Shown: in pieces, positions 1-64,000 of the stretch
Layout of the letters: each line of letters begins with the position of its first letter
How positions within the stretch are numbered: the stretch's first letter is position 1
The notes under the pieces: model-generated
The model's database searches: none
Seen by the model: only the letters and a program-made list of their open reading frames with translations
What the model was told of the DNA's origin: nothing
Assembly (NCBI RefSeq): GCF_009828025.1
Contig: NZ_WTYA01000009.1
Coordinates: 1 to 64,000, forward strand
Source: Qipengyuania algicida
GTDB taxonomy: Bacteria; Pseudomonadota; Alphaproteobacteria; Sphingomonadales; Sphingomonadaceae
Length of the DNA: 64,000 nucleotides
Direction: 5' to 3'
Position numbers and translations under genes: made by a program

Positions 1-63
1 CTGACCTTCGCCATCTTCAGGACGCACATCGCTGCTGCTGGCAACATCCGGGCTCAAAGCCAT
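1..63 (-). CDS. N-terminus of an unidentified protein, cut by the window edge
   Basis: Only the first 21 codons are inside the window. Translation starts MALSPDVASSSDVRPEDGE. A good ribosome binding site (GAGAGGAAAA) sits just upstream of the ATG, which is why I call it a gene. It lies 172 bases downstream of the GH97 gene on the same strand and may be the next gene of that locus or a separate unit. The visible residues are too few and too generic to assign a family. Confidence 0.5.
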   Translation of the reverse strand, partial: MALSPDVASSSDVRPEDGEGQ

Positions 64-176
64 GCGCTTTTCCTCTCAACCGATTTGGCGATCCGTTCTC
101 TCGACCGGCCGCAGGGCTGCCTTTTCTAACGCTCGACTATCCGAATAATCCAGCTTGGGCCAGACATGGCTGAGCC

Positions 177-182
177 ATTATA
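177..182 (-). promoter_or_regulatory. Possible -10 element upstream of the left-edge gene
   Basis: The minus strand reads TATAAT here, about 115 bases upstream of the ATG at 63 and downstream of the GH97 stop. No convincing -35 hexamer lies 16-18 bases further upstream, so this is a weak call. Confidence 0.25.
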
Positions 183-235
183 CCCTCAAGCCTGAGCTGA
201 ATACGATTGCGCTTGTCCGGAGCGCTGCTCGATCG

Positions 236-2287
236 TCAGCGCTTCGTTGGTGCCAGCGAAATGGCAAAACCCCCGGCCCGAGCCATCGGGACCGCCAGTT
301 TCTCGCCTTTCCTCACGGTCCTGGTGCCGATGGCGATGCGGTGCTTGGCCGCCTGATCGCCGAGCCCGTCCGCGCCGTCCCCGTCGCGATAGATTGTGGC
401 GGTATAGCTGCGGTTCGGATCCAGGAAATCGAGCGTCAGATTGGCAGTGCGCGCCTTGTCGTCGGTCACCCCGCCGACATACCACGCATCGGAATGGCGA
501 TCCTTGCGCGCGATTACAGCGTGTTCGCCGATTGCGCCGTCGAGCATGATCGAATCCGACCAATCGACGGGGACCTGCTCGATGAATTTCAGTTCCTGCG
601 GATATTTGGCAAGGTTCTCGATCGTGTCGGCGGCCATTTGCAGCGGCGAATAGATCACCACGTAATAGGCCAGCTGGCGCGCGATGGTGGAGGGGATCGG
701 CGTGTTGCCACGCCCGGCCAGAGAGAGCACGCCGGGCGTGTAATCCATCGGACCCGACAGCAGGCGAGTGAACACCAGCGTCGGCACATGGCTGGGCGGG
801 TTCTTGGGCACGCCCCAGGCATCATATTCCGCCCCGCGCGCGCCTTCGCGAGCGACGAGGTTGGGATAGGTACGCCGCAGCCCCGTGTCCTTCACCGGCT
901 CATGCGCGTCGATAGCGACATGATATTTTGCCGCAGCAAGTGCGACTGCGAGGTGATGCTGCACAGAGCGCTGGCCGTCATGCCATTCGTAAACCTCGCC
1001 CTTGCACGGATCATAGATGTCAGCGTTGCAGCTGATCAGCCCGCCTGCATCGGCAACATAGCCGGTCTTGACCGCCTCGATGCCGAGCTTTTGGTCCATC
1101 GCGAAAGCGGCATCCATCTGCTTCTCGAAATTCGCGATGTTTCCGCCGGTTTCATCGTGACCGATGATGTCCACGCCCTTCTTGCGGGCATAATCGGTGA
1201 CGGCTTTCAGGTCGTAATCGGGATAAGCCTCGGTGAAACTGAAATCGCGACCATTGCCGAACCAGGTCCCGTCCCAGCCCTTGTTCCAGCCTTCGACCAA
1301 CACGCCGCCAAAGCCATGCTTGGCTGCGAAATCGATGTATTTCTTTGTATGCGCAGTGGTAGCGCCATGGTCGGGACCGCTCGCCCAAGTCCAATGGTTG
1401 AGGTGCAAGTCCCACCATATCCCGATAAACTTCTGTGGGTGCACCCAGCTCACATCGCCCAGCTTGTTGGGTTCGTTGAGGTTGAGCTCCATCGCGCTTT
1501 CGAACAGGCCCTTGGGACTGTCGGTGATCAGGATCGTGCGCCAGGGCGTGTTGAACGCGCCATGCCGTACGACCTTCGCACCGCGCGAGGATGGGGCAAG
1601 CTCGGCCCGCAGCGTGGTGCCCCGCATTCGCCGCAGCCACATGCTCGAATAATCGACCAGTGCCGCCTCATGAAACGAGAGATACGGCCCGTCCGCCAGA
1701 TGCATGGTCACAGGCGTGTTCACCGTCGACAGCGCAGAGATCGGCGACTTGGAATAGATATATTCGTAGCGGTTCCAGTCGCCCGCCGGGATCGACCAGG
1801 CCGTGCCGTCACCCGCAATCGCAAACTCGGTCAGTTCTTCGGCGATATTGGCGGTCTTGAGGCTCGCCTGATCGGGAAATTCATAACGGAAACCGACGCC
1901 ATCGTCGAACACCCGCACACGCACGGTCATCCGCCGTGCGCCGGGATCGCTCTGCTGCAGGGCTATCGCCAGCTCTTTGTGGTTGTTGCGGATGAAGCGC
2001 TTTTCGCCCCACGGCTGCTCCCAGCGCGTATCGGCAGTGGCGGTGGTCTCGCCAATGATCTTGAAATCGCGCCGCATCGGCGGGCTGTCGGTGAAGTTGA
2101 AGCCCAGGTCCGACTGATCGATGACTGGCTTGCCATCGCGCATTACCGAATAATACGGCACGCCCTCGCCGGTCACGTCGAGTGTCACCACGATACGTCC
2201 ATCGGGCGAGGAGACGGTTGCTGCCTGCACAGGAACTGCTGTCACAAGCAGGGCGACAAAGGCCAGCAGCCGAATGGGAAGTTTCAT
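236..2287 (-). CDS. GH97 alpha-glucosidase, SusB-like, secreted
   Basis: Glycoside hydrolase family 97, 683 residues, hydrolysing alpha-glucosides such as maltooligosaccharides in the periplasm. Residues 1-22 are a signal peptide ending VPVQA. The N-terminal beta-sandwich is followed by a TIM barrel. Glutamates E463 (AHEPVKDTG) and E487 (ARGAEYDAW) are 24 residues apart, the spacing of SusB E508 and E532. The loop KTGYV (407-411) has Gly where retaining members carry the nucleophilic Asp, so an inverting, SusB-type enzyme is expected. The start codon overlaps the stop of the upstream GH13 gene (bases 2284-2287, ATGA), so translation is probably coupled. It is the last gene of the leftward arm. 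Confidence 0.93.
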   Translation of the reverse strand: MKLPIRLLAFVALLVTAVPVQAATVSSPDGRIVVTLDVTGEGVPYYSVMRDGKPVIDQSDLGFNFTDSPPMRRDFKIIGETTATADTRWEQPWGEKRFIRNNHKELAIALQQSDPGARRMTVRVRVFDDGVGFRYEFPDQASLKTANIAEELTEFAIAGDGTAWSIPAGDWNRYEYIYSKSPISALSTVNTPVTMHLADGPYLSFHEAALVDYSSMWLRRMRGTTLRAELAPSSRGAKVVRHGAFNTPWRTILITDSPKGLFESAMELNLNEPNKLGDVSWVHPQKFIGIWWDLHLNHWTWASGPDHGATTAHTKKYIDFAAKHGFGGVLVEGWNKGWDGTWFGNGRDFSFTEAYPDYDLKAVTDYARKKGVDIIGHDETGGNIANFEKQMDAAFAMDQKLGIEAVKTGYVADAGGLISCNADIYDPCKGEVYEWHDGQRSVQHHLAVALAAAKYHVAIDAHEPVKDTGLRRTYPNLVAREGARGAEYDAWGVPKNPPSHVPTLVFTRLLSGPMDYTPGVLSLAGRGNTPIPSTIARQLAYYVVIYSPLQMAADTIENLAKYPQELKFIEQVPVDWSDSIMLDGAIGEHAVIARKDRHSDAWYVGGVTDDKARTANLTLDFLDPNRSYTATIYRDGDGADGLGDQAAKHRIAIGTRTVRKGEKLAVPMARAGGFAISLAPTKR

Positions 2288-3912
2288 AGTGAGATCACAA
2301 TTGCGGAGAAGGGGGGAAGAGCAAAACTGTCAGCGTCATTGACCGAGGCGATGATCGTGCCGCGGCCTGCGTTTTCGGCGAGGGCGAGCGTCGATCCCCC
2401 CAGATTTGCCAGCAATCGCACGGTTTCGCCTTCCGCCTCGCGCTCAAGCCATAGCAAATTGCCTTCGGCTCGGCAGGCCGTGACCCGGCCATGGTGCAAG
2501 GCAGGATGCGCGCGCCGCAGTGCGAGCATGGCGCGGGTATGTTGCAGTAGCGATCCGTCATCACGCTGTTGCACGTCGACCGCGCGAACGCGATTCTCCT
2601 CACCCACGGGCAGCCATGGCTCGCTGGAGCCGAAACCGGCATCGCCAGCCTCCGCCTGCCACGGCATCGGCGTGCGCGCACCGTCGCGGCTAAGCGTCAG
2701 CGGCCAATTGGCGATCGCTTCGGGGTCGTGGAGCTGTTCGAAAGGAATATCGACCTGAGTCAGGCCCAGTTCCTCACCCTGATAGAGGATGATGTTGCCG
2801 CGCAGGCAGGCAAGCAGCAACAGCTTAAGCCGCGCATAGGCAGCCTGATCCCCGGCCTCGCACCAGCGTGACAGCGCACGCGGCGCATCGTGGTTTTCGA
2901 ATGCCCAGCTTGGCCAGCCAACACCTGGCTCATCCGGCCATTCGGCCAGTGCGCTGCACAGCGTTTCCGGCTTCAATTTGTCGGCATACAGGAAATTGAA
3001 CCCATAGGCCGAATTGAGATGGGTTTCGCCCTGTGTGAACGCCTTCATCTCGCGTTCGGCGTCGTCCCCGCCAACTTCGGCAACCGTAAAAATCGCCTCG
3101 TAGCTGTCGGTCAGCGCCCGGATTCGCTCGATAAAGGAGGGTATGTCAGGATGGCTTTGATTGTAGATTTTGCGCTGGAAATCGAACGGGCGCGTGCGCG
3201 GCTTGCCAGTGGCGGGCGCGGGCGGATTGTCGCGCAATTGCAGGTCGTGCATCGCAAAATTGAGCGCGTCGATGCGGAATCCATCGACCCCGCGGTCGAG
3301 CCAGAAGCGCATGACATCGAGCACCGCATCCTGCACTTGCGGATTGTGCAGGTTGAGTTGCGGCTGGCTGCTGAGGAAATTGTGCAGGTAATATTGCCCG
3401 CGCCGGGCGTCCCACGTCCACGCGGGACCCCCGAACACGGACTGCCAGTTCGACGGTGGCGACCCGTCGGGCTTGGCATCTGCCCAGACATACCAGTCGC
3501 TTTTCGGACCGGCTCTGTCTGCGCGGCTTGCGATGAACCAGTCGTGCTGGTCCGAACTGTGTGAATAGACCTGATCGATCAGAACCTTGAGGTCCAGCTC
3601 ATGCGCGCGCACCACCAGCGCATCGAAATCCGCCAATGTCCCGAAGATCGGGTCAACATCGCGGTAATCGGCCACATCATAGCCGAAGTCTTTCATCGGC
3701 GAGCGGAAGAACGGGCTCAGCCAGATGGCATCGACGCCAAGCTCGGCGACATGGTCGAGTCGGCTGGTGATCCCGGGCAGATCGCCGATTCCATCGCCGT
3801 TGGCATCCATGAAACTGCGCGGATAGATCTGGTAGATCGCCGCGCCTTTCCACCAGGGCAGCGCGTCAGTGCTGCTGGCGTGCATCGTGTGTGGACTGAG
3901 AGCTTGGTTCAT
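2284..3912 (-). CDS. GH13 alpha-glucosidase (oligo-1,6-/alpha-1,4-glucosidase type)
   Basis: 542 residues, releasing glucose from the non-reducing ends of maltooligosaccharides. The barrel begins at WWKGAAIYQIYPRSF (20-34). The catalytic triad is visible: D215 in GFRIDALNF, E279 in FTVAEVGG and D342 in FENHDAPR. There is no signal peptide, so the enzyme should be cytoplasmic. I chose the ATG at 3912 because it overlaps the stop of the amylase gene (3909-3912, ATGA); the reading frame stays open upstream but that part lies inside the amylase. The C-terminal domain is short and ends ISL. Sequence resembles the GH13_23-like alpha-glucosidases of proteobacteria, but the exact subfamily was not tested. 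Confidence 0.92.
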   Translation of the reverse strand: MNQALSPHTMHASSTDALPWWKGAAIYQIYPRSFMDANGDGIGDLPGITSRLDHVAELGVDAIWLSPFFRSPMKDFGYDVADYRDVDPIFGTLADFDALVVRAHELDLKVLIDQVYSHSSDQHDWFIASRADRAGPKSDWYVWADAKPDGSPPSNWQSVFGGPAWTWDARRGQYYLHNFLSSQPQLNLHNPQVQDAVLDVMRFWLDRGVDGFRIDALNFAMHDLQLRDNPPAPATGKPRTRPFDFQRKIYNQSHPDIPSFIERIRALTDSYEAIFTVAEVGGDDAEREMKAFTQGETHLNSAYGFNFLYADKLKPETLCSALAEWPDEPGVGWPSWAFENHDAPRALSRWCEAGDQAAYARLKLLLLACLRGNIILYQGEELGLTQVDIPFEQLHDPEAIANWPLTLSRDGARTPMPWQAEAGDAGFGSSEPWLPVGEENRVRAVDVQQRDDGSLLQHTRAMLALRRAHPALHHGRVTACRAEGNLLWLEREAEGETVRLLANLGGSTLALAENAGRGTIIASVNDADSFALPPFSAIVISL

Positions 3913-5780
3913 TGCGTTTGCTCTTTGACGCGGCACACCGCCCAGCCGAAAGCGGGCAGAGCGATGGGTGCGCTGCCGGGGGCGCTGACGGCGGTGGGGC
4001 ATTGGCCCGAAAGTGCCTCGAATGTACGCGCGCCATAGCCTACGACCACATTGGCGCTGCGATCTTCATCGGCGGTGTTGAATGCGATCAGATATTCATC
4101 GCCCGTCTTGGGATCGAAGCGGCTGACGGCGAAAATTCCCGGACCTTGCTCATAATGGCGCACCACCTGCCGCCCAAGGGTGAGCGCCGGATTATGCTCG
4201 CGGATGCGCGACAGCTCTGCGATCAGGCGGAACAGCGGCCCGTCGGTATCGAAATTGGCATCGGCGGTGGTCTTGTCGGACCCCAGCAGGTGTTCCTTGT
4301 TATAGACCGCGACCTTGCTCGGCATCATATCCTCGCGCGCCAGCTGGTCGCCGCCCGAGCCTGGAAAGCCCTGCTCGTCGCCGTAATAGATCACCGGCGC
4401 ACCGCGCAGCGTCAACAGCATGGCATGGGCCAACTCGACCCGCTGAAGCAGCTCGGCTTGCGAAATATTCGGCATATCCTCTTTGACGAGGCTGGCGAAG
4501 CGTCCCATGTCGTGATTGCCGAGGAAGGTCGGCAGGTTCAGCGCGGCTTTCTCGCCGCCCTGGTAAAGCACGTCGCCGGCGAACAGATCAGCCAGAACGA
4601 CAGTGCCCTTGTCCTGCCCCACCACTTCGCGCACCGCCTGCTGGAAAGCGAAATCGAGCACCGCGGGCAAATGATCGCGGCGGGTGTATTGGGCGATGTA
4701 GCCGTTGTTGGCGTCTTGCCTGAAGACTTCGCCGAACATGGTGAAATTGGGGATGCCCTTCGCGTGCGCGACCTTCATGATCGCCGGCACGAACACGCGC
4801 CAGAAACCCGGATCGACATGGCGCGCGGTATCGATGCGGAAGCCGTCGATCCCGTAATCCTCGATCCATTTGGCGTAGATGTCGATCATCCCCCTGCGAA
4901 CGCGCGGGTTCTCGGTGAAAAGGTCGTCGAGCCCGGAAAAGTCGCCAAACCGGCTGTCTTCGCCGGTGAAGGTCGAATTGCCGCGGTTGTGGTAGTAGAT
5001 CACATTGTTGAGCCAGTCCGGCTTCTTGATGTGTTCCTCGCCCTTGGGAATGTAGGGGGTATAAGCGTAATCGGGATCGGTCAGTTTCGCGAAATTTTCG
5101 GGCGTCGAAACCGTGTCGCCCATGAAACCGGGATTGATCGGTTGGCCCTTCAGACCGAGCTTGCGCGAATAAGGATAGTCGCCGCGGCTGCGATATTTGT
5201 AATCGTTCGCATCGCCCTCGCGATAACGAATGACGTCCGCCGTATGGTTGGTGATGATGTCCATGTAGACCTTCATTCCCATGGCGTGTGCCTTGTCGAC
5301 GAAGGTCTTGAATTCCGCCTTGGTCCCAAAGTGCGGATCGGGCTGGGTGAAGTCGGTAATCCAGTAGCCGTGATAGCCGGCGCTCTCATGACCCTTCGGA
5401 CCTTGAACGGGCTTGTTCTTGAAGATCGGCGCGAACCAGATCGCGGTGATACCCAGCTGTTGGAGATAGGGCAGCTTCTCGGTCAGGCCTTTGAGGTCGC
5501 CTCCGTGGTAGAAACCCTTGTCGCTGGGATCGAACCCCGTCGAAAGCCTGCCGCCGGTGTAACCGCCGGTATCGTTCGACGTTTCGCCATTGGCGAAGCG
5601 GTCGGGCAGGACGAAATAGATTACCTCCTGCGACGGTGCGCGCTGGCGGAGGGCAGCGAGTGAGGCAGATGCCTCCGCGGCTGATTTACCGACCGCTTTG
5701 GGAGCAGCATCGACGGTTTGAGCGGCGACGAGCAGCGCGACGGCCGATGAAAGCGACGCGAGGTGACGTATGGCGATCAT
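3909..5780 (-). CDS. Secreted GH13 alpha-amylase
   Basis: 623 residues with a signal peptide (about 1-26, ending TVDAA), so a periplasmic or surface enzyme that shortens starch or maltodextrin. The barrel starts at EVIYFVLPDRF (52-62). The triad is D317 in GFRIDTARH, E351 in MFGEVF and D424 in LGNHDMGRF. A beta-sandwich C-domain follows from about residue 530. The start overlaps the halogenase stop (5777-5780, ATGA) and the end overlaps the alpha-glucosidase start, placing it in the middle of a tightly coupled four-gene run. It is distinct from the second GH13 enzyme at 17012, which has a different domain layout. Confidence 0.92.
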   Translation of the reverse strand: MIAIRHLASLSSAVALLVAAQTVDAAPKAVGKSAAEASASLAALRQRAPSQEVIYFVLPDRFANGETSNDTGGYTGGRLSTGFDPSDKGFYHGGDLKGLTEKLPYLQQLGITAIWFAPIFKNKPVQGPKGHESAGYHGYWITDFTQPDPHFGTKAEFKTFVDKAHAMGMKVYMDIITNHTADVIRYREGDANDYKYRSRGDYPYSRKLGLKGQPINPGFMGDTVSTPENFAKLTDPDYAYTPYIPKGEEHIKKPDWLNNVIYYHNRGNSTFTGEDSRFGDFSGLDDLFTENPRVRRGMIDIYAKWIEDYGIDGFRIDTARHVDPGFWRVFVPAIMKVAHAKGIPNFTMFGEVFRQDANNGYIAQYTRRDHLPAVLDFAFQQAVREVVGQDKGTVVLADLFAGDVLYQGGEKAALNLPTFLGNHDMGRFASLVKEDMPNISQAELLQRVELAHAMLLTLRGAPVIYYGDEQGFPGSGGDQLAREDMMPSKVAVYNKEHLLGSDKTTADANFDTDGPLFRLIAELSRIREHNPALTLGRQVVRHYEQGPGIFAVSRFDPKTGDEYLIAFNTADEDRSANVVVGYGARTFEALSGQCPTAVSAPGSAPIALPAFGWAVCRVKEQTQ

Positions 5781-7294
5781 GCGGACAACTCCTGGTGTGC
5801 ATCGCAGTGGTGGGAAACGAATTGCGCATGATCCGGCATCTGGGCGACCTCGCGGGCGATCAGTTGCTCGATGACCGACATGTATTCGGCAAGTTCGGAT
5901 GACGAGATTGCATCGGCGATCGGATGGTGACCGCGCGGCATCAATCCCTGGCCTACCAGCACCTGAAGCCAGCCGACTTCGGTGAACAGTTCCTCATGCT
6001 CGCGCGTAATATGGCCGTTGCCACACCACAGGGCGATTTTGGAAGCCAGTGTATCGGGCAGTTCCATCGCGCGGAAGGCTTGCCAGAATGGTTCTTCGCG
6101 CCGGTTGGCGTGGTAGTGCAGGATCAGGAAATCGCGAATGCGCTCCCATTCGAAATCACTCTGGCGATTGAATTCGTCGCGATCTGCCGGCTCCACCCGA
6201 CGTCCGGGGATGAGCTTGAGCAACCGAGCAATGGCCGACTGGATCATATGGATGCTGGTCGATTCAAGCGGCTCCATGAACCCCGCCGCCAACCCCATCG
6301 CAATGACGTTGTGCGACCACGCCTGCTGCCGCTTGCCGGTCCGGAAGCGGATCAGACGCGGGTCGCCTTGCGGTTCGCCTTCGATATTGGCCAGCAGTTG
6401 CGAAGCTGCCGCATCATCGTCGAGATGCGCGCTGGAATAGACGATACCATTGCCGGTGCGATGCTGGAGCGGAATGCGCCATTGCCAGCCCGCCTGATGC
6501 GCGCTCGCACGGGTATAGGGGGTGAAATCGGCCGCTCGCATCGACGCCACGGCCTGGGCGCTGTCGCAGGGAAGCCAGCGCGACCAGTCGTCGAAACCGA
6601 CGCCGAGTGTTTTTGAAATCAGCAGCCCGCCAAACCCGGTGCAGTCGATGAAGAAATCGCCCGAAACCTCGTGTCCGCCATCGAGGGTCAGCGTCGCGAT
6701 ATCGCCGCTCCCGGCGTCGCGGTGGACATGGGCAATCCGCCCTTCGATACGCTCGACCCCGCGCGCTTCGGCGTAGCGCCGCAAATGGGCCGCATAGAGC
6801 GCCGCATCGAAATGAAACGCATAGGGCATGTCCGGCAGCGTCTTGGCGGTACGCGGCCGGCCCCGCTGCATCCGTCCGGCCAGCGCCGCCATATTGTTCA
6901 GCGAGTAGCGTACGAGTTCGCCGTCGGCCTTGCCCTCGGCCATTGCGCGCAGCCAGTACTGATGGAACGGCAACAGACCTGCATCGCGCCCGATATCGCC
7001 GAAGGCGTGCATGTATCTGGTGCCCGGCTTCACCCAGTCAACGAACTCGATCCCCAGCTTGAAAGTGCCCCCGGTGGTGCGCAGGAATTCGTCTTCATCG
7101 AGGCCCAAGGCATCGTTGAAAAGGCGAATTTGCGGGATCGTCGCTTCGCCGACGCCGACGGTACCGATGGCATCGGATTCGATCAGGGCAATGGAAAATC
7201 CGCTGCCGAGAAAGCGCGCGAAGCTTGCTGCGGCCATCCATCCCGCAGTCCCGCCGCCGGCAATGACGACGCTGATCGGAGTGGAGCCTGTCAT
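5777..7294 (-). CDS. Flavin-dependent halogenase, tryptophan-halogenase family
   Basis: 505 residues. The family uses FADH2, O2 and halide to make HOCl/HOBr, which is passed along a tunnel to a lysine that directs halogenation. Visible: the FAD fold GGGTAGW (13-19), the family lysine K79 in TFKLGIEF, the signature WQWRIP (270-275) that separates halogenases from other flavin monooxygenases, and EPLEST (341-346). The ATG at 7294 is preceded by a GGGGAAG-type ribosome site. It lies between a TonB receptor and an amylase, a linkage common in Caulobacter, Xanthomonas and sphingomonads, where the natural substrate is unknown. No reductase partner is nearby. Confidence 0.9.
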   Translation of the reverse strand: MTGSTPISVVIAGGGTAGWMAAASFARFLGSGFSIALIESDAIGTVGVGEATIPQIRLFNDALGLDEDEFLRTTGGTFKLGIEFVDWVKPGTRYMHAFGDIGRDAGLLPFHQYWLRAMAEGKADGELVRYSLNNMAALAGRMQRGRPRTAKTLPDMPYAFHFDAALYAAHLRRYAEARGVERIEGRIAHVHRDAGSGDIATLTLDGGHEVSGDFFIDCTGFGGLLISKTLGVGFDDWSRWLPCDSAQAVASMRAADFTPYTRASAHQAGWQWRIPLQHRTGNGIVYSSAHLDDDAAASQLLANIEGEPQGDPRLIRFRTGKRQQAWSHNVIAMGLAAGFMEPLESTSIHMIQSAIARLLKLIPGRRVEPADRDEFNRQSDFEWERIRDFLILHYHANRREEPFWQAFRAMELPDTLASKIALWCGNGHITREHEELFTEVGWLQVLVGQGLMPRGHHPIADAISSSELAEYMSVIEQLIAREVAQMPDHAQFVSHHCDAHQELSA

Positions 7295-7365
7295 ACCGCT
7301 TCCCCTCTTCCCCTGAGCGCAAGAAGACACATTCCCCGCCGCCAAAGCAAGTGGCGGCAGGCTCC

Positions 7366-7407
7366 AAAAAGGCAGGGTAGCGGACGGATAGCCGCCGCCA
7401 CCCTGCC
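7366..7407 (-). terminator. Rho-independent terminator after the TonB receptor gene
   Basis: A 13-bp stem (7371-7383 with 7395-7407, one G-U pair in the minus-strand RNA) is followed on the minus strand by UUUUU from bases 7366-7370. It lies just after the receptor stop codon and before the halogenase, so it should reduce transcription into the enzyme genes. A second 7-bp hairpin without a U-tract lies at 7338-7358. Confidence 0.8.
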
Positions 7408-7415
7408 AGGGAGGA

Positions 7416-10322
7416 TCAGAACTTGTAGCTCAGGCCGATGAAGTAATCGCGGCCATAACGCTGGTAGTCGATGACCTGCCGTGGATCATCGTTCTGGTAG
7501 GTGACGAATGGCCGGTCGGTCAGGTTCTTGCCTTCAAGCAGGATCGACAGCCCCTGAAGCGGCCCGCTCTGGAACTCATATCCAATCTGTGCATCGAGGA
7601 TGGCTTCTGCCTTGGCCTGCCGATAGGTGGGATTGGCCGAAAGACCAGCAACCTCACCCAGGAAACCCGAACGATAGCGATAGCTCACGCGAGCCTGGAA
7701 GCCGTGCTTTTCGTAATAGAGCTGGGCATTGGCGACCCAGTCGGAAAGCCCCGGCAGGGTGATGACTTGCGTCGGATTGCTACCCAGTTTGATCGCGCTA
7801 TCGGTGTAGGAACCACTGGCGAAGATTCCGAAGCCGCTGAGAGCCGGAGTAATGGTTTCGAACGGAAGCGATGCCGTGGCCTCGAAACCCAGCAGGTAGC
7901 CCTGGCCGTCATTCGCCGGAGCCTTGACCAGACCGATGGTATTGTTGCCTACCAATGCCTGATTGGCGGGTGACAGCAGGCTAACAAAGTTCGAGAAATC
8001 ATAGGCATAGCTGGCCTGTGCATCGACATAATCGGTCAGGTGCTTGAAGTAACCTGCGAGTGAAATGTAGCCGCCGCGCGAGAAGTATTTCTCGACCGAG
8101 ACGTCGATATTCGTCGATTGATAAGGCTTGAGCTCAGCATTGCCGCCCGAGATGCTGAACGGGCTGAACTGCGGGTCCTGCGTCGGGTTGCTGATGCCAA
8201 CCTTGGAGTTGTCGACATCCACCTCCTGGTTCACGCGCTCCTGATCAAGACGCGGACGGACCATCGTCTGCGAGGCACCCAGTTTGACGTAGAAGCCCGG
8301 CTCGAGCTCGACCGAGAAGGTCGCGCTGGGCAGGAAGTTTGTATAGCTGATGCCGCCTGATGCCGGATTGATGGTGACAACGGGATTGCCGTCGATGACG
8401 TTGAAACTCGAGGTGCTGCCGATCGAGCTCTGGTCGGTATGAACGACCTGGAAACCGATCGACCCCTTGATCGCCTTGCCACCGGCTTCGCCATCGATCT
8501 TCAGCTGAGCGTAACCGGTCCAGACCTTTTCCGTGACGGAATTGTCGCGGACCAAGGAGACCGGGCGGTTGTCGTAAACGGAGTTGAAGAAGTTATCGTA
8601 AAGATAGAGCGGATTGAGCCCGAGCACTCCTGGCACGCCGAGATAATCGAGCGGCACGTTGCTGCCGAGTAGCGCGCCATCGGGAATGGCTGCCTCGGTC
8701 GGAGTTCCGCTGTTAACGGTGCAGCCGGTCCCGCCACCCGGAGGGCACAGGAATTCGGAACGGAAAGCGCTGACCTTCTTGCGCTGCGAATAGTTCGCAC
8801 CGATGGCCCAGCCGCTGAAAATGCCTGCGTTGTCGAGCTCGCCATTCAAGTCCGCACGCAGGGCCTTGAGGTCGTCGGTGAAATCGGGAGTATTGAGGAA
8901 GCCCGACTGCACGACCGGCGTTGTGCCGTTGTAGCCCCAGCCCTGCGGATCGGTGATCTTGAAGATACTGGTATCGGTATAATCGAGCGTCGGAACGATC
9001 CTGAACGTGCCGTCCGGCTGTTGCGTGACATTGACGGTATCACCCGGGCCGGATTTGGCATACCCGGCGCCGGTGTAGGTTTCGAGCAGGAAGTCGGTAC
9101 GGGTTGCACGCGACCAGCTGGCATCGACCGTCAGGTTCAGCTTGTCGTTGAGCTTCAGGACGTTGTTCCAGCCGATCGACCAGTTGTCTGCCTTGCGCTC
9201 GTTATAATCGTTGCGCTGCACGGCGTGGACGTTGGAGAATGTCTCCTGGACGTTGAAGCCATCGACGACGGTGAAGCCGCCGGTGTGAACGCCGGTCGCA
9301 TAGCCCGGATCGGTCGGATCGTTGACAACGCCGCCATATCCCAGCGGGAACTCGATCCCCTTGAACCGCTGCTTCTCGTTGAAGTGCGAATAGAGGATAT
9401 CGAGCGTCGAATGGAACCGGTCGCTGGGTTGCCACTCGATCGTTGCCACACCGCCGATGCGGTTGAGCAGGTTCGACTGGACGTATGGCTTGGCGCCGCC
9501 CAGTTCCAGCGCCCCATTGGTGGCGGTGGAATAGCCCCAGGCGTTGTAGCGCTCGTCCTGCGAGGGGATGGAGGATGCCGAAACGCCAAGCGCGATGCCC
9601 AGTGTGTCGTTGGCAAACTGATCGACGTAGGTCGCGCTGCCGCGATAGCCGTAGCGGGTGCCGTCGGGGGTCAGCTTGTCGATGCCGTTCATTTCGGCGC
9701 GTGCGCCGATCGAGAACACGCGCTTGTTCACCGCCAGCGGTCGCAGCATCCGCAGATCGACCGTCCCGGCGATGCCCGAGGAAATCAGCGAAGCGTCGGC
9801 GGATTTATAGACATTGACGGTCTGGAAGAACTCGGAAGGATACTGGTCGTATTCCACGCCGCGATTGTCACCCACGGTGACCTGTTCGCGGCCGTTGAGG
9901 AGCGTGGTCGAAAAGTCCGGGCCGAGGCCGCGGATCGACAGGCGCTGGTCGCGACCTTCGAGCCGCTGTGCCGTCACACCGGGAAGGCGCGCGAGCGAAT
10001 CGGCGATCGATACGTCCGGCAGCTTGCCGATATCCTCGGCAGTGACCGAGTCGACGATCAGAGTCGAATTGCGCTTGATCGCAGCCGATTTCGCGAGCGA
10101 TGCACGAAAGCCGGTGACAACGATCTCATTTGACGGTGCCGTAACGGTGTCTGTGCTGGTCTGAGTATCGACATCGGCGGTCGGAGTAGCTTCGGTAGCC
10201 TGATCGGGCGAAGCGGTGGCCGTGTCCTGTGCATGTGCGGCAAGCGGCAGCGTGAGTGCGCCGAGTGCGATTGCCAGTGTGCCAAGGCTGGTACCGGACG
10301 TCAGTCCGTTGCGAAGTGCCAT
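7416..10322 (-). CDS. TonB-dependent outer-membrane receptor, carbohydrate type (TIGR01782-like)
   Basis: 968 residues, energised import of oligosaccharides across the outer membrane. A signal peptide (ending LAAHA) and a Thr/Ala-rich linker precede the plug, which starts at EIVVTGFRASL and contains IADSLARLPGVTAQRL. The barrel follows and ends in YKF, the terminal aromatic needed for outer-membrane assembly. The ATG at 10322 has GGGGAGA upstream; an earlier in-frame extension has no such site. It is transcribed away from the LacI gene and is followed by a strong terminator. The neighbours suggest maltooligosaccharide, sucrose or fructan as ligand, but the ligand cannot be read from sequence. 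Confidence 0.92.
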   Translation of the reverse strand: MALRNGLTSGTSLGTLAIALGALTLPLAAHAQDTATASPDQATEATPTADVDTQTSTDTVTAPSNEIVVTGFRASLAKSAAIKRNSTLIVDSVTAEDIGKLPDVSIADSLARLPGVTAQRLEGRDQRLSIRGLGPDFSTTLLNGREQVTVGDNRGVEYDQYPSEFFQTVNVYKSADASLISSGIAGTVDLRMLRPLAVNKRVFSIGARAEMNGIDKLTPDGTRYGYRGSATYVDQFANDTLGIALGVSASSIPSQDERYNAWGYSTATNGALELGGAKPYVQSNLLNRIGGVATIEWQPSDRFHSTLDILYSHFNEKQRFKGIEFPLGYGGVVNDPTDPGYATGVHTGGFTVVDGFNVQETFSNVHAVQRNDYNERKADNWSIGWNNVLKLNDKLNLTVDASWSRATRTDFLLETYTGAGYAKSGPGDTVNVTQQPDGTFRIVPTLDYTDTSIFKITDPQGWGYNGTTPVVQSGFLNTPDFTDDLKALRADLNGELDNAGIFSGWAIGANYSQRKKVSAFRSEFLCPPGGGTGCTVNSGTPTEAAIPDGALLGSNVPLDYLGVPGVLGLNPLYLYDNFFNSVYDNRPVSLVRDNSVTEKVWTGYAQLKIDGEAGGKAIKGSIGFQVVHTDQSSIGSTSSFNVIDGNPVVTINPASGGISYTNFLPSATFSVELEPGFYVKLGASQTMVRPRLDQERVNQEVDVDNSKVGISNPTQDPQFSPFSISGGNAELKPYQSTNIDVSVEKYFSRGGYISLAGYFKHLTDYVDAQASYAYDFSNFVSLLSPANQALVGNNTIGLVKAPANDGQGYLLGFEATASLPFETITPALSGFGIFASGSYTDSAIKLGSNPTQVITLPGLSDWVANAQLYYEKHGFQARVSYRYRSGFLGEVAGLSANPTYRQAKAEAILDAQIGYEFQSGPLQGLSILLEGKNLTDRPFVTYQNDDPRQVIDYQRYGRDYFIGLSYKF

Positions 10323-10448
10323 CAGTATTCTCCCCAAATCGGCTGCATCGTTCAGCCGCAATTGCCGGTTCGGGGGCTCCGCAAGTAGAAGGAAAGGGCC
10401 CCCGATCGCGGCCCTCATCGACCGATGTTGTGCTTCGCGAAAGCTGGC

Positions 10449-10458
10449 ATACGTATGT
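10449..10458. promoter_or_regulatory. Candidate LacI-family operator, receptor side
   Basis: CATACGTATG is a perfect 10-bp palindrome with the central CG typical of LacI-family operators. It lies about 127 bases upstream of the receptor start and downstream of a minus-strand TTGCAC that could be a -35. A close copy (CATTCGTATG) occurs at 11624, upstream of the rightward arm. The 264-base divergent gap also holds a 7-bp inverted repeat (10371-10377 with 10398-10404) in the receptor leader. Confidence 0.5.
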
Positions 10459-10586
10459 TTGTGCAATGCAGCATCACTGACTGTGGCGAATTTGCATCAT
10501 TATCGGGGATAGTGCGAAGTACGGATTTGCGCCTCTTTGCGCCGGGCCGCGAGCGTCGTAGCCAGTGGATCATTGGGGAGTAAGTC

Positions 10587-11615
10587 ATGGGTCGCGCGCC
10601 GAGCGGAAGACCGACGAGTTTCGATATCGCCTATCGGGCCGGGGTGTCCCAGCCCACCGTCAGCCGCGCGCTGCGCGGGGATCGCTCGGTCAGTCAGGCG
10701 ACTCGCGAGAAGATCGAGGCGATCGCGCGCGAACTCAACTACATCGTGGACCGCAACGCCTCTTCGCTCCGTTCGCAGCGCACCGATACCATCGCCTTGC
10801 TGTTCTTCGAGGATGGGGCCGACGACAACCTCATCAATCCCTTCTTCCTCGCGATGCTGGGTTCGATCACGCGGGCCTGTGCCAATCATGGCCTCGACCT
10901 GCTGATCTCGTTCCAGCGGCTGGAGGACAACTGGCACGTTCGTTACCAGGATTCCAAGCGCGCCGACGGGCTGATCCTGCTGGGATATGGCGACTACGCG
11001 CTCTATGCCAAGCGGATCGAACAATTGCTCGAACAAGGCACGCATTTCGCGCGCTGGGGATCGGTCAGCAGCGATACGAGCGGCCAGACCGTGGGCTCGG
11101 ACAATCTGGGCGCCGGGCGGCTCGTGGGCGAACATCTGCTGGCCATCGGACGCCGCAAGATCGCCTTTCTCGGCCATGCCGACGAGAGCTATCCCGAATT
11201 CGCCCATCGCTATGACGGCATGTGCGATGCGCTGCGCGAGGCTGGCGTCGAACCCGATCGCGCGCTGCAATACGATGCTTTGACCAGCGAGGAGGCTGGC
11301 TATCGCGCGGCCAGCGCGCTGATCGCCAGCAGGCGGCCGTTCGATGCGGTCTTCGCCGCCAGCGACCTGATTGCCATCGGTGCCTTGCGCGCTCTGGCCG
11401 ATGCCGGGCGCAGCGTGCCGGGAGATGTCGCGGTGGTTGGCTTCGACAATATCCCCTCTGCCAGCCTGACGAACCCGCCGCTGACCACCATCCAGCAGGA
11501 TCTGTCCGGCGCCGGAGAGCGGCTGGTCGAAACGCTGCTGGCACAGATCGAGGGGCGCGAGCCACCGCCCTCGCGCTTGCCGACCAAGCTGATCCTGCGC
11601 GCCAGCACGCAGTAG
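10587..11615 (+). CDS. LacI-family transcriptional regulator of the sugar locus
   Basis: 342 residues. The N-terminal helix-turn-helix and hinge helix occupy about residues 8-62 (FDIAYRAGVSQPTVSRALRG, then SSLRSQRT). The rest is a periplasmic-binding-protein-like sugar sensor (for example AAGYRAASALIASRRPFDAV and PGDVAVVGFDN). The ATG follows GGGGAGTAAGTC. It is divergent from the TonB receptor and directly upstream of the transporter operon, so it probably represses both arms until an inducing sugar binds. The inducer is not known. Confidence 0.92.
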   Translation: MGRAPSGRPTSFDIAYRAGVSQPTVSRALRGDRSVSQATREKIEAIARELNYIVDRNASSLRSQRTDTIALLFFEDGADDNLINPFFLAMLGSITRACANHGLDLLISFQRLEDNWHVRYQDSKRADGLILLGYGDYALYAKRIEQLLEQGTHFARWGSVSSDTSGQTVGSDNLGAGRLVGEHLLAIGRRKIAFLGHADESYPEFAHRYDGMCDALREAGVEPDRALQYDALTSEEAGYRAASALIASRRPFDAVFAASDLIAIGALRALADAGRSVPGDVAVVGFDNIPSASLTNPPLTTIQQDLSGAGERLVETLLAQIEGREPPPSRLPTKLILRASTQ

Positions 11616-11623
11616 CGTGTTCA

Positions 11624-11633
11624 CATTCGTATG
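11624..11633. promoter_or_regulatory. Candidate LacI-family operator, transporter side
   Basis: CATTCGTATG differs at one base from the perfect palindrome at 10449. It lies just after the lacI stop and 87 bases upstream of the MFS start codon, a sensible place for a repressor of the rightward operon. Confidence 0.4.
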
Positions 11634-11663
11634 CAGCTTGCGGCGGGCAGGGGGCCGTGCAAG

Positions 11664-11694
11664 CGTAGCGCCCTGATGCGAAACCGGCGCTACG
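11664..11694 (+). other. 9-bp perfect inverted repeat between lacI and the MFS gene
   Basis: CGTAGCGCC (11664-11672) pairs fully with GGCGCTACG (11686-11694) around a 13-base loop. No U-tract follows, so it is either a weak terminator for lacI or a stable stem in the leader of the transporter mRNA, 26 bases before the start codon. Confidence 0.45.
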
Positions 11695-11720
11695 ACCGGC
11701 CCGCAAGCGAGAGGAAATGC

Positions 11721-13268
11721 ATGGAGCAGGCGTACACCGGCAGGGCGAATGGCGCAGTGGCGCATGGCGAAAAGCCGCGTCTCGGCTTTTGGGCGCTGTT
11801 CAACATGAGCTTTGGCTTCTTCGGCATCCAGATCGGCTTCGCGCTGCAGAATTCGAACATGAGCCGCGTGTTCCAGACGCTCGGCGCGAGCCTGGACACC
11901 TTGCCGGTGTTGTGGATCGCCGCGCCGCTCACCGGGCTGATCGTGCAGCCGATCATCGGGCATCTGTCCGACCGCACCTGGGGGCGACTGGGGCGGCGGC
12001 GACCGTATTTCCTGACCGGCGCAATATTGGCCGCAACCGCGCTGTTCCTGATCCCCGAGGCACCCGGCTTCGGCGCGCCGCTGCTGTTCGCCGCAGCAAT
12101 GCTGTGGCTGCTCGATGCCTCGCTCAATATCTCGATGGAGCCGTTCCGTGCCTTTGTCGGCGATATGCTGCGCACCGATCAGCACGCGGCGGGCTATGCG
12201 GTGCAGACCGCTTTCATCGGCGCAGGCGCGGTGGTGGGATCGATTTTCCCCTGGCTGCTCGACCAATATGGCGTCGCTAACGTCGCATCAGGCGGCGGGA
12301 TCCCCGATACTGTTCGCTACAGCTTCTGGGCGGGCGGGGCTGCCTTGCTCGTCGCGGTGCTGTGGACGGTGCTGACCACGCGCGAATACAGTCCCGAACA
12401 GCAAGCCGCTTTCGCGCAGAGCGCAGTCGCTACCCCGCAGGCCGAACATCAGGCCGCCCCGCTGGCATCCAAATCCTATCTGTCGAGCATCCTGTGGATC
12501 GCCGCGGGCATCATTGTCGTCCTGCTGGTGGAGCCGTTTCAGCTCAAGATCGAGATCGAATTCCTTGGTGCAATGCTGATCGTATACGGCGCGCTCAGCG
12601 CGATCGCGATCTTCATGGCGCGGCAGGGGCGTGGCGCGAACATGCTCTCCAGCATCGTCGGCGATTTTTCCGGGATGCCGCCGGTAATGAAGCGGCTCGC
12701 GCTGGTGCAGTTCTTCAGCTGGTCTTCGCTGTTCATCATGTGGATCTATTCCGGGCCGATCGTGTCGCAATATTTCTTCGGTAGCACCGATACCGCCAGC
12801 CAGGCCTATAATGACGGGGCCAATTGGTGGAGCCTGATCTACACGATCGAGAACGCGGTTGCCGCCGTCGCGGCGCTGGCCGTGCTGCCGTGGCTGTCGC
12901 GCAAGATCGGACAGGTCGGCACGCATATGGTGGCGCTGCTGTGCGGAGCGGCTGGCTTCCTCGGCTATTTCGCCCTGCGCGATCCGAACCTGCTGATCGT
13001 TTGCGAGATCCTGAAGGGCATCGCCTGGGCCAGTATCCTGGCCATGCCCTATGCGATCCTGGCCAGCAATCTGCCGCAGGCCAAGCTTGGCGTTTACATG
13101 GGGCTGTTCAACATCTTCATCGTCGTGCCGCAGTTGCTTGTGGCGACGGTGATGGGGTCGATCATGGAGGCGTTCTTCCCGACCCAGCCGATCTGGACGA
13201 TGCTGTTCGCCGCCGGGTCATGGATCATCGCTGCGCTGGCGATGCTGCGGGTCAGGGCGGCGCTGTGA
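11721..13268 (+). CDS. MFS sugar:cation symporter, SLC45/sucrose-transporter-like
   Basis: 515 residues with about 12 hydrophobic segments. The loop GHLSDRTWGRLGRRRPY, after the second membrane segment, has the GRRRP signature of plant and animal sucrose transporters and their bacterial relatives. It should carry sucrose, maltose or maltooligosaccharides across the inner membrane with protons. I chose the ATG at 11721 because of the GAGAGGAAATGC ribosome site; the upstream in-frame extension is not hydrophobic. The stop overlaps the GTG start of the ROK kinase (13265-13268, GTGA). It opens the rightward operon. Confidence 0.88.
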   Translation: MEQAYTGRANGAVAHGEKPRLGFWALFNMSFGFFGIQIGFALQNSNMSRVFQTLGASLDTLPVLWIAAPLTGLIVQPIIGHLSDRTWGRLGRRRPYFLTGAILAATALFLIPEAPGFGAPLLFAAAMLWLLDASLNISMEPFRAFVGDMLRTDQHAAGYAVQTAFIGAGAVVGSIFPWLLDQYGVANVASGGGIPDTVRYSFWAGGAALLVAVLWTVLTTREYSPEQQAAFAQSAVATPQAEHQAAPLASKSYLSSILWIAAGIIVVLLVEPFQLKIEIEFLGAMLIVYGALSAIAIFMARQGRGANMLSSIVGDFSGMPPVMKRLALVQFFSWSSLFIMWIYSGPIVSQYFFGSTDTASQAYNDGANWWSLIYTIENAVAAVAALAVLPWLSRKIGQVGTHMVALLCGAAGFLGYFALRDPNLLIVCEILKGIAWASILAMPYAILASNLPQAKLGVYMGLFNIFIVVPQLLVATVMGSIMEAFFPTQPIWTMLFAAGSWIIAALAMLRVRAAL

Positions 13269-14155
13269 CTGGCGCCTTGATCGGTGCGATCGAGGCGGGG
13301 GGAACCAAATTCGTCCTCGCACTGTCCGATGCAGACGGCACGCTGATCGAGCGCGGACGGATCGCGACCCGTTCGGGGCATGAAACGCTGGCCGAAGCGC
13401 GCGATTGGTTCGCCGCCGCGGCTGAGCGGCACGGATCGATCGGTGCGTTCGGCATCGCCAGCTTCGGGCCGATCGGGATCAATCCGGACAGCGCGGACTA
13501 TGGCGTCTATCTCTCCACCGTGAAGCCCGGCTGGCACCGCACCAGCCTTGCCGAAGCACTGGCCCCGTTTGCAGCACCAATGGCCGTGCAGAGCGATGTC
13601 AACGGCGCGGCATTGGCCGAGACACTGCACGGCGCGGGGCGCGGCCATCAGGTCGTCGCCTATACCACCGTGGGCACGGGAATTGGGTCCGGCGTGGTCA
13701 ATCGCGGGGCGATCATGGGCGGGATCAGCCATTACGAAACGGGGCATATCCATGTGCCGCAAGATCCCGCCATCGATCCGTTCGCGGGCGTCTGCACCTA
13801 TCACGGCAATTGCTGCGAAGGGCTGGCCAGCGGTCCGGCGATCATGGCGCGCTGGGGGCACGATTTGTCCGGGGCAAGCGAACAGCAGATCGCGCTGATC
13901 GCCGGCTATCTGGCGCATCTCTCGGTCGCGCTGATCTCCTTGCACCGGCCCGACCGACTGATTTTCGGCGGCGGTGTCATGCAGGCGGCAGGTGTGCTTG
14001 ATAGCCTGCGCCAGCAGACCCGTGCGATCGTCGCGGGATATCTGCCTGAATGGGATGCCGATCTGTCCGAACGTATCGTCGCGCCTGAGCTGGGCCATGA
14101 CGCCGGGATCATCGGCGCGATCGAGCTGGGGCGGTGCAAACTCACAGGGGGGTAG
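13265..14155 (+). CDS. ROK-family fructokinase
   Basis: 296 residues, a little over the usual ROK kinase length. ATP-dependent phosphorylation of fructose (or another hexose). Visible: the phosphate loop IEAGGTKF (9-16), catalytic D111 in SDVNGAAL, GTGIGSG (138-144), and the zinc site H161 with C177, H180 and C183 in CTYHGNCCEG. The C-x-x-H-x-x-C form matches ROK fructokinases rather than glucokinases. Start is GTG, overlapping the symporter stop. It sits with a beta-fructosidase, so it probably traps the fructose that enzyme releases. Confidence 0.9.
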   Translation: MTGALIGAIEAGGTKFVLALSDADGTLIERGRIATRSGHETLAEARDWFAAAAERHGSIGAFGIASFGPIGINPDSADYGVYLSTVKPGWHRTSLAEALAPFAAPMAVQSDVNGAALAETLHGAGRGHQVVAYTTVGTGIGSGVVNRGAIMGGISHYETGHIHVPQDPAIDPFAGVCTYHGNCCEGLASGPAIMARWGHDLSGASEQQIALIAGYLAHLSVALISLHRPDRLIFGGGVMQAAGVLDSLRQQTRAIVAGYLPEWDADLSERIVAPELGHDAGIIGAIELGRCKLTGG

Positions 14156-14157
14156 TG

Positions 14158-15477
14158 ATGGGCAGGACATGGAGCTGGGCACTGGTTGCCGCGCTTTCGG
14201 GGTTTCTCTTCGGGTTCGACACGGCGGTCATCTCGGGCGCTGAACAGGCAGTGCAGCGCACCTGGCAGATGTCGGATGCCTTGCACGGCCTCGCCATTTC
14301 GGCGGCCTTGTGGGGGACCGTGGTCGGCGCGCTCGGCGGTGGCTGGCCGACCGATCGCTGGGGCCGCAAGCGCACGCTGTTCTGGATCGGTGTGCTTTAT
14401 GCAGTTTCCGCCTTGGGTTCGGCACTGGCGTGGGACCCGGCCAGCTTCATGGCCTTCCGCTTCATCGGCGGGCTTGGCGTCGGGGCCAGCTCGATCGCGG
14501 CGCCCGCCTATATCGCCGAGATCGCCCCTCGCGAGCAGCGCGGCCGGCTGGTGGCTTTGTTCCAGACCATGATCGTCACCGGCATATTGGTCGCATTCGG
14601 GTCGAACTATCTTCTCGGCGGCGTGGGCCAAGACGCCTGGCGCTGGATGCTGGGGGCCGAAGCGCTTCCGGCGCTTGCCTATCTCGGCGCGACGCTCTCC
14701 ATTCCTGAAAGCCCGCGCTGGCTGGTGGTGCACGAACAACGCGAGGAGGAGGCTCGACGGATTCTGGCGGTGATCAACCCGGACACGGTCGATGTTACTC
14801 TGTGCGCGATCGAGGCCGAGGCAGCACAGGATGCGCGCAGCATGAGCTGGGGCCGGTTCTTCGCCGGTGATCTGCGCCGACCGATCATGCTGGCGATGCT
14901 GATCGCGTTCTTCAACCAACTGTCGGGTATCAATGCGATCATTTATTTCGCCCCGCGGATCTTCGAGCTTTCGGGCGCGGGCACTTCGGTCGCGCTGCTG
15001 GCGACGGTCGGGATCGGGGCGATCAACCTTGTGTTCACGCTGATCGGCCTGCTGTTGATCGACCGCGCCGGGCGCAAGGCGCTGATGTATGTCGGCAGCA
15101 TCGGCTATATCGTCTCGCTGGGAATGACCGCGTGGGGCTTTGCCAGCGGACAATTCGCGCTGGTGCTGCCGTTCATCCTTGCCTTCATCGCTGCCCATGC
15201 CATCGGGCAGGGCGCGGTGATCTGGGTCTATATCTCCGAGATATTCCCCAGCGCCGCGCGGGCCAAGGGGCAAAGCCTTGGCTCTGGCACGCATTGGGTG
15301 TGCGCGGCTGCGCTGACCATGGTCATGCCGGTGCTTCTGGCGCGGCTGGCACCGGTCGCGGTGTTCGCCTTCTTCGCCGGGATGATGGTGCTGCAGCTGA
15401 TCTGGGTGCGCTTCGCCATGGTGGAGACGCGCGGCCGGTCGCTGGAGGATGTCGCAGCCGGGATGGTCCGCGCATGA
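14158..15477 (+). CDS. MFS sugar porter (XylE/GLUT-like)
   Basis: 439 residues, 12 membrane segments. Sugar-porter motifs are intact: FLFGFDTAVISGAEQ in segment 1, DRWGRKR after segment 2, PESPRWL before the central loop, NQLSGINAIIYF in segment 7 and DRAGRKAL later. It imports a monosaccharide, probably fructose or glucose, with protons. It starts two bases after the ROK stop with GGGGGG upstream, and its stop overlaps the start of the GH32 gene (15474-15477, ATGA). Two permeases in one operon suggest one for oligosaccharides and one for monosaccharides. Confidence 0.9.
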   Translation: MGRTWSWALVAALSGFLFGFDTAVISGAEQAVQRTWQMSDALHGLAISAALWGTVVGALGGGWPTDRWGRKRTLFWIGVLYAVSALGSALAWDPASFMAFRFIGGLGVGASSIAAPAYIAEIAPREQRGRLVALFQTMIVTGILVAFGSNYLLGGVGQDAWRWMLGAEALPALAYLGATLSIPESPRWLVVHEQREEEARRILAVINPDTVDVTLCAIEAEAAQDARSMSWGRFFAGDLRRPIMLAMLIAFFNQLSGINAIIYFAPRIFELSGAGTSVALLATVGIGAINLVFTLIGLLLIDRAGRKALMYVGSIGYIVSLGMTAWGFASGQFALVLPFILAFIAAHAIGQGAVIWVYISEIFPSAARAKGQSLGSGTHWVCAAALTMVMPVLLARLAPVAVFAFFAGMMVLQLIWVRFAMVETRGRSLEDVAAGMVRA

Positions 15478-17015
15478 CCCGCCTGGCAGCCTTCGTCACC
15501 GGGCTTCTCGCCAGCGCCGCACTGGGCGCTTGCGCGGTTACGCCGCCGCCTGCAACCGTGCCGCCGTCCGACCCGCTGCGGCCGCTGTGGCATTACACCC
15601 CGCCCAGCGGCTGGATGAATGACCCCAATGGGATGGTGAAGCAGGGCGATACCTGGCAGCTGTTCTATCAGTATTATCCGCAGGACACCGTCTGGGGCCC
15701 GATGCATTGGGGTCATGCGACCAGTACCGATCTCGTCCGCTGGACGACCCGCCCGGTCGCGCTCGCTCCGGGGCCGGAAGGCTATATCTTTTCCGGCAGT
15801 GCCGTGATCGACCGCAATGACACCGCCGGTTTCGGCAAGGGCGCGCTGGTGGCGATTTACACCATCCACGATCCCGTCCGCGCCAAGGCCGAAACGCGCG
15901 ACCATGAAAGCCAGGGACTTGCCTACAGTCTCGATGGCGGGATGACCTTTACGAAATACGCTGGCAATCCGGTGCTGCCCAACCCCGGCGGGCGGCAGGA
16001 TTTCCGCGACCCATCGGTGTTTCGCGACGAGGCGCGTGGGCAATGGGTCATGGCGCTTTCGGTGGGCGATCACGCCGAATTCTATGCCTCGCACGATTTG
16101 AAGCACTGGCGTTTCCTCTCGGCTTTCGGTGCAGGTGTCGGCGCGCATGGCGGGGTCTGGGAATGCCCCAATCTTTTCCCGATCCGTGACGTGCAAACGG
16201 GACGCGATCGCTGGGTGCTGATCCAGAACCTCAACCCCGGTGGCCCGCAGGGCGGGTCCGGTACGCAATATTTCGTCGGGGATTGGGACGGCACCCGCTT
16301 CACGCTGGACCCCGAATTCGCGCAGCGGATCGCGCATGACGGACCCGCCTGGCTCGACGCCGGGCCGGACGATTACGCCGGCGTAACCTGGAATGGCGCG
16401 CCGGACGGCCGCCGGGTGTTCATGGGCTGGATGTCGAACTGGCTTTACGCGCAAGAGGTGCCGACGAAGCGCTGGCGCAGCGCCATGACCGCCCCACGCG
16501 ATCTGACGTTGAGCGGTATCGAACTGAGGCAAACGCCCTCGCGCGAGATTGCGTCGCTGCGCGGTCCGCGCCTGCCCATCACGCTGTCCGGTGATGGCGG
16601 ACGACTGCCGCACGGACTGCTGCCCTCGGCCGACATCGAACTCACCTTCGCCACCCCGCCGGGTAGCAGCTTTGCACTCGAGCTGCGCAACAAGGAAGGT
16701 GAAAGGCTGGTGGCCGGGCTCGACGCGCAAGGCTGGTATATCGACCGCAGGAATGCCGGGCGCTCCGATTTCCACGATGGGTTTGCCGCCATCCACCGCG
16801 CGCCGCGGCGGCGCGACACGCGTGTGACCAAAGTGCGCCTGTTGATCGATCGCACTTCGATCGAATTGTTCGCCGATGACGGCGCGACGGTGATGACCGA
16901 GATATTCTTTCCCACCAGTGATTTTACCGAGGGCTCGATAGTCGGTCGGGGCGGGGCGCGTCTGCGCGACCGTGCTGCCTGGCCGCTTGCCCGTAACGAG
17001 GACCCGATCCAATGA
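15474..17015 (+). CDS. GH32 beta-fructosidase lipoprotein (invertase/levanase/inulinase type)
   Basis: 513 residues, releasing fructose from sucrose or fructans. The N-terminus is a lipoprotein signal with lipobox LGAC (C20), so the enzyme is membrane-anchored in the periplasm or at the surface. All three catalytic residues of the five-bladed propeller are present: nucleophile D50 in WMNDPNG, stabiliser D179 in FRDPS and acid/base E230 in WECPN. A C-terminal beta-sandwich follows from about residue 350. The start and stop both overlap neighbours by four bases. Whether sucrose or polymeric fructan is preferred cannot be told from sequence. Confidence 0.93.
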   Translation: MTRLAAFVTGLLASAALGACAVTPPPATVPPSDPLRPLWHYTPPSGWMNDPNGMVKQGDTWQLFYQYYPQDTVWGPMHWGHATSTDLVRWTTRPVALAPGPEGYIFSGSAVIDRNDTAGFGKGALVAIYTIHDPVRAKAETRDHESQGLAYSLDGGMTFTKYAGNPVLPNPGGRQDFRDPSVFRDEARGQWVMALSVGDHAEFYASHDLKHWRFLSAFGAGVGAHGGVWECPNLFPIRDVQTGRDRWVLIQNLNPGGPQGGSGTQYFVGDWDGTRFTLDPEFAQRIAHDGPAWLDAGPDDYAGVTWNGAPDGRRVFMGWMSNWLYAQEVPTKRWRSAMTAPRDLTLSGIELRQTPSREIASLRGPRLPITLSGDGGRLPHGLLPSADIELTFATPPGSSFALELRNKEGERLVAGLDAQGWYIDRRNAGRSDFHDGFAAIHRAPRRRDTRVTKVRLLIDRTSIELFADDGATVMTEIFFPTSDFTEGSIVGRGGARLRDRAAWPLARNEDPIQ

Positions 17016-18475
17016 ACCGTAACACCCTACGCTATGCCGCCGCCGCGTTGGCACTCGCCACCAGCGCCTGCGCCTTCGGTCATGCCCCCGCCGTGGAGCC
17101 GGACAGCGTGTGGCAGCCGAGCCCGGAATCGACCATCCACCATCCCGCATGGTCGAAAGAGGGCGTGCTTTACCAGATCAACACCCGCCAGTTCACGCCG
17201 GAGGGCACTTTTCGCGCGGCGGAAAAGCAGTTGCCCCGGCTCAAGAAACTGGGCGTCAACATCCTTTGGCTGATGCCGATCCATCCCATCGGGGAAAAGA
17301 ACCGCAAGGGCACGCTGGGCAGCCCCTATTCGGTACAGGATTATCGCGCGGTCAATCCCCGGCTCGGCACGAAGGAGGATTTCAAGCACTTCGTCGACAC
17401 CGCCCATGCCATGGGTTTCCATGTCATCCTCGACTGGGTCGCCAACCACACCGCTTGGGACAACAAGCTCGCGAGCGAACATCCCGACTGGTACGAGAAG
17501 AACTGGAAGGGCGGGTTCACCCCGACCCCCTGGCTCGACTGGAGTGACATCATCGACCTCGACTGGTCGAAGCCCGGCGTGCGCAAATATATCGGGGAAT
17601 CGATGGAAATGTGGGTGCGCGACTATGGCGTGGATGGCTTCCGCGCCGATGTCGCGGGCTATGTCCCGCTCGATTTCTGGGACAAGGAGCGCAAGCGCCT
17701 GGAAGCGATCAAACCGGTCTTCATGCTCGCCGAATGGAAGACGCCCGAAATGACCCGCAACGCTTTCGACGCGGTCTATGCCTGGGAATGGCACAACACG
17801 ATGAAGGACATCGCGCAAGGGCGCGCCGACGCCAGCGCGCTCGATGGCTATTATGCAGAAGCCGAAAGTGCCTGGCCGCGCGCGGCGATGCGGCTGACCT
17901 ATGTCGCCAATCACGATTCCAACGCCTGGGAAGGCACGCAGTACGAGAATTTCGGCGATGCGTTGCCGGCGGTGATCGCGCTGTCCTTCACCGGCGAAGG
18001 CTTGCCGATGATCTACAACGGGCAGGAGGCATGCAACCACAAGCGGCTCGAATTCTTCGAAAAGGATCCGATCGACTGGAGTCAGGGCAAGGACTGCAAG
18101 CTCGGCGCGCTCTTCACCGACCTGATCGCCTTCCGCAAGGCCAACCCTGCGCTCGCCAACAACCCGTGGGGCGGACGGATGGGCAAGCTCGACAATGACC
18201 AGCCATCGCAATTGTTCTCGTGGATTCGCCATGTCGACGGCAACACGGTGGTCGGCCTGTTCAATTTGTCGCCCAAGCCGGTGACCGCGCATCTGACCGA
18301 TGCCCATGGGGCTGGTCGCTACAGTGAATTCGGCACTGGCAAGGAAGTGGTTCTGGCGTCGGGCAGCACAGTCAGCCTCCCGGCGTGGGGCTATCGCCTG
18401 CTCTCGGGCAATGGCGAAGAAAGTGGACCGCGGATCATGGGCGGGGCACCGGGAACCGCGGGCGCGCCTCGCTAG
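17012..18475 (+). CDS. GH13 alpha-amylase family enzyme, probable lipoprotein
   Basis: 487 residues. The short N-terminal signal ends TSAC (C20), a possible lipobox, so it may be lipid-anchored. The barrel begins at GVLYQINTRQF. The triad is D213 in GFRADVAG, E241 in MLAEWK and D302 in VANHDSN. The GFRAD/LAEW motifs and the short B domain differ from the amylase at 3909, so the two are not recent duplicates. It ends the rightward operon, with ATGA overlap to the GH32 gene. Likely substrate is maltooligosaccharide or a sucrose-related glucoside. The Gly/Pro-rich tail after about residue 465 is probably disordered. Confidence 0.9.
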   Translation: MNRNTLRYAAAALALATSACAFGHAPAVEPDSVWQPSPESTIHHPAWSKEGVLYQINTRQFTPEGTFRAAEKQLPRLKKLGVNILWLMPIHPIGEKNRKGTLGSPYSVQDYRAVNPRLGTKEDFKHFVDTAHAMGFHVILDWVANHTAWDNKLASEHPDWYEKNWKGGFTPTPWLDWSDIIDLDWSKPGVRKYIGESMEMWVRDYGVDGFRADVAGYVPLDFWDKERKRLEAIKPVFMLAEWKTPEMTRNAFDAVYAWEWHNTMKDIAQGRADASALDGYYAEAESAWPRAAMRLTYVANHDSNAWEGTQYENFGDALPAVIALSFTGEGLPMIYNGQEACNHKRLEFFEKDPIDWSQGKDCKLGALFTDLIAFRKANPALANNPWGGRMGKLDNDQPSQLFSWIRHVDGNTVVGLFNLSPKPVTAHLTDAHGAGRYSEFGTGKEVVLASGSTVSLPAWGYRLLSGNGEESGPRIMGGAPGTAGAPR

Positions 18476-18506
18476 TAGCTATTCTATACTGCAGCGCACA
18501 AAATTC

Positions 18507-18530
18507 GCCGGGTCATGCGCTTGACCCGGC
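18507..18530 (+). terminator. Hairpin ending the rightward sugar operon
   Basis: GCCGGGTC (18507-18514) pairs perfectly with GACCCGGC (18523-18530) around an 8-base loop, 31 bases after the GH13 stop. There is no U-tract, so it may work with Rho or only protect the 3' end. Confidence 0.5.
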
Positions 18531-18591
18531 ATTGCGCGCGTGAGACGCATCCGGGACATCCGACCCCGGCAAACTGGACAAGGAGCCTCAT

Positions 18592-21324
18592 ATGGCCGTC
18601 GCCCCCCTGCTCGAACGATTGCGCGAGCTGGCGCAGCACACCGCCCAAACGCCGCTGTACAATCCCGTCTTCCAGCTTAGCCATGAGCTGTCGCGCGAGC
18701 TGGAACGCGGCGAAATCGCGCTCGACGATATCGAGGCATGGGTCGGTGAGTTGTACGACGAAAGCCTGGGCGCGCGGGCGGCGCGGATCCGACGGCTGCT
18801 GGCCGAGCCCGCGCCCGACGCGGTCCCGCCGGAGGACTTCGCGATGTTTCGCGGGCGCTGGGAAAACCCGGTCCTGCACGCAGTGTTCACCGCGCATCCC
18901 ACCTTCCTGCTGAGCCCGGCGGAATATCGTCATATCGCCGAAAAGGCGCTGGGCGAGACACAAGATGGCTCCGCCCGGCCGGAAAGCCCGGAGATCACCC
19001 TGCCGTTCGAGCATGGCCGCGCGATGGCAGCTATCGCCAATGCACAACATGCGCGCGATCGCATCGTGTCCGGCCTGTGCGGGGAAGCGCGTGAGAAATG
19101 GCCGGAGGAATGGGCGGATTTTGCCCCGCTACCGTTCCGTTTTGCGACCTGGGTCGGTTACGACATGGACGGCCGTACCGACATCAAGTGGCACACTTCG
19201 ATCGGTTTTCGCCTGACCGAAAAGGCGATGCGGCTGGCAAGTTATGTCGAACAACTCGAAGCGATCGACGAGGCACATCCCTTGCTCGACACGCTGCGCC
19301 CGGCTGCCAAATATGCGCAGGCGCGTGCGGACGACTTCGCCGAAGACCTCAGCGAACCGGCGGCACTGTCGGCTGCTGCCAACCGCCTGACCGCTGACGA
19401 TCCGGCCAAGCTGCTGTCGCTGGCCCCGCTTATCGCGGCGCTCGAACAGGAAGCCGGTGAGACGGATGGAGGGCGGGCAATTGCGCTCAAGACGCTCGCC
19501 GCCGCCATGCGTGCCGACGGGTTGGGGATGGGCTGGGTCCATTTCCGCGTCAACGCCAAGCAATTGCACAATGCGCTGCGCCAGCATCTGGGTGAAAGCG
19601 AAAGCTTCGATATCGCCAGCAAGAGTGCGCTCGCGACACTGGCCCGCATGGTCGAGGAGGTCGAGCCGCGCCACGCCAATTTCGCCGCGCTGGCGATCGA
19701 AAGCTCGACCGCGGTGCGCCAGTTCCTCGCTATGGCGCAAATCCTCAAGCACATCGATGGCGACAGCCCGATCCGAATGTTGATCGCCGAATGCGAACAG
19801 CCTGCCACCGTGCTCGCAGCGCTGTACTTCTCGCGCCTGTTCGGGATCGAGGAGCGGGTCGATATCTCGCCCCTGTTCGAAACCGATGAGGCGCTCGAAC
19901 ATGGTGGGCGGCTGCTCGATTCGCTGCTCGCGGAAGACGTCTATCGCAGCTACGCCCGCAAGCGCGGACGGGTCGCGATCCAGACCGGTTTTTCCGACGC
20001 CGGGCGTTTCCTCGGACAGATTCCCGCAAGCCTTGCGATCGAGCGGCTTCAGGGGCGGCTCGCAGAAGCGATGGCGGCCAATGGTCTCGGTGATGTCGCA
20101 GCCCTTATCTTCGATACGCATGGCGAGGGTATGGGGCGCGGAGCCCATCCCGGCGGGTTCGGCGACCGGCTTGAATGGCCGCTCAGCCCATGGGCCCGGC
20201 GCCGCTTTTCCGGTGCGGGTATCCGGCTGGAACCCGAAGCGAGCTTTCAGGGTGGCGATGGTTACGTCTGGTTCGACACGCCCGAGATTGCATTTCGCAC
20301 ACTGTCGCGGATCGCGGCGGAAGCGCGGCGCGCACCTGTCACCGAGAAGGACCCTTTCTACCAGCGCACCGATCTCAGCCTCGATTTCTACCGCGCGATC
20401 AAGGATCACCAGCAGGATTATTTCGAGAGCCGGACTTATGCCCGCGCGGTGACAGCCTTCGGTCTCGGCCTGCTCAACACCACCGGCAGCCGCAAGTCGC
20501 GCCGTCAGTCCGATATTGCTTCGGACCGCGATATGCATTTGCGACAGATCCGCGCGATCCCGCATAACGCGATCCTCCAGCAGCTCGGCTATCCGGTGAA
20601 CATTATCGCCGGGATGGGCAGCGCAACTGCCGGTCAGTTCGAGGATATGGCAGGACTGCTGGCCGAGAGCCCGCGTGGACGCCAGATCGTGCGGCTGGTG
20701 CGCGCTTCCAACGAACTCGCCAGTATCAAGACGGTCGCCGCTTTCGGCGAGCTGTTCAATTCGGCCTATTGGGCAAGCCGCCCCTATCGCGGCACCGAAG
20801 ACCACATCGCCGGTGCCTGCGAGACGCTGGCCGACTATCTCATCGGGGATGATCGTGCGGGCACATTCCGCCGTCTTGCCTCGCGGCTCCGGGTCGATGC
20901 TCTCAAACTCCATCGCCTGCTGGCCCTTGTTCCCGACGAGACGCCGCCGTCAGACCGCGAGCACACAAGGCGGATCATCGGGGTGTTGCAAGCACTGCGG
21001 CTGACCTTGTTCATGCACATGCTGGTAAAGGCGGTCTCGATCCCCGCATTCAGCCGCGCCAATGATATCAGCCGTCACGACGTGCTCGAGATGATCTTTT
21101 CCTTGCGGACCGATGACGCGCTCAAGCAATTGCGCCGCGCCTTCCCGACCAGCTTCCCGGTGCTCGACGATTTCTCCATGTCCGAACCCGCTGACTATCC
21201 CGCTCCCGGGCGGCAGGGCTATGCGACGATCAGGGATGAATACATCGACCCGATCGAGCGCGCCTATCTGCTGAGCTTGAGGATATCGACGGCGGTGGCC
21301 AACCAGTTCGGCGCCCACGGTTAG
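18592..21324 (+). CDS. Phosphoenolpyruvate carboxylase homologue with altered active site
   Basis: 910 residues, the length of PEP carboxylase, which makes oxaloacetate from PEP and bicarbonate. The family fold is traceable: FTAHPT (99-104, with the catalytic His of E. coli H138), ISPLFETDEALEHG (425-438), and the segments matching SDSxKD and FHGRGG. But the aligned catalytic residues differ: E. coli K546 is R472 (GFSDAGRFLG), H579 is D508 and R581 is H510 (FDTHGEGMGRG), R396 is N321, and GGDRDGNP reads GYDMDGRT. The C-terminus ends GAHG rather than RNTG. R516 and D469 are kept. It has its own AAGGAG site and stands alone. The family call is safe; PEP carboxylase activity is not. Confidence 0.75.
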   Translation: MAVAPLLERLRELAQHTAQTPLYNPVFQLSHELSRELERGEIALDDIEAWVGELYDESLGARAARIRRLLAEPAPDAVPPEDFAMFRGRWENPVLHAVFTAHPTFLLSPAEYRHIAEKALGETQDGSARPESPEITLPFEHGRAMAAIANAQHARDRIVSGLCGEAREKWPEEWADFAPLPFRFATWVGYDMDGRTDIKWHTSIGFRLTEKAMRLASYVEQLEAIDEAHPLLDTLRPAAKYAQARADDFAEDLSEPAALSAAANRLTADDPAKLLSLAPLIAALEQEAGETDGGRAIALKTLAAAMRADGLGMGWVHFRVNAKQLHNALRQHLGESESFDIASKSALATLARMVEEVEPRHANFAALAIESSTAVRQFLAMAQILKHIDGDSPIRMLIAECEQPATVLAALYFSRLFGIEERVDISPLFETDEALEHGGRLLDSLLAEDVYRSYARKRGRVAIQTGFSDAGRFLGQIPASLAIERLQGRLAEAMAANGLGDVAALIFDTHGEGMGRGAHPGGFGDRLEWPLSPWARRRFSGAGIRLEPEASFQGGDGYVWFDTPEIAFRTLSRIAAEARRAPVTEKDPFYQRTDLSLDFYRAIKDHQQDYFESRTYARAVTAFGLGLLNTTGSRKSRRQSDIASDRDMHLRQIRAIPHNAILQQLGYPVNIIAGMGSATAGQFEDMAGLLAESPRGRQIVRLVRASNELASIKTVAAFGELFNSAYWASRPYRGTEDHIAGACETLADYLIGDDRAGTFRRLASRLRVDALKLHRLLALVPDETPPSDREHTRRIIGVLQALRLTLFMHMLVKAVSIPAFSRANDISRHDVLEMIFSLRTDDALKQLRRAFPTSFPVLDDFSMSEPADYPAPGRQGYATIRDEYIDPIERAYLLSLRISTAVANQFGAHG

Positions 21325-21418
21325 GTGTGGGCCTGAGCGTGTAAAGGTTGCACCTTGCAACGGGGCTGGCGCCTCGCGGCATAGTGCGATAGTCTCTTCC
21401 GATCTGGGAGAGACAGAT

Positions 21419-22924
21419 ATGACAGAAACGGCAACCGACTTCGACGTCCTGATCGTGGGCGCGGGCATTTCCGGTATCGGCATGGCGGCGCACATGACCG
21501 AGAAAGTGCCGGGGATGAGCTACGCGATCCTCGAAAGGCGAGAGAACCTCGGCGGTACCTGGGACCTGTTCCGCTATCCCGGAATTCGTTCGGACAGCGA
21601 CATGCACACGCTGGGCTTCGATTTCGAGCCCTGGCGGCACGAGAAGTCGATCGCCGATGGCCCTTCGATCCTCGAATATCTCGACCAGATCGCCGACGAG
21701 CGCGGCATTCGCCAGCATATCCGTTTCGGCCACAAGGTCATTGCGGCAGACTTTCATTCCGCCCAGGCGCGTTGGCATGTCACCATCGAAGTTGCCGAGG
21801 GCGAGCGCAAGCATCTGACCGCCAACTGGCTGTATCTTGCATCGGGCTATTACGATTACGACGAACCCTTCGATCCCGGATTCGATTTCGGCGAATTCGA
21901 AGGCAAGGTGGTCCATCCGCAGTTCTGGCCCGAGGATCTCAACTATGCGGGCAAGCGCGTGGTGGTGATCGGCAGCGGCGCGACCGCAGTCACGATCGTG
22001 CCGTCGGTTGCCAAAAAGGCCGCCCATGTCACCATGCTCCAGCGCACGCCGACCTGGATGTTCTCGCGGCCCGCCAAGGACGGAATCGCCAATTTCCTGC
22101 GCAAGATCCTGCCCGAAAAGCTCGCCTACCGGATCACCCGGTGGAAGAACATCACCCTGCAGGACAAGGGCTTCAAACGCGCACGGGAAAAGCCGGAAAA
22201 GGTCGGCGAATTCCTGCACAAGCGGATTCGCAAGATCATGGGGAAGGATTTCGATCTGACCCCGTTCACACCGCCCTACAATCCGTGGGACCAGCGGCTG
22301 TGCCTTGTGCCGGACGATGATTTGTTCGAGGCGCTGCGTGGCGGCAAGGCGGATATCGTCACTGGCCAGATCGCCGCATTCGACAAAGGCGGCGTGACGC
22401 TGAAATCGGGCGACGAGCTGCCCGCTGATATCGTCGTCACTGCGACCGGGCTGAAACTTGCCGTAGCGGGCAAGATCGCGGTTAGCGTCGATGGGGCGCC
22501 GATCGATTTCGCCGAACATTTCTATTACAAGGGCTGCATGTTCTCCAATGTGCCGAACCTGTCGGTGGTGTTCGGCTATCTCAACGCGAGCTGGACCCTG
22601 CGGGCGGACATCAATTCCGACTACGTGTGCCGCGTGCTCAAGCTGATGCGCACCAAGGGAGTGGACATCGCCGTGCCGTTGCTCGCCGACGATCATGGGC
22701 TGGAAGAGGACGACATCTTCGATTTCTCCAGCGGCTATATCCAGCGTGGCAAGCATCTGATGCCGAAGAACGCGGTCGGCTATCCGTGGCGGCTCAACCA
22801 GGAATATGTGATCGATCGCAAGCGGATGCAGTCTGATCCGGTCGAGGATGGTATCCTGGCGTTGCGCAAGGCTCAGAGCGCGGCACCGGCTGCGGTGGCT
22901 CCCGACTCCACATTGGTCGCCTGA
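21419..22924 (+). CDS. FAD/NADPH monooxygenase, Baeyer-Villiger type
   Basis: 501 residues. An FAD Rossmann motif GAGISG (14-19) and an NADPH motif GSGATA (185-190) flank the Baeyer-Villiger fingerprint F-x-G-x-x-x-H-x-x-x-W-P at 160-171 (FEGKVVHPQFWP). The family inserts oxygen next to a ketone to give esters or lactones, or oxidises heteroatoms. GGTWDLFRYPGIRSDSDMH (45-63) is typical of the FAD-binding half. The ATG follows GGGAGAGAC. No pathway genes are adjacent, so the substrate is unknown. Confidence 0.9.
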   Translation: MTETATDFDVLIVGAGISGIGMAAHMTEKVPGMSYAILERRENLGGTWDLFRYPGIRSDSDMHTLGFDFEPWRHEKSIADGPSILEYLDQIADERGIRQHIRFGHKVIAADFHSAQARWHVTIEVAEGERKHLTANWLYLASGYYDYDEPFDPGFDFGEFEGKVVHPQFWPEDLNYAGKRVVVIGSGATAVTIVPSVAKKAAHVTMLQRTPTWMFSRPAKDGIANFLRKILPEKLAYRITRWKNITLQDKGFKRAREKPEKVGEFLHKRIRKIMGKDFDLTPFTPPYNPWDQRLCLVPDDDLFEALRGGKADIVTGQIAAFDKGGVTLKSGDELPADIVVTATGLKLAVAGKIAVSVDGAPIDFAEHFYYKGCMFSNVPNLSVVFGYLNASWTLRADINSDYVCRVLKLMRTKGVDIAVPLLADDHGLEEDDIFDFSSGYIQRGKHLMPKNAVGYPWRLNQEYVIDRKRMQSDPVEDGILALRKAQSAAPAAVAPDSTLVA

Positions 22925-22983
22925 TCGCGCTCGCGTCACGGATTGTGCCTTGCCTTGCTCGCCATCGCTCCTAAGCAGGGGGG

Positions 22984-23742
22984 ATGGCTGGCAAGATCTA
23001 CACTGCCGGGTTGGTCGTCATCGGTGACGAAATCCTGTCCGGGCGCACGCATGACAAGAACATCGCCCAGATCGCGAGCTGGTTGCAGGTGCAGGGTATT
23101 CGCCTTGCCGAAGTGCGCGTGGTGCCCGATGTAGAAGGCCGGATCGTCGAGGCGGTCAACGCCTTGCGCGCGGCCAACGACTATCTCTTCACGACCGGCG
23201 GAATCGGCCCGACGCATGACGATATCACCGTCGACGCGATTGCCGCTGCGCTGGGCGTACCGGTGGTCATCCATCCCGATGCGCGCGCCATTCTCGAACG
23301 CTATTATGCCGACAAGCCGGGCGGGCTGACCGACGCGCGGCTGCGCATGGCGCGCGTTCCGCAAGGGGGCGAGCTGATCCCCAATCGCATGTCCGGCGCG
23401 CCGGGGATCAAGGTCGGCAAACTGTTCATCATGGCCGGTGTCCCGCATATCACAGCGGGAATGCTTGAAGCATTGACGGGGACGCTCGAAGGCGGCGCAC
23501 CTTTGCTCAGCGAGACAATTGGCTGCTGGACTGCCGAAAGCGAAGTGGCCGATCTGTTGCGCGAGGTGGAAAAGGCACATCCCGAATGCCAGATCGGCAG
23601 CTATCCCTTCTTCCGCAAGGGCCGGGTAGGGGCCAATTTCGTGGTCCGCTCGACCGAAGCGGATCAGTTGGCTGCCTGTGTCGATGCGCTATGCGCCGCG
23701 CTGGGTGAGGAAGGCATGGACTTCACCCCCGGCGGCATCTGA
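22984..23742 (+). CDS. CinA-like molybdopterin-binding-domain protein (COG1058)
   Basis: 252 residues. The N-terminal two thirds form the MoaB/Mog-type fold: GLVVIGDEILSGRTHDKN (9-26) and FTTGGIGPTHDD are the CinA hallmarks. The C-terminal deamidase domain of full-length CinA (about 400 residues) is missing, as in many alphaproteobacteria that carry it as a separate gene. Family members have been linked to ADP-ribose or NMN handling; which activity this short form has is not clear. It starts with GGGGGG upstream and ends at a strong terminator. Confidence 0.85.
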   Translation: MAGKIYTAGLVVIGDEILSGRTHDKNIAQIASWLQVQGIRLAEVRVVPDVEGRIVEAVNALRAANDYLFTTGGIGPTHDDITVDAIAAALGVPVVIHPDARAILERYYADKPGGLTDARLRMARVPQGGELIPNRMSGAPGIKVGKLFIMAGVPHITAGMLEALTGTLEGGAPLLSETIGCWTAESEVADLLREVEKAHPECQIGSYPFFRKGRVGANFVVRSTEADQLAACVDALCAALGEEGMDFTPGGI

Positions 23743-23768
23743 CCGCCCGATAGCGGCCTTTCGATGCG

Positions 23769-23812
23769 CCAATTCCCGCCCGAACAGCGTGCCGGGCGGG
23801 GGTTGGCCTTTT
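23769..23812 (+). terminator. Rho-independent terminator after the CinA-like gene
   Basis: A 14-bp stem (23769-23782 with 23793-23806, two G-U pairs) with a 10-base loop is followed by CCUUUU. The opposite strand has no U-tract, so it mainly stops rightward transcription ahead of the convergent peptidase gene. Confidence 0.75.
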
Positions 23813-23817
23813 GTGGT

Positions 23818-25482
23818 TTAGCTGCCGACGTTGTCGGTCCGCTGGATGAAGGCCGCGACATTGTCATGCAGCTTCTTGAGAGCGGGCACATGGGCATAGA
23901 CCATATGGCCTGACTGGTAATACTTATACTCGATGTTGTTCTGCAGGCTGTCGGGGATCGGCAAATGGTGCATCTCGTACCAGCCTTCGTAGAACGGCGT
24001 CGCGAGATCGAAATAACCGCCGTTGACCATCACCTTGAGGTCGGGATTGTATTTCATCGCCTGCGCCAGATCGGGCATCACATTGGTCGCCCCGCGGATC
24101 GGGAATGGCATGCCGGGCTGCTGATGGTTGAAATCCCACTGCTGGAAGACGTTGATCTCCGGCTTGTAGGTCAGGCCCTGTCCGTAGTTCAGGTCCTTGC
24201 GGACATAATTGTTGAAGCTGGAAACATAGGCTGAGCTGATCGCGGCGGATTGTGGATCGTATTGCGTGCTTTCGCCCAGCGGGTCCATCGCGGGGCCGGA
24301 GAACCGGCTATCGAGACGGCCGGTGGCCAGGTCACTGTCGATCTGAAGTTCATGCGCGAATTGCCCGCCATCGACCCGCAGATTGGCCTTCATGATATAG
24401 CCGACGGGAAGCCCGGTGTATTGCGCAAGCTGCTGGGCCACCTTCTGCTTGGTCGCCGGGTCGAGCTCCGATCCCTGCGCCAGCGCCTCGGTATAGGTGG
24501 TGGTGGCGAAATGTTCGACCTGCTTGAGGAAGGCAGGCAGATCGGCCGGGCGGGTGCCTGGCAGCTTGTTGTGATACCACGCGGTCGCGGCATAGGTCGG
24601 CAGGGCGACGACATAGGGTTCTTCGGTGCCGGGATTGAGCGTGGGCGTGTCGATCGACAGGTCGAAGTTGAGGATCTGCGAGAGCAGTATCACACCGTTG
24701 AAGTCGATATCGCTGCCGGTTTCCAGATCGTTGACCACCACGGCCGAACGCGGCGTGCCGTAGCTTTCGCCGAACAGATATTTGGGGCTGTTCCAGCGGT
24801 TGTACTTGCTCAGGAATGCCTTGATGAAGCTGGAGAAAGCGTGGCCGTCGGCATCGACGCCGTAGAATGCCTTGTCTGCGTCCTTGCCCGCAATGCGCGA
24901 AAAGCCGGTGCCCGGTGCGTCAATGAAGACGAGGTCGGTGCTGTCGAGCAGGCTATAGGCATTGTCGACCAGCTTGTAAGGCGCGGCAGGCGTGTGGGTG
25001 TCGTCATTGGTGACAACGCGGCGAGGGCCGAATGCACCCATGTGGAGCCAGACCGAAGATGAGCCGGGTCCGCCATTGTAGAGGAAGGTGATCGGGCGAT
25101 CTTTCGACGGGGCGCCGTTCTTGAAATAGGCGACATAGAACATGCTCGCCTCGGCACTGGGCTCACCCTTGCCATTGTCATGCTCGGCATCCTTCACCCG
25201 CCAATTGGTATCGTTCCAGCCAGCCGGATGAACGACCAGCGTTCCGGCCACGGCCTTGTATGAAATCTGCTTGCCTTCGACATTGACCGTACCGGTGGTG
25301 GTCGAACTGGTCGGATGGAACAGCACGTCGGGGCCGCTGTCATTGCTGTTGTCGGCGGTCTTGGCCGACTGGTCGCTGGATGCTTGGCCGCTGTCTTTCG
25401 CCTGCGCGCCTGTGGCACACAATGCGAGCGCGGCGCAGCCCAGCGCCAGGGTGGAGATTGATTTGCGATTAGAAATTTTCAT
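23818..25482 (-). CDS. Secreted S10-family serine carboxypeptidase
   Basis: 554 residues with a signal peptide (about 1-28, ending GAQA) and a Ser/Asp-rich spacer. S10 marks: oxyanion loop YNGGPGSSS (135-143), nucleophile S240 in FGESYG, and a His in QSGHMVYAH near the C-terminus. It removes C-terminal amino acids from peptides in the periplasm or outside the cell. The ATG is preceded by GGGAGG. It has its own transcript: the neighbours are a convergent gene and the rplA terminator. Confidence 0.9.
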   Translation of the reverse strand: MKISNRKSISTLALGCAALALCATGAQAKDSGQASSDQSAKTADNSNDSGPDVLFHPTSSTTTGTVNVEGKQISYKAVAGTLVVHPAGWNDTNWRVKDAEHDNGKGEPSAEASMFYVAYFKNGAPSKDRPITFLYNGGPGSSSVWLHMGAFGPRRVVTNDDTHTPAAPYKLVDNAYSLLDSTDLVFIDAPGTGFSRIAGKDADKAFYGVDADGHAFSSFIKAFLSKYNRWNSPKYLFGESYGTPRSAVVVNDLETGSDIDFNGVILLSQILNFDLSIDTPTLNPGTEEPYVVALPTYAATAWYHNKLPGTRPADLPAFLKQVEHFATTTYTEALAQGSELDPATKQKVAQQLAQYTGLPVGYIMKANLRVDGGQFAHELQIDSDLATGRLDSRFSGPAMDPLGESTQYDPQSAAISSAYVSSFNNYVRKDLNYGQGLTYKPEINVFQQWDFNHQQPGMPFPIRGATNVMPDLAQAMKYNPDLKVMVNGGYFDLATPFYEGWYEMHHLPIPDSLQNNIEYKYYQSGHMVYAHVPALKKLHDNVAAFIQRTDNVGS

Positions 25483-25623
25483 GGTCTTGCCTCCCGTTTG
25501 GGCGGATCATCCGATCCGGTGCATGCCCTCAAGCTGCGGGTAGTGCCAACAAGGATGGAAGGCGGAAAGAGGCGGGTGCGAATCTAACGCAAGCTTAATA
25601 TTGCGGTCATTCACCAGACGCGA

Positions 25624-25655
25624 AAGGGGCCGGCGGATCGCTCTACCGGCCCCTT
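25624..25655 (-). terminator. Terminator of the rplK-rplA operon
   Basis: AAGGGGCCGG (25624-25633) pairs perfectly with CCGGCCCCTT (25646-25655), loop 12 bases; the minus-strand RNA runs on into UUUCG. It lies 42 bases after the rplA stop codon. Confidence 0.7.
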
Positions 25656-25697
25656 GCGTTTTGTGTCGTAATACAAGGGCCTATGCGGCCCGAGCGA

Positions 25698-26390
25698 TTA
25701 CGCGCCTTCGACCTCGGCGAGATCGAGCTTGAGGCCCGGACCCATCGAGCTGGTCAGCGTGACCTTGCGGACGTACTTGCCCTTGGCGCCGCTCGGCTTG
25801 GACTTGACCACCGCTTCGGTCAGCGCCTTGAAGTTCGCCTTCAGCGCATCGTCGGTGAACGACATCTTGCCGATGCCCGAGTGGATGATGCCCTGCTTTT
25901 CGACGCGGAATTCGACCTGGCCGCCCTTGGCGTCCTTCACGGCCTGTTCCACGTTCGGCGTAACCGTGCCGAGCTTGGGGTTCGGCATCAGGCCCTTGGG
26001 ACCGAGCACCTTACCCAGACGGCCGACAACACCCATCATGTCCGGCGTGGCGATCACGCGGTCATAGTCGAGGTTGCCGTTCTGCATGTCTTCCATCAGG
26101 TCTTCGGCGCCAACCTTGTCCGCACCGGCGGCGAGCGCCTTGTCGGCATTGTCGCCACGCGCGAACACCGCGACGCGGACGTCCTTGCCGGTGCCCGAGG
26201 GCAGCGAGACCATCCCGCGGACCATCTGGTCGGCGTGGCGCGGATCGACGCCGAGGTTCATCGCGACTTCAATCGTCTCGTCGAACTTACCCTTGTGCTC
26301 ACGCAGTGTGCTCAGCGCCTCGTCGACGGTGTAGAGTTTCTCGCGATCAATGTTCGCGAGGACCTTCTGCTTCTTCGTCTGCTTTGCCAT
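25698..26390 (-). CDS. rplA: Ribosomal protein L1
   Basis: 230 residues, full length. L1 forms the mobile stalk that helps E-site tRNA leave the 50S subunit, and in many bacteria represses its own rplK-rplA mRNA. Recognisable segments are [32 protein letters not shown] and [16 protein letters not shown]. It starts four bases after the rplK stop, with GGAGGG inside the rplK end. Neither rplJ nor rplL follows; the next gene is a secreted peptidase behind a terminator. Confidence 0.98.
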
Positions 26391-26394
26391 CGTC

Positions 26395-26826
26395 TCAGCC
26401 CTCCACCACGTCGAGGCCCATCGAGCGTGCGGAGCCCTCGATGATCTTGGTTGCCTGTTCGATATTGTTGGCGTTGAGATCGGCCATCTTGGTTTCGGCG
26501 ATCTCGGCCAGTGCGGAACGCTTGATGGTCCCGGCGGAGACCTTGCCCGGCTCCTTCGAACCCGACTTCAGCTTGGCGGCCTTCTTGATCAGGAAGCTGG
26601 CCGGGGGCGTCTTGGTGACGAACGTGAACGAACGGTCGGCATAGACGGTGATGATCGTCGGGATCGGCATGCCCTTTTCAAGGCTGTCGGTCGCGGCGTT
26701 GAACGCCTTGCAGAATTCCATGATGTTGACGCCGCGCTGGCCCAGTGCGGGGCCGATTGGAGGCGACGGGTTTGCAGTGCCGGCCGGCACCTGCAACTTG
26801 ATATAGCCTTCGATTTTCTTGGCCAT
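26395..26826 (-). CDS. rplK: Ribosomal protein L11
   Basis: 143 residues. L11 binds 23S rRNA at the GTPase-associated centre and is needed for RelA activation. Hallmarks: [24 protein letters not shown] near the start (proline-rich N-domain, split here in description at [14 protein letters not shown] and [11 protein letters not shown]) and a C-terminal rRNA-binding domain ending [21 protein letters not shown] precedes the ATG. nusG, the usual upstream neighbour, is absent; a MscS gene lies upstream instead. Confidence 0.98.
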
Positions 26827-26955
26827 GTGGCCACTCCTTTTCTCACTGTCGCCCGGATCTTTCGATCGTGAGGCTCATGGTAAGCGGTCAGGCGGCGCGC
26901 CAGGGGCACGTCTCCCGCGTGGGTTTTTCCAAATTCGGTGACTCGGAAAGGCGCG

Positions 26956-26983
26956 CACATAGCGCCGTGTGCTGAAAATGCAA
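26956..26983 (-). promoter_or_regulatory. Probable promoter of rplK-rplA
   Basis: Minus strand: TTGCAT (26983-26978), 16-base spacer, TATGTG (26961-26956), about 130 bases upstream of the rplK ATG. The same -10 hexamer appears at the rpsT promoter. The rest of the 213-base gap toward mscS shows nothing else. Confidence 0.4.
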
Positions 26984-27020
26984 GCGATCCTGCGGTGTGG
27001 GGCGGGAAGCAAGGAGCATA

Positions 27021-27039
27021 GGTTCGCGAACCGCGAACC
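27021..27039 (-). terminator. Short hairpin directly after the mscS stop
   Basis: GGTTCGCG (27021-27028) pairs with CGCGAACC (27032-27039) around a 3-base loop, touching the mscS stop codon. No U-tract follows on either strand, so termination strength is doubtful. Confidence 0.45.
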
Positions 27040-28125
27040 CTAAGTTTGAGGCGGCATCCCGCGTGCGTTGGCGGATTCCACTTCCAGCCTTCGCCGGATC
27101 AGCGCCTTGGGCATTTCCTTGCGCAGCCATGCCAGCATGTGTTCGCGCAAGGCGCAGCGCAACGTCCACAGGTCGCCGATGGTGTCGGCGCTGACCGACA
27201 TGCGGATCTCGATGCTTTCGGGATAGGCTTCGGTCATCAGCAGGCTGGCGGTGCGTCCGTCCCATTCGTCGCGCGATTTGACGAAGCGTTCGAATTCATC
27301 CCGTAGCGGATCAATCTCCGTCGCCGGATCGAGCCGCAGGAACACCGGCCCGGTCAGCTTTTCACTGACTCGCGACCAGTTCTCGAAACTCTGGTCGAGG
27401 AAGCGGCTGGTCGGCACCACCAGCACCCGTTCGTCCCAGGTGCGCACGGTGACGAAACTCATGCGGATTTCCTCCACGCGGCCTGCCTGACCGTCGACCT
27501 TGACCATGTCGCCGATGCGGAGCGGTTGGGTCAGCGCCATCTGGATTCCGGCGATGAGCGATTTGAGCGCAGGCTGTGCGGCGGCGCCCACTGCCAATGC
27601 GGCAAGGCCTGCCGAGGCCATCAGCGTCACCCCGATTTCGCGAACGCCGGGGACGTTCAGCATCAGCAGCGATACGGTGATGATGATGATTGCAACCTTG
27701 ATCGTGCGGCCAAGGATCGCAACGCGGGTTCGCCTCGCTCGCAGGGACACCGGATCGCTGGAATTGTCGATGTCGAGGTTGAGGCCGTTGGTGATCCCCT
27801 CGACCAGCGCATAGGCCACCCAGCCGATCAGGGCGGGTGTGAGATAGTTGGTGGCGACATCCCACCCGTCGCCGATCAGCGCGTCCGTATGGGCAGCGAT
27901 GGCAACGGCAATCCCGATCATCGCCCAGCGCGCGGGCTTGCGCACCTCGTCCAGCACCACATCGTCGACACGGTTGGCGGACAATCGCGCGATCCGCCGC
28001 AGCACGGCAAAGACGATCCAGTGGACGAGCATCGCCAGCACCGTCGCGATCACCAGGGTAATCGCGACATCGGCAAGGGCGATCGGGGAAATGCCCCAGT
28101 TGCGAGGATCGTAACGTTCCAGCAT
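27040..28125 (-). CDS. MscS-family mechanosensitive ion channel
   Basis: 361 residues, larger than E. coli MscS (286). About five membrane segments lie in residues 15-215. The pore helix region ASAGLAALAVGAAAQPALKSL is Gly/Ala-rich as in MscS TM3, followed by the beta domain GDMVKVDGQAGRVEEIRMSF and the C-terminal cytosolic vestibule. It opens under membrane tension to release solutes during hypo-osmotic shock. The ribosome site is weak. It follows the sensor kinase on the same strand after 47 bases and may be in one transcript with polA and that kinase. Confidence 0.9.
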   Translation of the reverse strand: MLERYDPRNWGISPIALADVAITLVIATVLAMLVHWIVFAVLRRIARLSANRVDDVVLDEVRKPARWAMIGIAVAIAAHTDALIGDGWDVATNYLTPALIGWVAYALVEGITNGLNLDIDNSSDPVSLRARRTRVAILGRTIKVAIIIITVSLLMLNVPGVREIGVTLMASAGLAALAVGAAAQPALKSLIAGIQMALTQPLRIGDMVKVDGQAGRVEEIRMSFVTVRTWDERVLVVPTSRFLDQSFENWSRVSEKLTGPVFLRLDPATEIDPLRDEFERFVKSRDEWDGRTASLLMTEAYPESIEIRMSVSADTIGDLWTLRCALREHMLAWLRKEMPKALIRRRLEVESANARGMPPQT

Positions 28126-28172
28126 GCGGTCGATGGCCTAGCTGCGCCCGCGGCCCGAAACAACCATCGGGT

Positions 28173-29458
28173 TTACGCGACGTTTTCCGAGCTGGGAAAA
28201 GTGATCGTGATCCTGGCCCCATCCTCGGCGAAATCCCGCTCGATCGAACCGCCCAGCTGGCGCGCGGCGCTGGTCATAAGAAGGCTGCCGAAGCCTCTTC
28301 GTTCGGGCTGCGTATCGATGGTTGCGCCGGTTTCGATCCATTCGAGCACGATCATGCCGTCCTCTTCGCGCCATGTAATCGCGATCTTACCGCCATGGGC
28401 CCAGGCGCCGTATTTGACAGCATTCGTGGTCAGCTCATGCAGCACAAGCCCCAGCGGGGTGACGGCGCGGGCGGGGAGGATCACGCGCGGCCCCTCCAGC
28501 GAGGCATCGAGCTCGTCAGAGCGATAGGGAGCGAGCGAGGTTTCGACCAGATCGGTGAGCGAGGCGACCGGTCGATCCAGCTCCCCTTGCGAGACTTCAT
28601 GGGCGGTCAGCAGCGCCCTGATCCGCCTCGCAATGGCTTCTGTGACATCCTTGGCCTCGGGCCGGTCGCGCGCGCTCAGCTGGACGATGGCAAGGATCAC
28701 AGCGAACAGGTTTTTCACCCGGTGGTTGAGCTCGCGCGCGAGCAAGTCAGCCCGGTCGCGCGCTTCGCCCAGCGCCTTGGCCTGTGCGGCTTCGGCCTCT
28801 GCCTGCGCGGTGCGTGCGACCAGCCGGATTACCGTCAGCAACACGATCACCAACAGTACCAGCAAACCGCCCAAGAGCGGCAGCACGCGGGCCTCGGCAC
28901 GCGCCGTCTGGGCGCTGGCTTGTCCGAGTACGCGTACCTCGATCGCTTCCATTTCGGCGATCGCGCGGCGCAGGCGTTCCATCGCCTCCTGCCCCTCGTC
29001 GCTCAGGATCAGGCGCCGCGCGTCGAGCACCTTGCCCTGTTCGACCAGATCGATGCTGCGGCGAAGCTCGGAAAACTTCGCGCGCGACAGGACACCGATT
29101 TCGTCCAGCAGCTCTCTTTGCCTGTCCGTGGCTTCGGGTTCGACGAGTCGACGTAGCCGCGCGAGGGTTGGCTCGATTTGCTCGCTTCCGGCAAAATACG
29201 GGCCGAGGTAGCGCCGGTCGAGCGTGATGATATAGCCGCGCTGGCCAGTCTCCCCATTGAGCGCGGCCCGATTGACCCCGCGCAGCTCGGTGATGACATT
29301 GGCGGTCTGCTGCATCTGTTCACGCTCGGTGCGCTCGGCCGAGATCGTGCGCAGGACCAGAAAGATCACCGCGAACATTGCCAGGGCCGCGATCGCGAGC
29401 AAGGCGACATTGAGCCACAGCAGGCGGGCTTGGAGCGTCTGACGGTGCCAGAACGCCT

Positions 29459-29462
<4 letters not shown>
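28173..29462 (-). CDS. HWE/HisKA_2-type sensor histidine kinase with CHASE3 domain
   Basis: 429 residues. Membrane segments at about 15-38 and 192-215 enclose a CHASE3 sensor (GETGQRGYIITLDRRYLGPY at 70-89). A coiled coil rich in Ala/Glu leads to the phospho-acceptor H247 in RELNHRVKN, then an ATPase domain with N-box ELTTNAVKYGA and GFGSLLM. Such kinases often feed the alphaproteobacterial general stress response. The start is TTG and overlaps the polA stop (29459-29462, TTGA), with GGGGAG inside the polA end. No response regulator is adjacent, so its partner is unknown. Confidence 0.88.
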
Positions 29463-32317
<2,855 letters not shown>

Positions 32318-32392
32318 GGGGGGGAGGCTTAGCAGCGACCGGCACGGAACGGGAGTAAAATTGGGGGTCAGAGAGAGAATGTTGCAGTCGCG

Positions 32393-32417
32393 GGAAACAT
32401 TTGCGGGGAAGCGCGTT
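32393..32417 (+). promoter_or_regulatory. Weak EcfG-like promoter match upstream of the small lipoprotein
   Basis: GGAAA (32393-32397), 16 bases, CGTT (32414-32417). The alphaproteobacterial general-stress sigma factor EcfG prefers GGAAC-N16/17-CGTT, so there is one mismatch. It lies 112 bases before the lipoprotein ATG. The rest of the 211-base gap after polA shows nothing else. Confidence 0.25.
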
Positions 32418-32528
32418 CTTGCCTTGCCACAATCTGGCCATTATTGCCCAAGCCGTGAGACCCGGATGGGGGACTTACGCGGACCGTATATCCGATCCGC
32501 TTAATTAACAGGATGAGGACTCAAGACT

Positions 32529-32804
32529 ATGCGCAAGATCGCTCTTATCGCTCTGACCGCCGGTGCTGCCCTTTCGCTGGCTGCCTGCTCGGAAAAGACC
32601 CAGGACGCCGCTGAAACCACCGCGACCTCGGCTGCGAACGACACCCAGGCAAACATGGAAGCTGCCGGCACCGCCGTTGGCGACGCTGCACACGATGCGG
32701 GCACCGCCATGGGCGATGCCGCCAACGACGCAGCGCATGGTGCAGCGGTTGCTGCTGACAACGCGGCGACAGAAGTGCACAAGGAAGCGAACGAGCCCAA
32801 CTGA
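32529..32804 (+). CDS. Small alanine-rich lipoprotein of unknown function
   Basis: 91 residues. Signal peptide with lipobox LAAC (Cys at about 20), then a low-complexity Ala/Asp/Thr segment with imperfect repeats of the form GDAAxDAGTA (GDAAHDAGTAMGDAANDAAHG). This pattern is amphipathic and could form a helix or short coiled coil, as in small entericidin- or Lpp-like surface lipoproteins, but no named family is certain. AGGA precedes the ATG. Strong terminator follows; monocistronic. Confidence 0.8.
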   Translation: MRKIALIALTAGAALSLAACSEKTQDAAETTATSAANDTQANMEAAGTAVGDAAHDAGTAMGDAANDAAHGAAVAADNAATEVHKEANEPN

Positions 32805-32822
32805 GGTCAGTCGCTCTGAGGA

Positions 32823-32864
32823 AAAGAGAAGGGGCGGTGCCTTGCGGCGCCGCCCCTTCTCTTT
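32823..32864. terminator. Bidirectional terminator between the lipoprotein and the beta-lactamase-like gene
   Basis: A perfect 15-bp stem (32823-32837 with 32850-32864), 12-base loop. The rightward RNA ends CUCUUU and the leftward RNA ends CUUUUCC, so it can serve both convergent genes. Confidence 0.85.
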
Positions 32865-32901
32865 GCCGGAAGATTGAAGCCCGGCACCATTCAATGGAAA
32901 G

Positions 32902-33924
32902 CTATTTGCCGCCGTAATCCGCGCTGGCGTAATGGCGCTCGGGAGCGACTTCGGCGTAACCATCGTAAATCGCGCGCGAGATCATCGCGATCTTCTGTTC
33001 GCGCGCACCGCGCGAGCGTTGTCCCGTGACATAGACCGCAACTGCCAGAGTGCGTCCATCGGGCGTCTCGATCAGGCCGACATCGCTACAGGTGTCGTGC
33101 AGCGAACCGGTCTTATGGAGTACCTTGGCATCGGTAGGGATAAGATATTTCATCCGGTTGCGGCCGGTGACCGTGCGGCTCATCGCGCCGAGGATCACCT
33201 TGCGGCTGTCAGCCGACAGCCAGCGCCCCTGATAAAGGCCTGCGAGCAGTGTCACCATCGCCTTGGGCGTGGCGCTGTCCCGATTGTCGATATGGTTGGC
33301 TGGATCGAATTCGCCATCGTCACGCACCAGTGTGAGGATGTCGCGCGTCATGTTGAAATTGCTGATCCCGGCGCGATGCACCCATTTGTCGACCGCTTCC
33401 GGGCCGCCAACCACCCGCAGCAGCGCATCGGCGGCGTAATTGTTCGAACGGGTAATCATCAATTCGATCAGGCGGGTGGCGGGAAGCCTCTCACCCTCGC
33501 GCACCGGCGCGACCTTCGACGAAAAAGGCTTGGAGCGCACCGGATAGAGCATCGGGAAGCTGTCATTCAGCGACCAGCGCCCATCCTCGACACCTTGCAT
33601 GAAGGTCGCGGCGATAGCGATCTTGCTGGTGCTGGCCATCGGGAACCGCTGGTCGCCCAGAACGCTAACCATTTGTCCGGTCGAAAGATCGACGGCGGCC
33701 ACCCCGATGCGACCGTTCGAACCATCGGCAACGGAAGCGACGCGACGTTCGAGATCGGTGGTGTAAACTGCCTTGAGTGATGGCGGAACGCGCTGTTCGG
33801 TTCCCAGCGCATTGTCGAACTGAGTTTCGAAACTTGCCGGATGCTGTTGCGCACCCAGTTGTGATGGAGATGCGGCACCGAGCAGTACCGCGACCAAAGC
33901 TCCCGCAAGCGATCTTACAATCAT
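32902..33924 (-). CDS. Class A beta-lactamase-like serine hydrolase
   Basis: 340 residues, about 50 longer than a usual class A enzyme. Signal peptide to about residue 25. Active-site motifs: S98-T-S-K101, SNN (160-162, for SDN) and KTG (271-273). The omega loop runs R201-DDGEFDP to NRDSATP (214-220). Aligned without gaps on TEM numbering, position 166, the deacylating Glu, is D203 and N170 is D207; E205 could take the role if the loop is shifted. It may be a weak penicillinase, or a related peptidase or penicillin-binding hydrolase. It is divergent from the kinase gene at 34091, and no AmpR-type regulator is present. Confidence 0.82.
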   Translation of the reverse strand: MIVRSLAGALVAVLLGAASPSQLGAQQHPASFETQFDNALGTEQRVPPSLKAVYTTDLERRVASVADGSNGRIGVAAVDLSTGQMVSVLGDQRFPMASTSKIAIAATFMQGVEDGRWSLNDSFPMLYPVRSKPFSSKVAPVREGERLPATRLIELMITRSNNYAADALLRVVGGPEAVDKWVHRAGISNFNMTRDILTLVRDDGEFDPANHIDNRDSATPKAMVTLLAGLYQGRWLSADSRKVILGAMSRTVTGRNRMKYLIPTDAKVLHKTGSLHDTCSDVGLIETPDGRTLAVAVYVTGQRSRGAREQKIAMISRAIYDGYAEVAPERHYASADYGGK

Positions 33925-34090
33925 GCGACCCCGTGTATCCCGAATATGGTTTGTGTTCCCTTAACAATCACAACTTGAGACGTATGGAAAGGTTTGAGCG
34001 ATGAGCCGACAATTCCTTGCGTCGGTTGCAAAAATGACCTGCCAATAAAGATGCTTGCTCTTTGCAAAGGCATGCGTCCAGAAAAGAACG

Positions 34091-35440
34091 ATGGATGAGG
34101 ATCAGGATGGCCAATCGCTGGAGCGCGGCCTCGCCCGAGCCCTGGCTCGTGCAGGGCTGTCCGCACCTGCCGATCTCACCCGCCTGACCGGCGGCGCCAC
34201 GATGGAAAGCTGGCGCTTTTGGGCAGATGGCGAGGCGTTCGTGCTGCGCCGGGCGTCATCGCCCGAACTGATGGCGCATCGTGCGCTCGACCACCCGGCT
34301 GAGGCGGCTATCACTCGCGCCGTGCGCGGCGAGGGTGTGGTTGCTCCGCAAATCGTGGTCGAACTGGAGCCGGAAGATGCGATCGGCACCGGTTTCGTGA
34401 TGCGCGCCCTGCCCGGAACACCCGATCCGGCACGCATTCTGGCCTGCGAGGAGCCGGCTTTGCTGCTCAGGCAATGCGCCAGTGAGCTGGCGAGCATTCA
34501 TCGGCTTTCGGCGGATGCACTCCCTGCGTCGATCCCCGGCATGGATTATCGTGAAGCGCTCACGGGCCTCTACAAACAATTCGAAGAGGCAGGTGGCGAT
34601 CGCCCGATCATCGCGCTGGCGCTGCGGTGGCTGAGCGAACATCTGCCCGAACCCGTCCCGCCGCGCCTTGTCCATGGCGACTACCGGATCGGCAATCTGC
34701 TGGTCGATGGTAGCCAGCTGACCGGCGTGCTCGATTGGGAACTGGCCCATCTCGGCGATCCGCATGAGGACCTGGCCTATGCCTGCATGACCGTCTGGCG
34801 CTTCGCCCGGATCGACCGCCCGGCGATGGGTCTGGGGACACTGGAGGCGTTCTTTGACGCCTACGAGATGGCGGGTGGCGCGCCTGTCGAACGTGCGCGT
34901 TTCGACTTCTGGCTGGTTTACCGCACGTGCTGGTGGGCGCTGGGATGCCTGCGGATGGGGGCAACATGGCGATCCGGTGCGGACCGCACACTCGAGCGGG
35001 CGATCATCTCGCGCCGGACCAGCGAACAGGAACTCGACCTGCTGATGTTGCTGGAGGGCGAAGCGCCTGAGGCTGAGCGGAAGCGTGCATTACCTGCACC
35101 AGCATCGGATGCCGAGCCGCGCGGTGAGGCGACAAGCGGGGATCTCGCCACCGCCATCTCCGAGTGGCTGGCGACGGTGAAGCACCGGATGGAAGGGCAT
35201 GACCGTTTCCAGTTGGCGGTCGCGCGCAATGCGCTGGGTATTATCGCGCGGTCTTCAGGTGGCGGTGCGCCGGTCGAAGATCGCGTGCTGGCAGAGGCGT
35301 TGCTGTCGGGCGACATGACACTGGCGGAGCCCGGCCTGCTGGCAAGGCTGCGCCGGATCGCGCTCGACAAGCTCTCCAAAGACATGCCCAAATATCCTGC
35401 GCTCGCAGAAGCGCGACACCAATGGATCGGAGAGGCCTGA
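34091..35440 (+). CDS. APH-type kinase fused to a DUF6285-like domain (ACAD10/11-like partner)
   Basis: 449 residues. Residues 1-330 are an aminoglycoside-phosphotransferase-fold kinase: catalytic loop HGDYRIGNLL and metal site LDWELAHLGDP. Residues about 350-449 (DLATAISEWLATV, AVARNALGII) match the small DUF6285 family, normally a separate gene beside such kinases. The next gene is an acyl-CoA dehydrogenase, overlapping by one base. In mammalian ACAD10/11 and in the Pseudomonas Lva system, kinase plus dehydrogenase-like protein use a phosphorylated 4-hydroxyacyl-CoA intermediate, so that role is inferred here. The ATG at 34091 has only a weak ribosome site; a TTG at 34055 is possible. Confidence 0.85.
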   Translation: MDEDQDGQSLERGLARALARAGLSAPADLTRLTGGATMESWRFWADGEAFVLRRASSPELMAHRALDHPAEAAITRAVRGEGVVAPQIVVELEPEDAIGTGFVMRALPGTPDPARILACEEPALLLRQCASELASIHRLSADALPASIPGMDYREALTGLYKQFEEAGGDRPIIALALRWLSEHLPEPVPPRLVHGDYRIGNLLVDGSQLTGVLDWELAHLGDPHEDLAYACMTVWRFARIDRPAMGLGTLEAFFDAYEMAGGAPVERARFDFWLVYRTCWWALGCLRMGATWRSGADRTLERAIISRRTSEQELDLLMLLEGEAPEAERKRALPAPASDAEPRGEATSGDLATAISEWLATVKHRMEGHDRFQLAVARNALGIIARSSGGGAPVEDRVLAEALLSGDMTLAEPGLLARLRRIALDKLSKDMPKYPALAEARHQWIGEA

Positions 35441-36735
35441 TGGATTTCACCATACCTGTTGAGCTGGAAAATTATTACACCGAGCTTGAGCGCTTCATCG
35501 AAGCCGAGATCGAGCCGTTGGTGGCCAAGGACGACAATGTCCGCTTCTTCGACCACCGGCGCGAGGATGCGCGCACAGATTGGGATCGCGGTGGCCTGCC
35601 CAATCATGCATGGGAGGAACTGCTGCGCGAGGCGACGACGCGAGCCGATGCGGCGGGGCACTGGCGGTTCTCCACGCCTAAAAAATACGGCGGCAAGGAT
35701 GGGTCCAATTTGTGGATGGCGGTGATCCGTGACCGCTTCGCACAGCGCGGACTGGGCCTCCACAACGACCTCCAGAACGAGCACTCGATCGTCGGCAATT
35801 TCCCTTTCGTTGCGATGTTCGAAACCTTCGGGACCGAAGTGCAGAAGCAGGAATTCATTACCGGCGGGTTTGAACGCAAGCGCCGCGTTGCTTTCGGACT
35901 GACCGAGGCCGAGCACGGCTCCGACGCGACATGGATGGGCACGCGTGCATTGCGCGAAACCCGCGATGGCGTTCCCGGATGGCGGATCGACGGTGAGAAG
36001 ATGTGGATCACCGGGATGCATGTCGCGACCCATTGCGCGGTGTTCGCGCGCACTAGCGGAGAGGATGGCGATGCGCGCGGGATCACCTGCCTTTTGGTGC
36101 CGAACCCCACGCCGGGGTTGGAGATCGAGGAGTGGATGTGGACCTTCAACATGCCCACCGATCATCCGCGGCTCAGCCTGACGAACGTTTGGGTGCCGGA
36201 GGATGCGATGCTGGGTGAGGAAGGCCGCGGCCTCGCGCTGGCGCAGAGCTTCGTTCACCAGAACCGCATTCGCCAGGCTGCCTCATCGCTTGGTGCAGCG
36301 CAATTCTGCGTAGAGGAAAGCGTCAAATACGCCCGCCAGCGCAAGCCTTTCGGCGAGGAGCTGGCGAAGAACCAGGCGATCCAGTTCCCGCTGGTCGAAC
36401 TCGCGACGCAATGCGAGATGCTGCGGCTGCTGATCTACAAGACCGCGTGGGAAATAGACCGCCTGCCGCACAGGGAGATCGAAAAGCAGCTCTCCGACAA
36501 GGTATCCATGTGCAACTACTGGGCGAACCGGCTGGTCTGCGAAGCGGCAGACCGCGCGATGCAGGTGCATGGCGGAATCGGCTATTCTCGCCACAAGCCG
36601 TTTGAACACATCTATCGCCACCACCGCCGCTATCGCATTACCGAAGGGGCTGAGGAGATCCAGATGCGCAAGGTCGCGGCGTATTTGTTCGGCTATCTCG
36701 GCCCGCGCAAGGGGAGGTTTGAGTCTTCGTCATAG
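35440..36735 (+). CDS. Acyl-CoA dehydrogenase family protein, ACAD10/11-like
   Basis: 431 residues, FAD-dependent. Typical order: helical N-domain, beta domain with AFGLTEAEHGSDATWMGT (FAD and substrate contacts) and GEKMWITG, then helical C-domain with GRGLALAQ, and MQVHGGIGYSRHKPFEHIYR near the end. The start overlaps the kinase stop (TGATG at 35438-35442) with GGAGAGG upstream, so the two are co-translated. With the kinase it probably removes the 4-hydroxyl of hydroxy fatty acyl-CoA before beta-oxidation. The alternative is an ordinary medium- or long-chain dehydrogenase. Confidence 0.9.
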   Translation: MDFTIPVELENYYTELERFIEAEIEPLVAKDDNVRFFDHRREDARTDWDRGGLPNHAWEELLREATTRADAAGHWRFSTPKKYGGKDGSNLWMAVIRDRFAQRGLGLHNDLQNEHSIVGNFPFVAMFETFGTEVQKQEFITGGFERKRRVAFGLTEAEHGSDATWMGTRALRETRDGVPGWRIDGEKMWITGMHVATHCAVFARTSGEDGDARGITCLLVPNPTPGLEIEEWMWTFNMPTDHPRLSLTNVWVPEDAMLGEEGRGLALAQSFVHQNRIRQAASSLGAAQFCVEESVKYARQRKPFGEELAKNQAIQFPLVELATQCEMLRLLIYKTAWEIDRLPHREIEKQLSDKVSMCNYWANRLVCEAADRAMQVHGGIGYSRHKPFEHIYRHHRRYRITEGAEEIQMRKVAAYLFGYLGPRKGRFESSS

Positions 36736-36769
36736 TCGCGCAAGCGCGGCGCGGACTGCCTTACCCGCC

Positions 36770-38701
36770 TCAAATCGCGTATTGCGCGCCCAACTCGATC
36801 ACCCGATTGTGCGGGATGTTGAAATAGTCGGTCGGGTCGGTGGCGTTGCGATAGAGGAAAATGAACAGCAGATCCTGCCACAACGGCATCCCGTGTCCCT
36901 TCGATGGGGCGAGGCGGCTGCGCCCGATGAAATAGCTGGTGCGCATCGGATCGGCGATCCCGGCCGCAACCATGTCGTCATGCACGCATGGGCTCTCCAT
37001 GAAGCCGTAATTGAGCACGACCCGGGTGAATTGCCCGTCGATTTCCTCTCGCGCGATGCGGTTGTTGCGCGAGACGAAAGGCACCGGGCGGGTTTTTACG
37101 CGAGTGATGTAATTGTGCGCGTGGAGCACGTGGTTGTGCTTGAGGTTGTGGAGCAGTGCATGGGGCGTCAGCTCATTGCGCGAGGTCAAGAACACCGCCA
37201 CTCCGGGAACTTCCGCTACGGGACGTTTACGGAGCGAGCGGGCGAAATCCTCAAGCTTGACCGCCCCGTCGTTTTCGATCGCGGCGAGCAGTTTGCGCCC
37301 GGTTACCCATGTCCAGATCAGCAGAAATAGTCCCGCCGCGATGGTCAGCGGCACCCAGCCGCCCTCGGTCACGCGCAGGAGGTTGGCGCCGAGGAACAGG
37401 CAATCGAGCGCGAGGAAGGGGATCATCAGGGCCAGCGTGGTGAAACGGCTCCATCTCCACCGCCTGCGGATGACCACGATCGCCAGCAGGCTGGTGACCA
37501 CCATCGTGCCGGTCACCGCAATGCCATAGGCTGCCGCCATCGCACTGGAGCTACGGAAGGCGAGCACCAGCGCAACGACGCCGAACAGCAACGCCCAGTT
37601 GACCGCGGCGATATATATCTGACCCGCGTGCCCCGCCGAAGTCTGGCGGATCTTGAGCCGGGGCAGCAGGTGCAGCTGCATGGCCTGCTGGGTGAGCGAA
37701 AAGGCGCCGGTAATCACCGCCTGGCTTGCGATGATCGTCGCCGCCGTCGCCAGCACGATCATCGCCAGACGCAGCGATTCCGGCACCATGGCAAAGAACC
37801 AGTCCTGATCGATGAAATTGGCGTGGGGCGCGATGTTGAAAGCATGGCGTGCGAAGGCGCCCTGCCCCAGATAATTGAGCGCGAGTGCGGGAAACACCAG
37901 CGCCAGCCATGCGATGCGGATCGGCAGGCGTCCGAAATGCCCCATGTCGGCGGTCAGCGCCTCGGCCCCCGTGACGGTCAGGAATACTGCCCCAAGTACG
38001 AACAGGCCGAGCACGCCATGGGTCAGCATGAAGCGCACCGCGTGGATCGGCACGAATGCGGACAGGATTGCCGGATCCTGGACGACGTAGTGCAGGCCGA
38101 TCGCGCCAATCGCGATGAACCAGATAATGCAGACCGGTCCGAACAGCCGCGCCACCGCCTTCGTTCCGTGCGCCTGCACCATGAACACCGCGAACAGGAT
38201 CGCCAGCGTGATCATAATGATATGCGGCTGGCTCATCGCGCCGCCGATGCCGGGTAGCGATTTGAGCCCTTCGACGGCGCTCAGCACCGACAGCGCAGGG
38301 GTGATAATCGCATCGCCGTAGAACAGCGCCGCGCCAATGGCGCCCAGCGCGAGCAGCGCCATCCTGCCGCGCTTCACCTTCGCCCGCGCCAATGCCAGTA
38401 AGGCGAGCACTCCGCCTTCGCCGTCATTGTCCGCGCGCATCAGAATGATCATGTATTTGAGCGTCACGATCAGGATCAGCGCCCACAACATCAGGCTGAC
38501 GACGCCGACGATTTCCTCGCGATAGAGACCATCGGAGGCCGCCTGGCTCAAAGCCTCGCGGAAGGCGTAAAGCGGGCTGGTGCCGATATCGCCGAAAACG
38601 ACGCCGGTCGCGCCGATGGTGAGACCGGCGAGAACCTTGCCTTTCGGACTTTCAGCGTGATTTGCATGAATCTCGGGAAGGCTGGCTGCGGCTGTTGCCA
38701 C
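36770..38701 (-). CDS. kup: Kup/KUP-family potassium uptake transporter
   Basis: 643 residues, 12 membrane segments in the first 440, then a cytosolic C-domain. Family marks: TIGATGVVFGDIGTSPLYAF at 28-47 and DNDGEGGVLALLAL after segment 2. It imports K+ with H+ at low affinity. The start is GTG (38701) with GGGGTG upstream; no in-frame ATG lies nearby. The 189-base gap toward groEL holds the groEL terminator. The convergent acyl-CoA dehydrogenase ends 34 bases away. Confidence 0.94.
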   Translation of the reverse strand: MATAAASLPEIHANHAESPKGKVLAGLTIGATGVVFGDIGTSPLYAFREALSQAASDGLYREEIVGVVSLMLWALILIVTLKYMIILMRADNDGEGGVLALLALARAKVKRGRMALLALGAIGAALFYGDAIITPALSVLSAVEGLKSLPGIGGAMSQPHIIMITLAILFAVFMVQAHGTKAVARLFGPVCIIWFIAIGAIGLHYVVQDPAILSAFVPIHAVRFMLTHGVLGLFVLGAVFLTVTGAEALTADMGHFGRLPIRIAWLALVFPALALNYLGQGAFARHAFNIAPHANFIDQDWFFAMVPESLRLAMIVLATAATIIASQAVITGAFSLTQQAMQLHLLPRLKIRQTSAGHAGQIYIAAVNWALLFGVVALVLAFRSSSAMAAAYGIAVTGTMVVTSLLAIVVIRRRWRWSRFTTLALMIPFLALDCLFLGANLLRVTEGGWVPLTIAAGLFLLIWTWVTGRKLLAAIENDGAVKLEDFARSLRKRPVAEVPGVAVFLTSRNELTPHALLHNLKHNHVLHAHNYITRVKTRPVPFVSRNNRIAREEIDGQFTRVVLNYGFMESPCVHDDMVAAGIADPMRTSYFIGRSRLAPSKGHGMPLWQDLLFIFLYRNATDPTDYFNIPHNRVIELGAQYAI

Positions 38702-38824
38702 GATTGCACCCCACTGTCTGCACCCGCAATGATTCGCGGGACCGGCGTTTGTATGCTCTTTTTGCAGGTGCGAAATTGCGAAGCGCGCAAGTGATGATGC
38801 GGTTCTTGCGCAAATGCTGGCAGC

Positions 38825-38854
38825 AAAAGGCCCGGCGGATCGCTCCGCCGGGCC
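38825..38854 (-). terminator. Terminator of the groES-groEL operon
   Basis: GGCCCGGCGG (38829-38838) pairs perfectly with CCGCCGGGCC (38845-38854), 6-base loop, followed on the minus strand by UUUU (38828-38825). It begins 37 bases after the groEL stop. Confidence 0.8.
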
Positions 38855-38890
38855 TGATTCGTCGGTAAACCGAACGCTTGAGCGCGGGGC

Positions 38891-40585
<1,695 letters not shown>

Positions 40586-40593
40586 TCAGCGGA

Positions 40594-40881
40594 TCAGGAA
40601 ATGATCCCCATGATGTCGCTTTCCTTCATGATGATCAGGTCTTCGCCGTCGAGCTTGACCTCGGTGCCCGACCACTTGCCGAACAGCACGCGGTCGCCCG
40701 CTTTGACGTCGAGCGGGGTGATGGTGCCGTCTTCGGCCTTGGTGCCGGTGCCGACCGCGACGATTTCGCCCTCGCTGGGCTTTTCCTTCGCGCTGTCGGG
40801 AATGATGATCCCGCCGGCGGTCTTTTCTTCGGCTTCGATGCGACGGACCAGTACACGGTCGTGCAGCGGACGAAATGCCAT
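40594..40881 (-). CDS. groS: Co-chaperonin GroES (Hsp10)
   Basis: 95 residues. Signature [22 protein letters not shown] near the N-terminus (split as [11 protein letters not shown] and EEKTAGGI), a mobile loop, and the dome segment. It caps GroEL. GAGAGAGGTACTATC precedes the ATG. First gene of the groES-groEL operon. Confidence 0.99.
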
Positions 40882-40915
40882 GATAGTACCTCTCTCTTAA
40901 AGGCTCGGATAAATC

Positions 40916-40942
40916 TTGGCACTCCCACACCGAGAGTGCCAG
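40916..40942. promoter_or_regulatory. CIRCE element, HrcA operator
   Basis: TTGGCACTC (40916-40924), nine-base spacer, GAGTGCCAG (40934-40942): the CIRCE consensus TTAGCACTC-N9-GAGTGCTAA with one change in each half, and the changes keep the symmetry. It starts 34 bases upstream of the groES ATG. HrcA should repress here until misfolded protein titrates GroEL. hrcA itself is not in the window. Confidence 0.93.
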
Positions 40943-40949
40943 CGGGCCG

Positions 40950-40978
40950 CATATGTGTAGCGCGGAGCTGGGCGTCAA
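40950..40978 (-). promoter_or_regulatory. Probable groESL promoter
   Basis: Minus strand: CTTGACG gives a -35 TTGACG (40978-40973), 17-base spacer, CATATG (40955-40950) as -10. Transcription would start at the edge of CIRCE. CTTGA also fits the start of alphaproteobacterial RpoH promoters, so dual control is possible. Confidence 0.5.
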
Positions 40979-40999
40979 GCACCGGGATGCAAGATTTTT

Positions 41000-42427
41000 T
41001 CAGGCCGGATGTGGCGCGGGTGCGACGGGCTTGGCCGGTCTTTGGAAACGCCCTCGGCGAGTCCATCGCACCGTCAGCAGTAACGCGGCGAAGACGAGGC
41101 CTGTCGCGAGGCCGATCCAGATGCCGGTGCCCTGCAATCTTGTATAGAAAGCGAGCATGATGGCGATGCCGAAACCCGGTACCCAATAGCTAAAGATTGC
41201 GATCAGCATCGGCACACGCGTGTCCTGCAGCCCGCGCAAGGCACCGGCAGCAACCGTCTGCACGCCGTCGAACAGCTGAAAAGCAGCGGCGACTTTCATG
41301 TAGCGGACCGCGAAACCGATCATTGCGGCATTGGCGGCAAGCGAGGTATCGACATAGATACCCAGCAACAGGAACGGTGCGAACAGCATCAACATCGCGG
41401 TCAGCGTCATAAAGGCACCGCCCATGATTATGCTGGCCCAGCCCGCACGGCCCATGCCCTCGCGGTCTCCTGCGCCGTAAAAATAGCCGACACGGATCGT
41501 CGCCGCCTGACCGATCCCGAAAGGCACCTGAAATGCCAGCGCGGCGATGTTGAGCGCGATGGTATGTCCGGCGAGTTCGGCGGGGCCGATCCGGCCCATC
41601 AGCAGCGCCGCGCCACTGAACAATCCGGCTTCGGCAAGGATGATGACCATGACCGGGCTGCCGACACGGATCAGCTCGGTCAGCCGGCTCCATTCGGGCC
41701 GCCACCAATTGCCGAAGATGCGGTAGCGCCGCAATCTCCGGTCGCGCAGGATCGCGATCACATAGCAGGCGAGCATGACCAGCGACGTGGTGACGCTTGC
41801 GATCGCCGACCCTTCCAGCCCGAGCGCGGGCGCTCCGAGGTTGCCGAAAACAAATGCGTAATTGCCGATGAAATTGGCGACGATAGCAACGCCGGTGATT
41901 GCAGTGGCGAAGATCGGGCGACCGAGCGCGGAGACGAAATTGCGCAGCACATTTGCCGCGACATTGGGGATCATCGCCCACATGAGGATCTGCAGAAAAG
42001 CGCCAGAGCGTTGTGCAATCTCGGGTTCCTGTCCGCTGGCCAGCAAGAGCGGCTGGCCGAACCAGCAGATCGCCATTCCTGCAAGTCCGGTGCCGACCGA
42101 TAGCCATAACGCCATACGTACCGAGCGGCGCACTTCGCGCACGGCATGGCGCCGACAGCCAAGCTCCTCTGCGATCAACGCGGCGACGATCCCGGTAAGA
42201 CCACCAAGCGCCCACATCGTCAGGCCGAAGATCGACACGCCGAGCGAGGATGCCGCCAGCTCGATCTCCCCCAGTCGCGCGACGAACACGACGTCTATCG
42301 CGTAGACCAGCATCTGCAGCAGATTGGCCAGCGCCAGCGGCCAGGCGAGCGCGAAGGTCGCGGAGATCTCGCTTCGCCAGCCAGCGCTCTCCAGCGGGAG
42401 CGGTTCGAGATGATGCTCGTGCGTCAT
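41000..42427 (-). CDS. MATE-family multidrug/cation antiporter (NorM-like)
   Basis: 475 residues, 12 membrane segments in two halves, as MATE exporters have. Typical stretches are PLALANLLQMLVYAIDVVFV, ALRGLQDTRVPM and PFGIGQAATIRVG. It exports drugs or metabolites in exchange for Na+ or H+. I chose the ATG at 42427 (MTHEHH); a TTG 39 bases upstream is possible, and both have poor ribosome sites. The 194-base gap to the divergent PagL-like gene shows no clear element. Confidence 0.9.
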   Translation of the reverse strand: MTHEHHLEPLPLESAGWRSEISATFALAWPLALANLLQMLVYAIDVVFVARLGEIELAASSLGVSIFGLTMWALGGLTGIVAALIAEELGCRRHAVREVRRSVRMALWLSVGTGLAGMAICWFGQPLLLASGQEPEIAQRSGAFLQILMWAMIPNVAANVLRNFVSALGRPIFATAITGVAIVANFIGNYAFVFGNLGAPALGLEGSAIASVTTSLVMLACYVIAILRDRRLRRYRIFGNWWRPEWSRLTELIRVGSPVMVIILAEAGLFSGAALLMGRIGPAELAGHTIALNIAALAFQVPFGIGQAATIRVGYFYGAGDREGMGRAGWASIIMGGAFMTLTAMLMLFAPFLLLGIYVDTSLAANAAMIGFAVRYMKVAAAFQLFDGVQTVAAGALRGLQDTRVPMLIAIFSYWVPGFGIAIMLAFYTRLQGTGIWIGLATGLVFAALLLTVRWTRRGRFQRPAKPVAPAPHPA

Positions 42428-42621
42428 GCAGCCGGCCCGGTTAGGGCAAGGCCGCAACTGGCTCAAACAGGGAATAGTAGACGCGCGAATTTAATGGATC
42501 GGTGGCGCGTGCAAGCCACAGCTTTGCATCATTTTGGCACATAACGACGAGCCGACGCTTCAAATTCTAGGTAATTTGCCGCAAGGGCCCCGGCACCCAT
42601 GCAAGGGACGAGGTTTGCTCG

Positions 42622-43176
42622 ATGAAGAACGCGTCAATATCCTTACCCCTGTCCCTGGCGGCGTTGCTCGCGGTGGCCAGCGCAGCGCCAGCGCAGGCGG
42701 GAGAGGTTTACGGGGGCGTGTATGCCCATGCCGTCGACACGCCATTCACGCTCAACACCGACGAACACGGCACCGATTTCCAGCTCGGCGTACGCGGGGC
42801 GCCGATCGAGGCGCTTTCCGTGATAGGCAAGCCGCAGCCCTATGTGATGGTGTCGGTCAATTCGCAAGGTTACACCGATTTTATTGCCGCGGGCCTTGCC
42901 TGGAAGGTCAAGGTCGCTGGCCCACTTTACGTGCGACCCGGCGTGGGCCTGTCGATCAATGACGGGCCATCCTTCCGGGTGGACGAGACGACCATGTATC
43001 GCACCGACCTCGGCAGTCGCGTGCTGTTCGAGCCGGAGCTTGCCGCAGGTTTCCAGCTCAGCCCGCGCGTATCGATCGAGGCGAGCTGGGTTCACATCAG
43101 CGGGGCAACACTGTTCAACCCGCGGCAGAACCCCGGCATCGACATGATAGGCCTGCGCGCGAACTACCGGTTCTGA
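42622..43176 (+). CDS. PagL-like lipid A 3-O-deacylase
   Basis: 184 residues, with a signal peptide to about residue 26 (PAQA) and a small outer-membrane beta barrel ending in Phe (RANYRF). Near the C-terminus WVHISG and NPGIDMIG match the PagL active site (His-x-Ser, then N-P-G-I-D/E). It would remove the 3-O acyl chain from lipid A. Annotated relatives are also called acyloxyacyl hydrolase. Sphingomonads often replace LPS with glycosphingolipids, so its true substrate here is worth testing. Confidence 0.8.
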   Translation: MKNASISLPLSLAALLAVASAAPAQAGEVYGGVYAHAVDTPFTLNTDEHGTDFQLGVRGAPIEALSVIGKPQPYVMVSVNSQGYTDFIAAGLAWKVKVAGPLYVRPGVGLSINDGPSFRVDETTMYRTDLGSRVLFEPELAAGFQLSPRVSIEASWVHISGATLFNPRQNPGIDMIGLRANYRF

Positions 43177-43206
43177 ACGAAACTGTAGTTCGGGCGACAG
43201 TTTCGT
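43177..43206. terminator. Convergent hairpin between the PagL-like gene and nth
   Basis: ACGAAACTGT (43177-43186) pairs perfectly with ACAGTTTCGT (43197-43206) around a 10-base loop. It touches both stop codons. No U-tract, so termination may be partial. Confidence 0.5.
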
Positions 43207-43859
43207 CAGCCTCTGCCTTTCGGCTTTTCCAGCACCTTCTTGTTGAAACTGCAAAGATCGACCAGCTTGCAGCGCCAGCATTCGGGTGTGCGCGCCTTGC
43301 AGACATAGCGGCCATGCAGGATCAGCCAGTGGTGCGCGTGCAGGCGAAATGGCTGGGGCACGCGCTTGTCCAGCTTGGCTTCGACCTGTTCGGGTGTCTT
43401 GCCCTTGGCCAGCCCGGTGCGGTTGCCGACGCGAAAGATATGCGTGTCGACCGCGAAGGTCTCCTGCCCGAACCAGCAATTGAGCACGACATTGGCGGTT
43501 TTTCGACCCACCCCGGGCAGGCGCACGAGCTCGTCGCGGGTGGCGGGAACCTCCCCGCCGAATTCGTCGACCAGCAACTGGCTCAGCGCAATGACGTTCT
43601 TTGCCTTGGAATTGAACAGGCCGATGGTCTTGATGTGCTCCTTGAGACCGTCCTCGCCCAGCGCCAGCATTTGCTGGGGCGTTTCTATTTCCGCGAACAG
43701 GCGGCGGGTGGCCTTGTTCACCCCGACATCGGTTGCCTGCGCGGAGAGTGCGACCGCCACCACCAACTGGTAGCAATTGCCGTATTCCAGCTCGGTCTCG
43801 GGCGCGGGATCGTCCTCGGCCAGTCGGCGGAAGAATTCGAAAATCTGGTCCTTGGTCAT
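43206..43859 (-). CDS. nth: Endonuclease III
   Basis: 217 residues, DNA glycosylase/AP lyase for oxidised pyrimidines. The helix-hairpin-helix LPGVGRKTAN includes the catalytic Lys, and the catalytic Asp is in FAVDTHIFR. The C-terminal [4Fe-4S] loop has the exact C-x6-C-x2-C-x5-C spacing (VCKARTPEC, WRC, KLVDLC). Starts three bases after the stop of the potassium channel gene, so dapB-channel-nth form one operon. Confidence 0.97.
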   Translation of the reverse strand: MTKDQIFEFFRRLAEDDPAPETELEYGNCYQLVVAVALSAQATDVGVNKATRRLFAEIETPQQMLALGEDGLKEHIKTIGLFNSKAKNVIALSQLLVDEFGGEVPATRDELVRLPGVGRKTANVVLNCWFGQETFAVDTHIFRVGNRTGLAKGKTPEQVEAKLDKRVPQPFRLHAHHWLILHGRYVCKARTPECWRCKLVDLCSFNKKVLEKPKGRG

Positions 43860-43862
43860 GCG

Positions 43863-44741
43863 TCAGTCGTGATGGTGATGTTTGGCCGCGCGCTCAAGAG
43901 CGGCGAGTTTCGCCTCCAGCCGATCATCCTCGATCGACAGCTCTTCCATATGATTGCGGATATCCTCGATCCGGTGGTCGCGGCGGCGCTGCATGGCGTC
44001 GGAAAAGGCGGCGGCGAGGATACCGGTGGGCATGGCGATCACGGCAATTCCCGACAGCGCGACCACGGTGGCGAAGAACTTGCCCAGCGGGGTAATCGGC
44101 ACAGCATCGCCATAGCCGACCGAGGTCAGCGTCATTGCGGACCAATAAAGCGCGCGTGGAATCGAACCGAACTGTTCGGGCTGCAGCGCACCTTCGGTCA
44201 TATAGAGCGCGGTCGCGCCGAGCAGCAGGATGATGCCGGAAAAGGCGAAGGTGACGATCAGATCGTCCAGCCGCTCGCCCACTGCCGCTCGGATTTCGCG
44301 AAGGGCATAGTTGAAGCGGCCGAATTTCATTACCGCCAGGACCCGCAGCAGGCGCATGACCCGGAGCATGGAGGCATCGGCAGTGAGCACGGGAACGAGC
44401 GTGGAAACCACCACCAGCAGGTCGATCAGCCCCAGCGGCGAGCGGATGAAGCGCCAGCGCTTCGCCCATACGCTGCCCGGCCCATCATTGTCCGCCGCCG
44501 AATAGACGCGCGCGCAATATTCGATGAGGAAGATTGCACCGAATACCCATTCGCTAACCCTAAGGATATGTTGCCAGCGGGCGGGGAGGTCGGGTTCGGT
44601 GTGCAGCGCGGCGCCGATCACGGCGAGTATTATGACGAGGATCAGCAGCTTGTTGGTGATCGTCAGCGCGCCATCGGGCTCTGCCCCGACGAACAGCTGG
44701 TGATGGACCTTCTGGCGCAGCTTTTCCGGGCGCGCCGTCAT
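43863..44741 (-). CDS. Voltage-gated-type potassium channel with C-terminal coiled coil
   Basis: 292 residues, six membrane segments. The S4-like helix ASMLRVMRLLRVLAVMKFGR carries spaced arginines, and the selectivity filter is TSVGYGD with the pore helix ALYWSAMTLT before it. The tail HRIEDIRNHMEEL to ALERAAK is a predicted coiled coil for tetramer assembly, ending in a His-rich HHHHD. It would conduct K+ and set membrane potential. It lies between dapB (4-base gap) and nth (3-base gap). Confidence 0.93.
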   Translation of the reverse strand: MTARPEKLRQKVHHQLFVGAEPDGALTITNKLLILVIILAVIGAALHTEPDLPARWQHILRVSEWVFGAIFLIEYCARVYSAADNDGPGSVWAKRWRFIRSPLGLIDLLVVVSTLVPVLTADASMLRVMRLLRVLAVMKFGRFNYALREIRAAVGERLDDLIVTFAFSGIILLLGATALYMTEGALQPEQFGSIPRALYWSAMTLTSVGYGDAVPITPLGKFFATVVALSGIAVIAMPTGILAAAFSDAMQRRRDHRIEDIRNHMEELSIEDDRLEAKLAALERAAKHHHHD

Positions 44742-44745
44742 CGCA

Positions 44746-45474
44746 TTACAGCCCTAGCACCTGCGGCATTCCGTAGCGCCCGGCCGGGCGACCGATCAGC
44801 CATTCCGCCGCCCGGATCGCCCCGCGCGCGAATATCGAGCGGTTCTCCGCCACATGGGTGAGCGTCAGCCGTTCTTCCTCGCTGGCATAGATCACGCTGT
44901 GTTCGCCCGCGACAGTGCCGCCGCGCAGGCTGGCGAAGCCGATCGCGCCTTCCTCGCGCTGTCCGGTATGGCCGTCACGCCCGCGTTCGCTGTGCTCGTC
45001 GAGCGCGATCCCGCGCCCGTCGGCTGCCGCTTCGCCGAGCAGCAGAGCGGTGCCGCTGGGTGCATCGACTTTCATGCGGTGGTGCATTTCGAGGATTTCG
45101 ATATCCCAGTCCGGCCCGAGCCGCGCCGCCGCCTCGTGCACCAGATGGGCGAGCAGGGTGACGCCGAGCGATGTGTTGCCTGTCTGGAGCACGGCCACCG
45201 CATGGGCCGCGCGGTGGATCGCCTCATGATGGTGCTGGCACAGTCCGGTCGTGCCGATAACGATCGGGATGCCCGCGCCGATCGCCGCATGGAGATTGCC
45301 GTCGAGTGCGGCAGGCGAAGAAAAATCCACCAGCACATCGCTCGAATCGGCAAGCGCTGCGACATTGCCGCCGCGATCGATCCCCCCCGACAGCGTGTGT
45401 TCGCTGGATTCGAGGAGGGTCATGAGCGCGCGCCCCATGCGCCCCTCGCTACCGACTATTCCGATCCGCGCCAT
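44746..45474 (-). CDS. dapB: 4-hydroxy-tetrahydrodipicolinate reductase
   Basis: 242 residues. Lysine/diaminopimelate pathway, feeding peptidoglycan. NAD(P)-binding RIGIVGSEGRMGRAL at the N-terminus; the DapB signature EMHHRMKVDAPSGTAL with the catalytic His pair and Lys. ATG at 45474 with GGGAGTGGCA upstream; an earlier in-frame ATG has no such site. Divergent from the sirtuin gene, 35 bases between the start codons. Confidence 0.96.
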   Translation of the reverse strand: MARIGIVGSEGRMGRALMTLLESSEHTLSGGIDRGGNVAALADSSDVLVDFSSPAALDGNLHAAIGAGIPIVIGTTGLCQHHHEAIHRAAHAVAVLQTGNTSLGVTLLAHLVHEAAARLGPDWDIEILEMHHRMKVDAPSGTALLLGEAAADGRGIALDEHSERGRDGHTGQREEGAIGFASLRGGTVAGEHSVIYASEEERLTLTHVAENRSIFARGAIRAAEWLIGRPAGRYGMPQVLGL

Positions 45475-45509
45475 TGCCACTCCCATGCCGACCATGCTTC
45501 ATGGCCCGC

Positions 45510-46226
45510 ATGGCTGATTTGCGCAACATTGTGATCCTCACCGGTGCCGGAATATCGGCGGAAAGCGGGATCGATACCTTTCGCGGTGGGGGAGGGCTGT
45601 GGGAACAACACAGGGTCGAAGACGTCGCCACGCCCGAGGCGTTCGACCGCGATCCCGATCTGGTGCAGCGTTTCTACGATATGCGGCGCGAGGCGATCCA
45701 GACCAAGCAGCCCAATCCCGCGCATGAGGCGCTGGCGCGACTGGAGCACGAATGGGCCGCGCGCGAGGGGCGCCGACTGCTGATCGTGACGCAGAACGTC
45801 GACGATCTGCACGAGCGTGCGGGAGCGGAAAACGTGCTGCACATGCACGGCACCCATCTCAACGCCTGGTGCACCCAATGCGATGTACGCAGCCGCTGGA
45901 CCGGCACGCTGATCGACCGACCGGAGTGCCCTGAATGCGGTGCGCGCGCGCTGAGACCCGACGTCGTGTGGTTCGGCGAGATGCCGTATGAGATGGAGCG
46001 GATCTACGCCGCCCTGCGCGAGGCGGATCTGTTCGTTTCGATCGGCACATCTGGCGCGGTGTACCCCGCCGCCGGCTTCGTACGCGATGCGAAAGCACTG
46101 GGCGTCGCGACGCTCGAACTCAATCTGGAGCGGAGTCAGGGCTCGAACTGGTTCGACGAATCGCGCCAAGGCCCGGCAAGCGCGCTGGTGCCGGAGTGGG
46201 TTGGCGAGGTTTTGCGTAAATCCTAG
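45510..46226 (+). CDS. cobB: NAD-dependent protein deacylase (sirtuin)
   Basis: 238 residues. NAD site GAGISAESGIDTFR, QNVDDLHERAG, catalytic His in HMHGTH, and a zinc ribbon CTQC with CPEC about 20 residues later. It removes acetyl or succinyl groups from lysines, for example on acetyl-CoA synthetase. The start could also be the ATG at 45501; neither has a clear ribosome site, and I chose the one that gives the usual short lead into the NAD motif. Confidence 0.93.
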   Translation: MADLRNIVILTGAGISAESGIDTFRGGGGLWEQHRVEDVATPEAFDRDPDLVQRFYDMRREAIQTKQPNPAHEALARLEHEWAAREGRRLLIVTQNVDDLHERAGAENVLHMHGTHLNAWCTQCDVRSRWTGTLIDRPECPECGARALRPDVVWFGEMPYEMERIYAALREADLFVSIGTSGAVYPAAGFVRDAKALGVATLELNLERSQGSNWFDESRQGPASALVPEWVGEVLRKS

Positions 46227-46242
46227 ATACGGCCTTGCGCCC

Positions 46243-46812
46243 TTATCCGGCTCCTCCCCACTGGCGTCGGATCAACCACGCGGCGCCACCCAGCAACACC
46301 GCCAGTGCAACAATCGCCAGCGCATAATGCTCGAGTGTGCGCATGTGCGCGCCCAACGCTTTCAGTGTGCCTGAAAAGAGATAGCCGATGCTCGCGATTG
46401 CCATCGCCCACACAATGGCTGCCAGCAAATTCAATACCGCAAACCTTCCGGCACCGATCTGTGTGGTTCCCAATGCCACCGGGCTTACTGTCCGCAATCC
46501 CCACATGAAGCGAAACGCAAACACGAAGCCGACGGGATATTTCTCGACCGTCCTGATGGTCCGGTCAAAGGTGGTTCGCTGGCGCATCCGGCTTACCACT
46601 CGGCTTTCGCGGAAGTGTCGACCGAGGTGGAAGAATATCTGGTCGGCGGTGAATGATCCGATTGCCGCTGCCGCCATCACGCCGGGCAGGGGCAGGAGCC
46701 CGCGATGGGCGAAGAGGCCGCCTGTCGCGACCACGGTTTCGCCCTCGATGCCCGCGCCGATGAGAATGGCGATCAAGCCATAATGCGAAATCAGCAAATT
46801 TACGTGGGTCAT
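46243..46812 (-). CDS. DedA-family membrane protein
   Basis: 189 residues, about five hydrophobic segments. Family marks: EGETVVATGGLFAHRG near the N-terminus and FRFMWGLRTVSPVALG, the conserved F-x-R-x-x-x-G-x-R. Members are linked to lipid (undecaprenyl phosphate or phosphatidylethanolamine) flipping and membrane homeostasis. Its ATG overlaps the stop of the ThiF/MoeB gene by one base (TGATG). Convergent with the sirtuin gene. Confidence 0.9.
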   Translation of the reverse strand: MTHVNLLISHYGLIAILIGAGIEGETVVATGGLFAHRGLLPLPGVMAAAAIGSFTADQIFFHLGRHFRESRVVSRMRQRTTFDRTIRTVEKYPVGFVFAFRFMWGLRTVSPVALGTTQIGAGRFAVLNLLAAIVWAMAIASIGYLFSGTLKALGAHMRTLEHYALAIVALAVLLGGAAWLIRRQWGGAG

Positions 46813-47579
46813 CACTGGCCACACGCCCGGCACCCCGGATCCTTCGCCACGCTGAAACTCCGCATCGCGGGGGCAAGGCCGTCCATCAGGTGCACCGTGC
46901 CCCATTGCGGATCGCCCAACGTGCTGACCCCTTCGAGTAATACGCGGATCGCCTGCATGGCGGCGAAGCAGCCCGACCAGCCGACCATCGCGCCGAGCAC
47001 GCCGTCGGCGGCGCAGGTGTCGCAATCGTCGGCATCGAAGGCATCCCCGACATAGCAACGGTAGCATGGCTGATCGGCGAGGTGCCCGGCGAAGGCGGCG
47101 ACCTGTCCCTGAAACCGTCCGACGGCGGCCGATAGCAGCGGCGTGCCCGCCGCAACGCAAGCGTCCGACACCGCGAGGCGGGTGGCGAAATTGTCGGTGC
47201 CGTCGATCACCAGATCGGTGGTGCCGATCAGCCTTGCGGCATTGCCCGCATCGATCCGCTCGTCGCAGATCGACACCTCGAGCCCGCTGTCGAAATTCGC
47301 AAGCCAGCCACGCGCGGCGACAGCCTTGGCGTGCCCGATATCGCGTTGGGTATAGAGCGTTTGGCGCGGCAGGTTCGACAGCTCGACATCGCCGTCCTCG
47401 ATCAGCGACAGATGCCCGATTCCCGCTCCGGCGCAATATTGCAGCACCGGGCTGCCGATCCCGCCGAGCCCGATGATCGTCACATGCGCTGAGGCGAGCG
47501 CCATCTGGCCTGCGCCGCCGACCTCGGGCAGCACGATCTGGCGGGAGAAGCGGTCGAGCCGTTCGGGCGAAAGGCTCAC
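46812..47579 (-). CDS. ThiF/MoeB-family sulfur-carrier adenylyltransferase
   Basis: 255 residues. E1-like enzyme that adenylates the C-terminal Gly of ThiS or MoaD. Visible: GLGGIGSPVLQYCAGAGIG (ATP), NLPRQTLY (Arg finger), VIDGTDNFATR, and a zinc site formed by CYRC and CRAC near the end. No rhodanese domain is attached. Start is GTG, overlapping the DUF983 stop (47576-47579, GTGA). Whether it serves thiamin or molybdopterin synthesis is open, as no other gene of either path is nearby. Confidence 0.9.
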   Translation of the reverse strand: MSLSPERLDRFSRQIVLPEVGGAGQMALASAHVTIIGLGGIGSPVLQYCAGAGIGHLSLIEDGDVELSNLPRQTLYTQRDIGHAKAVAARGWLANFDSGLEVSICDERIDAGNAARLIGTTDLVIDGTDNFATRLAVSDACVAAGTPLLSAAVGRFQGQVAAFAGHLADQPCYRCYVGDAFDADDCDTCAADGVLGAMVGWSGCFAAMQAIRVLLEGVSTLGDPQWGTVHLMDGLAPAMRSFSVAKDPGCRACGQ

Positions 47580-47998
47580 GACTGGTCCCCTTCGGGCAGG
47601 CGCTCGCGCTTGAAGCCGTGCATCCCGAACCACCATTGCTGCGCGATCACCGCGCCCTTGGCCGGTTGCAGCCAGCCCAGCAGCATCACCAGCGCCAGCG
47701 GCATAAGGATCGCCGCCAGCGTCCAGGCCGACAGATCGTAGTCGAGCACGAGAATGATGATCGCAGGCACAAGGATATGCCCGGTCAGGAAGATCGATAT
47801 ATACGCGGGAAAATCGTCCGAGCGCTGGCCCGACATATCGAGCTGGCAGCATGGGCAGGCGGTGCGCGGTTTCAGCCATGCGCGGAAAATCCGTCCCTCG
47901 CCGCAGCGCGGGCAGCGTCCGGTAAAGCCGCGTAGCAGCGCCGCGCCAAGACTGGCGGGAAGCTGGACGGGGGCAGGATGGTGGCCGGACTCGCTCAT
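47576..47998 (-). CDS. DUF983 membrane protein with zinc-ribbon cysteines
   Basis: 140 residues. CPRCGEGRIF and CPCCQLD are paired CxxC motifs of a small zinc ribbon, followed by two membrane segments (about 68-115). Function of DUF983 is unknown. ATG at 47998 with AAAGGG upstream; an ATG 24 bases earlier is in frame but less favoured. First gene of the DUF983-ThiF/MoeB-DedA run. Confidence 0.87.
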   Translation of the reverse strand: MSESGHHPAPVQLPASLGAALLRGFTGRCPRCGEGRIFRAWLKPRTACPCCQLDMSGQRSDDFPAYISIFLTGHILVPAIIILVLDYDLSAWTLAAILMPLALVMLLGWLQPAKGAVIAQQWWFGMHGFKRERLPEGDQS

Positions 47999-48024
47999 AA
48001 TCGGCCCTTTGGACGCTACCATGC

Positions 48025-48040
48025 GCCCTGTCGACAGGGC
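48025..48040. repeat. 16-bp perfect palindrome between dnaA and the DUF983 gene
   Basis: GCCCTGTCGACAGGGC reads the same on both strands. It lies 27 bases upstream of the DUF983 ATG and 70 bases after the dnaA stop. It could fold as a 6-bp stem with a TCGA loop, but no U-tract follows, so a protein-binding site is as likely as a terminator. Confidence 0.5.
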
Positions 48041-48110
48041 TGTTGAAACCCTGTCGATTGGTTGTTCATGGTATGTGGAGCGAGCCGAAGGGCTGCGGGG
48101 CGTTTTCCCG

Positions 48111-49523
48111 TCAGCTTTCGAGCTGTCTCAACAGGCTGCGCACATCGCCATCCATATCGGCATCGCGCTGGCGCAGATCCTCGATCAAGCGCACCGCGTG
48201 GATCACGGTGGAATGGTCGCGCCCACCGAACTTGCGCCCGATTTCGGGGTAGGAACGCGGGGTCAGCACCTTAGCGAGATACATCGCCACCTGGCGCGGG
48301 CGCACGACTGCGCGGGCGCGGCGCTTGGAGCTCATCTCTGAGCGGTCGATCCGATAGAACTGGCACACCGTGCGCTGGATCTCGTCGATGGTGATCCGGC
48401 GGCGGTTGGCCGAGAGGATATCGGTCAGCTGTTCCTCGGCCAGCTGGAGCGAGACTTCCTGTCCCGTAAGCTGGGCATAGGCGATCAGCTTGTTGAGGCC
48501 GCCTACCAGCTCGCGAATGTTGCGGGTAATGGTACGGGCGAGGAAGTCGATCACATCCGCGGGCACTTCCAGCGGTGCGAAGCGAGTGAGCTTGGAGCCG
48601 AGGATCTTCTTACGCAGCTCGATATCTGCGGCCTGGATGTCGGCAACGAGACCCATCGACAGGCGGCTCAAGAGACGCGGCTCAACCCCGTCCAATGCTT
48701 GCGGTGCACGGTCGGCGGCGAACACCAGCCGCTTGCCTTCGGCGAGCAGCGCATCGATCGTGTAGAGCAGCTCTTCCTGCGCGCTGGCCTTGCCGATGAT
48801 GAACTGGATATCGTCCACCAGCAGCAGGTCGAAGCTGCGCAGCCGCGCCTTGAATTCGAGCGTCTGACCCGATTTCAGTGCCTGGACGAATTCGACCATG
48901 AAGCGTTCGGCGCTGCAATAGAAGATCCGCGCACGCGGGTGGGCGAGGAGATAGGAATGGCCGATCGCGTGGAGCAGGTGCGTCTTGCCCTGGCCGGTCG
49001 CAGCCTTGAGGTAGAGCGGGGCAAACTGCGGCTTTTCGGGTGCCGCCATGCGCTGCGCAGCGTTGAACGCCAGCACATTGGCCTCGCCGGTGATGAAAGC
49101 GGCAAAGGTCAGCGAGGCGTCGAGCCCGACGCTGGAGGTGAAGCCGCTGTCGCCGATGGTGTCGGCGGCGATCGCCATGATCGACTTGTCGGCCCCGTCA
49201 TTGGCGGGGCGGTGGCCATCGGAATGGAGGCGCAGGTCGGCGACCTGGCGGCGGCCGGGATGAACGCTGATACGCACGTTGCGCACTTCCGAGCGGGCGA
49301 TCTTCCACGCCAGCGCCAGCCGGTCCGAAAAACGGTCACGCACCCAATTGGCGGAGAACTCGGTCGGCAGGAACAGATCGAGCGTACCGGAATCATGGCA
49401 CAGCGAGCCGAGCTGGATCGGCTTGATCCACTGGCTGTGCAGCTGATGGCCCAGGTCCTTTCGCAGTCCCTGGCTGATGTCCGCCCAATCTGCCGCCAGG
49501 TTTACCGCTTCGGATTCTTCCAT
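48111..49523 (-). CDS. dnaA: Chromosomal replication initiator DnaA
   Basis: 470 residues. Binds origin DnaA boxes and melts oriC with ATP. Domain I (about 10-80) contains LHSQWIKPIQ. The AAA+ domain has Walker A ATGQGKTHLLH and Walker B LLLVDDIQF, and domain IV ends with the DNA-binding signature GRKFGGRDHSTVIHAVR. I chose the ATG at 49523 because AGGACGAACTG precedes it; in-frame ATGs at 49550 and 49565 have poorer ribosome sites. It is downstream of rpsT, with a long 5' region that carries GANTC sites. Confidence 0.98.
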   Translation of the reverse strand: MEESEAVNLAADWADISQGLRKDLGHQLHSQWIKPIQLGSLCHDSGTLDLFLPTEFSANWVRDRFSDRLALAWKIARSEVRNVRISVHPGRRQVADLRLHSDGHRPANDGADKSIMAIAADTIGDSGFTSSVGLDASLTFAAFITGEANVLAFNAAQRMAAPEKPQFAPLYLKAATGQGKTHLLHAIGHSYLLAHPRARIFYCSAERFMVEFVQALKSGQTLEFKARLRSFDLLLVDDIQFIIGKASAQEELLYTIDALLAEGKRLVFAADRAPQALDGVEPRLLSRLSMGLVADIQAADIELRKKILGSKLTRFAPLEVPADVIDFLARTITRNIRELVGGLNKLIAYAQLTGQEVSLQLAEEQLTDILSANRRRITIDEIQRTVCQFYRIDRSEMSSKRRARAVVRPRQVAMYLAKVLTPRSYPEIGRKFGGRDHSTVIHAVRLIEDLRQRDADMDGDVRSLLRQLES

Positions 49524-49795
49524 CAGTTCGTCCTGCACCTTGCGCCTCATCCCCGTAGTTTCCATCGACCTGATTCCGTCCAAAATTCGTCCCCACCGGA
49601 TGCGCCTGAAACGTCAGTTTCAGGCGCCCAGCTCAAAGTAAGGCAATGCGTTACACCCCACCGGAATCGCTGCGAATCCGCGAAAGCCCCGTTTGTCATC
49701 GTAATGTATTTGCCCGAGCTGTCCCGTCCCAGGCCGATGCCCTTTCTTAAGACCCGCGCGGAGCGAGTCGCAAGAGGGCGGGCGGTAAAAAAACT

Positions 49796-49822
49796 GAAAT
49801 AAAGTCGTTGACTCACATGCAA
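49796..49822 (-). promoter_or_regulatory. Tentative dnaA promoter with a GANTC site in the spacer
   Basis: Minus strand TTGCAT (49822-49817), 15-base spacer, TATTTC (49801-49796). GACTC at 49810-49814 lies inside the spacer, an arrangement that would let DNA methylation affect dnaA transcription. Confidence 0.3.
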
Positions 49823-49951
49823 CCCGCAGAGCCCCGTTCAGGCTTCTGAATTACCGGAATTTTTGCGTATCGGTGCATGCGAATCGCGGGATTTGCTCGC
49901 TTTTGGAACGTCGCTTTCGTCGCGATCATTACAGGAAGGTTTCATGGCAAA

Positions 49952-49989
49952 GCAAAGGGGTCATTGGCGCGAACCAATGACCCCTTTGC
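49952..49989 (-). terminator. rpsT terminator hairpin
   Basis: A perfect 16-bp stem (49952-49967 with 49974-49989) and 6-base loop, 24 bases after the rpsT stop. The minus-strand RNA leaving the stem reads UUUGCC, a weak U-tract. It should separate rpsT from dnaA transcription. Confidence 0.7.
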
Positions 49990-50013
49990 CGAAAACGGTT
50001 TTCCGTAAATCGC

Positions 50014-50274
50014 TTAGAGCGAGGCTACCCGCTTGGTCAGCCGGCTCATCTTGCGTGCGGCGGTGTTCTTGTGGAGAACGCCGCGCGAAACGCCGCGTGC
50101 CAGCTCCGGCTGCGCAGCCGAAAGAGCTTCCTTGGCGGCATTCTTGTCACCAGCGGCAATCGCGGTTTCGATCTTCTTCACGAAGCTGCGGATGCGGCTC
50201 ATGCGTGCGGTGTTGATCTCGGCGCGATTGGCGTTGCGACGGATGCGCTTCTTGGCTTGCGGCGTATTGGCCAT
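50014..50274 (-). CDS. rpsT: Ribosomal protein S20
   Basis: 86 residues, very basic, all helical. Begins [20 protein letters not shown], typical of S20, and contains [10 protein letters not shown] primary 16S rRNA binder. AAGGACCATCC precedes the ATG, and a clear promoter lies upstream. Monocistronic, ending at a long hairpin before dnaA. Confidence 0.98.
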
Positions 50275-50383
50275 GGATGGTCCTTAACTCTGGCTCGTGT
50301 CTATAGGGCCGCGCTGGCGCGGCCAGTGTTCAAAAGGCAGTCGAATCTCGCGAAAATCGGCGCAAGTGTGCCGGAAGGCGGCG

Positions 50384-50412
50384 CACATAATCGCAAGCAG
50401 CCGAATCGTCAA
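50384..50412 (-). promoter_or_regulatory. rpsT promoter
   Basis: Minus strand TTGACG (50412-50407), 17-base spacer, TATGTG (50389-50384), about 110 bases upstream of the rpsT ATG. Spacing is ideal and the -35 has five of six consensus bases. Confidence 0.6.
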
Positions 50413-50434
50413 GCGCCCAGGAAGGGGTTGAGAC

Positions 50435-51250
50435 TCATCGCTGGCAGCGCGGGCACCACCAACTGCTGCGCCCGCCTTGTACCACACGCCGGATGGTCCC
50501 GCCATCCTCGCGTCGGCAAGCTTGGCCTTCCCGGCCATAGACGTCGAAGGAATGGGCGAAATAGCCGAGCTGGCCATCGGGATGGACGAAATCGCGCAGG
50601 CTTGAGCCTCCCGCCTCGATTGACTGTTCGAGCACTCCGCGAATCGCCGGGACCAGCCGGGCAAGCTGCGGACGTGTGACGCGCCCACCCGGCTTGCGGG
50701 GATCGATCCGCGCGCGCCAAAGCGCCTCGCAGACATAGATATTGCCAAGTCCGGCGACCACGCGCTGGTCGAGCAGCAGCAGCTTGATCGCCTGCTTGCG
50801 GCCTGCCGTCGCATGACGCAGCCACTCGGCGGTCAACGCCGCACCGAGCGGCTCCGGGCCAAGCGCGACGAACTGCGGCCATTCCGCCAAATTTTCGCTG
50901 TTGACCAGATCGACCGAGCCGAACCGCCTCGGGTCGTTGAGCGCAAAGCGGTGGTCGGCGGTTTCGAGCACAAGGTGGTCGTGCTTTTCGATATCGCCGG
51001 GGTCGATCCGCCAACGCCCGCTCATGCCGAGATGAAACACCATCGTCTGCGCGCGATCGGTGTGGATCAGGCCGTATTTTGCCCGACGCGAGAGGCCGGC
51101 GATTCTCGCGCCGGTCAACGCTTGCACGAGTGCGGGGGGGAAGGGGCGGCGGAGACCTTCACGGTGCAGCGCTACGCGTTCGATCCGCGCACCGTCGAGG
51201 AAGCGAGCGAGGCCGCGCACGGTCGTTTCGACTTCGGGAAGTTCAGGCAT
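50435..51250 (-). CDS. mutM: Formamidopyrimidine-DNA glycosylase
   Basis: 271 residues. Removes 8-oxoguanine and Fapy lesions. Mature N-terminus PELPEVET with catalytic P1 and E2 (family numbering without Met); intercalation loop region and the helix-two-turn-helix are present. The C-terminal zinc finger ends WWCPRCQ, but its first pair reads CRRE rather than C-x-x-C, so one cysteine ligand is replaced. ATG at 51250 is fixed by the need for Pro at position 2. Divergent from ubiE. Confidence 0.95.
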   Translation of the reverse strand: MPELPEVETTVRGLARFLDGARIERVALHREGLRRPFPPALVQALTGARIAGLSRRAKYGLIHTDRAQTMVFHLGMSGRWRIDPGDIEKHDHLVLETADHRFALNDPRRFGSVDLVNSENLAEWPQFVALGPEPLGAALTAEWLRHATAGRKQAIKLLLLDQRVVAGLGNIYVCEALWRARIDPRKPGGRVTRPQLARLVPAIRGVLEQSIEAGGSSLRDFVHPDGQLGYFAHSFDVYGREGQACRREDGGTIRRVVQGGRSSWWCPRCQR

Positions 51251-51398
51251 CGATGTTCCGGCGATGGAAAATTGTCGGAAGCAGCGCATGGCAGATCGCC
51301 GGATGCGGTGCCAGTCCTCTCCGCCGCCCGGAGCCCGGCGCAGTGAGCGAAGCGAGCGGATAGACGCCACCCCAATCTCCCACTAAGGCGCTTGTCCC

Positions 51399-52130
51399 AT
51401 GAGCGAGACAGTTTCCTTCGGATATGAAGAGGTCGCCCCGGAAGAGAAAACCCGCCGTGTAGGCGCGGTGTTTTCCAGCGTGGCGAGCAAGTACGACATC
51501 ATGAACGATGCGATGTCGGGCGGGATGCACCGGCTGTGGAAGGACCGGTTCGTTCGCCGGGTCCAGCCGCGCGAGGGCGAAGCGATCCTCGACATGGCGG
51601 GCGGCACCGGCGACATTGCCTTTCGCATGGCGGCGCGTGGAGCCGAATTAACCGTGGCCGACATTAATCAGGATATGCTCGACGTGGGCATCGAGCGGGC
51701 GATGGAGCGCGGGATTACCGGGCTTTCCTGGTCGTGCCAGAACGCCGAGGAGCTGACTTATCCCTCGCGTATCTTCGATGCCTATACGATCGCCTTCGGG
51801 ATCAGGAATGTCACCTATATCGACCGCGCCCTGAGCGAGGCGCACAGGGTACTGAAATTCGGCGGGCGGTTCTTCTGCCTCGAATTCAGCACCGTCGAAT
51901 GGCCTGGATTCAAGGACGTTTATGATGCCTATTCGGACCATCTTGTGCCGCGCATGGGGGAGGCGATTGCGGGCGATGCCGACAGCTATCGCTACCTCGT
52001 CGAATCGATCCGCCGCTTTCCGCCGATGCCGCGCTTCGAACAGATGATCCGCGATGCCGGTTTCGGCAAGACGAAGGTCGAACCCATTCTTGGCGGACTT
52101 GTGGCCATCCATTCGGGGTGGAAAATCTGA
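51399..52130 (+). CDS. ubiE: Ubiquinone/menaquinone C-methyltransferase
   Basis: 243 residues. SAM-dependent methylation of the quinone ring. UbiE signatures YDIMNDAMSGGMHRLWKD and, near the middle, AFGIRNVTYIDRAL; SAM loop DMAGGTGD. First gene of ubiE-ubiB; the ubiB GTG starts one base after its stop. Confidence 0.97.
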   Translation: MSETVSFGYEEVAPEEKTRRVGAVFSSVASKYDIMNDAMSGGMHRLWKDRFVRRVQPREGEAILDMAGGTGDIAFRMAARGAELTVADINQDMLDVGIERAMERGITGLSWSCQNAEELTYPSRIFDAYTIAFGIRNVTYIDRALSEAHRVLKFGGRFFCLEFSTVEWPGFKDVYDAYSDHLVPRMGEAIAGDADSYRYLVESIRRFPPMPRFEQMIRDAGFGKTKVEPILGGLVAIHSGWKI

Positions 52131-52131
52131 C

Positions 52132-53685
52132 GTGACCAGTCCTGCAAAGCATATCTGGCGGCTGCTCGCCTGGGGGCGCACTCTTGCGCGGCACGGTGCG
52201 CTGCGCGGGATCGAGAACGATCCCAACACCCCGGTTCAGGTCAAACGGCTGGCACGGATCGCGCGCATCGGCACACGCCAGCCGAAAGAGCCCGATTATG
52301 CAGGGGCTTTCCGCGCAATCGGTCCGGCAGCTATCAAGCTCGGTCAGACTTTGGCAACACGGCCTGATATTGTCGGCGAGGATGCCGCGCGCAATCTCCT
52401 GACGTTGCAGGACAGCTTGCCGCCGGTGCCATTCGAGCAGATCCGCCAGAGCGTGGAGGCGAGTTTTGGGCAACCGCTCGAGGCGCTGTTTGCCGAATTC
52501 GATCCCGAACCTGTTGGCGCGGCCTCAATCGCACAGGTCCACCGCGCGCGCACCATCGAAGGGCGCGATGTCGCGGTCAAGGTGCTGCGACCGGGCGTGC
52601 GCGAGCGCTTTGCACGCGACATCGCCACCTATGAATGGGGGGCTGCGCACCTCGAAGCTTTCGGGGGCGAAGCGACCCGGCTGCGTCCGCGCCTGACGAT
52701 CGCCAATTTCAAGCGCTGGACCAATCGCGAGCTCGACCTGCGACGCGAAGCGGCCTCCGCAAGCGAGCTGGCCGAGGCTATGGGGGGTGTGGAAGGCTAT
52801 CGCATTCCCGACATCGATTGGGATCGTACCAATGGCCGCGTGTTGACGCTGGAATGGGTCGACGGGGTCAAGATCTCCGAAATCGATCGGTTGCGTGAGG
52901 CCGGGCATGATCTTCCTGCGCTCGCCAACCGGCTGGTGCTGGCGTTTCTCAAGCAGGCGATCAGCGCGGGTTTCTTCCATGCCGACATGCACCAGGGCAA
53001 TCTGTTCGTGCGCCCCGACGGCACCATCGTCGCGATCGATTTCGGGATCATGGGCCGGATCGACCGGCGCGCGCGGCAATGGCTGGCGGAAATCCTCTAT
53101 GGCCTGACCACCGGCAATTACCGCCGCGTGGCCGAGATCCATTTCGAGGCGCAGTATGTGCCGTCGCATCACTCGGTCGATGAATTTGCGACTGCCCTGC
53201 GCGCGGTGGGCGAACCGATGCGCGGCAAGCCGGTGAGCGAGCTGTCGGTTGGCCAGATGCTTGACGGGTTGTTCGCAATCACCCGCGATTTCGACATGCA
53301 GACCCAGCCGCACCTGCTGCTGCTGCAAAAGACCATGGTGATGGTCGAAGGCATCGCCACGCAGCTCAACCCGGCGATCAACATGTGGGACGTGTCCGCG
53401 CCCTTCGTGCGCGACTGGATTCGTGACGAGCTGGGCCCGGAAGCGGCGCTTGCCGATCGCATCCGCGAGGATGGCGAGACATTGTTGCGCGTGCCTGCGC
53501 TGGTCCGGCGGCTGGAGGAGCTGTTCCCGCCCCGCGGCGGCGCCCCGGAGCCGCCGCCGCTGCCCGAAATCCATCTGATGTGGGAAGGCGGCGGCCTCGG
53601 CTTCCTCAAAGTGCTGAGCTATGCGGCGGCAGTGGCGGCGGGCGCGATGGCAGTCGGTGCGCTGCATATTACCGGATTGATCTGA
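52132..53685 (+). CDS. ubiB: UbiB-family atypical kinase/ATPase
   Basis: 517 residues, membrane-linked accessory factor for ubiquinone synthesis. The KxGQ motif (AIKLGQTLATRPD), Ala-rich loop (VGAASIAQVH), VAVKVLRPG lysine, FHADMHQGNLFV and IDFGIMG are all present, and a membrane segment ends the protein (about 490-515). Start is GTG at 52132 with GGGGTGGAAA upstream; this placement follows the ubiE stop directly. Confidence 0.95.
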   Translation: MTSPAKHIWRLLAWGRTLARHGALRGIENDPNTPVQVKRLARIARIGTRQPKEPDYAGAFRAIGPAAIKLGQTLATRPDIVGEDAARNLLTLQDSLPPVPFEQIRQSVEASFGQPLEALFAEFDPEPVGAASIAQVHRARTIEGRDVAVKVLRPGVRERFARDIATYEWGAAHLEAFGGEATRLRPRLTIANFKRWTNRELDLRREAASASELAEAMGGVEGYRIPDIDWDRTNGRVLTLEWVDGVKISEIDRLREAGHDLPALANRLVLAFLKQAISAGFFHADMHQGNLFVRPDGTIVAIDFGIMGRIDRRARQWLAEILYGLTTGNYRRVAEIHFEAQYVPSHHSVDEFATALRAVGEPMRGKPVSELSVGQMLDGLFAITRDFDMQTQPHLLLLQKTMVMVEGIATQLNPAINMWDVSAPFVRDWIRDELGPEAALADRIREDGETLLRVPALVRRLEELFPPRGGAPEPPPLPEIHLMWEGGGLGFLKVLSYAAAVAAGAMAVGALHITGLI

Positions 53686-53687
53686 GT

Positions 53688-54809
53688 ATGGTGAAGCGCG
53701 CTGCGGTCCGCTTGGCCGATCCACTCGCCAACTGGCCCGAGCATCCGTTGCGTGCTGTGCCGAGGTTCGTCGCGCTCGCATTGCTGGCCCTGTTTCTGGG
53801 GCTGTCCGTGTGGAACATCGGCTCGCTGGGGCATCGTGAAGTCGCCCAGCAAAAGGACATCGCGCATCGCAAGTCGCAGCATGAATCGCTCGACAAGGAT
53901 CTCTATCACGCGATCAACATGCGCGTGGCGAAGGGTGAAAACTATTACCACGCGGCGCTCGCAGAACAGCGCGCGCGGCATTATCCTACTACCCCCTTCG
54001 TGACCGTGCGCACCCCGATCGTCGCCTGGGTCAGCGCATTTCTTGGTGAGCAGGGGTGGCGCGTGATAGCGGCAATCCTGTGGGGTGCGAACCTGCTGGT
54101 CTGGTTCGCTATCCTGAAGCCGCCACTACGCTGGTGGGAACGCTATGGCGGCGCGGCACTGGTTGGCTACGGCGGGGTTATCGCTTTTGCTCATACCGTC
54201 GTGTTCTCGCATGAAACGCTGGCCGGGCTGTTCCTCGGGCTGGCTCTGGCGCTATCGCGTAGCCGGGCCTGGCCTGTGGGGTTGGCACTGGCGGTCGTCG
54301 CAGTAGCCATTCGCGAGCTCGCGTTGCCGTTCCTGTTGCTGTGGGCGGTGCTGGCGGTGGTGGAAGGGCGCAAGCGCGAGGCACTGGCCGTGACCGGCGG
54401 AATCGTCCTGATTGCCATCGGCCTCGCCTTCCATGCCGCTGCCGTCGCCGCCGCGCGGATGCCGGGCGATCTGGTTTCTCCGCCATGGACGGGCCTGATG
54501 GGGCTGAGTCTGCCGTTCTATGGCATTTCGGAAACGACCTTGCTGGTAATGCTCAAATCGTGGGCTGCGGGTCCGCTGTGCGTCCTGCCGCTGCTTGGCT
54601 GGTGGGGGCTGGGCGGGCGCTTCGGCCTGTTCGCGAGCCTTTGGTACACCGGCTTCATCGCTTTCGTCGCGATCTTCGCGCGGCAGGAAAACTTCTACTG
54701 GATGGCGATGCTGGTCCCGGCCTATCTGGCCGGGCTGGCCTTTCTCCCGCGCGCCCTGGTGGATTGCGTCAGCGCGATCCGCCGGACGCCCGCCATGGCC
54801 ACAAATTGA
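53688..54809 (+). CDS. Polytopic membrane protein of unknown function
   Basis: 373 residues, about nine hydrophobic segments. The N-terminus has a cytosolic start, one membrane segment (about 26-42) and a polar loop with KSQHESLDKDLYHAI, then many segments with conserved-looking aromatic residues (NYYHAALAEQRARHYP). The layout recalls GT-C or DUF2029-like membrane transferases, but no signature motif is certain. It begins two bases after ubiB and may be co-transcribed. Its last 41 bases overlap the 3' end of the convergent gene at 54769. Confidence 0.75.
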   Translation: MVKRAAVRLADPLANWPEHPLRAVPRFVALALLALFLGLSVWNIGSLGHREVAQQKDIAHRKSQHESLDKDLYHAINMRVAKGENYYHAALAEQRARHYPTTPFVTVRTPIVAWVSAFLGEQGWRVIAAILWGANLLVWFAILKPPLRWWERYGGAALVGYGGVIAFAHTVVFSHETLAGLFLGLALALSRSRAWPVGLALAVVAVAIRELALPFLLLWAVLAVVEGRKREALAVTGGIVLIAIGLAFHAAAVAAARMPGDLVSPPWTGLMGLSLPFYGISETTLLVMLKSWAAGPLCVLPLLGWWGLGGRFGLFASLWYTGFIAFVAIFARQENFYWMAMLVPAYLAGLAFLPRALVDCVSAIRRTPAMATN

Positions 54810-55164
54810 TCGCGAGCCCCATCACCGCGACATGGCCCATTTCATAGGCCATCGGTAGCGCGAAGCCGGGGTAGGGGCCGGACACCAGCGCATCCACCAA
54901 CCGCCCGGTAAATGCCACCAGGAACAACCCCAAAGGCGCGACCAGCAAATTGCCTTGCCTGCGCCATGCGCCGAAAACCATGAAGGCGGCTGAAATCACG
55001 AAGAAGGCGGTGAAGTCCGCGCGCATGGTCGACAGGCCTGCTGCGCCCTGTGCCGCCACGCCGAGCTGCGCCCCCGAAGAAACAGGGTTAATCAGGAAAC
55101 CAAATCCTAACACCATGTCGGCTAAGGCCAATAGAACTATGATTAGGCTTAATATCAGGTGCAC
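54769..55164 (-). CDS. Small four-helix membrane protein, DUF4345-like
   Basis: 131 residues, four predicted membrane segments. GFGFLINP near the start and RADFTAFF in the middle fit the DUF4345 pattern; function unknown. Start is GTG at 55164 with GGGAGAGGCG upstream. It is convergent with the membrane gene at 53688 and their ends overlap by 41 bases, which is unusual but common in compact genomes. Confidence 0.7.
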   Translation of the reverse strand: MHLILSLIIVLLALADMVLGFGFLINPVSSGAQLGVAAQGAAGLSTMRADFTAFFVISAAFMVFGAWRRQGNLLVAPLGLFLVAFTGRLVDALVSGPYPGFALPMAYEMGHVAVMGLAINLWPWRASGGSR

Positions 55165-55343
55165 GTCTCGCCTCTCCCTCGATTGCCCCGAGGATAGGCG
55201 AAAGCGGGGGTCGCAGGCAATTGCCCCTCGTACACTACTGGCCAAGGGCGATGGGGGGCGCTAGCAAGCGCTTTGATGACGCAATGGGATCATATTCTCC
55301 TATCCGCGCGAGCGACGCGGCTGGCAGTCAGGGACGGCGACCG

Positions 55344-57143
55344 GTGACGGGTCCGCGCATCCTGCTGGTGGTGGGCGGCGGTATCGCTGCCTACAAGGCG
55401 TGCGAGCTGGTGCGGATGATCCGCAAGGCTGGCGGCGATGTCACCTGCGTGCTGACCGAGGGCGGGCAGCAGTTCGTCACTCCGATGGCGCTGGCCGCGC
55501 TTAGCGGCAACAAGGTCTACACCTCGCTGTTCGATCTCAAGGATGAGGTCGAGATGGGCCATATCCAGCTCTCGCGTGAGGCGGATCTGGTGGTGGTATG
55601 CCCGGCGACGGCGGACCTGCTGGCCAAGATGGCGGCGGGCATTGCCGACGATCTGGCCACCACGCTGATTCTTGCGACCGATAAGCCGGTGCTGACCGTT
55701 CCCGCGATGAATGTGCGGATGTGGGAGCATTCGACCACCCAGCGCAACACCGAATGGCTCCGCCAGGCAGGCGTGGGGGTGATGGAGCCCGACGAGGGCG
55801 AGATGGCTTGTGGCGAATATGGACCGGGTCGCCTGCCCGAGCCCGCCGCGATCCTCGCCGAAATCGCCAACCGGCTCGATCTCGATATCGAGCTGCCGGA
55901 GATCGTTGAAGCCAGCGCGCCGTCGCTGCGTGTGCTCGAAGCGCCAGTCGATGCTCCGCAAACGGAAACGAGCGATGAGGGCGAGCTCGAAGAGCCGGAC
56001 GTCGATCTTGCCAGCGAGGCGCTCGAGCCTGAGCCCGAGGTCCAGCCACGCGGGACGCTCACCAGCCTGCTTTCGGCGATCATTCCGCGTTCGACCGCGC
56101 GTCGCAGCCACCAGCAGATCGACAAAGACCTCGAAGCCGAACTGCAGGATTTGCCCGAAGTCGATCCCTTCGACGCCGAAGGTTTCCTTGGTCAGCCCCC
56201 TCTGGACGACGGTGGCGATATACCTGCGCCGGATCTCGGCGGCCCGCTGCTGGCATCGAAAGGCAAGGCTTCGGCGGCACCGCCGATCGATCCCGAAGCT
56301 CTCAACCACGAAGTTGCGCGCAAGAACCCGGCTGCCCGCCCGCAACCGATTGCCGAAGAAGCACTCCGAACCGAAGCTCCCGTGGCTCAGCCGGAGCCGA
56401 TGCCCGACCCGCTGGCAGGGCAGACCGAGTTCGATCCCGATCCCGATCACCGCCCGCTGCACGGCAGGCATGTGCTAGTGACAGCCGGACCGACATGGGA
56501 GCCGATCGATCCGGTGCGCTATATCGCCAATCGGTCGAGCGGCAAGCAAGGCTTCGCGATCGCCGCGATGGCCGCCGCCGCTGGTGCACGCGTGACTCTG
56601 GTTGCAGGCCCAGTGCATTTGCCGACCCCGCTCGGCGTCGATCGTATCGATGTCGAAAGCGCCGACGAAATGGCCGATGCGGTGCGCAAGGCGCTGCCGG
56701 CCGACATCGCCTTCATGGTCGCTGCGGTGGCCGACTGGAAATCCAAGCGTGTCGCGGTCGAGAAAATGAAGAAGCGCGGCTCGGCTCCACCGGCGCTGGT
56801 GCTGACCGAAAACCCCGATATCCTCGCCACCACCAGTGCCGCCCGCAAGCGCCCGCAATTGCTCATCGGGTTTGCTGCCGAGACCGACGATCTGGTTGAG
56901 AACGCCAAGGCCAAGCGCAAGCGCAAGGGGGCCGACTGGATCGTTGCCAACGACGTCTCTTACGGCAGGATCAAATCCGGCACCAAAGGCAGCGTGATGG
57001 GCGGCGATACCAACACCGTACAGATCGTTACCTCCGCCGGGGTCGAGGAATTGCCCGAAATGAACAAGGAAGATGTCGCGCGCGAACTGGTACGACGGGC
57101 CGCCCATGCGCTGGTGAATCCGGACACCGAACAGCATGGCTGA
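55344..57143 (+). CDS. coaBC: CoaBC: phosphopantothenoylcysteine synthetase/decarboxylase with long linker
   Basis: 599 residues against about 400 in the family. CoaC (1-184): flavin site GGGIAAYKA, catalytic H73 in GHIQLS, N123 in PAMNVRMW, and substrate-flap C156 in [11 protein letters not shown]. CoaB (about 376-599): [28 protein letters not shown] with the Lys after it. The extra ~190 residues (185-372) are acidic, Pro/Glu-rich and low in hydrophobic residues, so probably disordered. Together the two domains make 4'-phosphopantetheine for CoA. I took GTG 55344 (AGGGA upstream, no long lead); an ATG at 55284 is in frame. Overlaps dut by 8 bases. Confidence 0.93.
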
Positions 57144-57597
57144 AGCTGTGCGGGTCAAATTGCGCCGATTGCCGCATGGCGAAGGATTGGCGCTGCCCGC
57201 CTATGCCACCGATGGCGCTGCGGGAATGGATGTGCTTTCGGCGGAAGATGTGGAGCTTGCCCCCGGCGCCCGTGCGGCGGTGGCAACCGGGCTCGCACTG
57301 GCGATTCCGTCCGGCTATGAAATCCAGGTCAGGCCACGTTCCGGCCTCGCACTCAAACATGCGATCACCGTGCCCAACACGCCCGGGACGATCGATTCCG
57401 ATTATCGCGGCGAACTCAAGATCATCCTCATCAATCACGGTCACGAGTCCTTCGCGATTGCGCGCGGGGATCGGATTGCGCAGCTGGTGCTTGCGCCGGT
57501 CGTGCAGGCGGCATGGGATGAGGTCGAGGAACTGGACGAGACCGTCCGCGGCGCAGGCGGCTTCGGCTCCACCGGGGGTCACGCCAAGCTTGCCTGA
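57136..57597 (+). CDS. dut: dUTP diphosphatase
   Basis: 153 residues, trimeric dUTPase. All five motifs: [40 protein letters not shown] and GGFGSTG. It hydrolyses dUTP to dUMP and keeps uracil out of DNA. Starts inside the end of coaBC (8-base overlap), the usual alphaproteobacterial arrangement, and is followed by a terminator. Confidence 0.97.
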
Positions 57598-57600
57598 TAC

Positions 57601-57636
57601 GAAAAAGGCCCGCGCAAATGGCGGGCCTTCTTCTTT
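57601..57636. terminator. Bidirectional terminator between dut and the DUF4136 gene
   Basis: AAGGCCCGC (57605-57613) pairs with GCGGGCCTT (57621-57629), 7-base loop. The rightward RNA runs CUUCUUU and the leftward RNA runs UUUUU from bases 57602-57606. Confidence 0.75.
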
Positions 57637-57650
57637 CGCAGCTGAGCTGA

Positions 57651-58352
57651 TCAGTTCTGCGGCTGGCGCTTCACCGCCATGTTTTCCGGCGCGATCGAGA
57701 TGCGCATGGTCTGGCCTGAATCGCCGGGGAAGTTGGTGAACATCGCCTCGACCAGATTCGGCACCAGATATTGCAGGTGGTTCGAGGTCGAGAGCGCTTC
57801 CGCCTTGCCTTCGAACAGCCGCTGGTGATCGGATGCGCGGTCGATCTTCAGGTCGATGTGGCTGGTATAGACGGTGTAGCTGTCGATGTCCGGCCCGTCG
57901 AAGAACGGATCGTACATACCGAAAGCCCAGCGCCCGCCGTAATAGCCGCCAAAGCGCGGTCCGTAATACGGGCCATAGCCATACCACGGGCGATAGAACG
58001 GGTCGGCAAAACCGGGGGTTGAGTGGATACGCTCCCGACCCGGTCCGACTCCGTAACCGAACATAACCACCAGATTGGCGTCATTGGCCGACGCCACCGG
58101 CGTATAGCCCAGCCGTTGCATCTGCTGCGCGACATAGCCCGCATATTGCGCGAATTCGAGACCGCCCGCATCGGCCGGGTTCTCCGGTACGATCGCAAAC
58201 GTCTGCCCCTGGGGTGCGGGCAGCTGCGTGTGGAAGCGGGTAACGTCAGAATTGAAATTGGTCGCACAGGCGGCGAGCCCTGCGAGCAACAAGGGAACGG
58301 AAGCGAGTTTGAGACTGCGCCCCCAACCTTTGGCTTTGGTACGGTCGGTCAT
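57651..58352 (-). CDS. DUF4136 lipoprotein
   Basis: 233 residues. Lipobox LAAC after a signal peptide; the domain starts FNSDVTRFHTQLP. A Tyr/Gly-rich stretch (RPWYGYGPYYGPRFGGYYGG) lies in the middle, probably an exposed loop. DUF4136 members sit in the periplasm or on the inner face of the outer membrane and have no assigned role. AAAGGACAG precedes the ATG. Confidence 0.85.
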   Translation of the reverse strand: MTDRTKAKGWGRSLKLASVPLLLAGLAACATNFNSDVTRFHTQLPAPQGQTFAIVPENPADAGGLEFAQYAGYVAQQMQRLGYTPVASANDANLVVMFGYGVGPGRERIHSTPGFADPFYRPWYGYGPYYGPRFGGYYGGRWAFGMYDPFFDGPDIDSYTVYTSHIDLKIDRASDHQRLFEGKAEALSTSNHLQYLVPNLVEAMFTNFPGDSGQTMRISIAPENMAVKRQPQN

Positions 58353-58522
58353 CTTATCTGTCCTTTCGCGGGCCGGTGCGATCTGCACGGCCCCTTCCCC
58401 CAGGTCCGGACAGCTGACCAGCACGTGACTCTACCGTAAGAACAAACCCATGAACAAGGTTTGAATGGCACGCGTCAAACGGCAGGATTTCAGGAGGTTC
58501 CGGCCTGGGGGTCCGACAACAC

Positions 58523-59539
58523 CTAGCCGCGCACGAGGCCGAGCGCTTTGTAGGTGGCATCAAGAGTCGGCAGCGCGATCTCCCGAGCCTGCGCCGCACC
58601 GCGTGCAAGGATCGCATCGAGCGCCTCACGATCTTCGAGCAGCGCGGTGAAGCGATCCGAAATCGGGCGCAAAATTTCAACCAATACTTCGCCAAGCGCA
58701 GGCTTGAATGCACCGAAGCCCGATCCGCCATGTTCGGCCAGCACGGCATCGATGCTCATGTCCCTGAGCGCGGCATAGATCGTCACCAGATTGAGCGCCT
58801 CGGGTCGCTCGGCCAGCCCCGCCGCCTCGCTCGGCAGCGGTTCGGGGTCCGTCTTCGCCTTCTTGATCTTCTTCATCACCGTATCGGCATCGTCGACGAG
58901 GTTGATCCTGCTCATCTCCGATGGATCGGACTTGCTCATCTTTGCGCTGCCGTCGCGCAGGCTCATGATCCGTGCGGCCTGTGGTGGCACGATCGGGTCG
59001 GGCAGGGTGAACACCGGCGCATCGTCCGAAGCAAAGTCGTTGTTGAACTTCTGCGCGATGTCGCGGGCCAGCTCGAGATGCTGTTTCTGATCCTCGCCTA
59101 CCGGCACATGCGTCGCCTGATAGAGCAACACGTCGGCGGCCTGCAGCACCGGATAAGCGAACAGTGCGACAGACTGGCCCTCGCGATTTTTGCCCGCCTT
59201 GTCCTTCCACTGCGTCATGCGGTTCAGCCAGCCCATCCGCGCGGTGCCGTTCAGAAGCCATTGCAGTTCGGCATGCTGGGGCACTTGCGCCTGGTTGAAC
59301 AGGATCGAGCGTTGCGGGTCGATCCCGCAAGCGACCAGCGCAGCGGCCATCTCCAGCGTCCCTGCGCGCAGTTCGGCAGGGACGTGCGGTTGGCTGATGG
59401 CATGAAGATCGGCGAGGAAGAACAGGCATTGGCTGTCATCATCCATCTCGTCCTGCATCCGCACCCAGTTGCGGATCGCGCCGAGATAATTGCCGAGGTG
59501 GAGATTGCCGGTGGGCTGGATGCCGGAAACGACGCGCAT
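58523..59539 (-). CDS. trpS: Tryptophanyl-tRNA synthetase
   Basis: 338 residues, class I. HIGH-like TGNLHLGNYLGA (11-22) and KMSKS in SAKMSKSDPSE. Charges tRNA-Trp. AGGACAAG lies upstream of the ATG. It follows murJ on the same strand after 190 bases; nothing clear is in that gap. Confidence 0.98.
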   Translation of the reverse strand: MRVVSGIQPTGNLHLGNYLGAIRNWVRMQDEMDDDSQCLFFLADLHAISQPHVPAELRAGTLEMAAALVACGIDPQRSILFNQAQVPQHAELQWLLNGTARMGWLNRMTQWKDKAGKNREGQSVALFAYPVLQAADVLLYQATHVPVGEDQKQHLELARDIAQKFNNDFASDDAPVFTLPDPIVPPQAARIMSLRDGSAKMSKSDPSEMSRINLVDDADTVMKKIKKAKTDPEPLPSEAAGLAERPEALNLVTIYAALRDMSIDAVLAEHGGSGFGAFKPALGEVLVEILRPISDRFTALLEDREALDAILARGAAQAREIALPTLDATYKALGLVRG

Positions 59540-59729
59540 GATTCACTTGTCCTGAAATAGCTTGAAAACGAAAGACTCGGGGGCGCCCGGTCGATGCCGG
59601 ACGCAAATAATGGGTCAGGCTCGTCCCAGCCATCGCCAGGCCGCCCGCCCGCGAACCGCAAAGCGGCGCGGGGCAGCGTTGGCGAAGAACATCATCGGTT
59701 TCATCGCTGCGCGTTTTAGCACAGGCGCG

Positions 59730-61334
59730 TCATTCGGCAAGATCGACCGGCTTGGCCCGGCGCTTGCGGGTCAGCTGGGCGATCAGGTCCTTGTCGAGTG
59801 CGCCCAGCAGATAGGCCGCGCCGAAGAACACCGACGCGCCCACCAGGACCAGCGCGGCGAGCGAGACGATTCGCGACAATGCGCCGCCCAGCCAATATGG
59901 TTCGAGCGCAGGCGTCAGATACCAAAGCGCCAAGCCCATCAATGCGGTCGCGGCGATTTGCCGGGCAATCCGGCCGGCAAGCTTGGCGGTGAAATGGAAC
60001 CAGCCGCGTATTTGCAGGATGGTGTAAAGTGTCAGCACATTGAGCGTCGCCGTGGTCGCAGTCGCAGCGGCAAGGCCGACGATGCCATAGCGCGGCACGA
60101 CGTAGAAATTCAGACCGATGTTGATCGCCAGCGCGCCAGCCGCAACGAAGGTTGGCGTCTTGGTGTCCTCGCGGCTGAAAAAGGCGGGCTGGAATACCTT
60201 GATCAACACATAGGCGGGCAGCCCGGCAACCAGCGCTGTGACGATATGGCCCATGATCGCGGTGTCTGCAGCGGTCATCTTGCCCCCGCGGAAGATTCCG
60301 GCGGTGAAGGCCTGCGAACAGATCGCCAGAGCCACCGCGCAGGGCAGGCACAGCAGCATGGCGATTTCTATCGCGTTTGTCTGGAGGCGTTGCGCCTCTT
60401 TCGTGTCCCCGGTCTGGATATGTCGCGCCAGCATCGGCAGGATGGCCGTGCCCAGCGCAATGCCGAAGATCCCCAGCGGCATCTGGTTCAGACGATCGGC
60501 GTATTTGAGCAGCGCCAGCGAGCCCTGTGGCAGGGAGGTGGCGAAGAAAGTATCGACCAGCTGACTGATCTGGTAGATCCCGGCGCCGAAAGTGGCGGGC
60601 AGGATCAGCATCCCAAGCCGCTTCACTTCCGGCGTGAAGCGCGGCGCGCGGATCGCGAGACGAACGCCCGCCTTGCGCATCGCCCACCACATATAGGCAA
60701 GTTGCGCGACCCCCGCGAGGAACAGCGCCACCGCTTGCGCATAGGCGACCGTGGCATCGCCCCCGCCATCATTCTTGCGCAGGACATACCCCGTCACGAT
60801 ACCGCCGATGAGCACGATATTGAGCAGCACCGGCACAAAAGCCCCCGGCGCAAATCGGCTGCGCGCGTTGAGCACGCCCGACAGCATCGCCACGAGGCTG
60901 ACTAGGCCGAGATAGGGGAAGGTGATCCGGCTCAGCGTTACCGACAATTCGAACTTGCCCGGCACGGCCTGATAGTCGCGCGCCAGCAGCCAGACGATCC
61001 CCGGCATGGCGATCATGCACAGCGCGGAAAAGCCCAGCAGGACCCAGACGAACACGCTCAGCACATCGCTGGCGAAGCGGTCGGCGGCTTCCTCGCCGCC
61101 GTCCGTCTCCGCATTCAGCCGCCGCGTATACATCGGCACGAAGGCCACGCTGAACGCACCTTCCGCGAACAGGCGGCGAAACGTGTTGGGCAGGGTGAAG
61201 GCGAGCTGCCAGGCGTCGGCCGCCAGTCCGGCCCCGAGCACGCGGGCGAGCAGCATGTCGCGGACGAAGCCGAACACGCGGCTGACCGCGGTCAGCCCGC
61301 CAATGGTGCCGACGTTGCGGACCAGCGAACTCAT
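59730..61334 (-). CDS. murJ: Lipid II flippase MurJ
   Basis: 534 residues, about 14 membrane segments. Flips lipid II for peptidoglycan synthesis. N-terminal GGLTAVSRVFGFVRDMLLA carries the conserved RxxGxxRD; later GDTKEAQRLQTNAI. Starts 37 bases after the secB stop in a secB-murJ-trpS run. Confidence 0.95.
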   Translation of the reverse strand: MSSLVRNVGTIGGLTAVSRVFGFVRDMLLARVLGAGLAADAWQLAFTLPNTFRRLFAEGAFSVAFVPMYTRRLNAETDGGEEAADRFASDVLSVFVWVLLGFSALCMIAMPGIVWLLARDYQAVPGKFELSVTLSRITFPYLGLVSLVAMLSGVLNARSRFAPGAFVPVLLNIVLIGGIVTGYVLRKNDGGGDATVAYAQAVALFLAGVAQLAYMWWAMRKAGVRLAIRAPRFTPEVKRLGMLILPATFGAGIYQISQLVDTFFATSLPQGSLALLKYADRLNQMPLGIFGIALGTAILPMLARHIQTGDTKEAQRLQTNAIEIAMLLCLPCAVALAICSQAFTAGIFRGGKMTAADTAIMGHIVTALVAGLPAYVLIKVFQPAFFSREDTKTPTFVAAGALAINIGLNFYVVPRYGIVGLAAATATTATLNVLTLYTILQIRGWFHFTAKLAGRIARQIAATALMGLALWYLTPALEPYWLGGALSRIVSLAALVLVGASVFFGAAYLLGALDKDLIAQLTRKRRAKPVDLAE

Positions 61335-61371
61335 GCGGTCACGCCCTGCGCACCCGCCCTATGCGCGTCGC

Positions 61372-61902
61372 TCAGGCCTCTCCGCCCGGCGCGGTGCCTG
61401 CTGCAGCCTGCTCCTGCGCGCGCGCGGCAAGTTGCTGCTGGTACAGGCTGCCGAAATCGATCGGGTCCATCATCAGCGGCGCGAAACCGGCATCGCGGGT
61501 GGCGTCGGACACGACGCGGCGGGCAAAGGGGAACAGCTGCCGGGGCGCTTCGGCGTAAAGGAAGGCATGGACGTGCTCGTCGGGCAGATTGCGCACGCCG
61601 ACGAGGCCGCAATAGGACAGCTCGATCAGGTAGAGATTGCCCTGTTCCATCTTCGCCGTGGCGGTGATCTTCAGCTCGACCTCGTGGATCTCGTCATTGA
61701 TCTGCTGCGCCGCGATGTTGAACTGGATGTCGACATTGGGCTGGTCGGTCCACTGGAAGCAAGTCGGCGCATTGGGATTTTCTACCGACAGATCCTTCAC
61801 ATATTGTGCGATCACGCTGGCGACCGGCTGATTGTCGGCACCATTCGCGCCGGGTGCGGGATCGAGATTGAGATCGGTGAGAATGTCGCCTTGTTCGGCC
61901 AT
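61372..61902 (-). CDS. secB: Protein-export chaperone SecB
   Basis: 176 residues. Tetrameric chaperone that delivers unfolded secretory proteins to SecA. SecB marks: VASVIAQYVKDLSVENP, YLIELSYCGLVGVRN, LFPFARRVVSDATRDAGFAPLMMDPIDF (given in parts: LFPFARR and GFAPLMMDPIDF). ATG at 61902; the ribosome site is poor, but earlier in-frame starts give a non-SecB tail. Divergent from the Tim44-like gene. Confidence 0.95.
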   Translation of the reverse strand: MAEQGDILTDLNLDPAPGANGADNQPVASVIAQYVKDLSVENPNAPTCFQWTDQPNVDIQFNIAAQQINDEIHEVELKITATAKMEQGNLYLIELSYCGLVGVRNLPDEHVHAFLYAEAPRQLFPFARRVVSDATRDAGFAPLMMDPIDFGSLYQQQLAARAQEQAAAGTAPGGEA

Positions 61903-62062
61903 GGGGTGTGAACTTTCGTAAACTGCGTTGCCTTGGAAGAGCGTCAGGCCCGCATGGCCCGCCCTCGCGGTGCGCGCGTAGCAGGCAAGCAACATCTGGG
62001 CAATGGGTTGGCGCAATGCGACCAGCGGTGTCCGGTTCGCCCGCAAGCGAGCGGTAATGCTG

Positions 62063-62090
62063 TTGTTCAATTGAATTTGCACCCTATCTA
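62063..62090 (+). promoter_or_regulatory. Possible promoter of the Tim44-like gene
   Basis: TTGTTC (62063-62068), 16-base spacer, TATCTA (62085-62090), 65 bases upstream of the GTG start. The rest of the 252-base secB divergent gap shows nothing else. Confidence 0.35.
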
Positions 62091-62154
62091 GTGCACAAGG
62101 AACGCTTAGTCGTGCGGCGCGTCTGTATCAGCGTCGAAGGAGAAGATTTCAAAG

Positions 62155-62811
62155 GTGATTGTCGAAATCGTCATTCTCGCCATGGTGGCTGTTTTTCTCG
62201 GCCTCAGGCTCTATTCGGTGCTCGGACGCAGGGCGGAGCATGAAGAGGAGCCGATCCCGCGCCATTTCGATCGCCCGGACGAACCGTTGCCGGATGCCGA
62301 GCCCACGACTCGCCGCTCGTCGTTGCCCGGCGCGGCGTTGTTGAAGCGCGACCTTCCTGCCGGTACCGAGGGTGGGGTGCGCGCCATTGCCGCCGCCGAT
62401 CCGCACTTCGACGTGCTGGCATTTATCGAAGGGGCCAAGGGTGCCTATCGCATGGTGCTCGAAGCCTTCTGGGTAGGCGACAAGCAGACCTTGCGCGAAA
62501 TGTGCGACGAGGACGTCTACGAGAGCTTCGCCGCCGCCATCGATGCGCGCGAGAAGGCGGGCGAGAAGCTCGATAATCGCCTGATCCGGATCGAGGACGT
62601 GACGATCAAATCGGCTGAACTCGACGGCCGTATGGCGCGCGTGAGCCTGCTTTTCGTTGCCGACATTGCCACCGTCACCCGTGACCGTGAGGACAAGGTG
62701 ATCGCCGGGTCGCTGGTCGATGCGATCGAAAGTCGCGACGTGTGGACCTTCATGCGACATGTGGATGCGTCCAGCCCCGACTGGAAGCTCGACGAGACCG
62801 ACGAGGGCTGA
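62155..62811 (+). CDS. Tim44-like domain protein
   Basis: 218 residues. A single N-terminal membrane segment (about 2-18) anchors an Arg/Glu-rich stem and a Tim44/Tim44-like domain (FIEGAKGAYRMVLEAFWVGD to WTFMRHVD). The mitochondrial relative tethers the import motor; bacterial forms are found beside secB in alphaproteobacteria and may aid membrane or export functions. GTG start with AAGGAGA upstream. Confidence 0.9.
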   Translation: MIVEIVILAMVAVFLGLRLYSVLGRRAEHEEEPIPRHFDRPDEPLPDAEPTTRRSSLPGAALLKRDLPAGTEGGVRAIAAADPHFDVLAFIEGAKGAYRMVLEAFWVGDKQTLREMCDEDVYESFAAAIDAREKAGEKLDNRLIRIEDVTIKSAELDGRMARVSLLFVADIATVTRDREDKVIAGSLVDAIESRDVWTFMRHVDASSPDWKLDETDEG

Positions 62812-62836
62812 TTTACAACCGGCGGGGGCAAAGGCC

Positions 62837-64000
62837 GTGCAACTGGGTTTTGGACGGCTGGTTTCTGCGCTGACGGCGGTTGCGCTGCTGGCGGGATGTG
62901 CTCAAGGGGTTCCGGCTGGGCATGGTCCCGGCACTGAACCCGCGCCGCCGCCCGCCCGACCGCAAATAGTCCAGGGACCATCGGTCGCCTCGCTGGCGAT
63001 AACCCCTGCGAAAGCGCGTGCCGTGCTCGCATCCTTTGTCGAATCATGTCCAGCAATGCTGGCGCAGACCGACGCCAGCCACCTCACCACCGCGGACGAC
63101 TGGCGCCCCGTATGCAGCGCCGCAGCGACCTGGCCAGCCAATGATGCCAGCCGTTTCTTTACGACCTATTTCGATACGGTGAAGATGGGTGACGGCACCA
63201 GCTTCGTCACCGGCTATTTCGAGCCCGAGATCCATGCCAGCCTGACCGAGGCACCCGGTTACCAGACCCCGATCTACAAACTCCCGCCCGATCTGGTGCG
63301 GGCCTGGCCTGCCGATACTCCGCCAGAGCAGCAAACCGGCAAACCGCCGCTCGGGCGCTATGACGCAAGCGGGAATTTCGTGCCTTATTACACCCGCGCC
63401 CAGATCGATGACGGAGCGCTGGCGGGCAAGGGGCTGGAGATTGCCTGGGCCGCCGATCCTGCGGAATTCTTCTTCCTTCAGGTGCAGGGGTCGGGCCTGT
63501 TGCGCCTGCCCGATCAATCGCTGATGCGGATCGGCTATGCCGGTCAGAACGGCCATGGCTATGTCGCCATCGGGCGGGTCATGCGCCAACAGGGGCTGTT
63601 GGGCGATGGGCCGGGCCAGTACCCGCCGACGATGCAGGGTATCCTCGCCTATATTCATGAGCATCCCGCTGAAGGCGAGGCGCTGATGCGCCAGAACCCC
63701 AGCTATATCTTCTTCCGCGTGCTCAACACGGATGGCCCGCTCGGCGCGATGGGCGTCCCGGTGCGTGGGCGCGCGTCGGTTGCTGCCGATCCTGCCTACA
63801 CGCCGCTGGGTGCTCCGGTATGGCTCGATGTCGATCGCAGCGAAGCGGACGGACTATGGGTGGCGCAAGACACCGGCGGTGCCATCAAGGGCGCCAATCG
63901 CTTCGATACATTCTGGGGCAATGGCGAACAGGCGCGCGAGATCGCAGGCGGAATGAGCGCACGTGGAACGGCGCTGGTGCTGCTGCCCAAGGGCGTGGTC
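62837..64000 (+). CDS. mltA: Membrane-bound lytic transglycosylase A, partial
   Basis: 388 codons are present and the gene runs off the right edge with the frame open. Lipoprotein signal with lipobox LLAGC (Cys at 21) begins at a GTG 25 bases after the Tim44-like stop. The MltA domain follows (SFVTGYFEPEI, FFFLQVQGSGLL) and the 3D domain with its catalytic Asp in WVAQDTGGAIKG. It cleaves peptidoglycan glycan strands to anhydromuropeptides. Probably co-transcribed with the Tim44-like gene. Confidence 0.92.
   Translation, partial: MQLGFGRLVSALTAVALLAGCAQGVPAGHGPGTEPAPPPARPQIVQGPSVASLAITPAKARAVLASFVESCPAMLAQTDASHLTTADDWRPVCSAAATWPANDASRFFTTYFDTVKMGDGTSFVTGYFEPEIHASLTEAPGYQTPIYKLPPDLVRAWPADTPPEQQTGKPPLGRYDASGNFVPYYTRAQIDDGALAGKGLEIAWAADPAEFFFLQVQGSGLLRLPDQSLMRIGYAGQNGHGYVAIGRVMRQQGLLGDGPGQYPPTMQGILAYIHEHPAEGEALMRQNPSYIFFRVLNTDGPLGAMGVPVRGRASVAADPAYTPLGAPVWLDVDRSEADGLWVAQDTGGAIKGANRFDTFWGNGEQAREIAGGMSARGTALVLLPKGVV

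Follow-up and report, generated by a model that had tools for sequence, protein, structure and literature searches.

A stretch of 64,000 nucleotides from Qipengyuania algicida (the window) carries a divergent relative of phosphoenolpyruvate carboxylase (PEPC) which probably is an active, anaplerotic PEP carboxylase-like enzyme with a rebuilt pocket, belonging to a distinct and mainly alphaproteobacterial clade that would have displaced canonical PEPC. The protein is homologous to PEPC and shares its fold, its pocket residues are conserved across the clade, the gene is under purifying selection, it alternates with canonical PEPC among genomes and it is linked to genes of the Entner-Doudoroff pathway.

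Results and Discussion

The window encodes a full-length, remote homologue of PEPC

The gene under study is the following.

18592..21324, + strand: divergent PEPC-like coding sequence, 910 aa (ORF translation, Pfam, predicted-fold match)

In a Pfam scan the 910-aa protein scored 50.9 bits with PEPcase (PF00311), above the gathering cut-off of 22.4, the best stretch being residues 298-520; at E values up to 1 this was the sole match, and PF14010 was absent. With the NCBIfam PEPC equivalog it reached 52.8 bits, below the cut-off of 815. Among solved structures, E. coli and plant PEPCs were closest in sequence, at E values of about 2e-7 to 3e-7, and the phmmer alignment covers residues 335-522 only, while profile-profile comparison with canonical PEPC by hhalign extended over 653 columns (probability 99.8, E 1.5e-30, 17% identity); identity to canonical PEPC is 15-17%. 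An AlphaFold model built with 39 family members (mean pLDDT 88.8, pTM 0.89) matched maize PEPC 6mgi_A over residues 1-910, with Z 30.4 and rmsd 3.8 for 745 aligned residues at 16% identity, and E. coli PEPC 1jqn with Z 27.3 and rmsd 4.3, the PEPC fold extending over the whole chain. Foldseek of the same model gave E 2e-19, with TM-scores near 0.6 and rmsd above 8, which marks the protein as a remote PEPC relative. The window ORF is a true, full-length, remote PEPC homologue, and the alignments together with the fold match bear out the preliminary description of this gene as a PEPC homologue with altered catalytic residues. An antisense ORF of 594 aa lies opposite the gene (window 19129-20913, - strand), and similar shadow ORFs were seen in many relatives; we ascribe it to the high G+C and do not regard it as evidence of a gene.

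Pocket residues across the clade

Residue equivalences were taken from sequence and profile alignments (MAFFT on two sets, hhalign and phmmer) rather than from structure pairing. The first MAFFT set comprised the family, E. coli Ppc and alphaproteobacterial canonical PEPCs (46 divergent and 28 canonical rows). The second comprised 176 distinct divergent sequences no shorter than 850 aa together with the window row, which means that the window protein is counted twice among the 177 divergent rows, and 45 canonical sequences of at least 800 aa; before the length and identity filters there were 198 divergent and 46 canonical ORFs. The pocket features of the window protein, paired with E. coli numbering, are given below.

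18889..18906, + strand: TAHPTF, residues 100-105; H102 = H138 (alignment)
19150..19176, + strand: WVGYDMDGR, residues 187-195, altered GGDRDGNP region; W187 = W248 (alignment)
19546..19548, + strand: R319 = R396, retained (alignments)
19879..19881, + strand: E430 = E506 (alignment)
19981..20007, + strand: QTGFSDAGR, residues 464-472; Q464 = M538, D469 = D543, R472 = K546 (alignment)
20107..20151, + strand: rebuilt loop IFDTHGEGMGRGAHP, residues 506-520; D508 = H579, T509 = G580, H510 = R581, E512 = G583, R516 = R587 (alignments)
20491..20493, + strand: R634 = R699, retained, in a low-confidence loop of the model (alignment)
20551..20553, + strand: R654 = R713, retained (alignment)

All 177 divergent rows keep H138, W248, R396, L504, E506, D543, R587 and R699, and R713 is kept in 176 with one gap. 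Among these, we take E506 and D543 to be the metal ligands of E. coli PEPC, and R396, R699 and R713 to be the PEP arginines of the work on that enzyme. On the other hand, K546 is replaced by R, G580 by T and G583 by E in every divergent row, and the H579 position reads N in 94, D in 81 and S in 2, the R581 position H in 173 and G in 4, and the M538 position Q in 175 and E in 2. K546, H579, R581 and the HGRGG loop stand unchanged in all 45 canonical rows and are not shared by the divergent clade. A passage of PMC11832675 names H138, H579 and R587 as mattering for PEPC catalysis.

The preliminary description had K546, H579 and R581 replaced and H138, D543 and R587 retained, and both readings held: MAFFT on two sets, hhalign and phmmer concur in placing R472, D508 and H510 at the former positions, and the latter are H102, D469 and R516 (phmmer covers D469 and R516). 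Its altered GGDRDGNP motif was found again, as GYDMDGRTD in the window protein. Its reading of R396 as N did not survive, since R319 aligns there and is R in 177/177 divergent rows, with an invariant N321 two residues beyond; judged on these alignments, the earlier reading is an alignment slip. The retained E506, R699, R713, W248 and L504 and the loss of K773 and R832 (see below) were absent from that description.

Furthermore, of 726 columns occupied in the window protein and the E. coli protein alike, 56 reached at least 95% conservation in each of the two clades; 39 of them carry the same residue and 17 are fixed differently. Eight of these 17 fell among the 91 barrel-strand-end columns (p 4e-4), a face drawn from predicted strands. 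Since the substitutions are fixed or nearly so in 176 distinct sequences, they are not due to chance, and the pocket as aligned is a conserved alternative and not a product of decay. Two further PEPC-like types were also noticed (L144, the same gene as L143, in genome G170, and L145 in genome G070), whose scores are 90-121 bits for the canonical profile and 31-38 for the divergent one; they keep H138, R396, E506, D543, R699 and R713, and have the HGRGG loop deleted or changed.

C-terminus and aspartate site

Two features lie towards the end of the protein.

20896..20898, + strand: D769, at the R832 position, arginine lost (alignment)
21310..21321, + strand: C-terminal GAHG with conserved terminal glycine (C-termini of relatives)

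We assume that K773, R832 and N881 form the aspartate/malate allosteric site of canonical PEPC. In the divergent rows the R832 position is D in 173/177 and E in 3/177, the K773 position is mostly L, and N881 is not conserved, the alignment being poor at that end; the canonical site is thus not preserved. With K773 and R832 both replaced, aspartate and malate are not expected to inhibit through the canonical site, and the enzyme is predicted to be probably insensitive to aspartate. The RNTG tail, earlier described as gone, indeed reads GAHG in the window protein, but the terminal glycine of canonical PEPC is kept: it was present in 175/176 divergent proteins, 117 of which end in GAHG, and 45 canonical proteins end in RNSG (34) or RNTG (3) among other tails.

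Selection, phylogeny and spread

The dN/dS ratio of the window gene against five relatives was 0.13-0.22 (dN 0.18-0.24, dS 0.90-1.77), and purifying selection on the divergent gene is strong. A phylogeny against true PEPC, which the preliminary description had proposed, separated the two forms: on a FastTree phylogeny of 122 rows (76 divergent and 46 canonical) drawn from the larger sequence set, they stood on opposite sides of a single branch with support 100. Long branches meet on this tree, so the split is reliable and the deep order is not. The divergent clade was found in 46/61 genomes of the first search, own genome included, and none of the hits had internal stops. In a sample of 398 Pseudomonadota genomes, strong matches (>700 bits) were confined to 29 genomes, all in the window's class, Alphaproteobacteria; outside this class the divergent gene was seen on a plasmid record named Burkholderia pyrrocinia. 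The Methylobacterium bullatum copy groups with family f77 on the tree; it lies on plasmid 1 (L187 10001-12823), where the gene is unannotated in a 2.8-Mb record having a single annotated feature. The expectation that such genes are auto-annotated as ppc proved right for two of the four plasmid records with a relative, which say phosphoenolpyruvate carboxylase; of the other two, one says hypothetical protein and one is without annotation. The gene of Sphingobium sp. TomTYG74 is annotated as hypothetical.

Alternation with canonical PEPC

We examined 197 Sphingomonadales genomes at least 95% complete, in which the two forms were typed by bit score and confirmed by sequence only where fetched. 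PF00311 matches were present in 149, canonical in 50 (at least 651 bits) and divergent in 99 (40-71 bits), and not a single genome held both forms, against 25 expected (p 1e-19, shared descent ignored). Both forms occur within single genera: among the matches listed, genus g24 had one canonical and the rest divergent, and genus g227 two divergent and the rest canonical. Pyruvate carboxylase was over cut-off in 11/197 genomes, that is in 1 of 99 divergent, 1 of 50 canonical and 9 of the 48 with neither form. The other 39 of those 48 lacked pyruvate carboxylase as well, and two same-genus genomes (G004 and G780) belong to the 48; with both PEPC forms absent from 48/197, some genomes either do not need this step or carry it out by other means.

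A class sample of 240 genomes gave 31 confirmed and 5 unconfirmed divergent, 2 third-type, 29 canonical (one fragmented) and 173 without PEPC. Canonical PEPC was absent from all 31 confirmed divergent genomes (3.7 expected, p 0.019, shared descent ignored), and pyruvate carboxylase occurred in 0/31 confirmed divergent, 2/29 canonical and 31/173 PEPC-less genomes. One of the 50 canonical Sphingomonadales genomes, G809 (contig C4 133180-135827), has its ppc split into two overlapping pieces, the second match containing a stop; this may reflect a recent break of the gene or a fault of assembly.

The divergent gene is usually the sole PF00311 gene of its genome. In the own genome of the window, profile searches found no second PEPC, no pyruvate carboxylase over cut-off and no GTP-type PEP carboxykinase; an ATP-type PEP carboxykinase and edd are present, and an isocitrate lyase match of 108.8 bits is below cut-off and may represent another subfamily. 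In f77/g233, all five genomes pair the divergent form with a canonical-pocket PEPC having K773 and N881 replaced, so the divergent form is able to coexist with a PEPC, and G470, from another genus of f77, pairs such a K773/N881-replaced PEPC with a fully canonical second one. PMC3615186 describes such a pair in Methylosinus, a non-regulated serine-cycle Ppc1 and a regulated anaplerotic Ppc2; by that pattern, the divergent form in g233 would take the place of the regulated PEPC.

Gene context

The divergent gene follows, on the same strand, a LacI gene, two transporter genes, GH32 and GH13; the sugar-use locus at window 10587-18475 comprises the LacI regulator, two MFS-type transporters and the GH32 and GH13 genes. 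Its immediate neighbours are as follows.

15480..17015, + strand: GH32 gene, start taken as 15480, stop overlapping the GH13 start (ATGA)
17012..18475, + strand: GH13 (alpha-amylase family) gene, 116 bp upstream of the divergent coding sequence
21419..22924, + strand: flavin-dependent monooxygenase-like gene, downstream

The order GH13, divergent gene, monooxygenase, MoCF-domain gene recurred in 3/80 loci, all close relatives (L033-L035), and clustering of flank ORFs from 40 loci and the window returned no neighbour cluster in more than 8/41 loci, the gene itself being in 39 and antisense shadow ORFs in 31. A wider linkage was evident with Entner-Doudoroff genes: tblastn placed zwf or edd, or else glk together with eda, in the fetched flanks of 51/80 loci, Erythrobacter sp. 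NAP1 among them, and edd was within 10 kb in 41/84 divergent vs 2/48 canonical genomes, counting those with the best edd place listed. In the two canonical cases (L230, L231) zwf-(pgl)-edd-glk is followed by canonical ppc; in L162 zwf-edd-glk is followed by the divergent gene, and in L232-L234, L236, L237 and L247 by an eda-sized gene and then the divergent gene, eda being family-verified in L232 and, in another arrangement, L239. A zwf-edd tree built from 15 loci placed both canonical operons on a single branch next to ten divergent operons of the same family, which indicates one canonical/divergent exchange and not many.

Some neighbourhoods are of another kind. Oxalate genes, a CoA ligase and sucCD accompany the Phyllobacterium gene; on a Phyllobacterium zundukense plasmid (L185 7831-12790), the oxalate-use genes frc and oxlT and a CoA ligase gene are followed by sucC, sucD and the divergent gene, which abut or overlap one another, possibly an oxalate or glyoxylate pathway. 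RraA and a 2-hydroxyacid dehydrogenase accompany the Burkholderia pyrrocinia gene, and a 2-hydroxyacid dehydrogenase, an APH-type kinase, a second enolase and a FAH-type protein lie upstream on the Sphingobium sp. TomTYG74 plasmid (L184 5388-12763). Such neighbours suggest C2-C4 acid metabolism and would allow for a different substrate.

Likely function of the divergent enzyme

The kept metal ligands, histidine and arginines argue for an active enzyme, and the gene context argues that it does the job of canonical PEPC. Like PEPC, the enzyme would most likely turn PEP and bicarbonate into oxaloacetate and phosphate, with E430 and D469 coordinating a divalent metal, R319, R634 and R654 binding the PEP anions, and H102 and R516 presumably serving the carboxyl-transfer half. 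R472, D508 (or N), H510 and E512, newly arranged, may replace K546, H579, R581 and the glycine loop. We infer that aspartate and malate do not inhibit it through the canonical site and that it refills the citric acid cycle during Entner-Doudoroff sugar breakdown, in place of canonical PEPC. Against this reading stand the replacement of K546, H579, R581 and the glycine loop, and the 8/17 differently fixed positions at the barrel ends, which fit changed chemistry also. An ATP-type PEP carboxykinase is encoded in the own genome, 48/197 genomes manage without either PEPC, the operon exchange is one event, and the oxalate/sucCD, RraA/dehydrogenase and kinase/enolase neighbours would equally suit another C2-C4 acid reaction.

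The main rival reading is a new activity on the PEPC scaffold, with another enol or oxyacid (e.g. hydroxypyruvate, glyoxylate, pyruvate) or another second substrate, still tied to central carbon. The pocket positions fixed differently between the clades, the acid-related neighbours in the Phyllobacterium, Burkholderia and Sphingobium records, and the canonical-pocket PEPC coexisting in 5/5 f77/g233 genomes speak for it. Nevertheless we consider it less likely, as the kept H138, R396, E506, D543, R587, R699 and R713 are those of PEPC, no coexistence with canonical PEPC was seen in 197 Sphingomonadales or, for confirmed members, in 240 class genomes, and the divergent gene and canonical PEPC have an operon slot in common. 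The new activity raised in the preliminary description keeps a place, but judged by its gene context the enzyme more probably performs the usual conversion of PEP to oxaloacetate with a rebuilt pocket.

The pseudoenzyme also proposed there, a catalytically dead PEPC with a structural or regulatory role, could appeal to the replaced K546, H579 and R581, yet it is very improbable. Neither loss of the metal ligands or catalytic base nor relaxed constraint was found: the ligands, the catalytic histidine (H138) and 4/5 active-site arginines are conserved, and dN/dS is as low as given above. Being usually the sole PF00311 gene, it has no active partner to regulate, and its alternation with true PEPC among genomes, once in the same operon slot, also counters this idea. 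We thus rejected a pseudoenzyme or decaying gene on residue conservation and dN/dS. Least credible of all is that misaligned columns or sequencing errors created the pattern; at 15-17% identity single columns could be misplaced, as the earlier R396 was, but all alignments pair D469, R472, D508, H510 and R516 alike, 176 sequences show the same fixed motif loop, which recurs in independent genomes, and the first-search hits were all free of internal stops.

Comparison with known PEPCs

The divergent form resembles canonical (type 1) PEPC, such as E. coli Ppc and alphaproteobacterial ppc, in its whole-length fold, kept residues, C-terminal glycine and, in some genomes, operon slot. It differs in K546R, H579D/N, G580T, R581H, G583E, M538Q, the altered GGDRDGNP, the loss of K773 and R832, and its low identity. 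As several canonical features failed, we regard it as a separate PEPC-like clade of the PF00311 superfamily and not as ppc. With archaeal-type PEPC (PepcA, PF14010), compared by fold and profile, it shares a related barrel (3odm_D, Z 17.0, 469 residues), but 3odm_D has 526 residues and PF14010 gave no match. With the serine-cycle non-regulated PEPC it shares changes at K773 and N881, as far as an excerpt on Methylosinus Ppc1 goes (PMC3615186), and sucCD-like genes sometimes stand beside the divergent gene. However, that enzyme keeps the canonical pocket, both in the same excerpt and in the f77 serine-type proteins (L252-L257). Membership of serine-cycle PpcA in the clade, hinted at by the sucCD-like genes before the divergent gene, was rejected because the f77 serine-type PEPCs have the canonical pocket. 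The f44 sucC-like proteins scored 551 and 555, below the malate-CoA ligase cut-off of 604.

Among the titles and abstract openings listed from open-licence PubMed Central, none described the clade. Portions of several papers touch on related organisms. Roseobacter denitrificans extracts have PEPC activity, with ppc given as RD1_4248 (excerpt of PMC2749216), and Rhodospirillum centenum ppc is given as RC1_2446 (excerpt of PMC2890560); neither was counted for the divergent form. Two Erythrobacter genes stand in Table 1 of PMC3521007, and a Sphingomonas koreensis library was used in E. coli delta-ppc complementation, according to a part of PMC11535334 in which the divergent form is not named.

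If the enzyme carboxylates PEP, a second and fully conserved arrangement would be able to take the place of the textbook active-site residues K546, H579 and R581, and many sphingomonads would use for anaplerosis an enzyme expected to be free of aspartate feedback, which would help both studies of PEPC catalysis and metabolic engineering. Otherwise, a false ppc stands in many alphaproteobacterial genomes and models, which are then without a known C3 carboxylase during sugar growth; in that rather doubtful case the switch of about nine pocket residues would mark a widespread alphaproteobacterial class with a non-PEPC reaction, an unrecognised C4-acid route filed as ppc.
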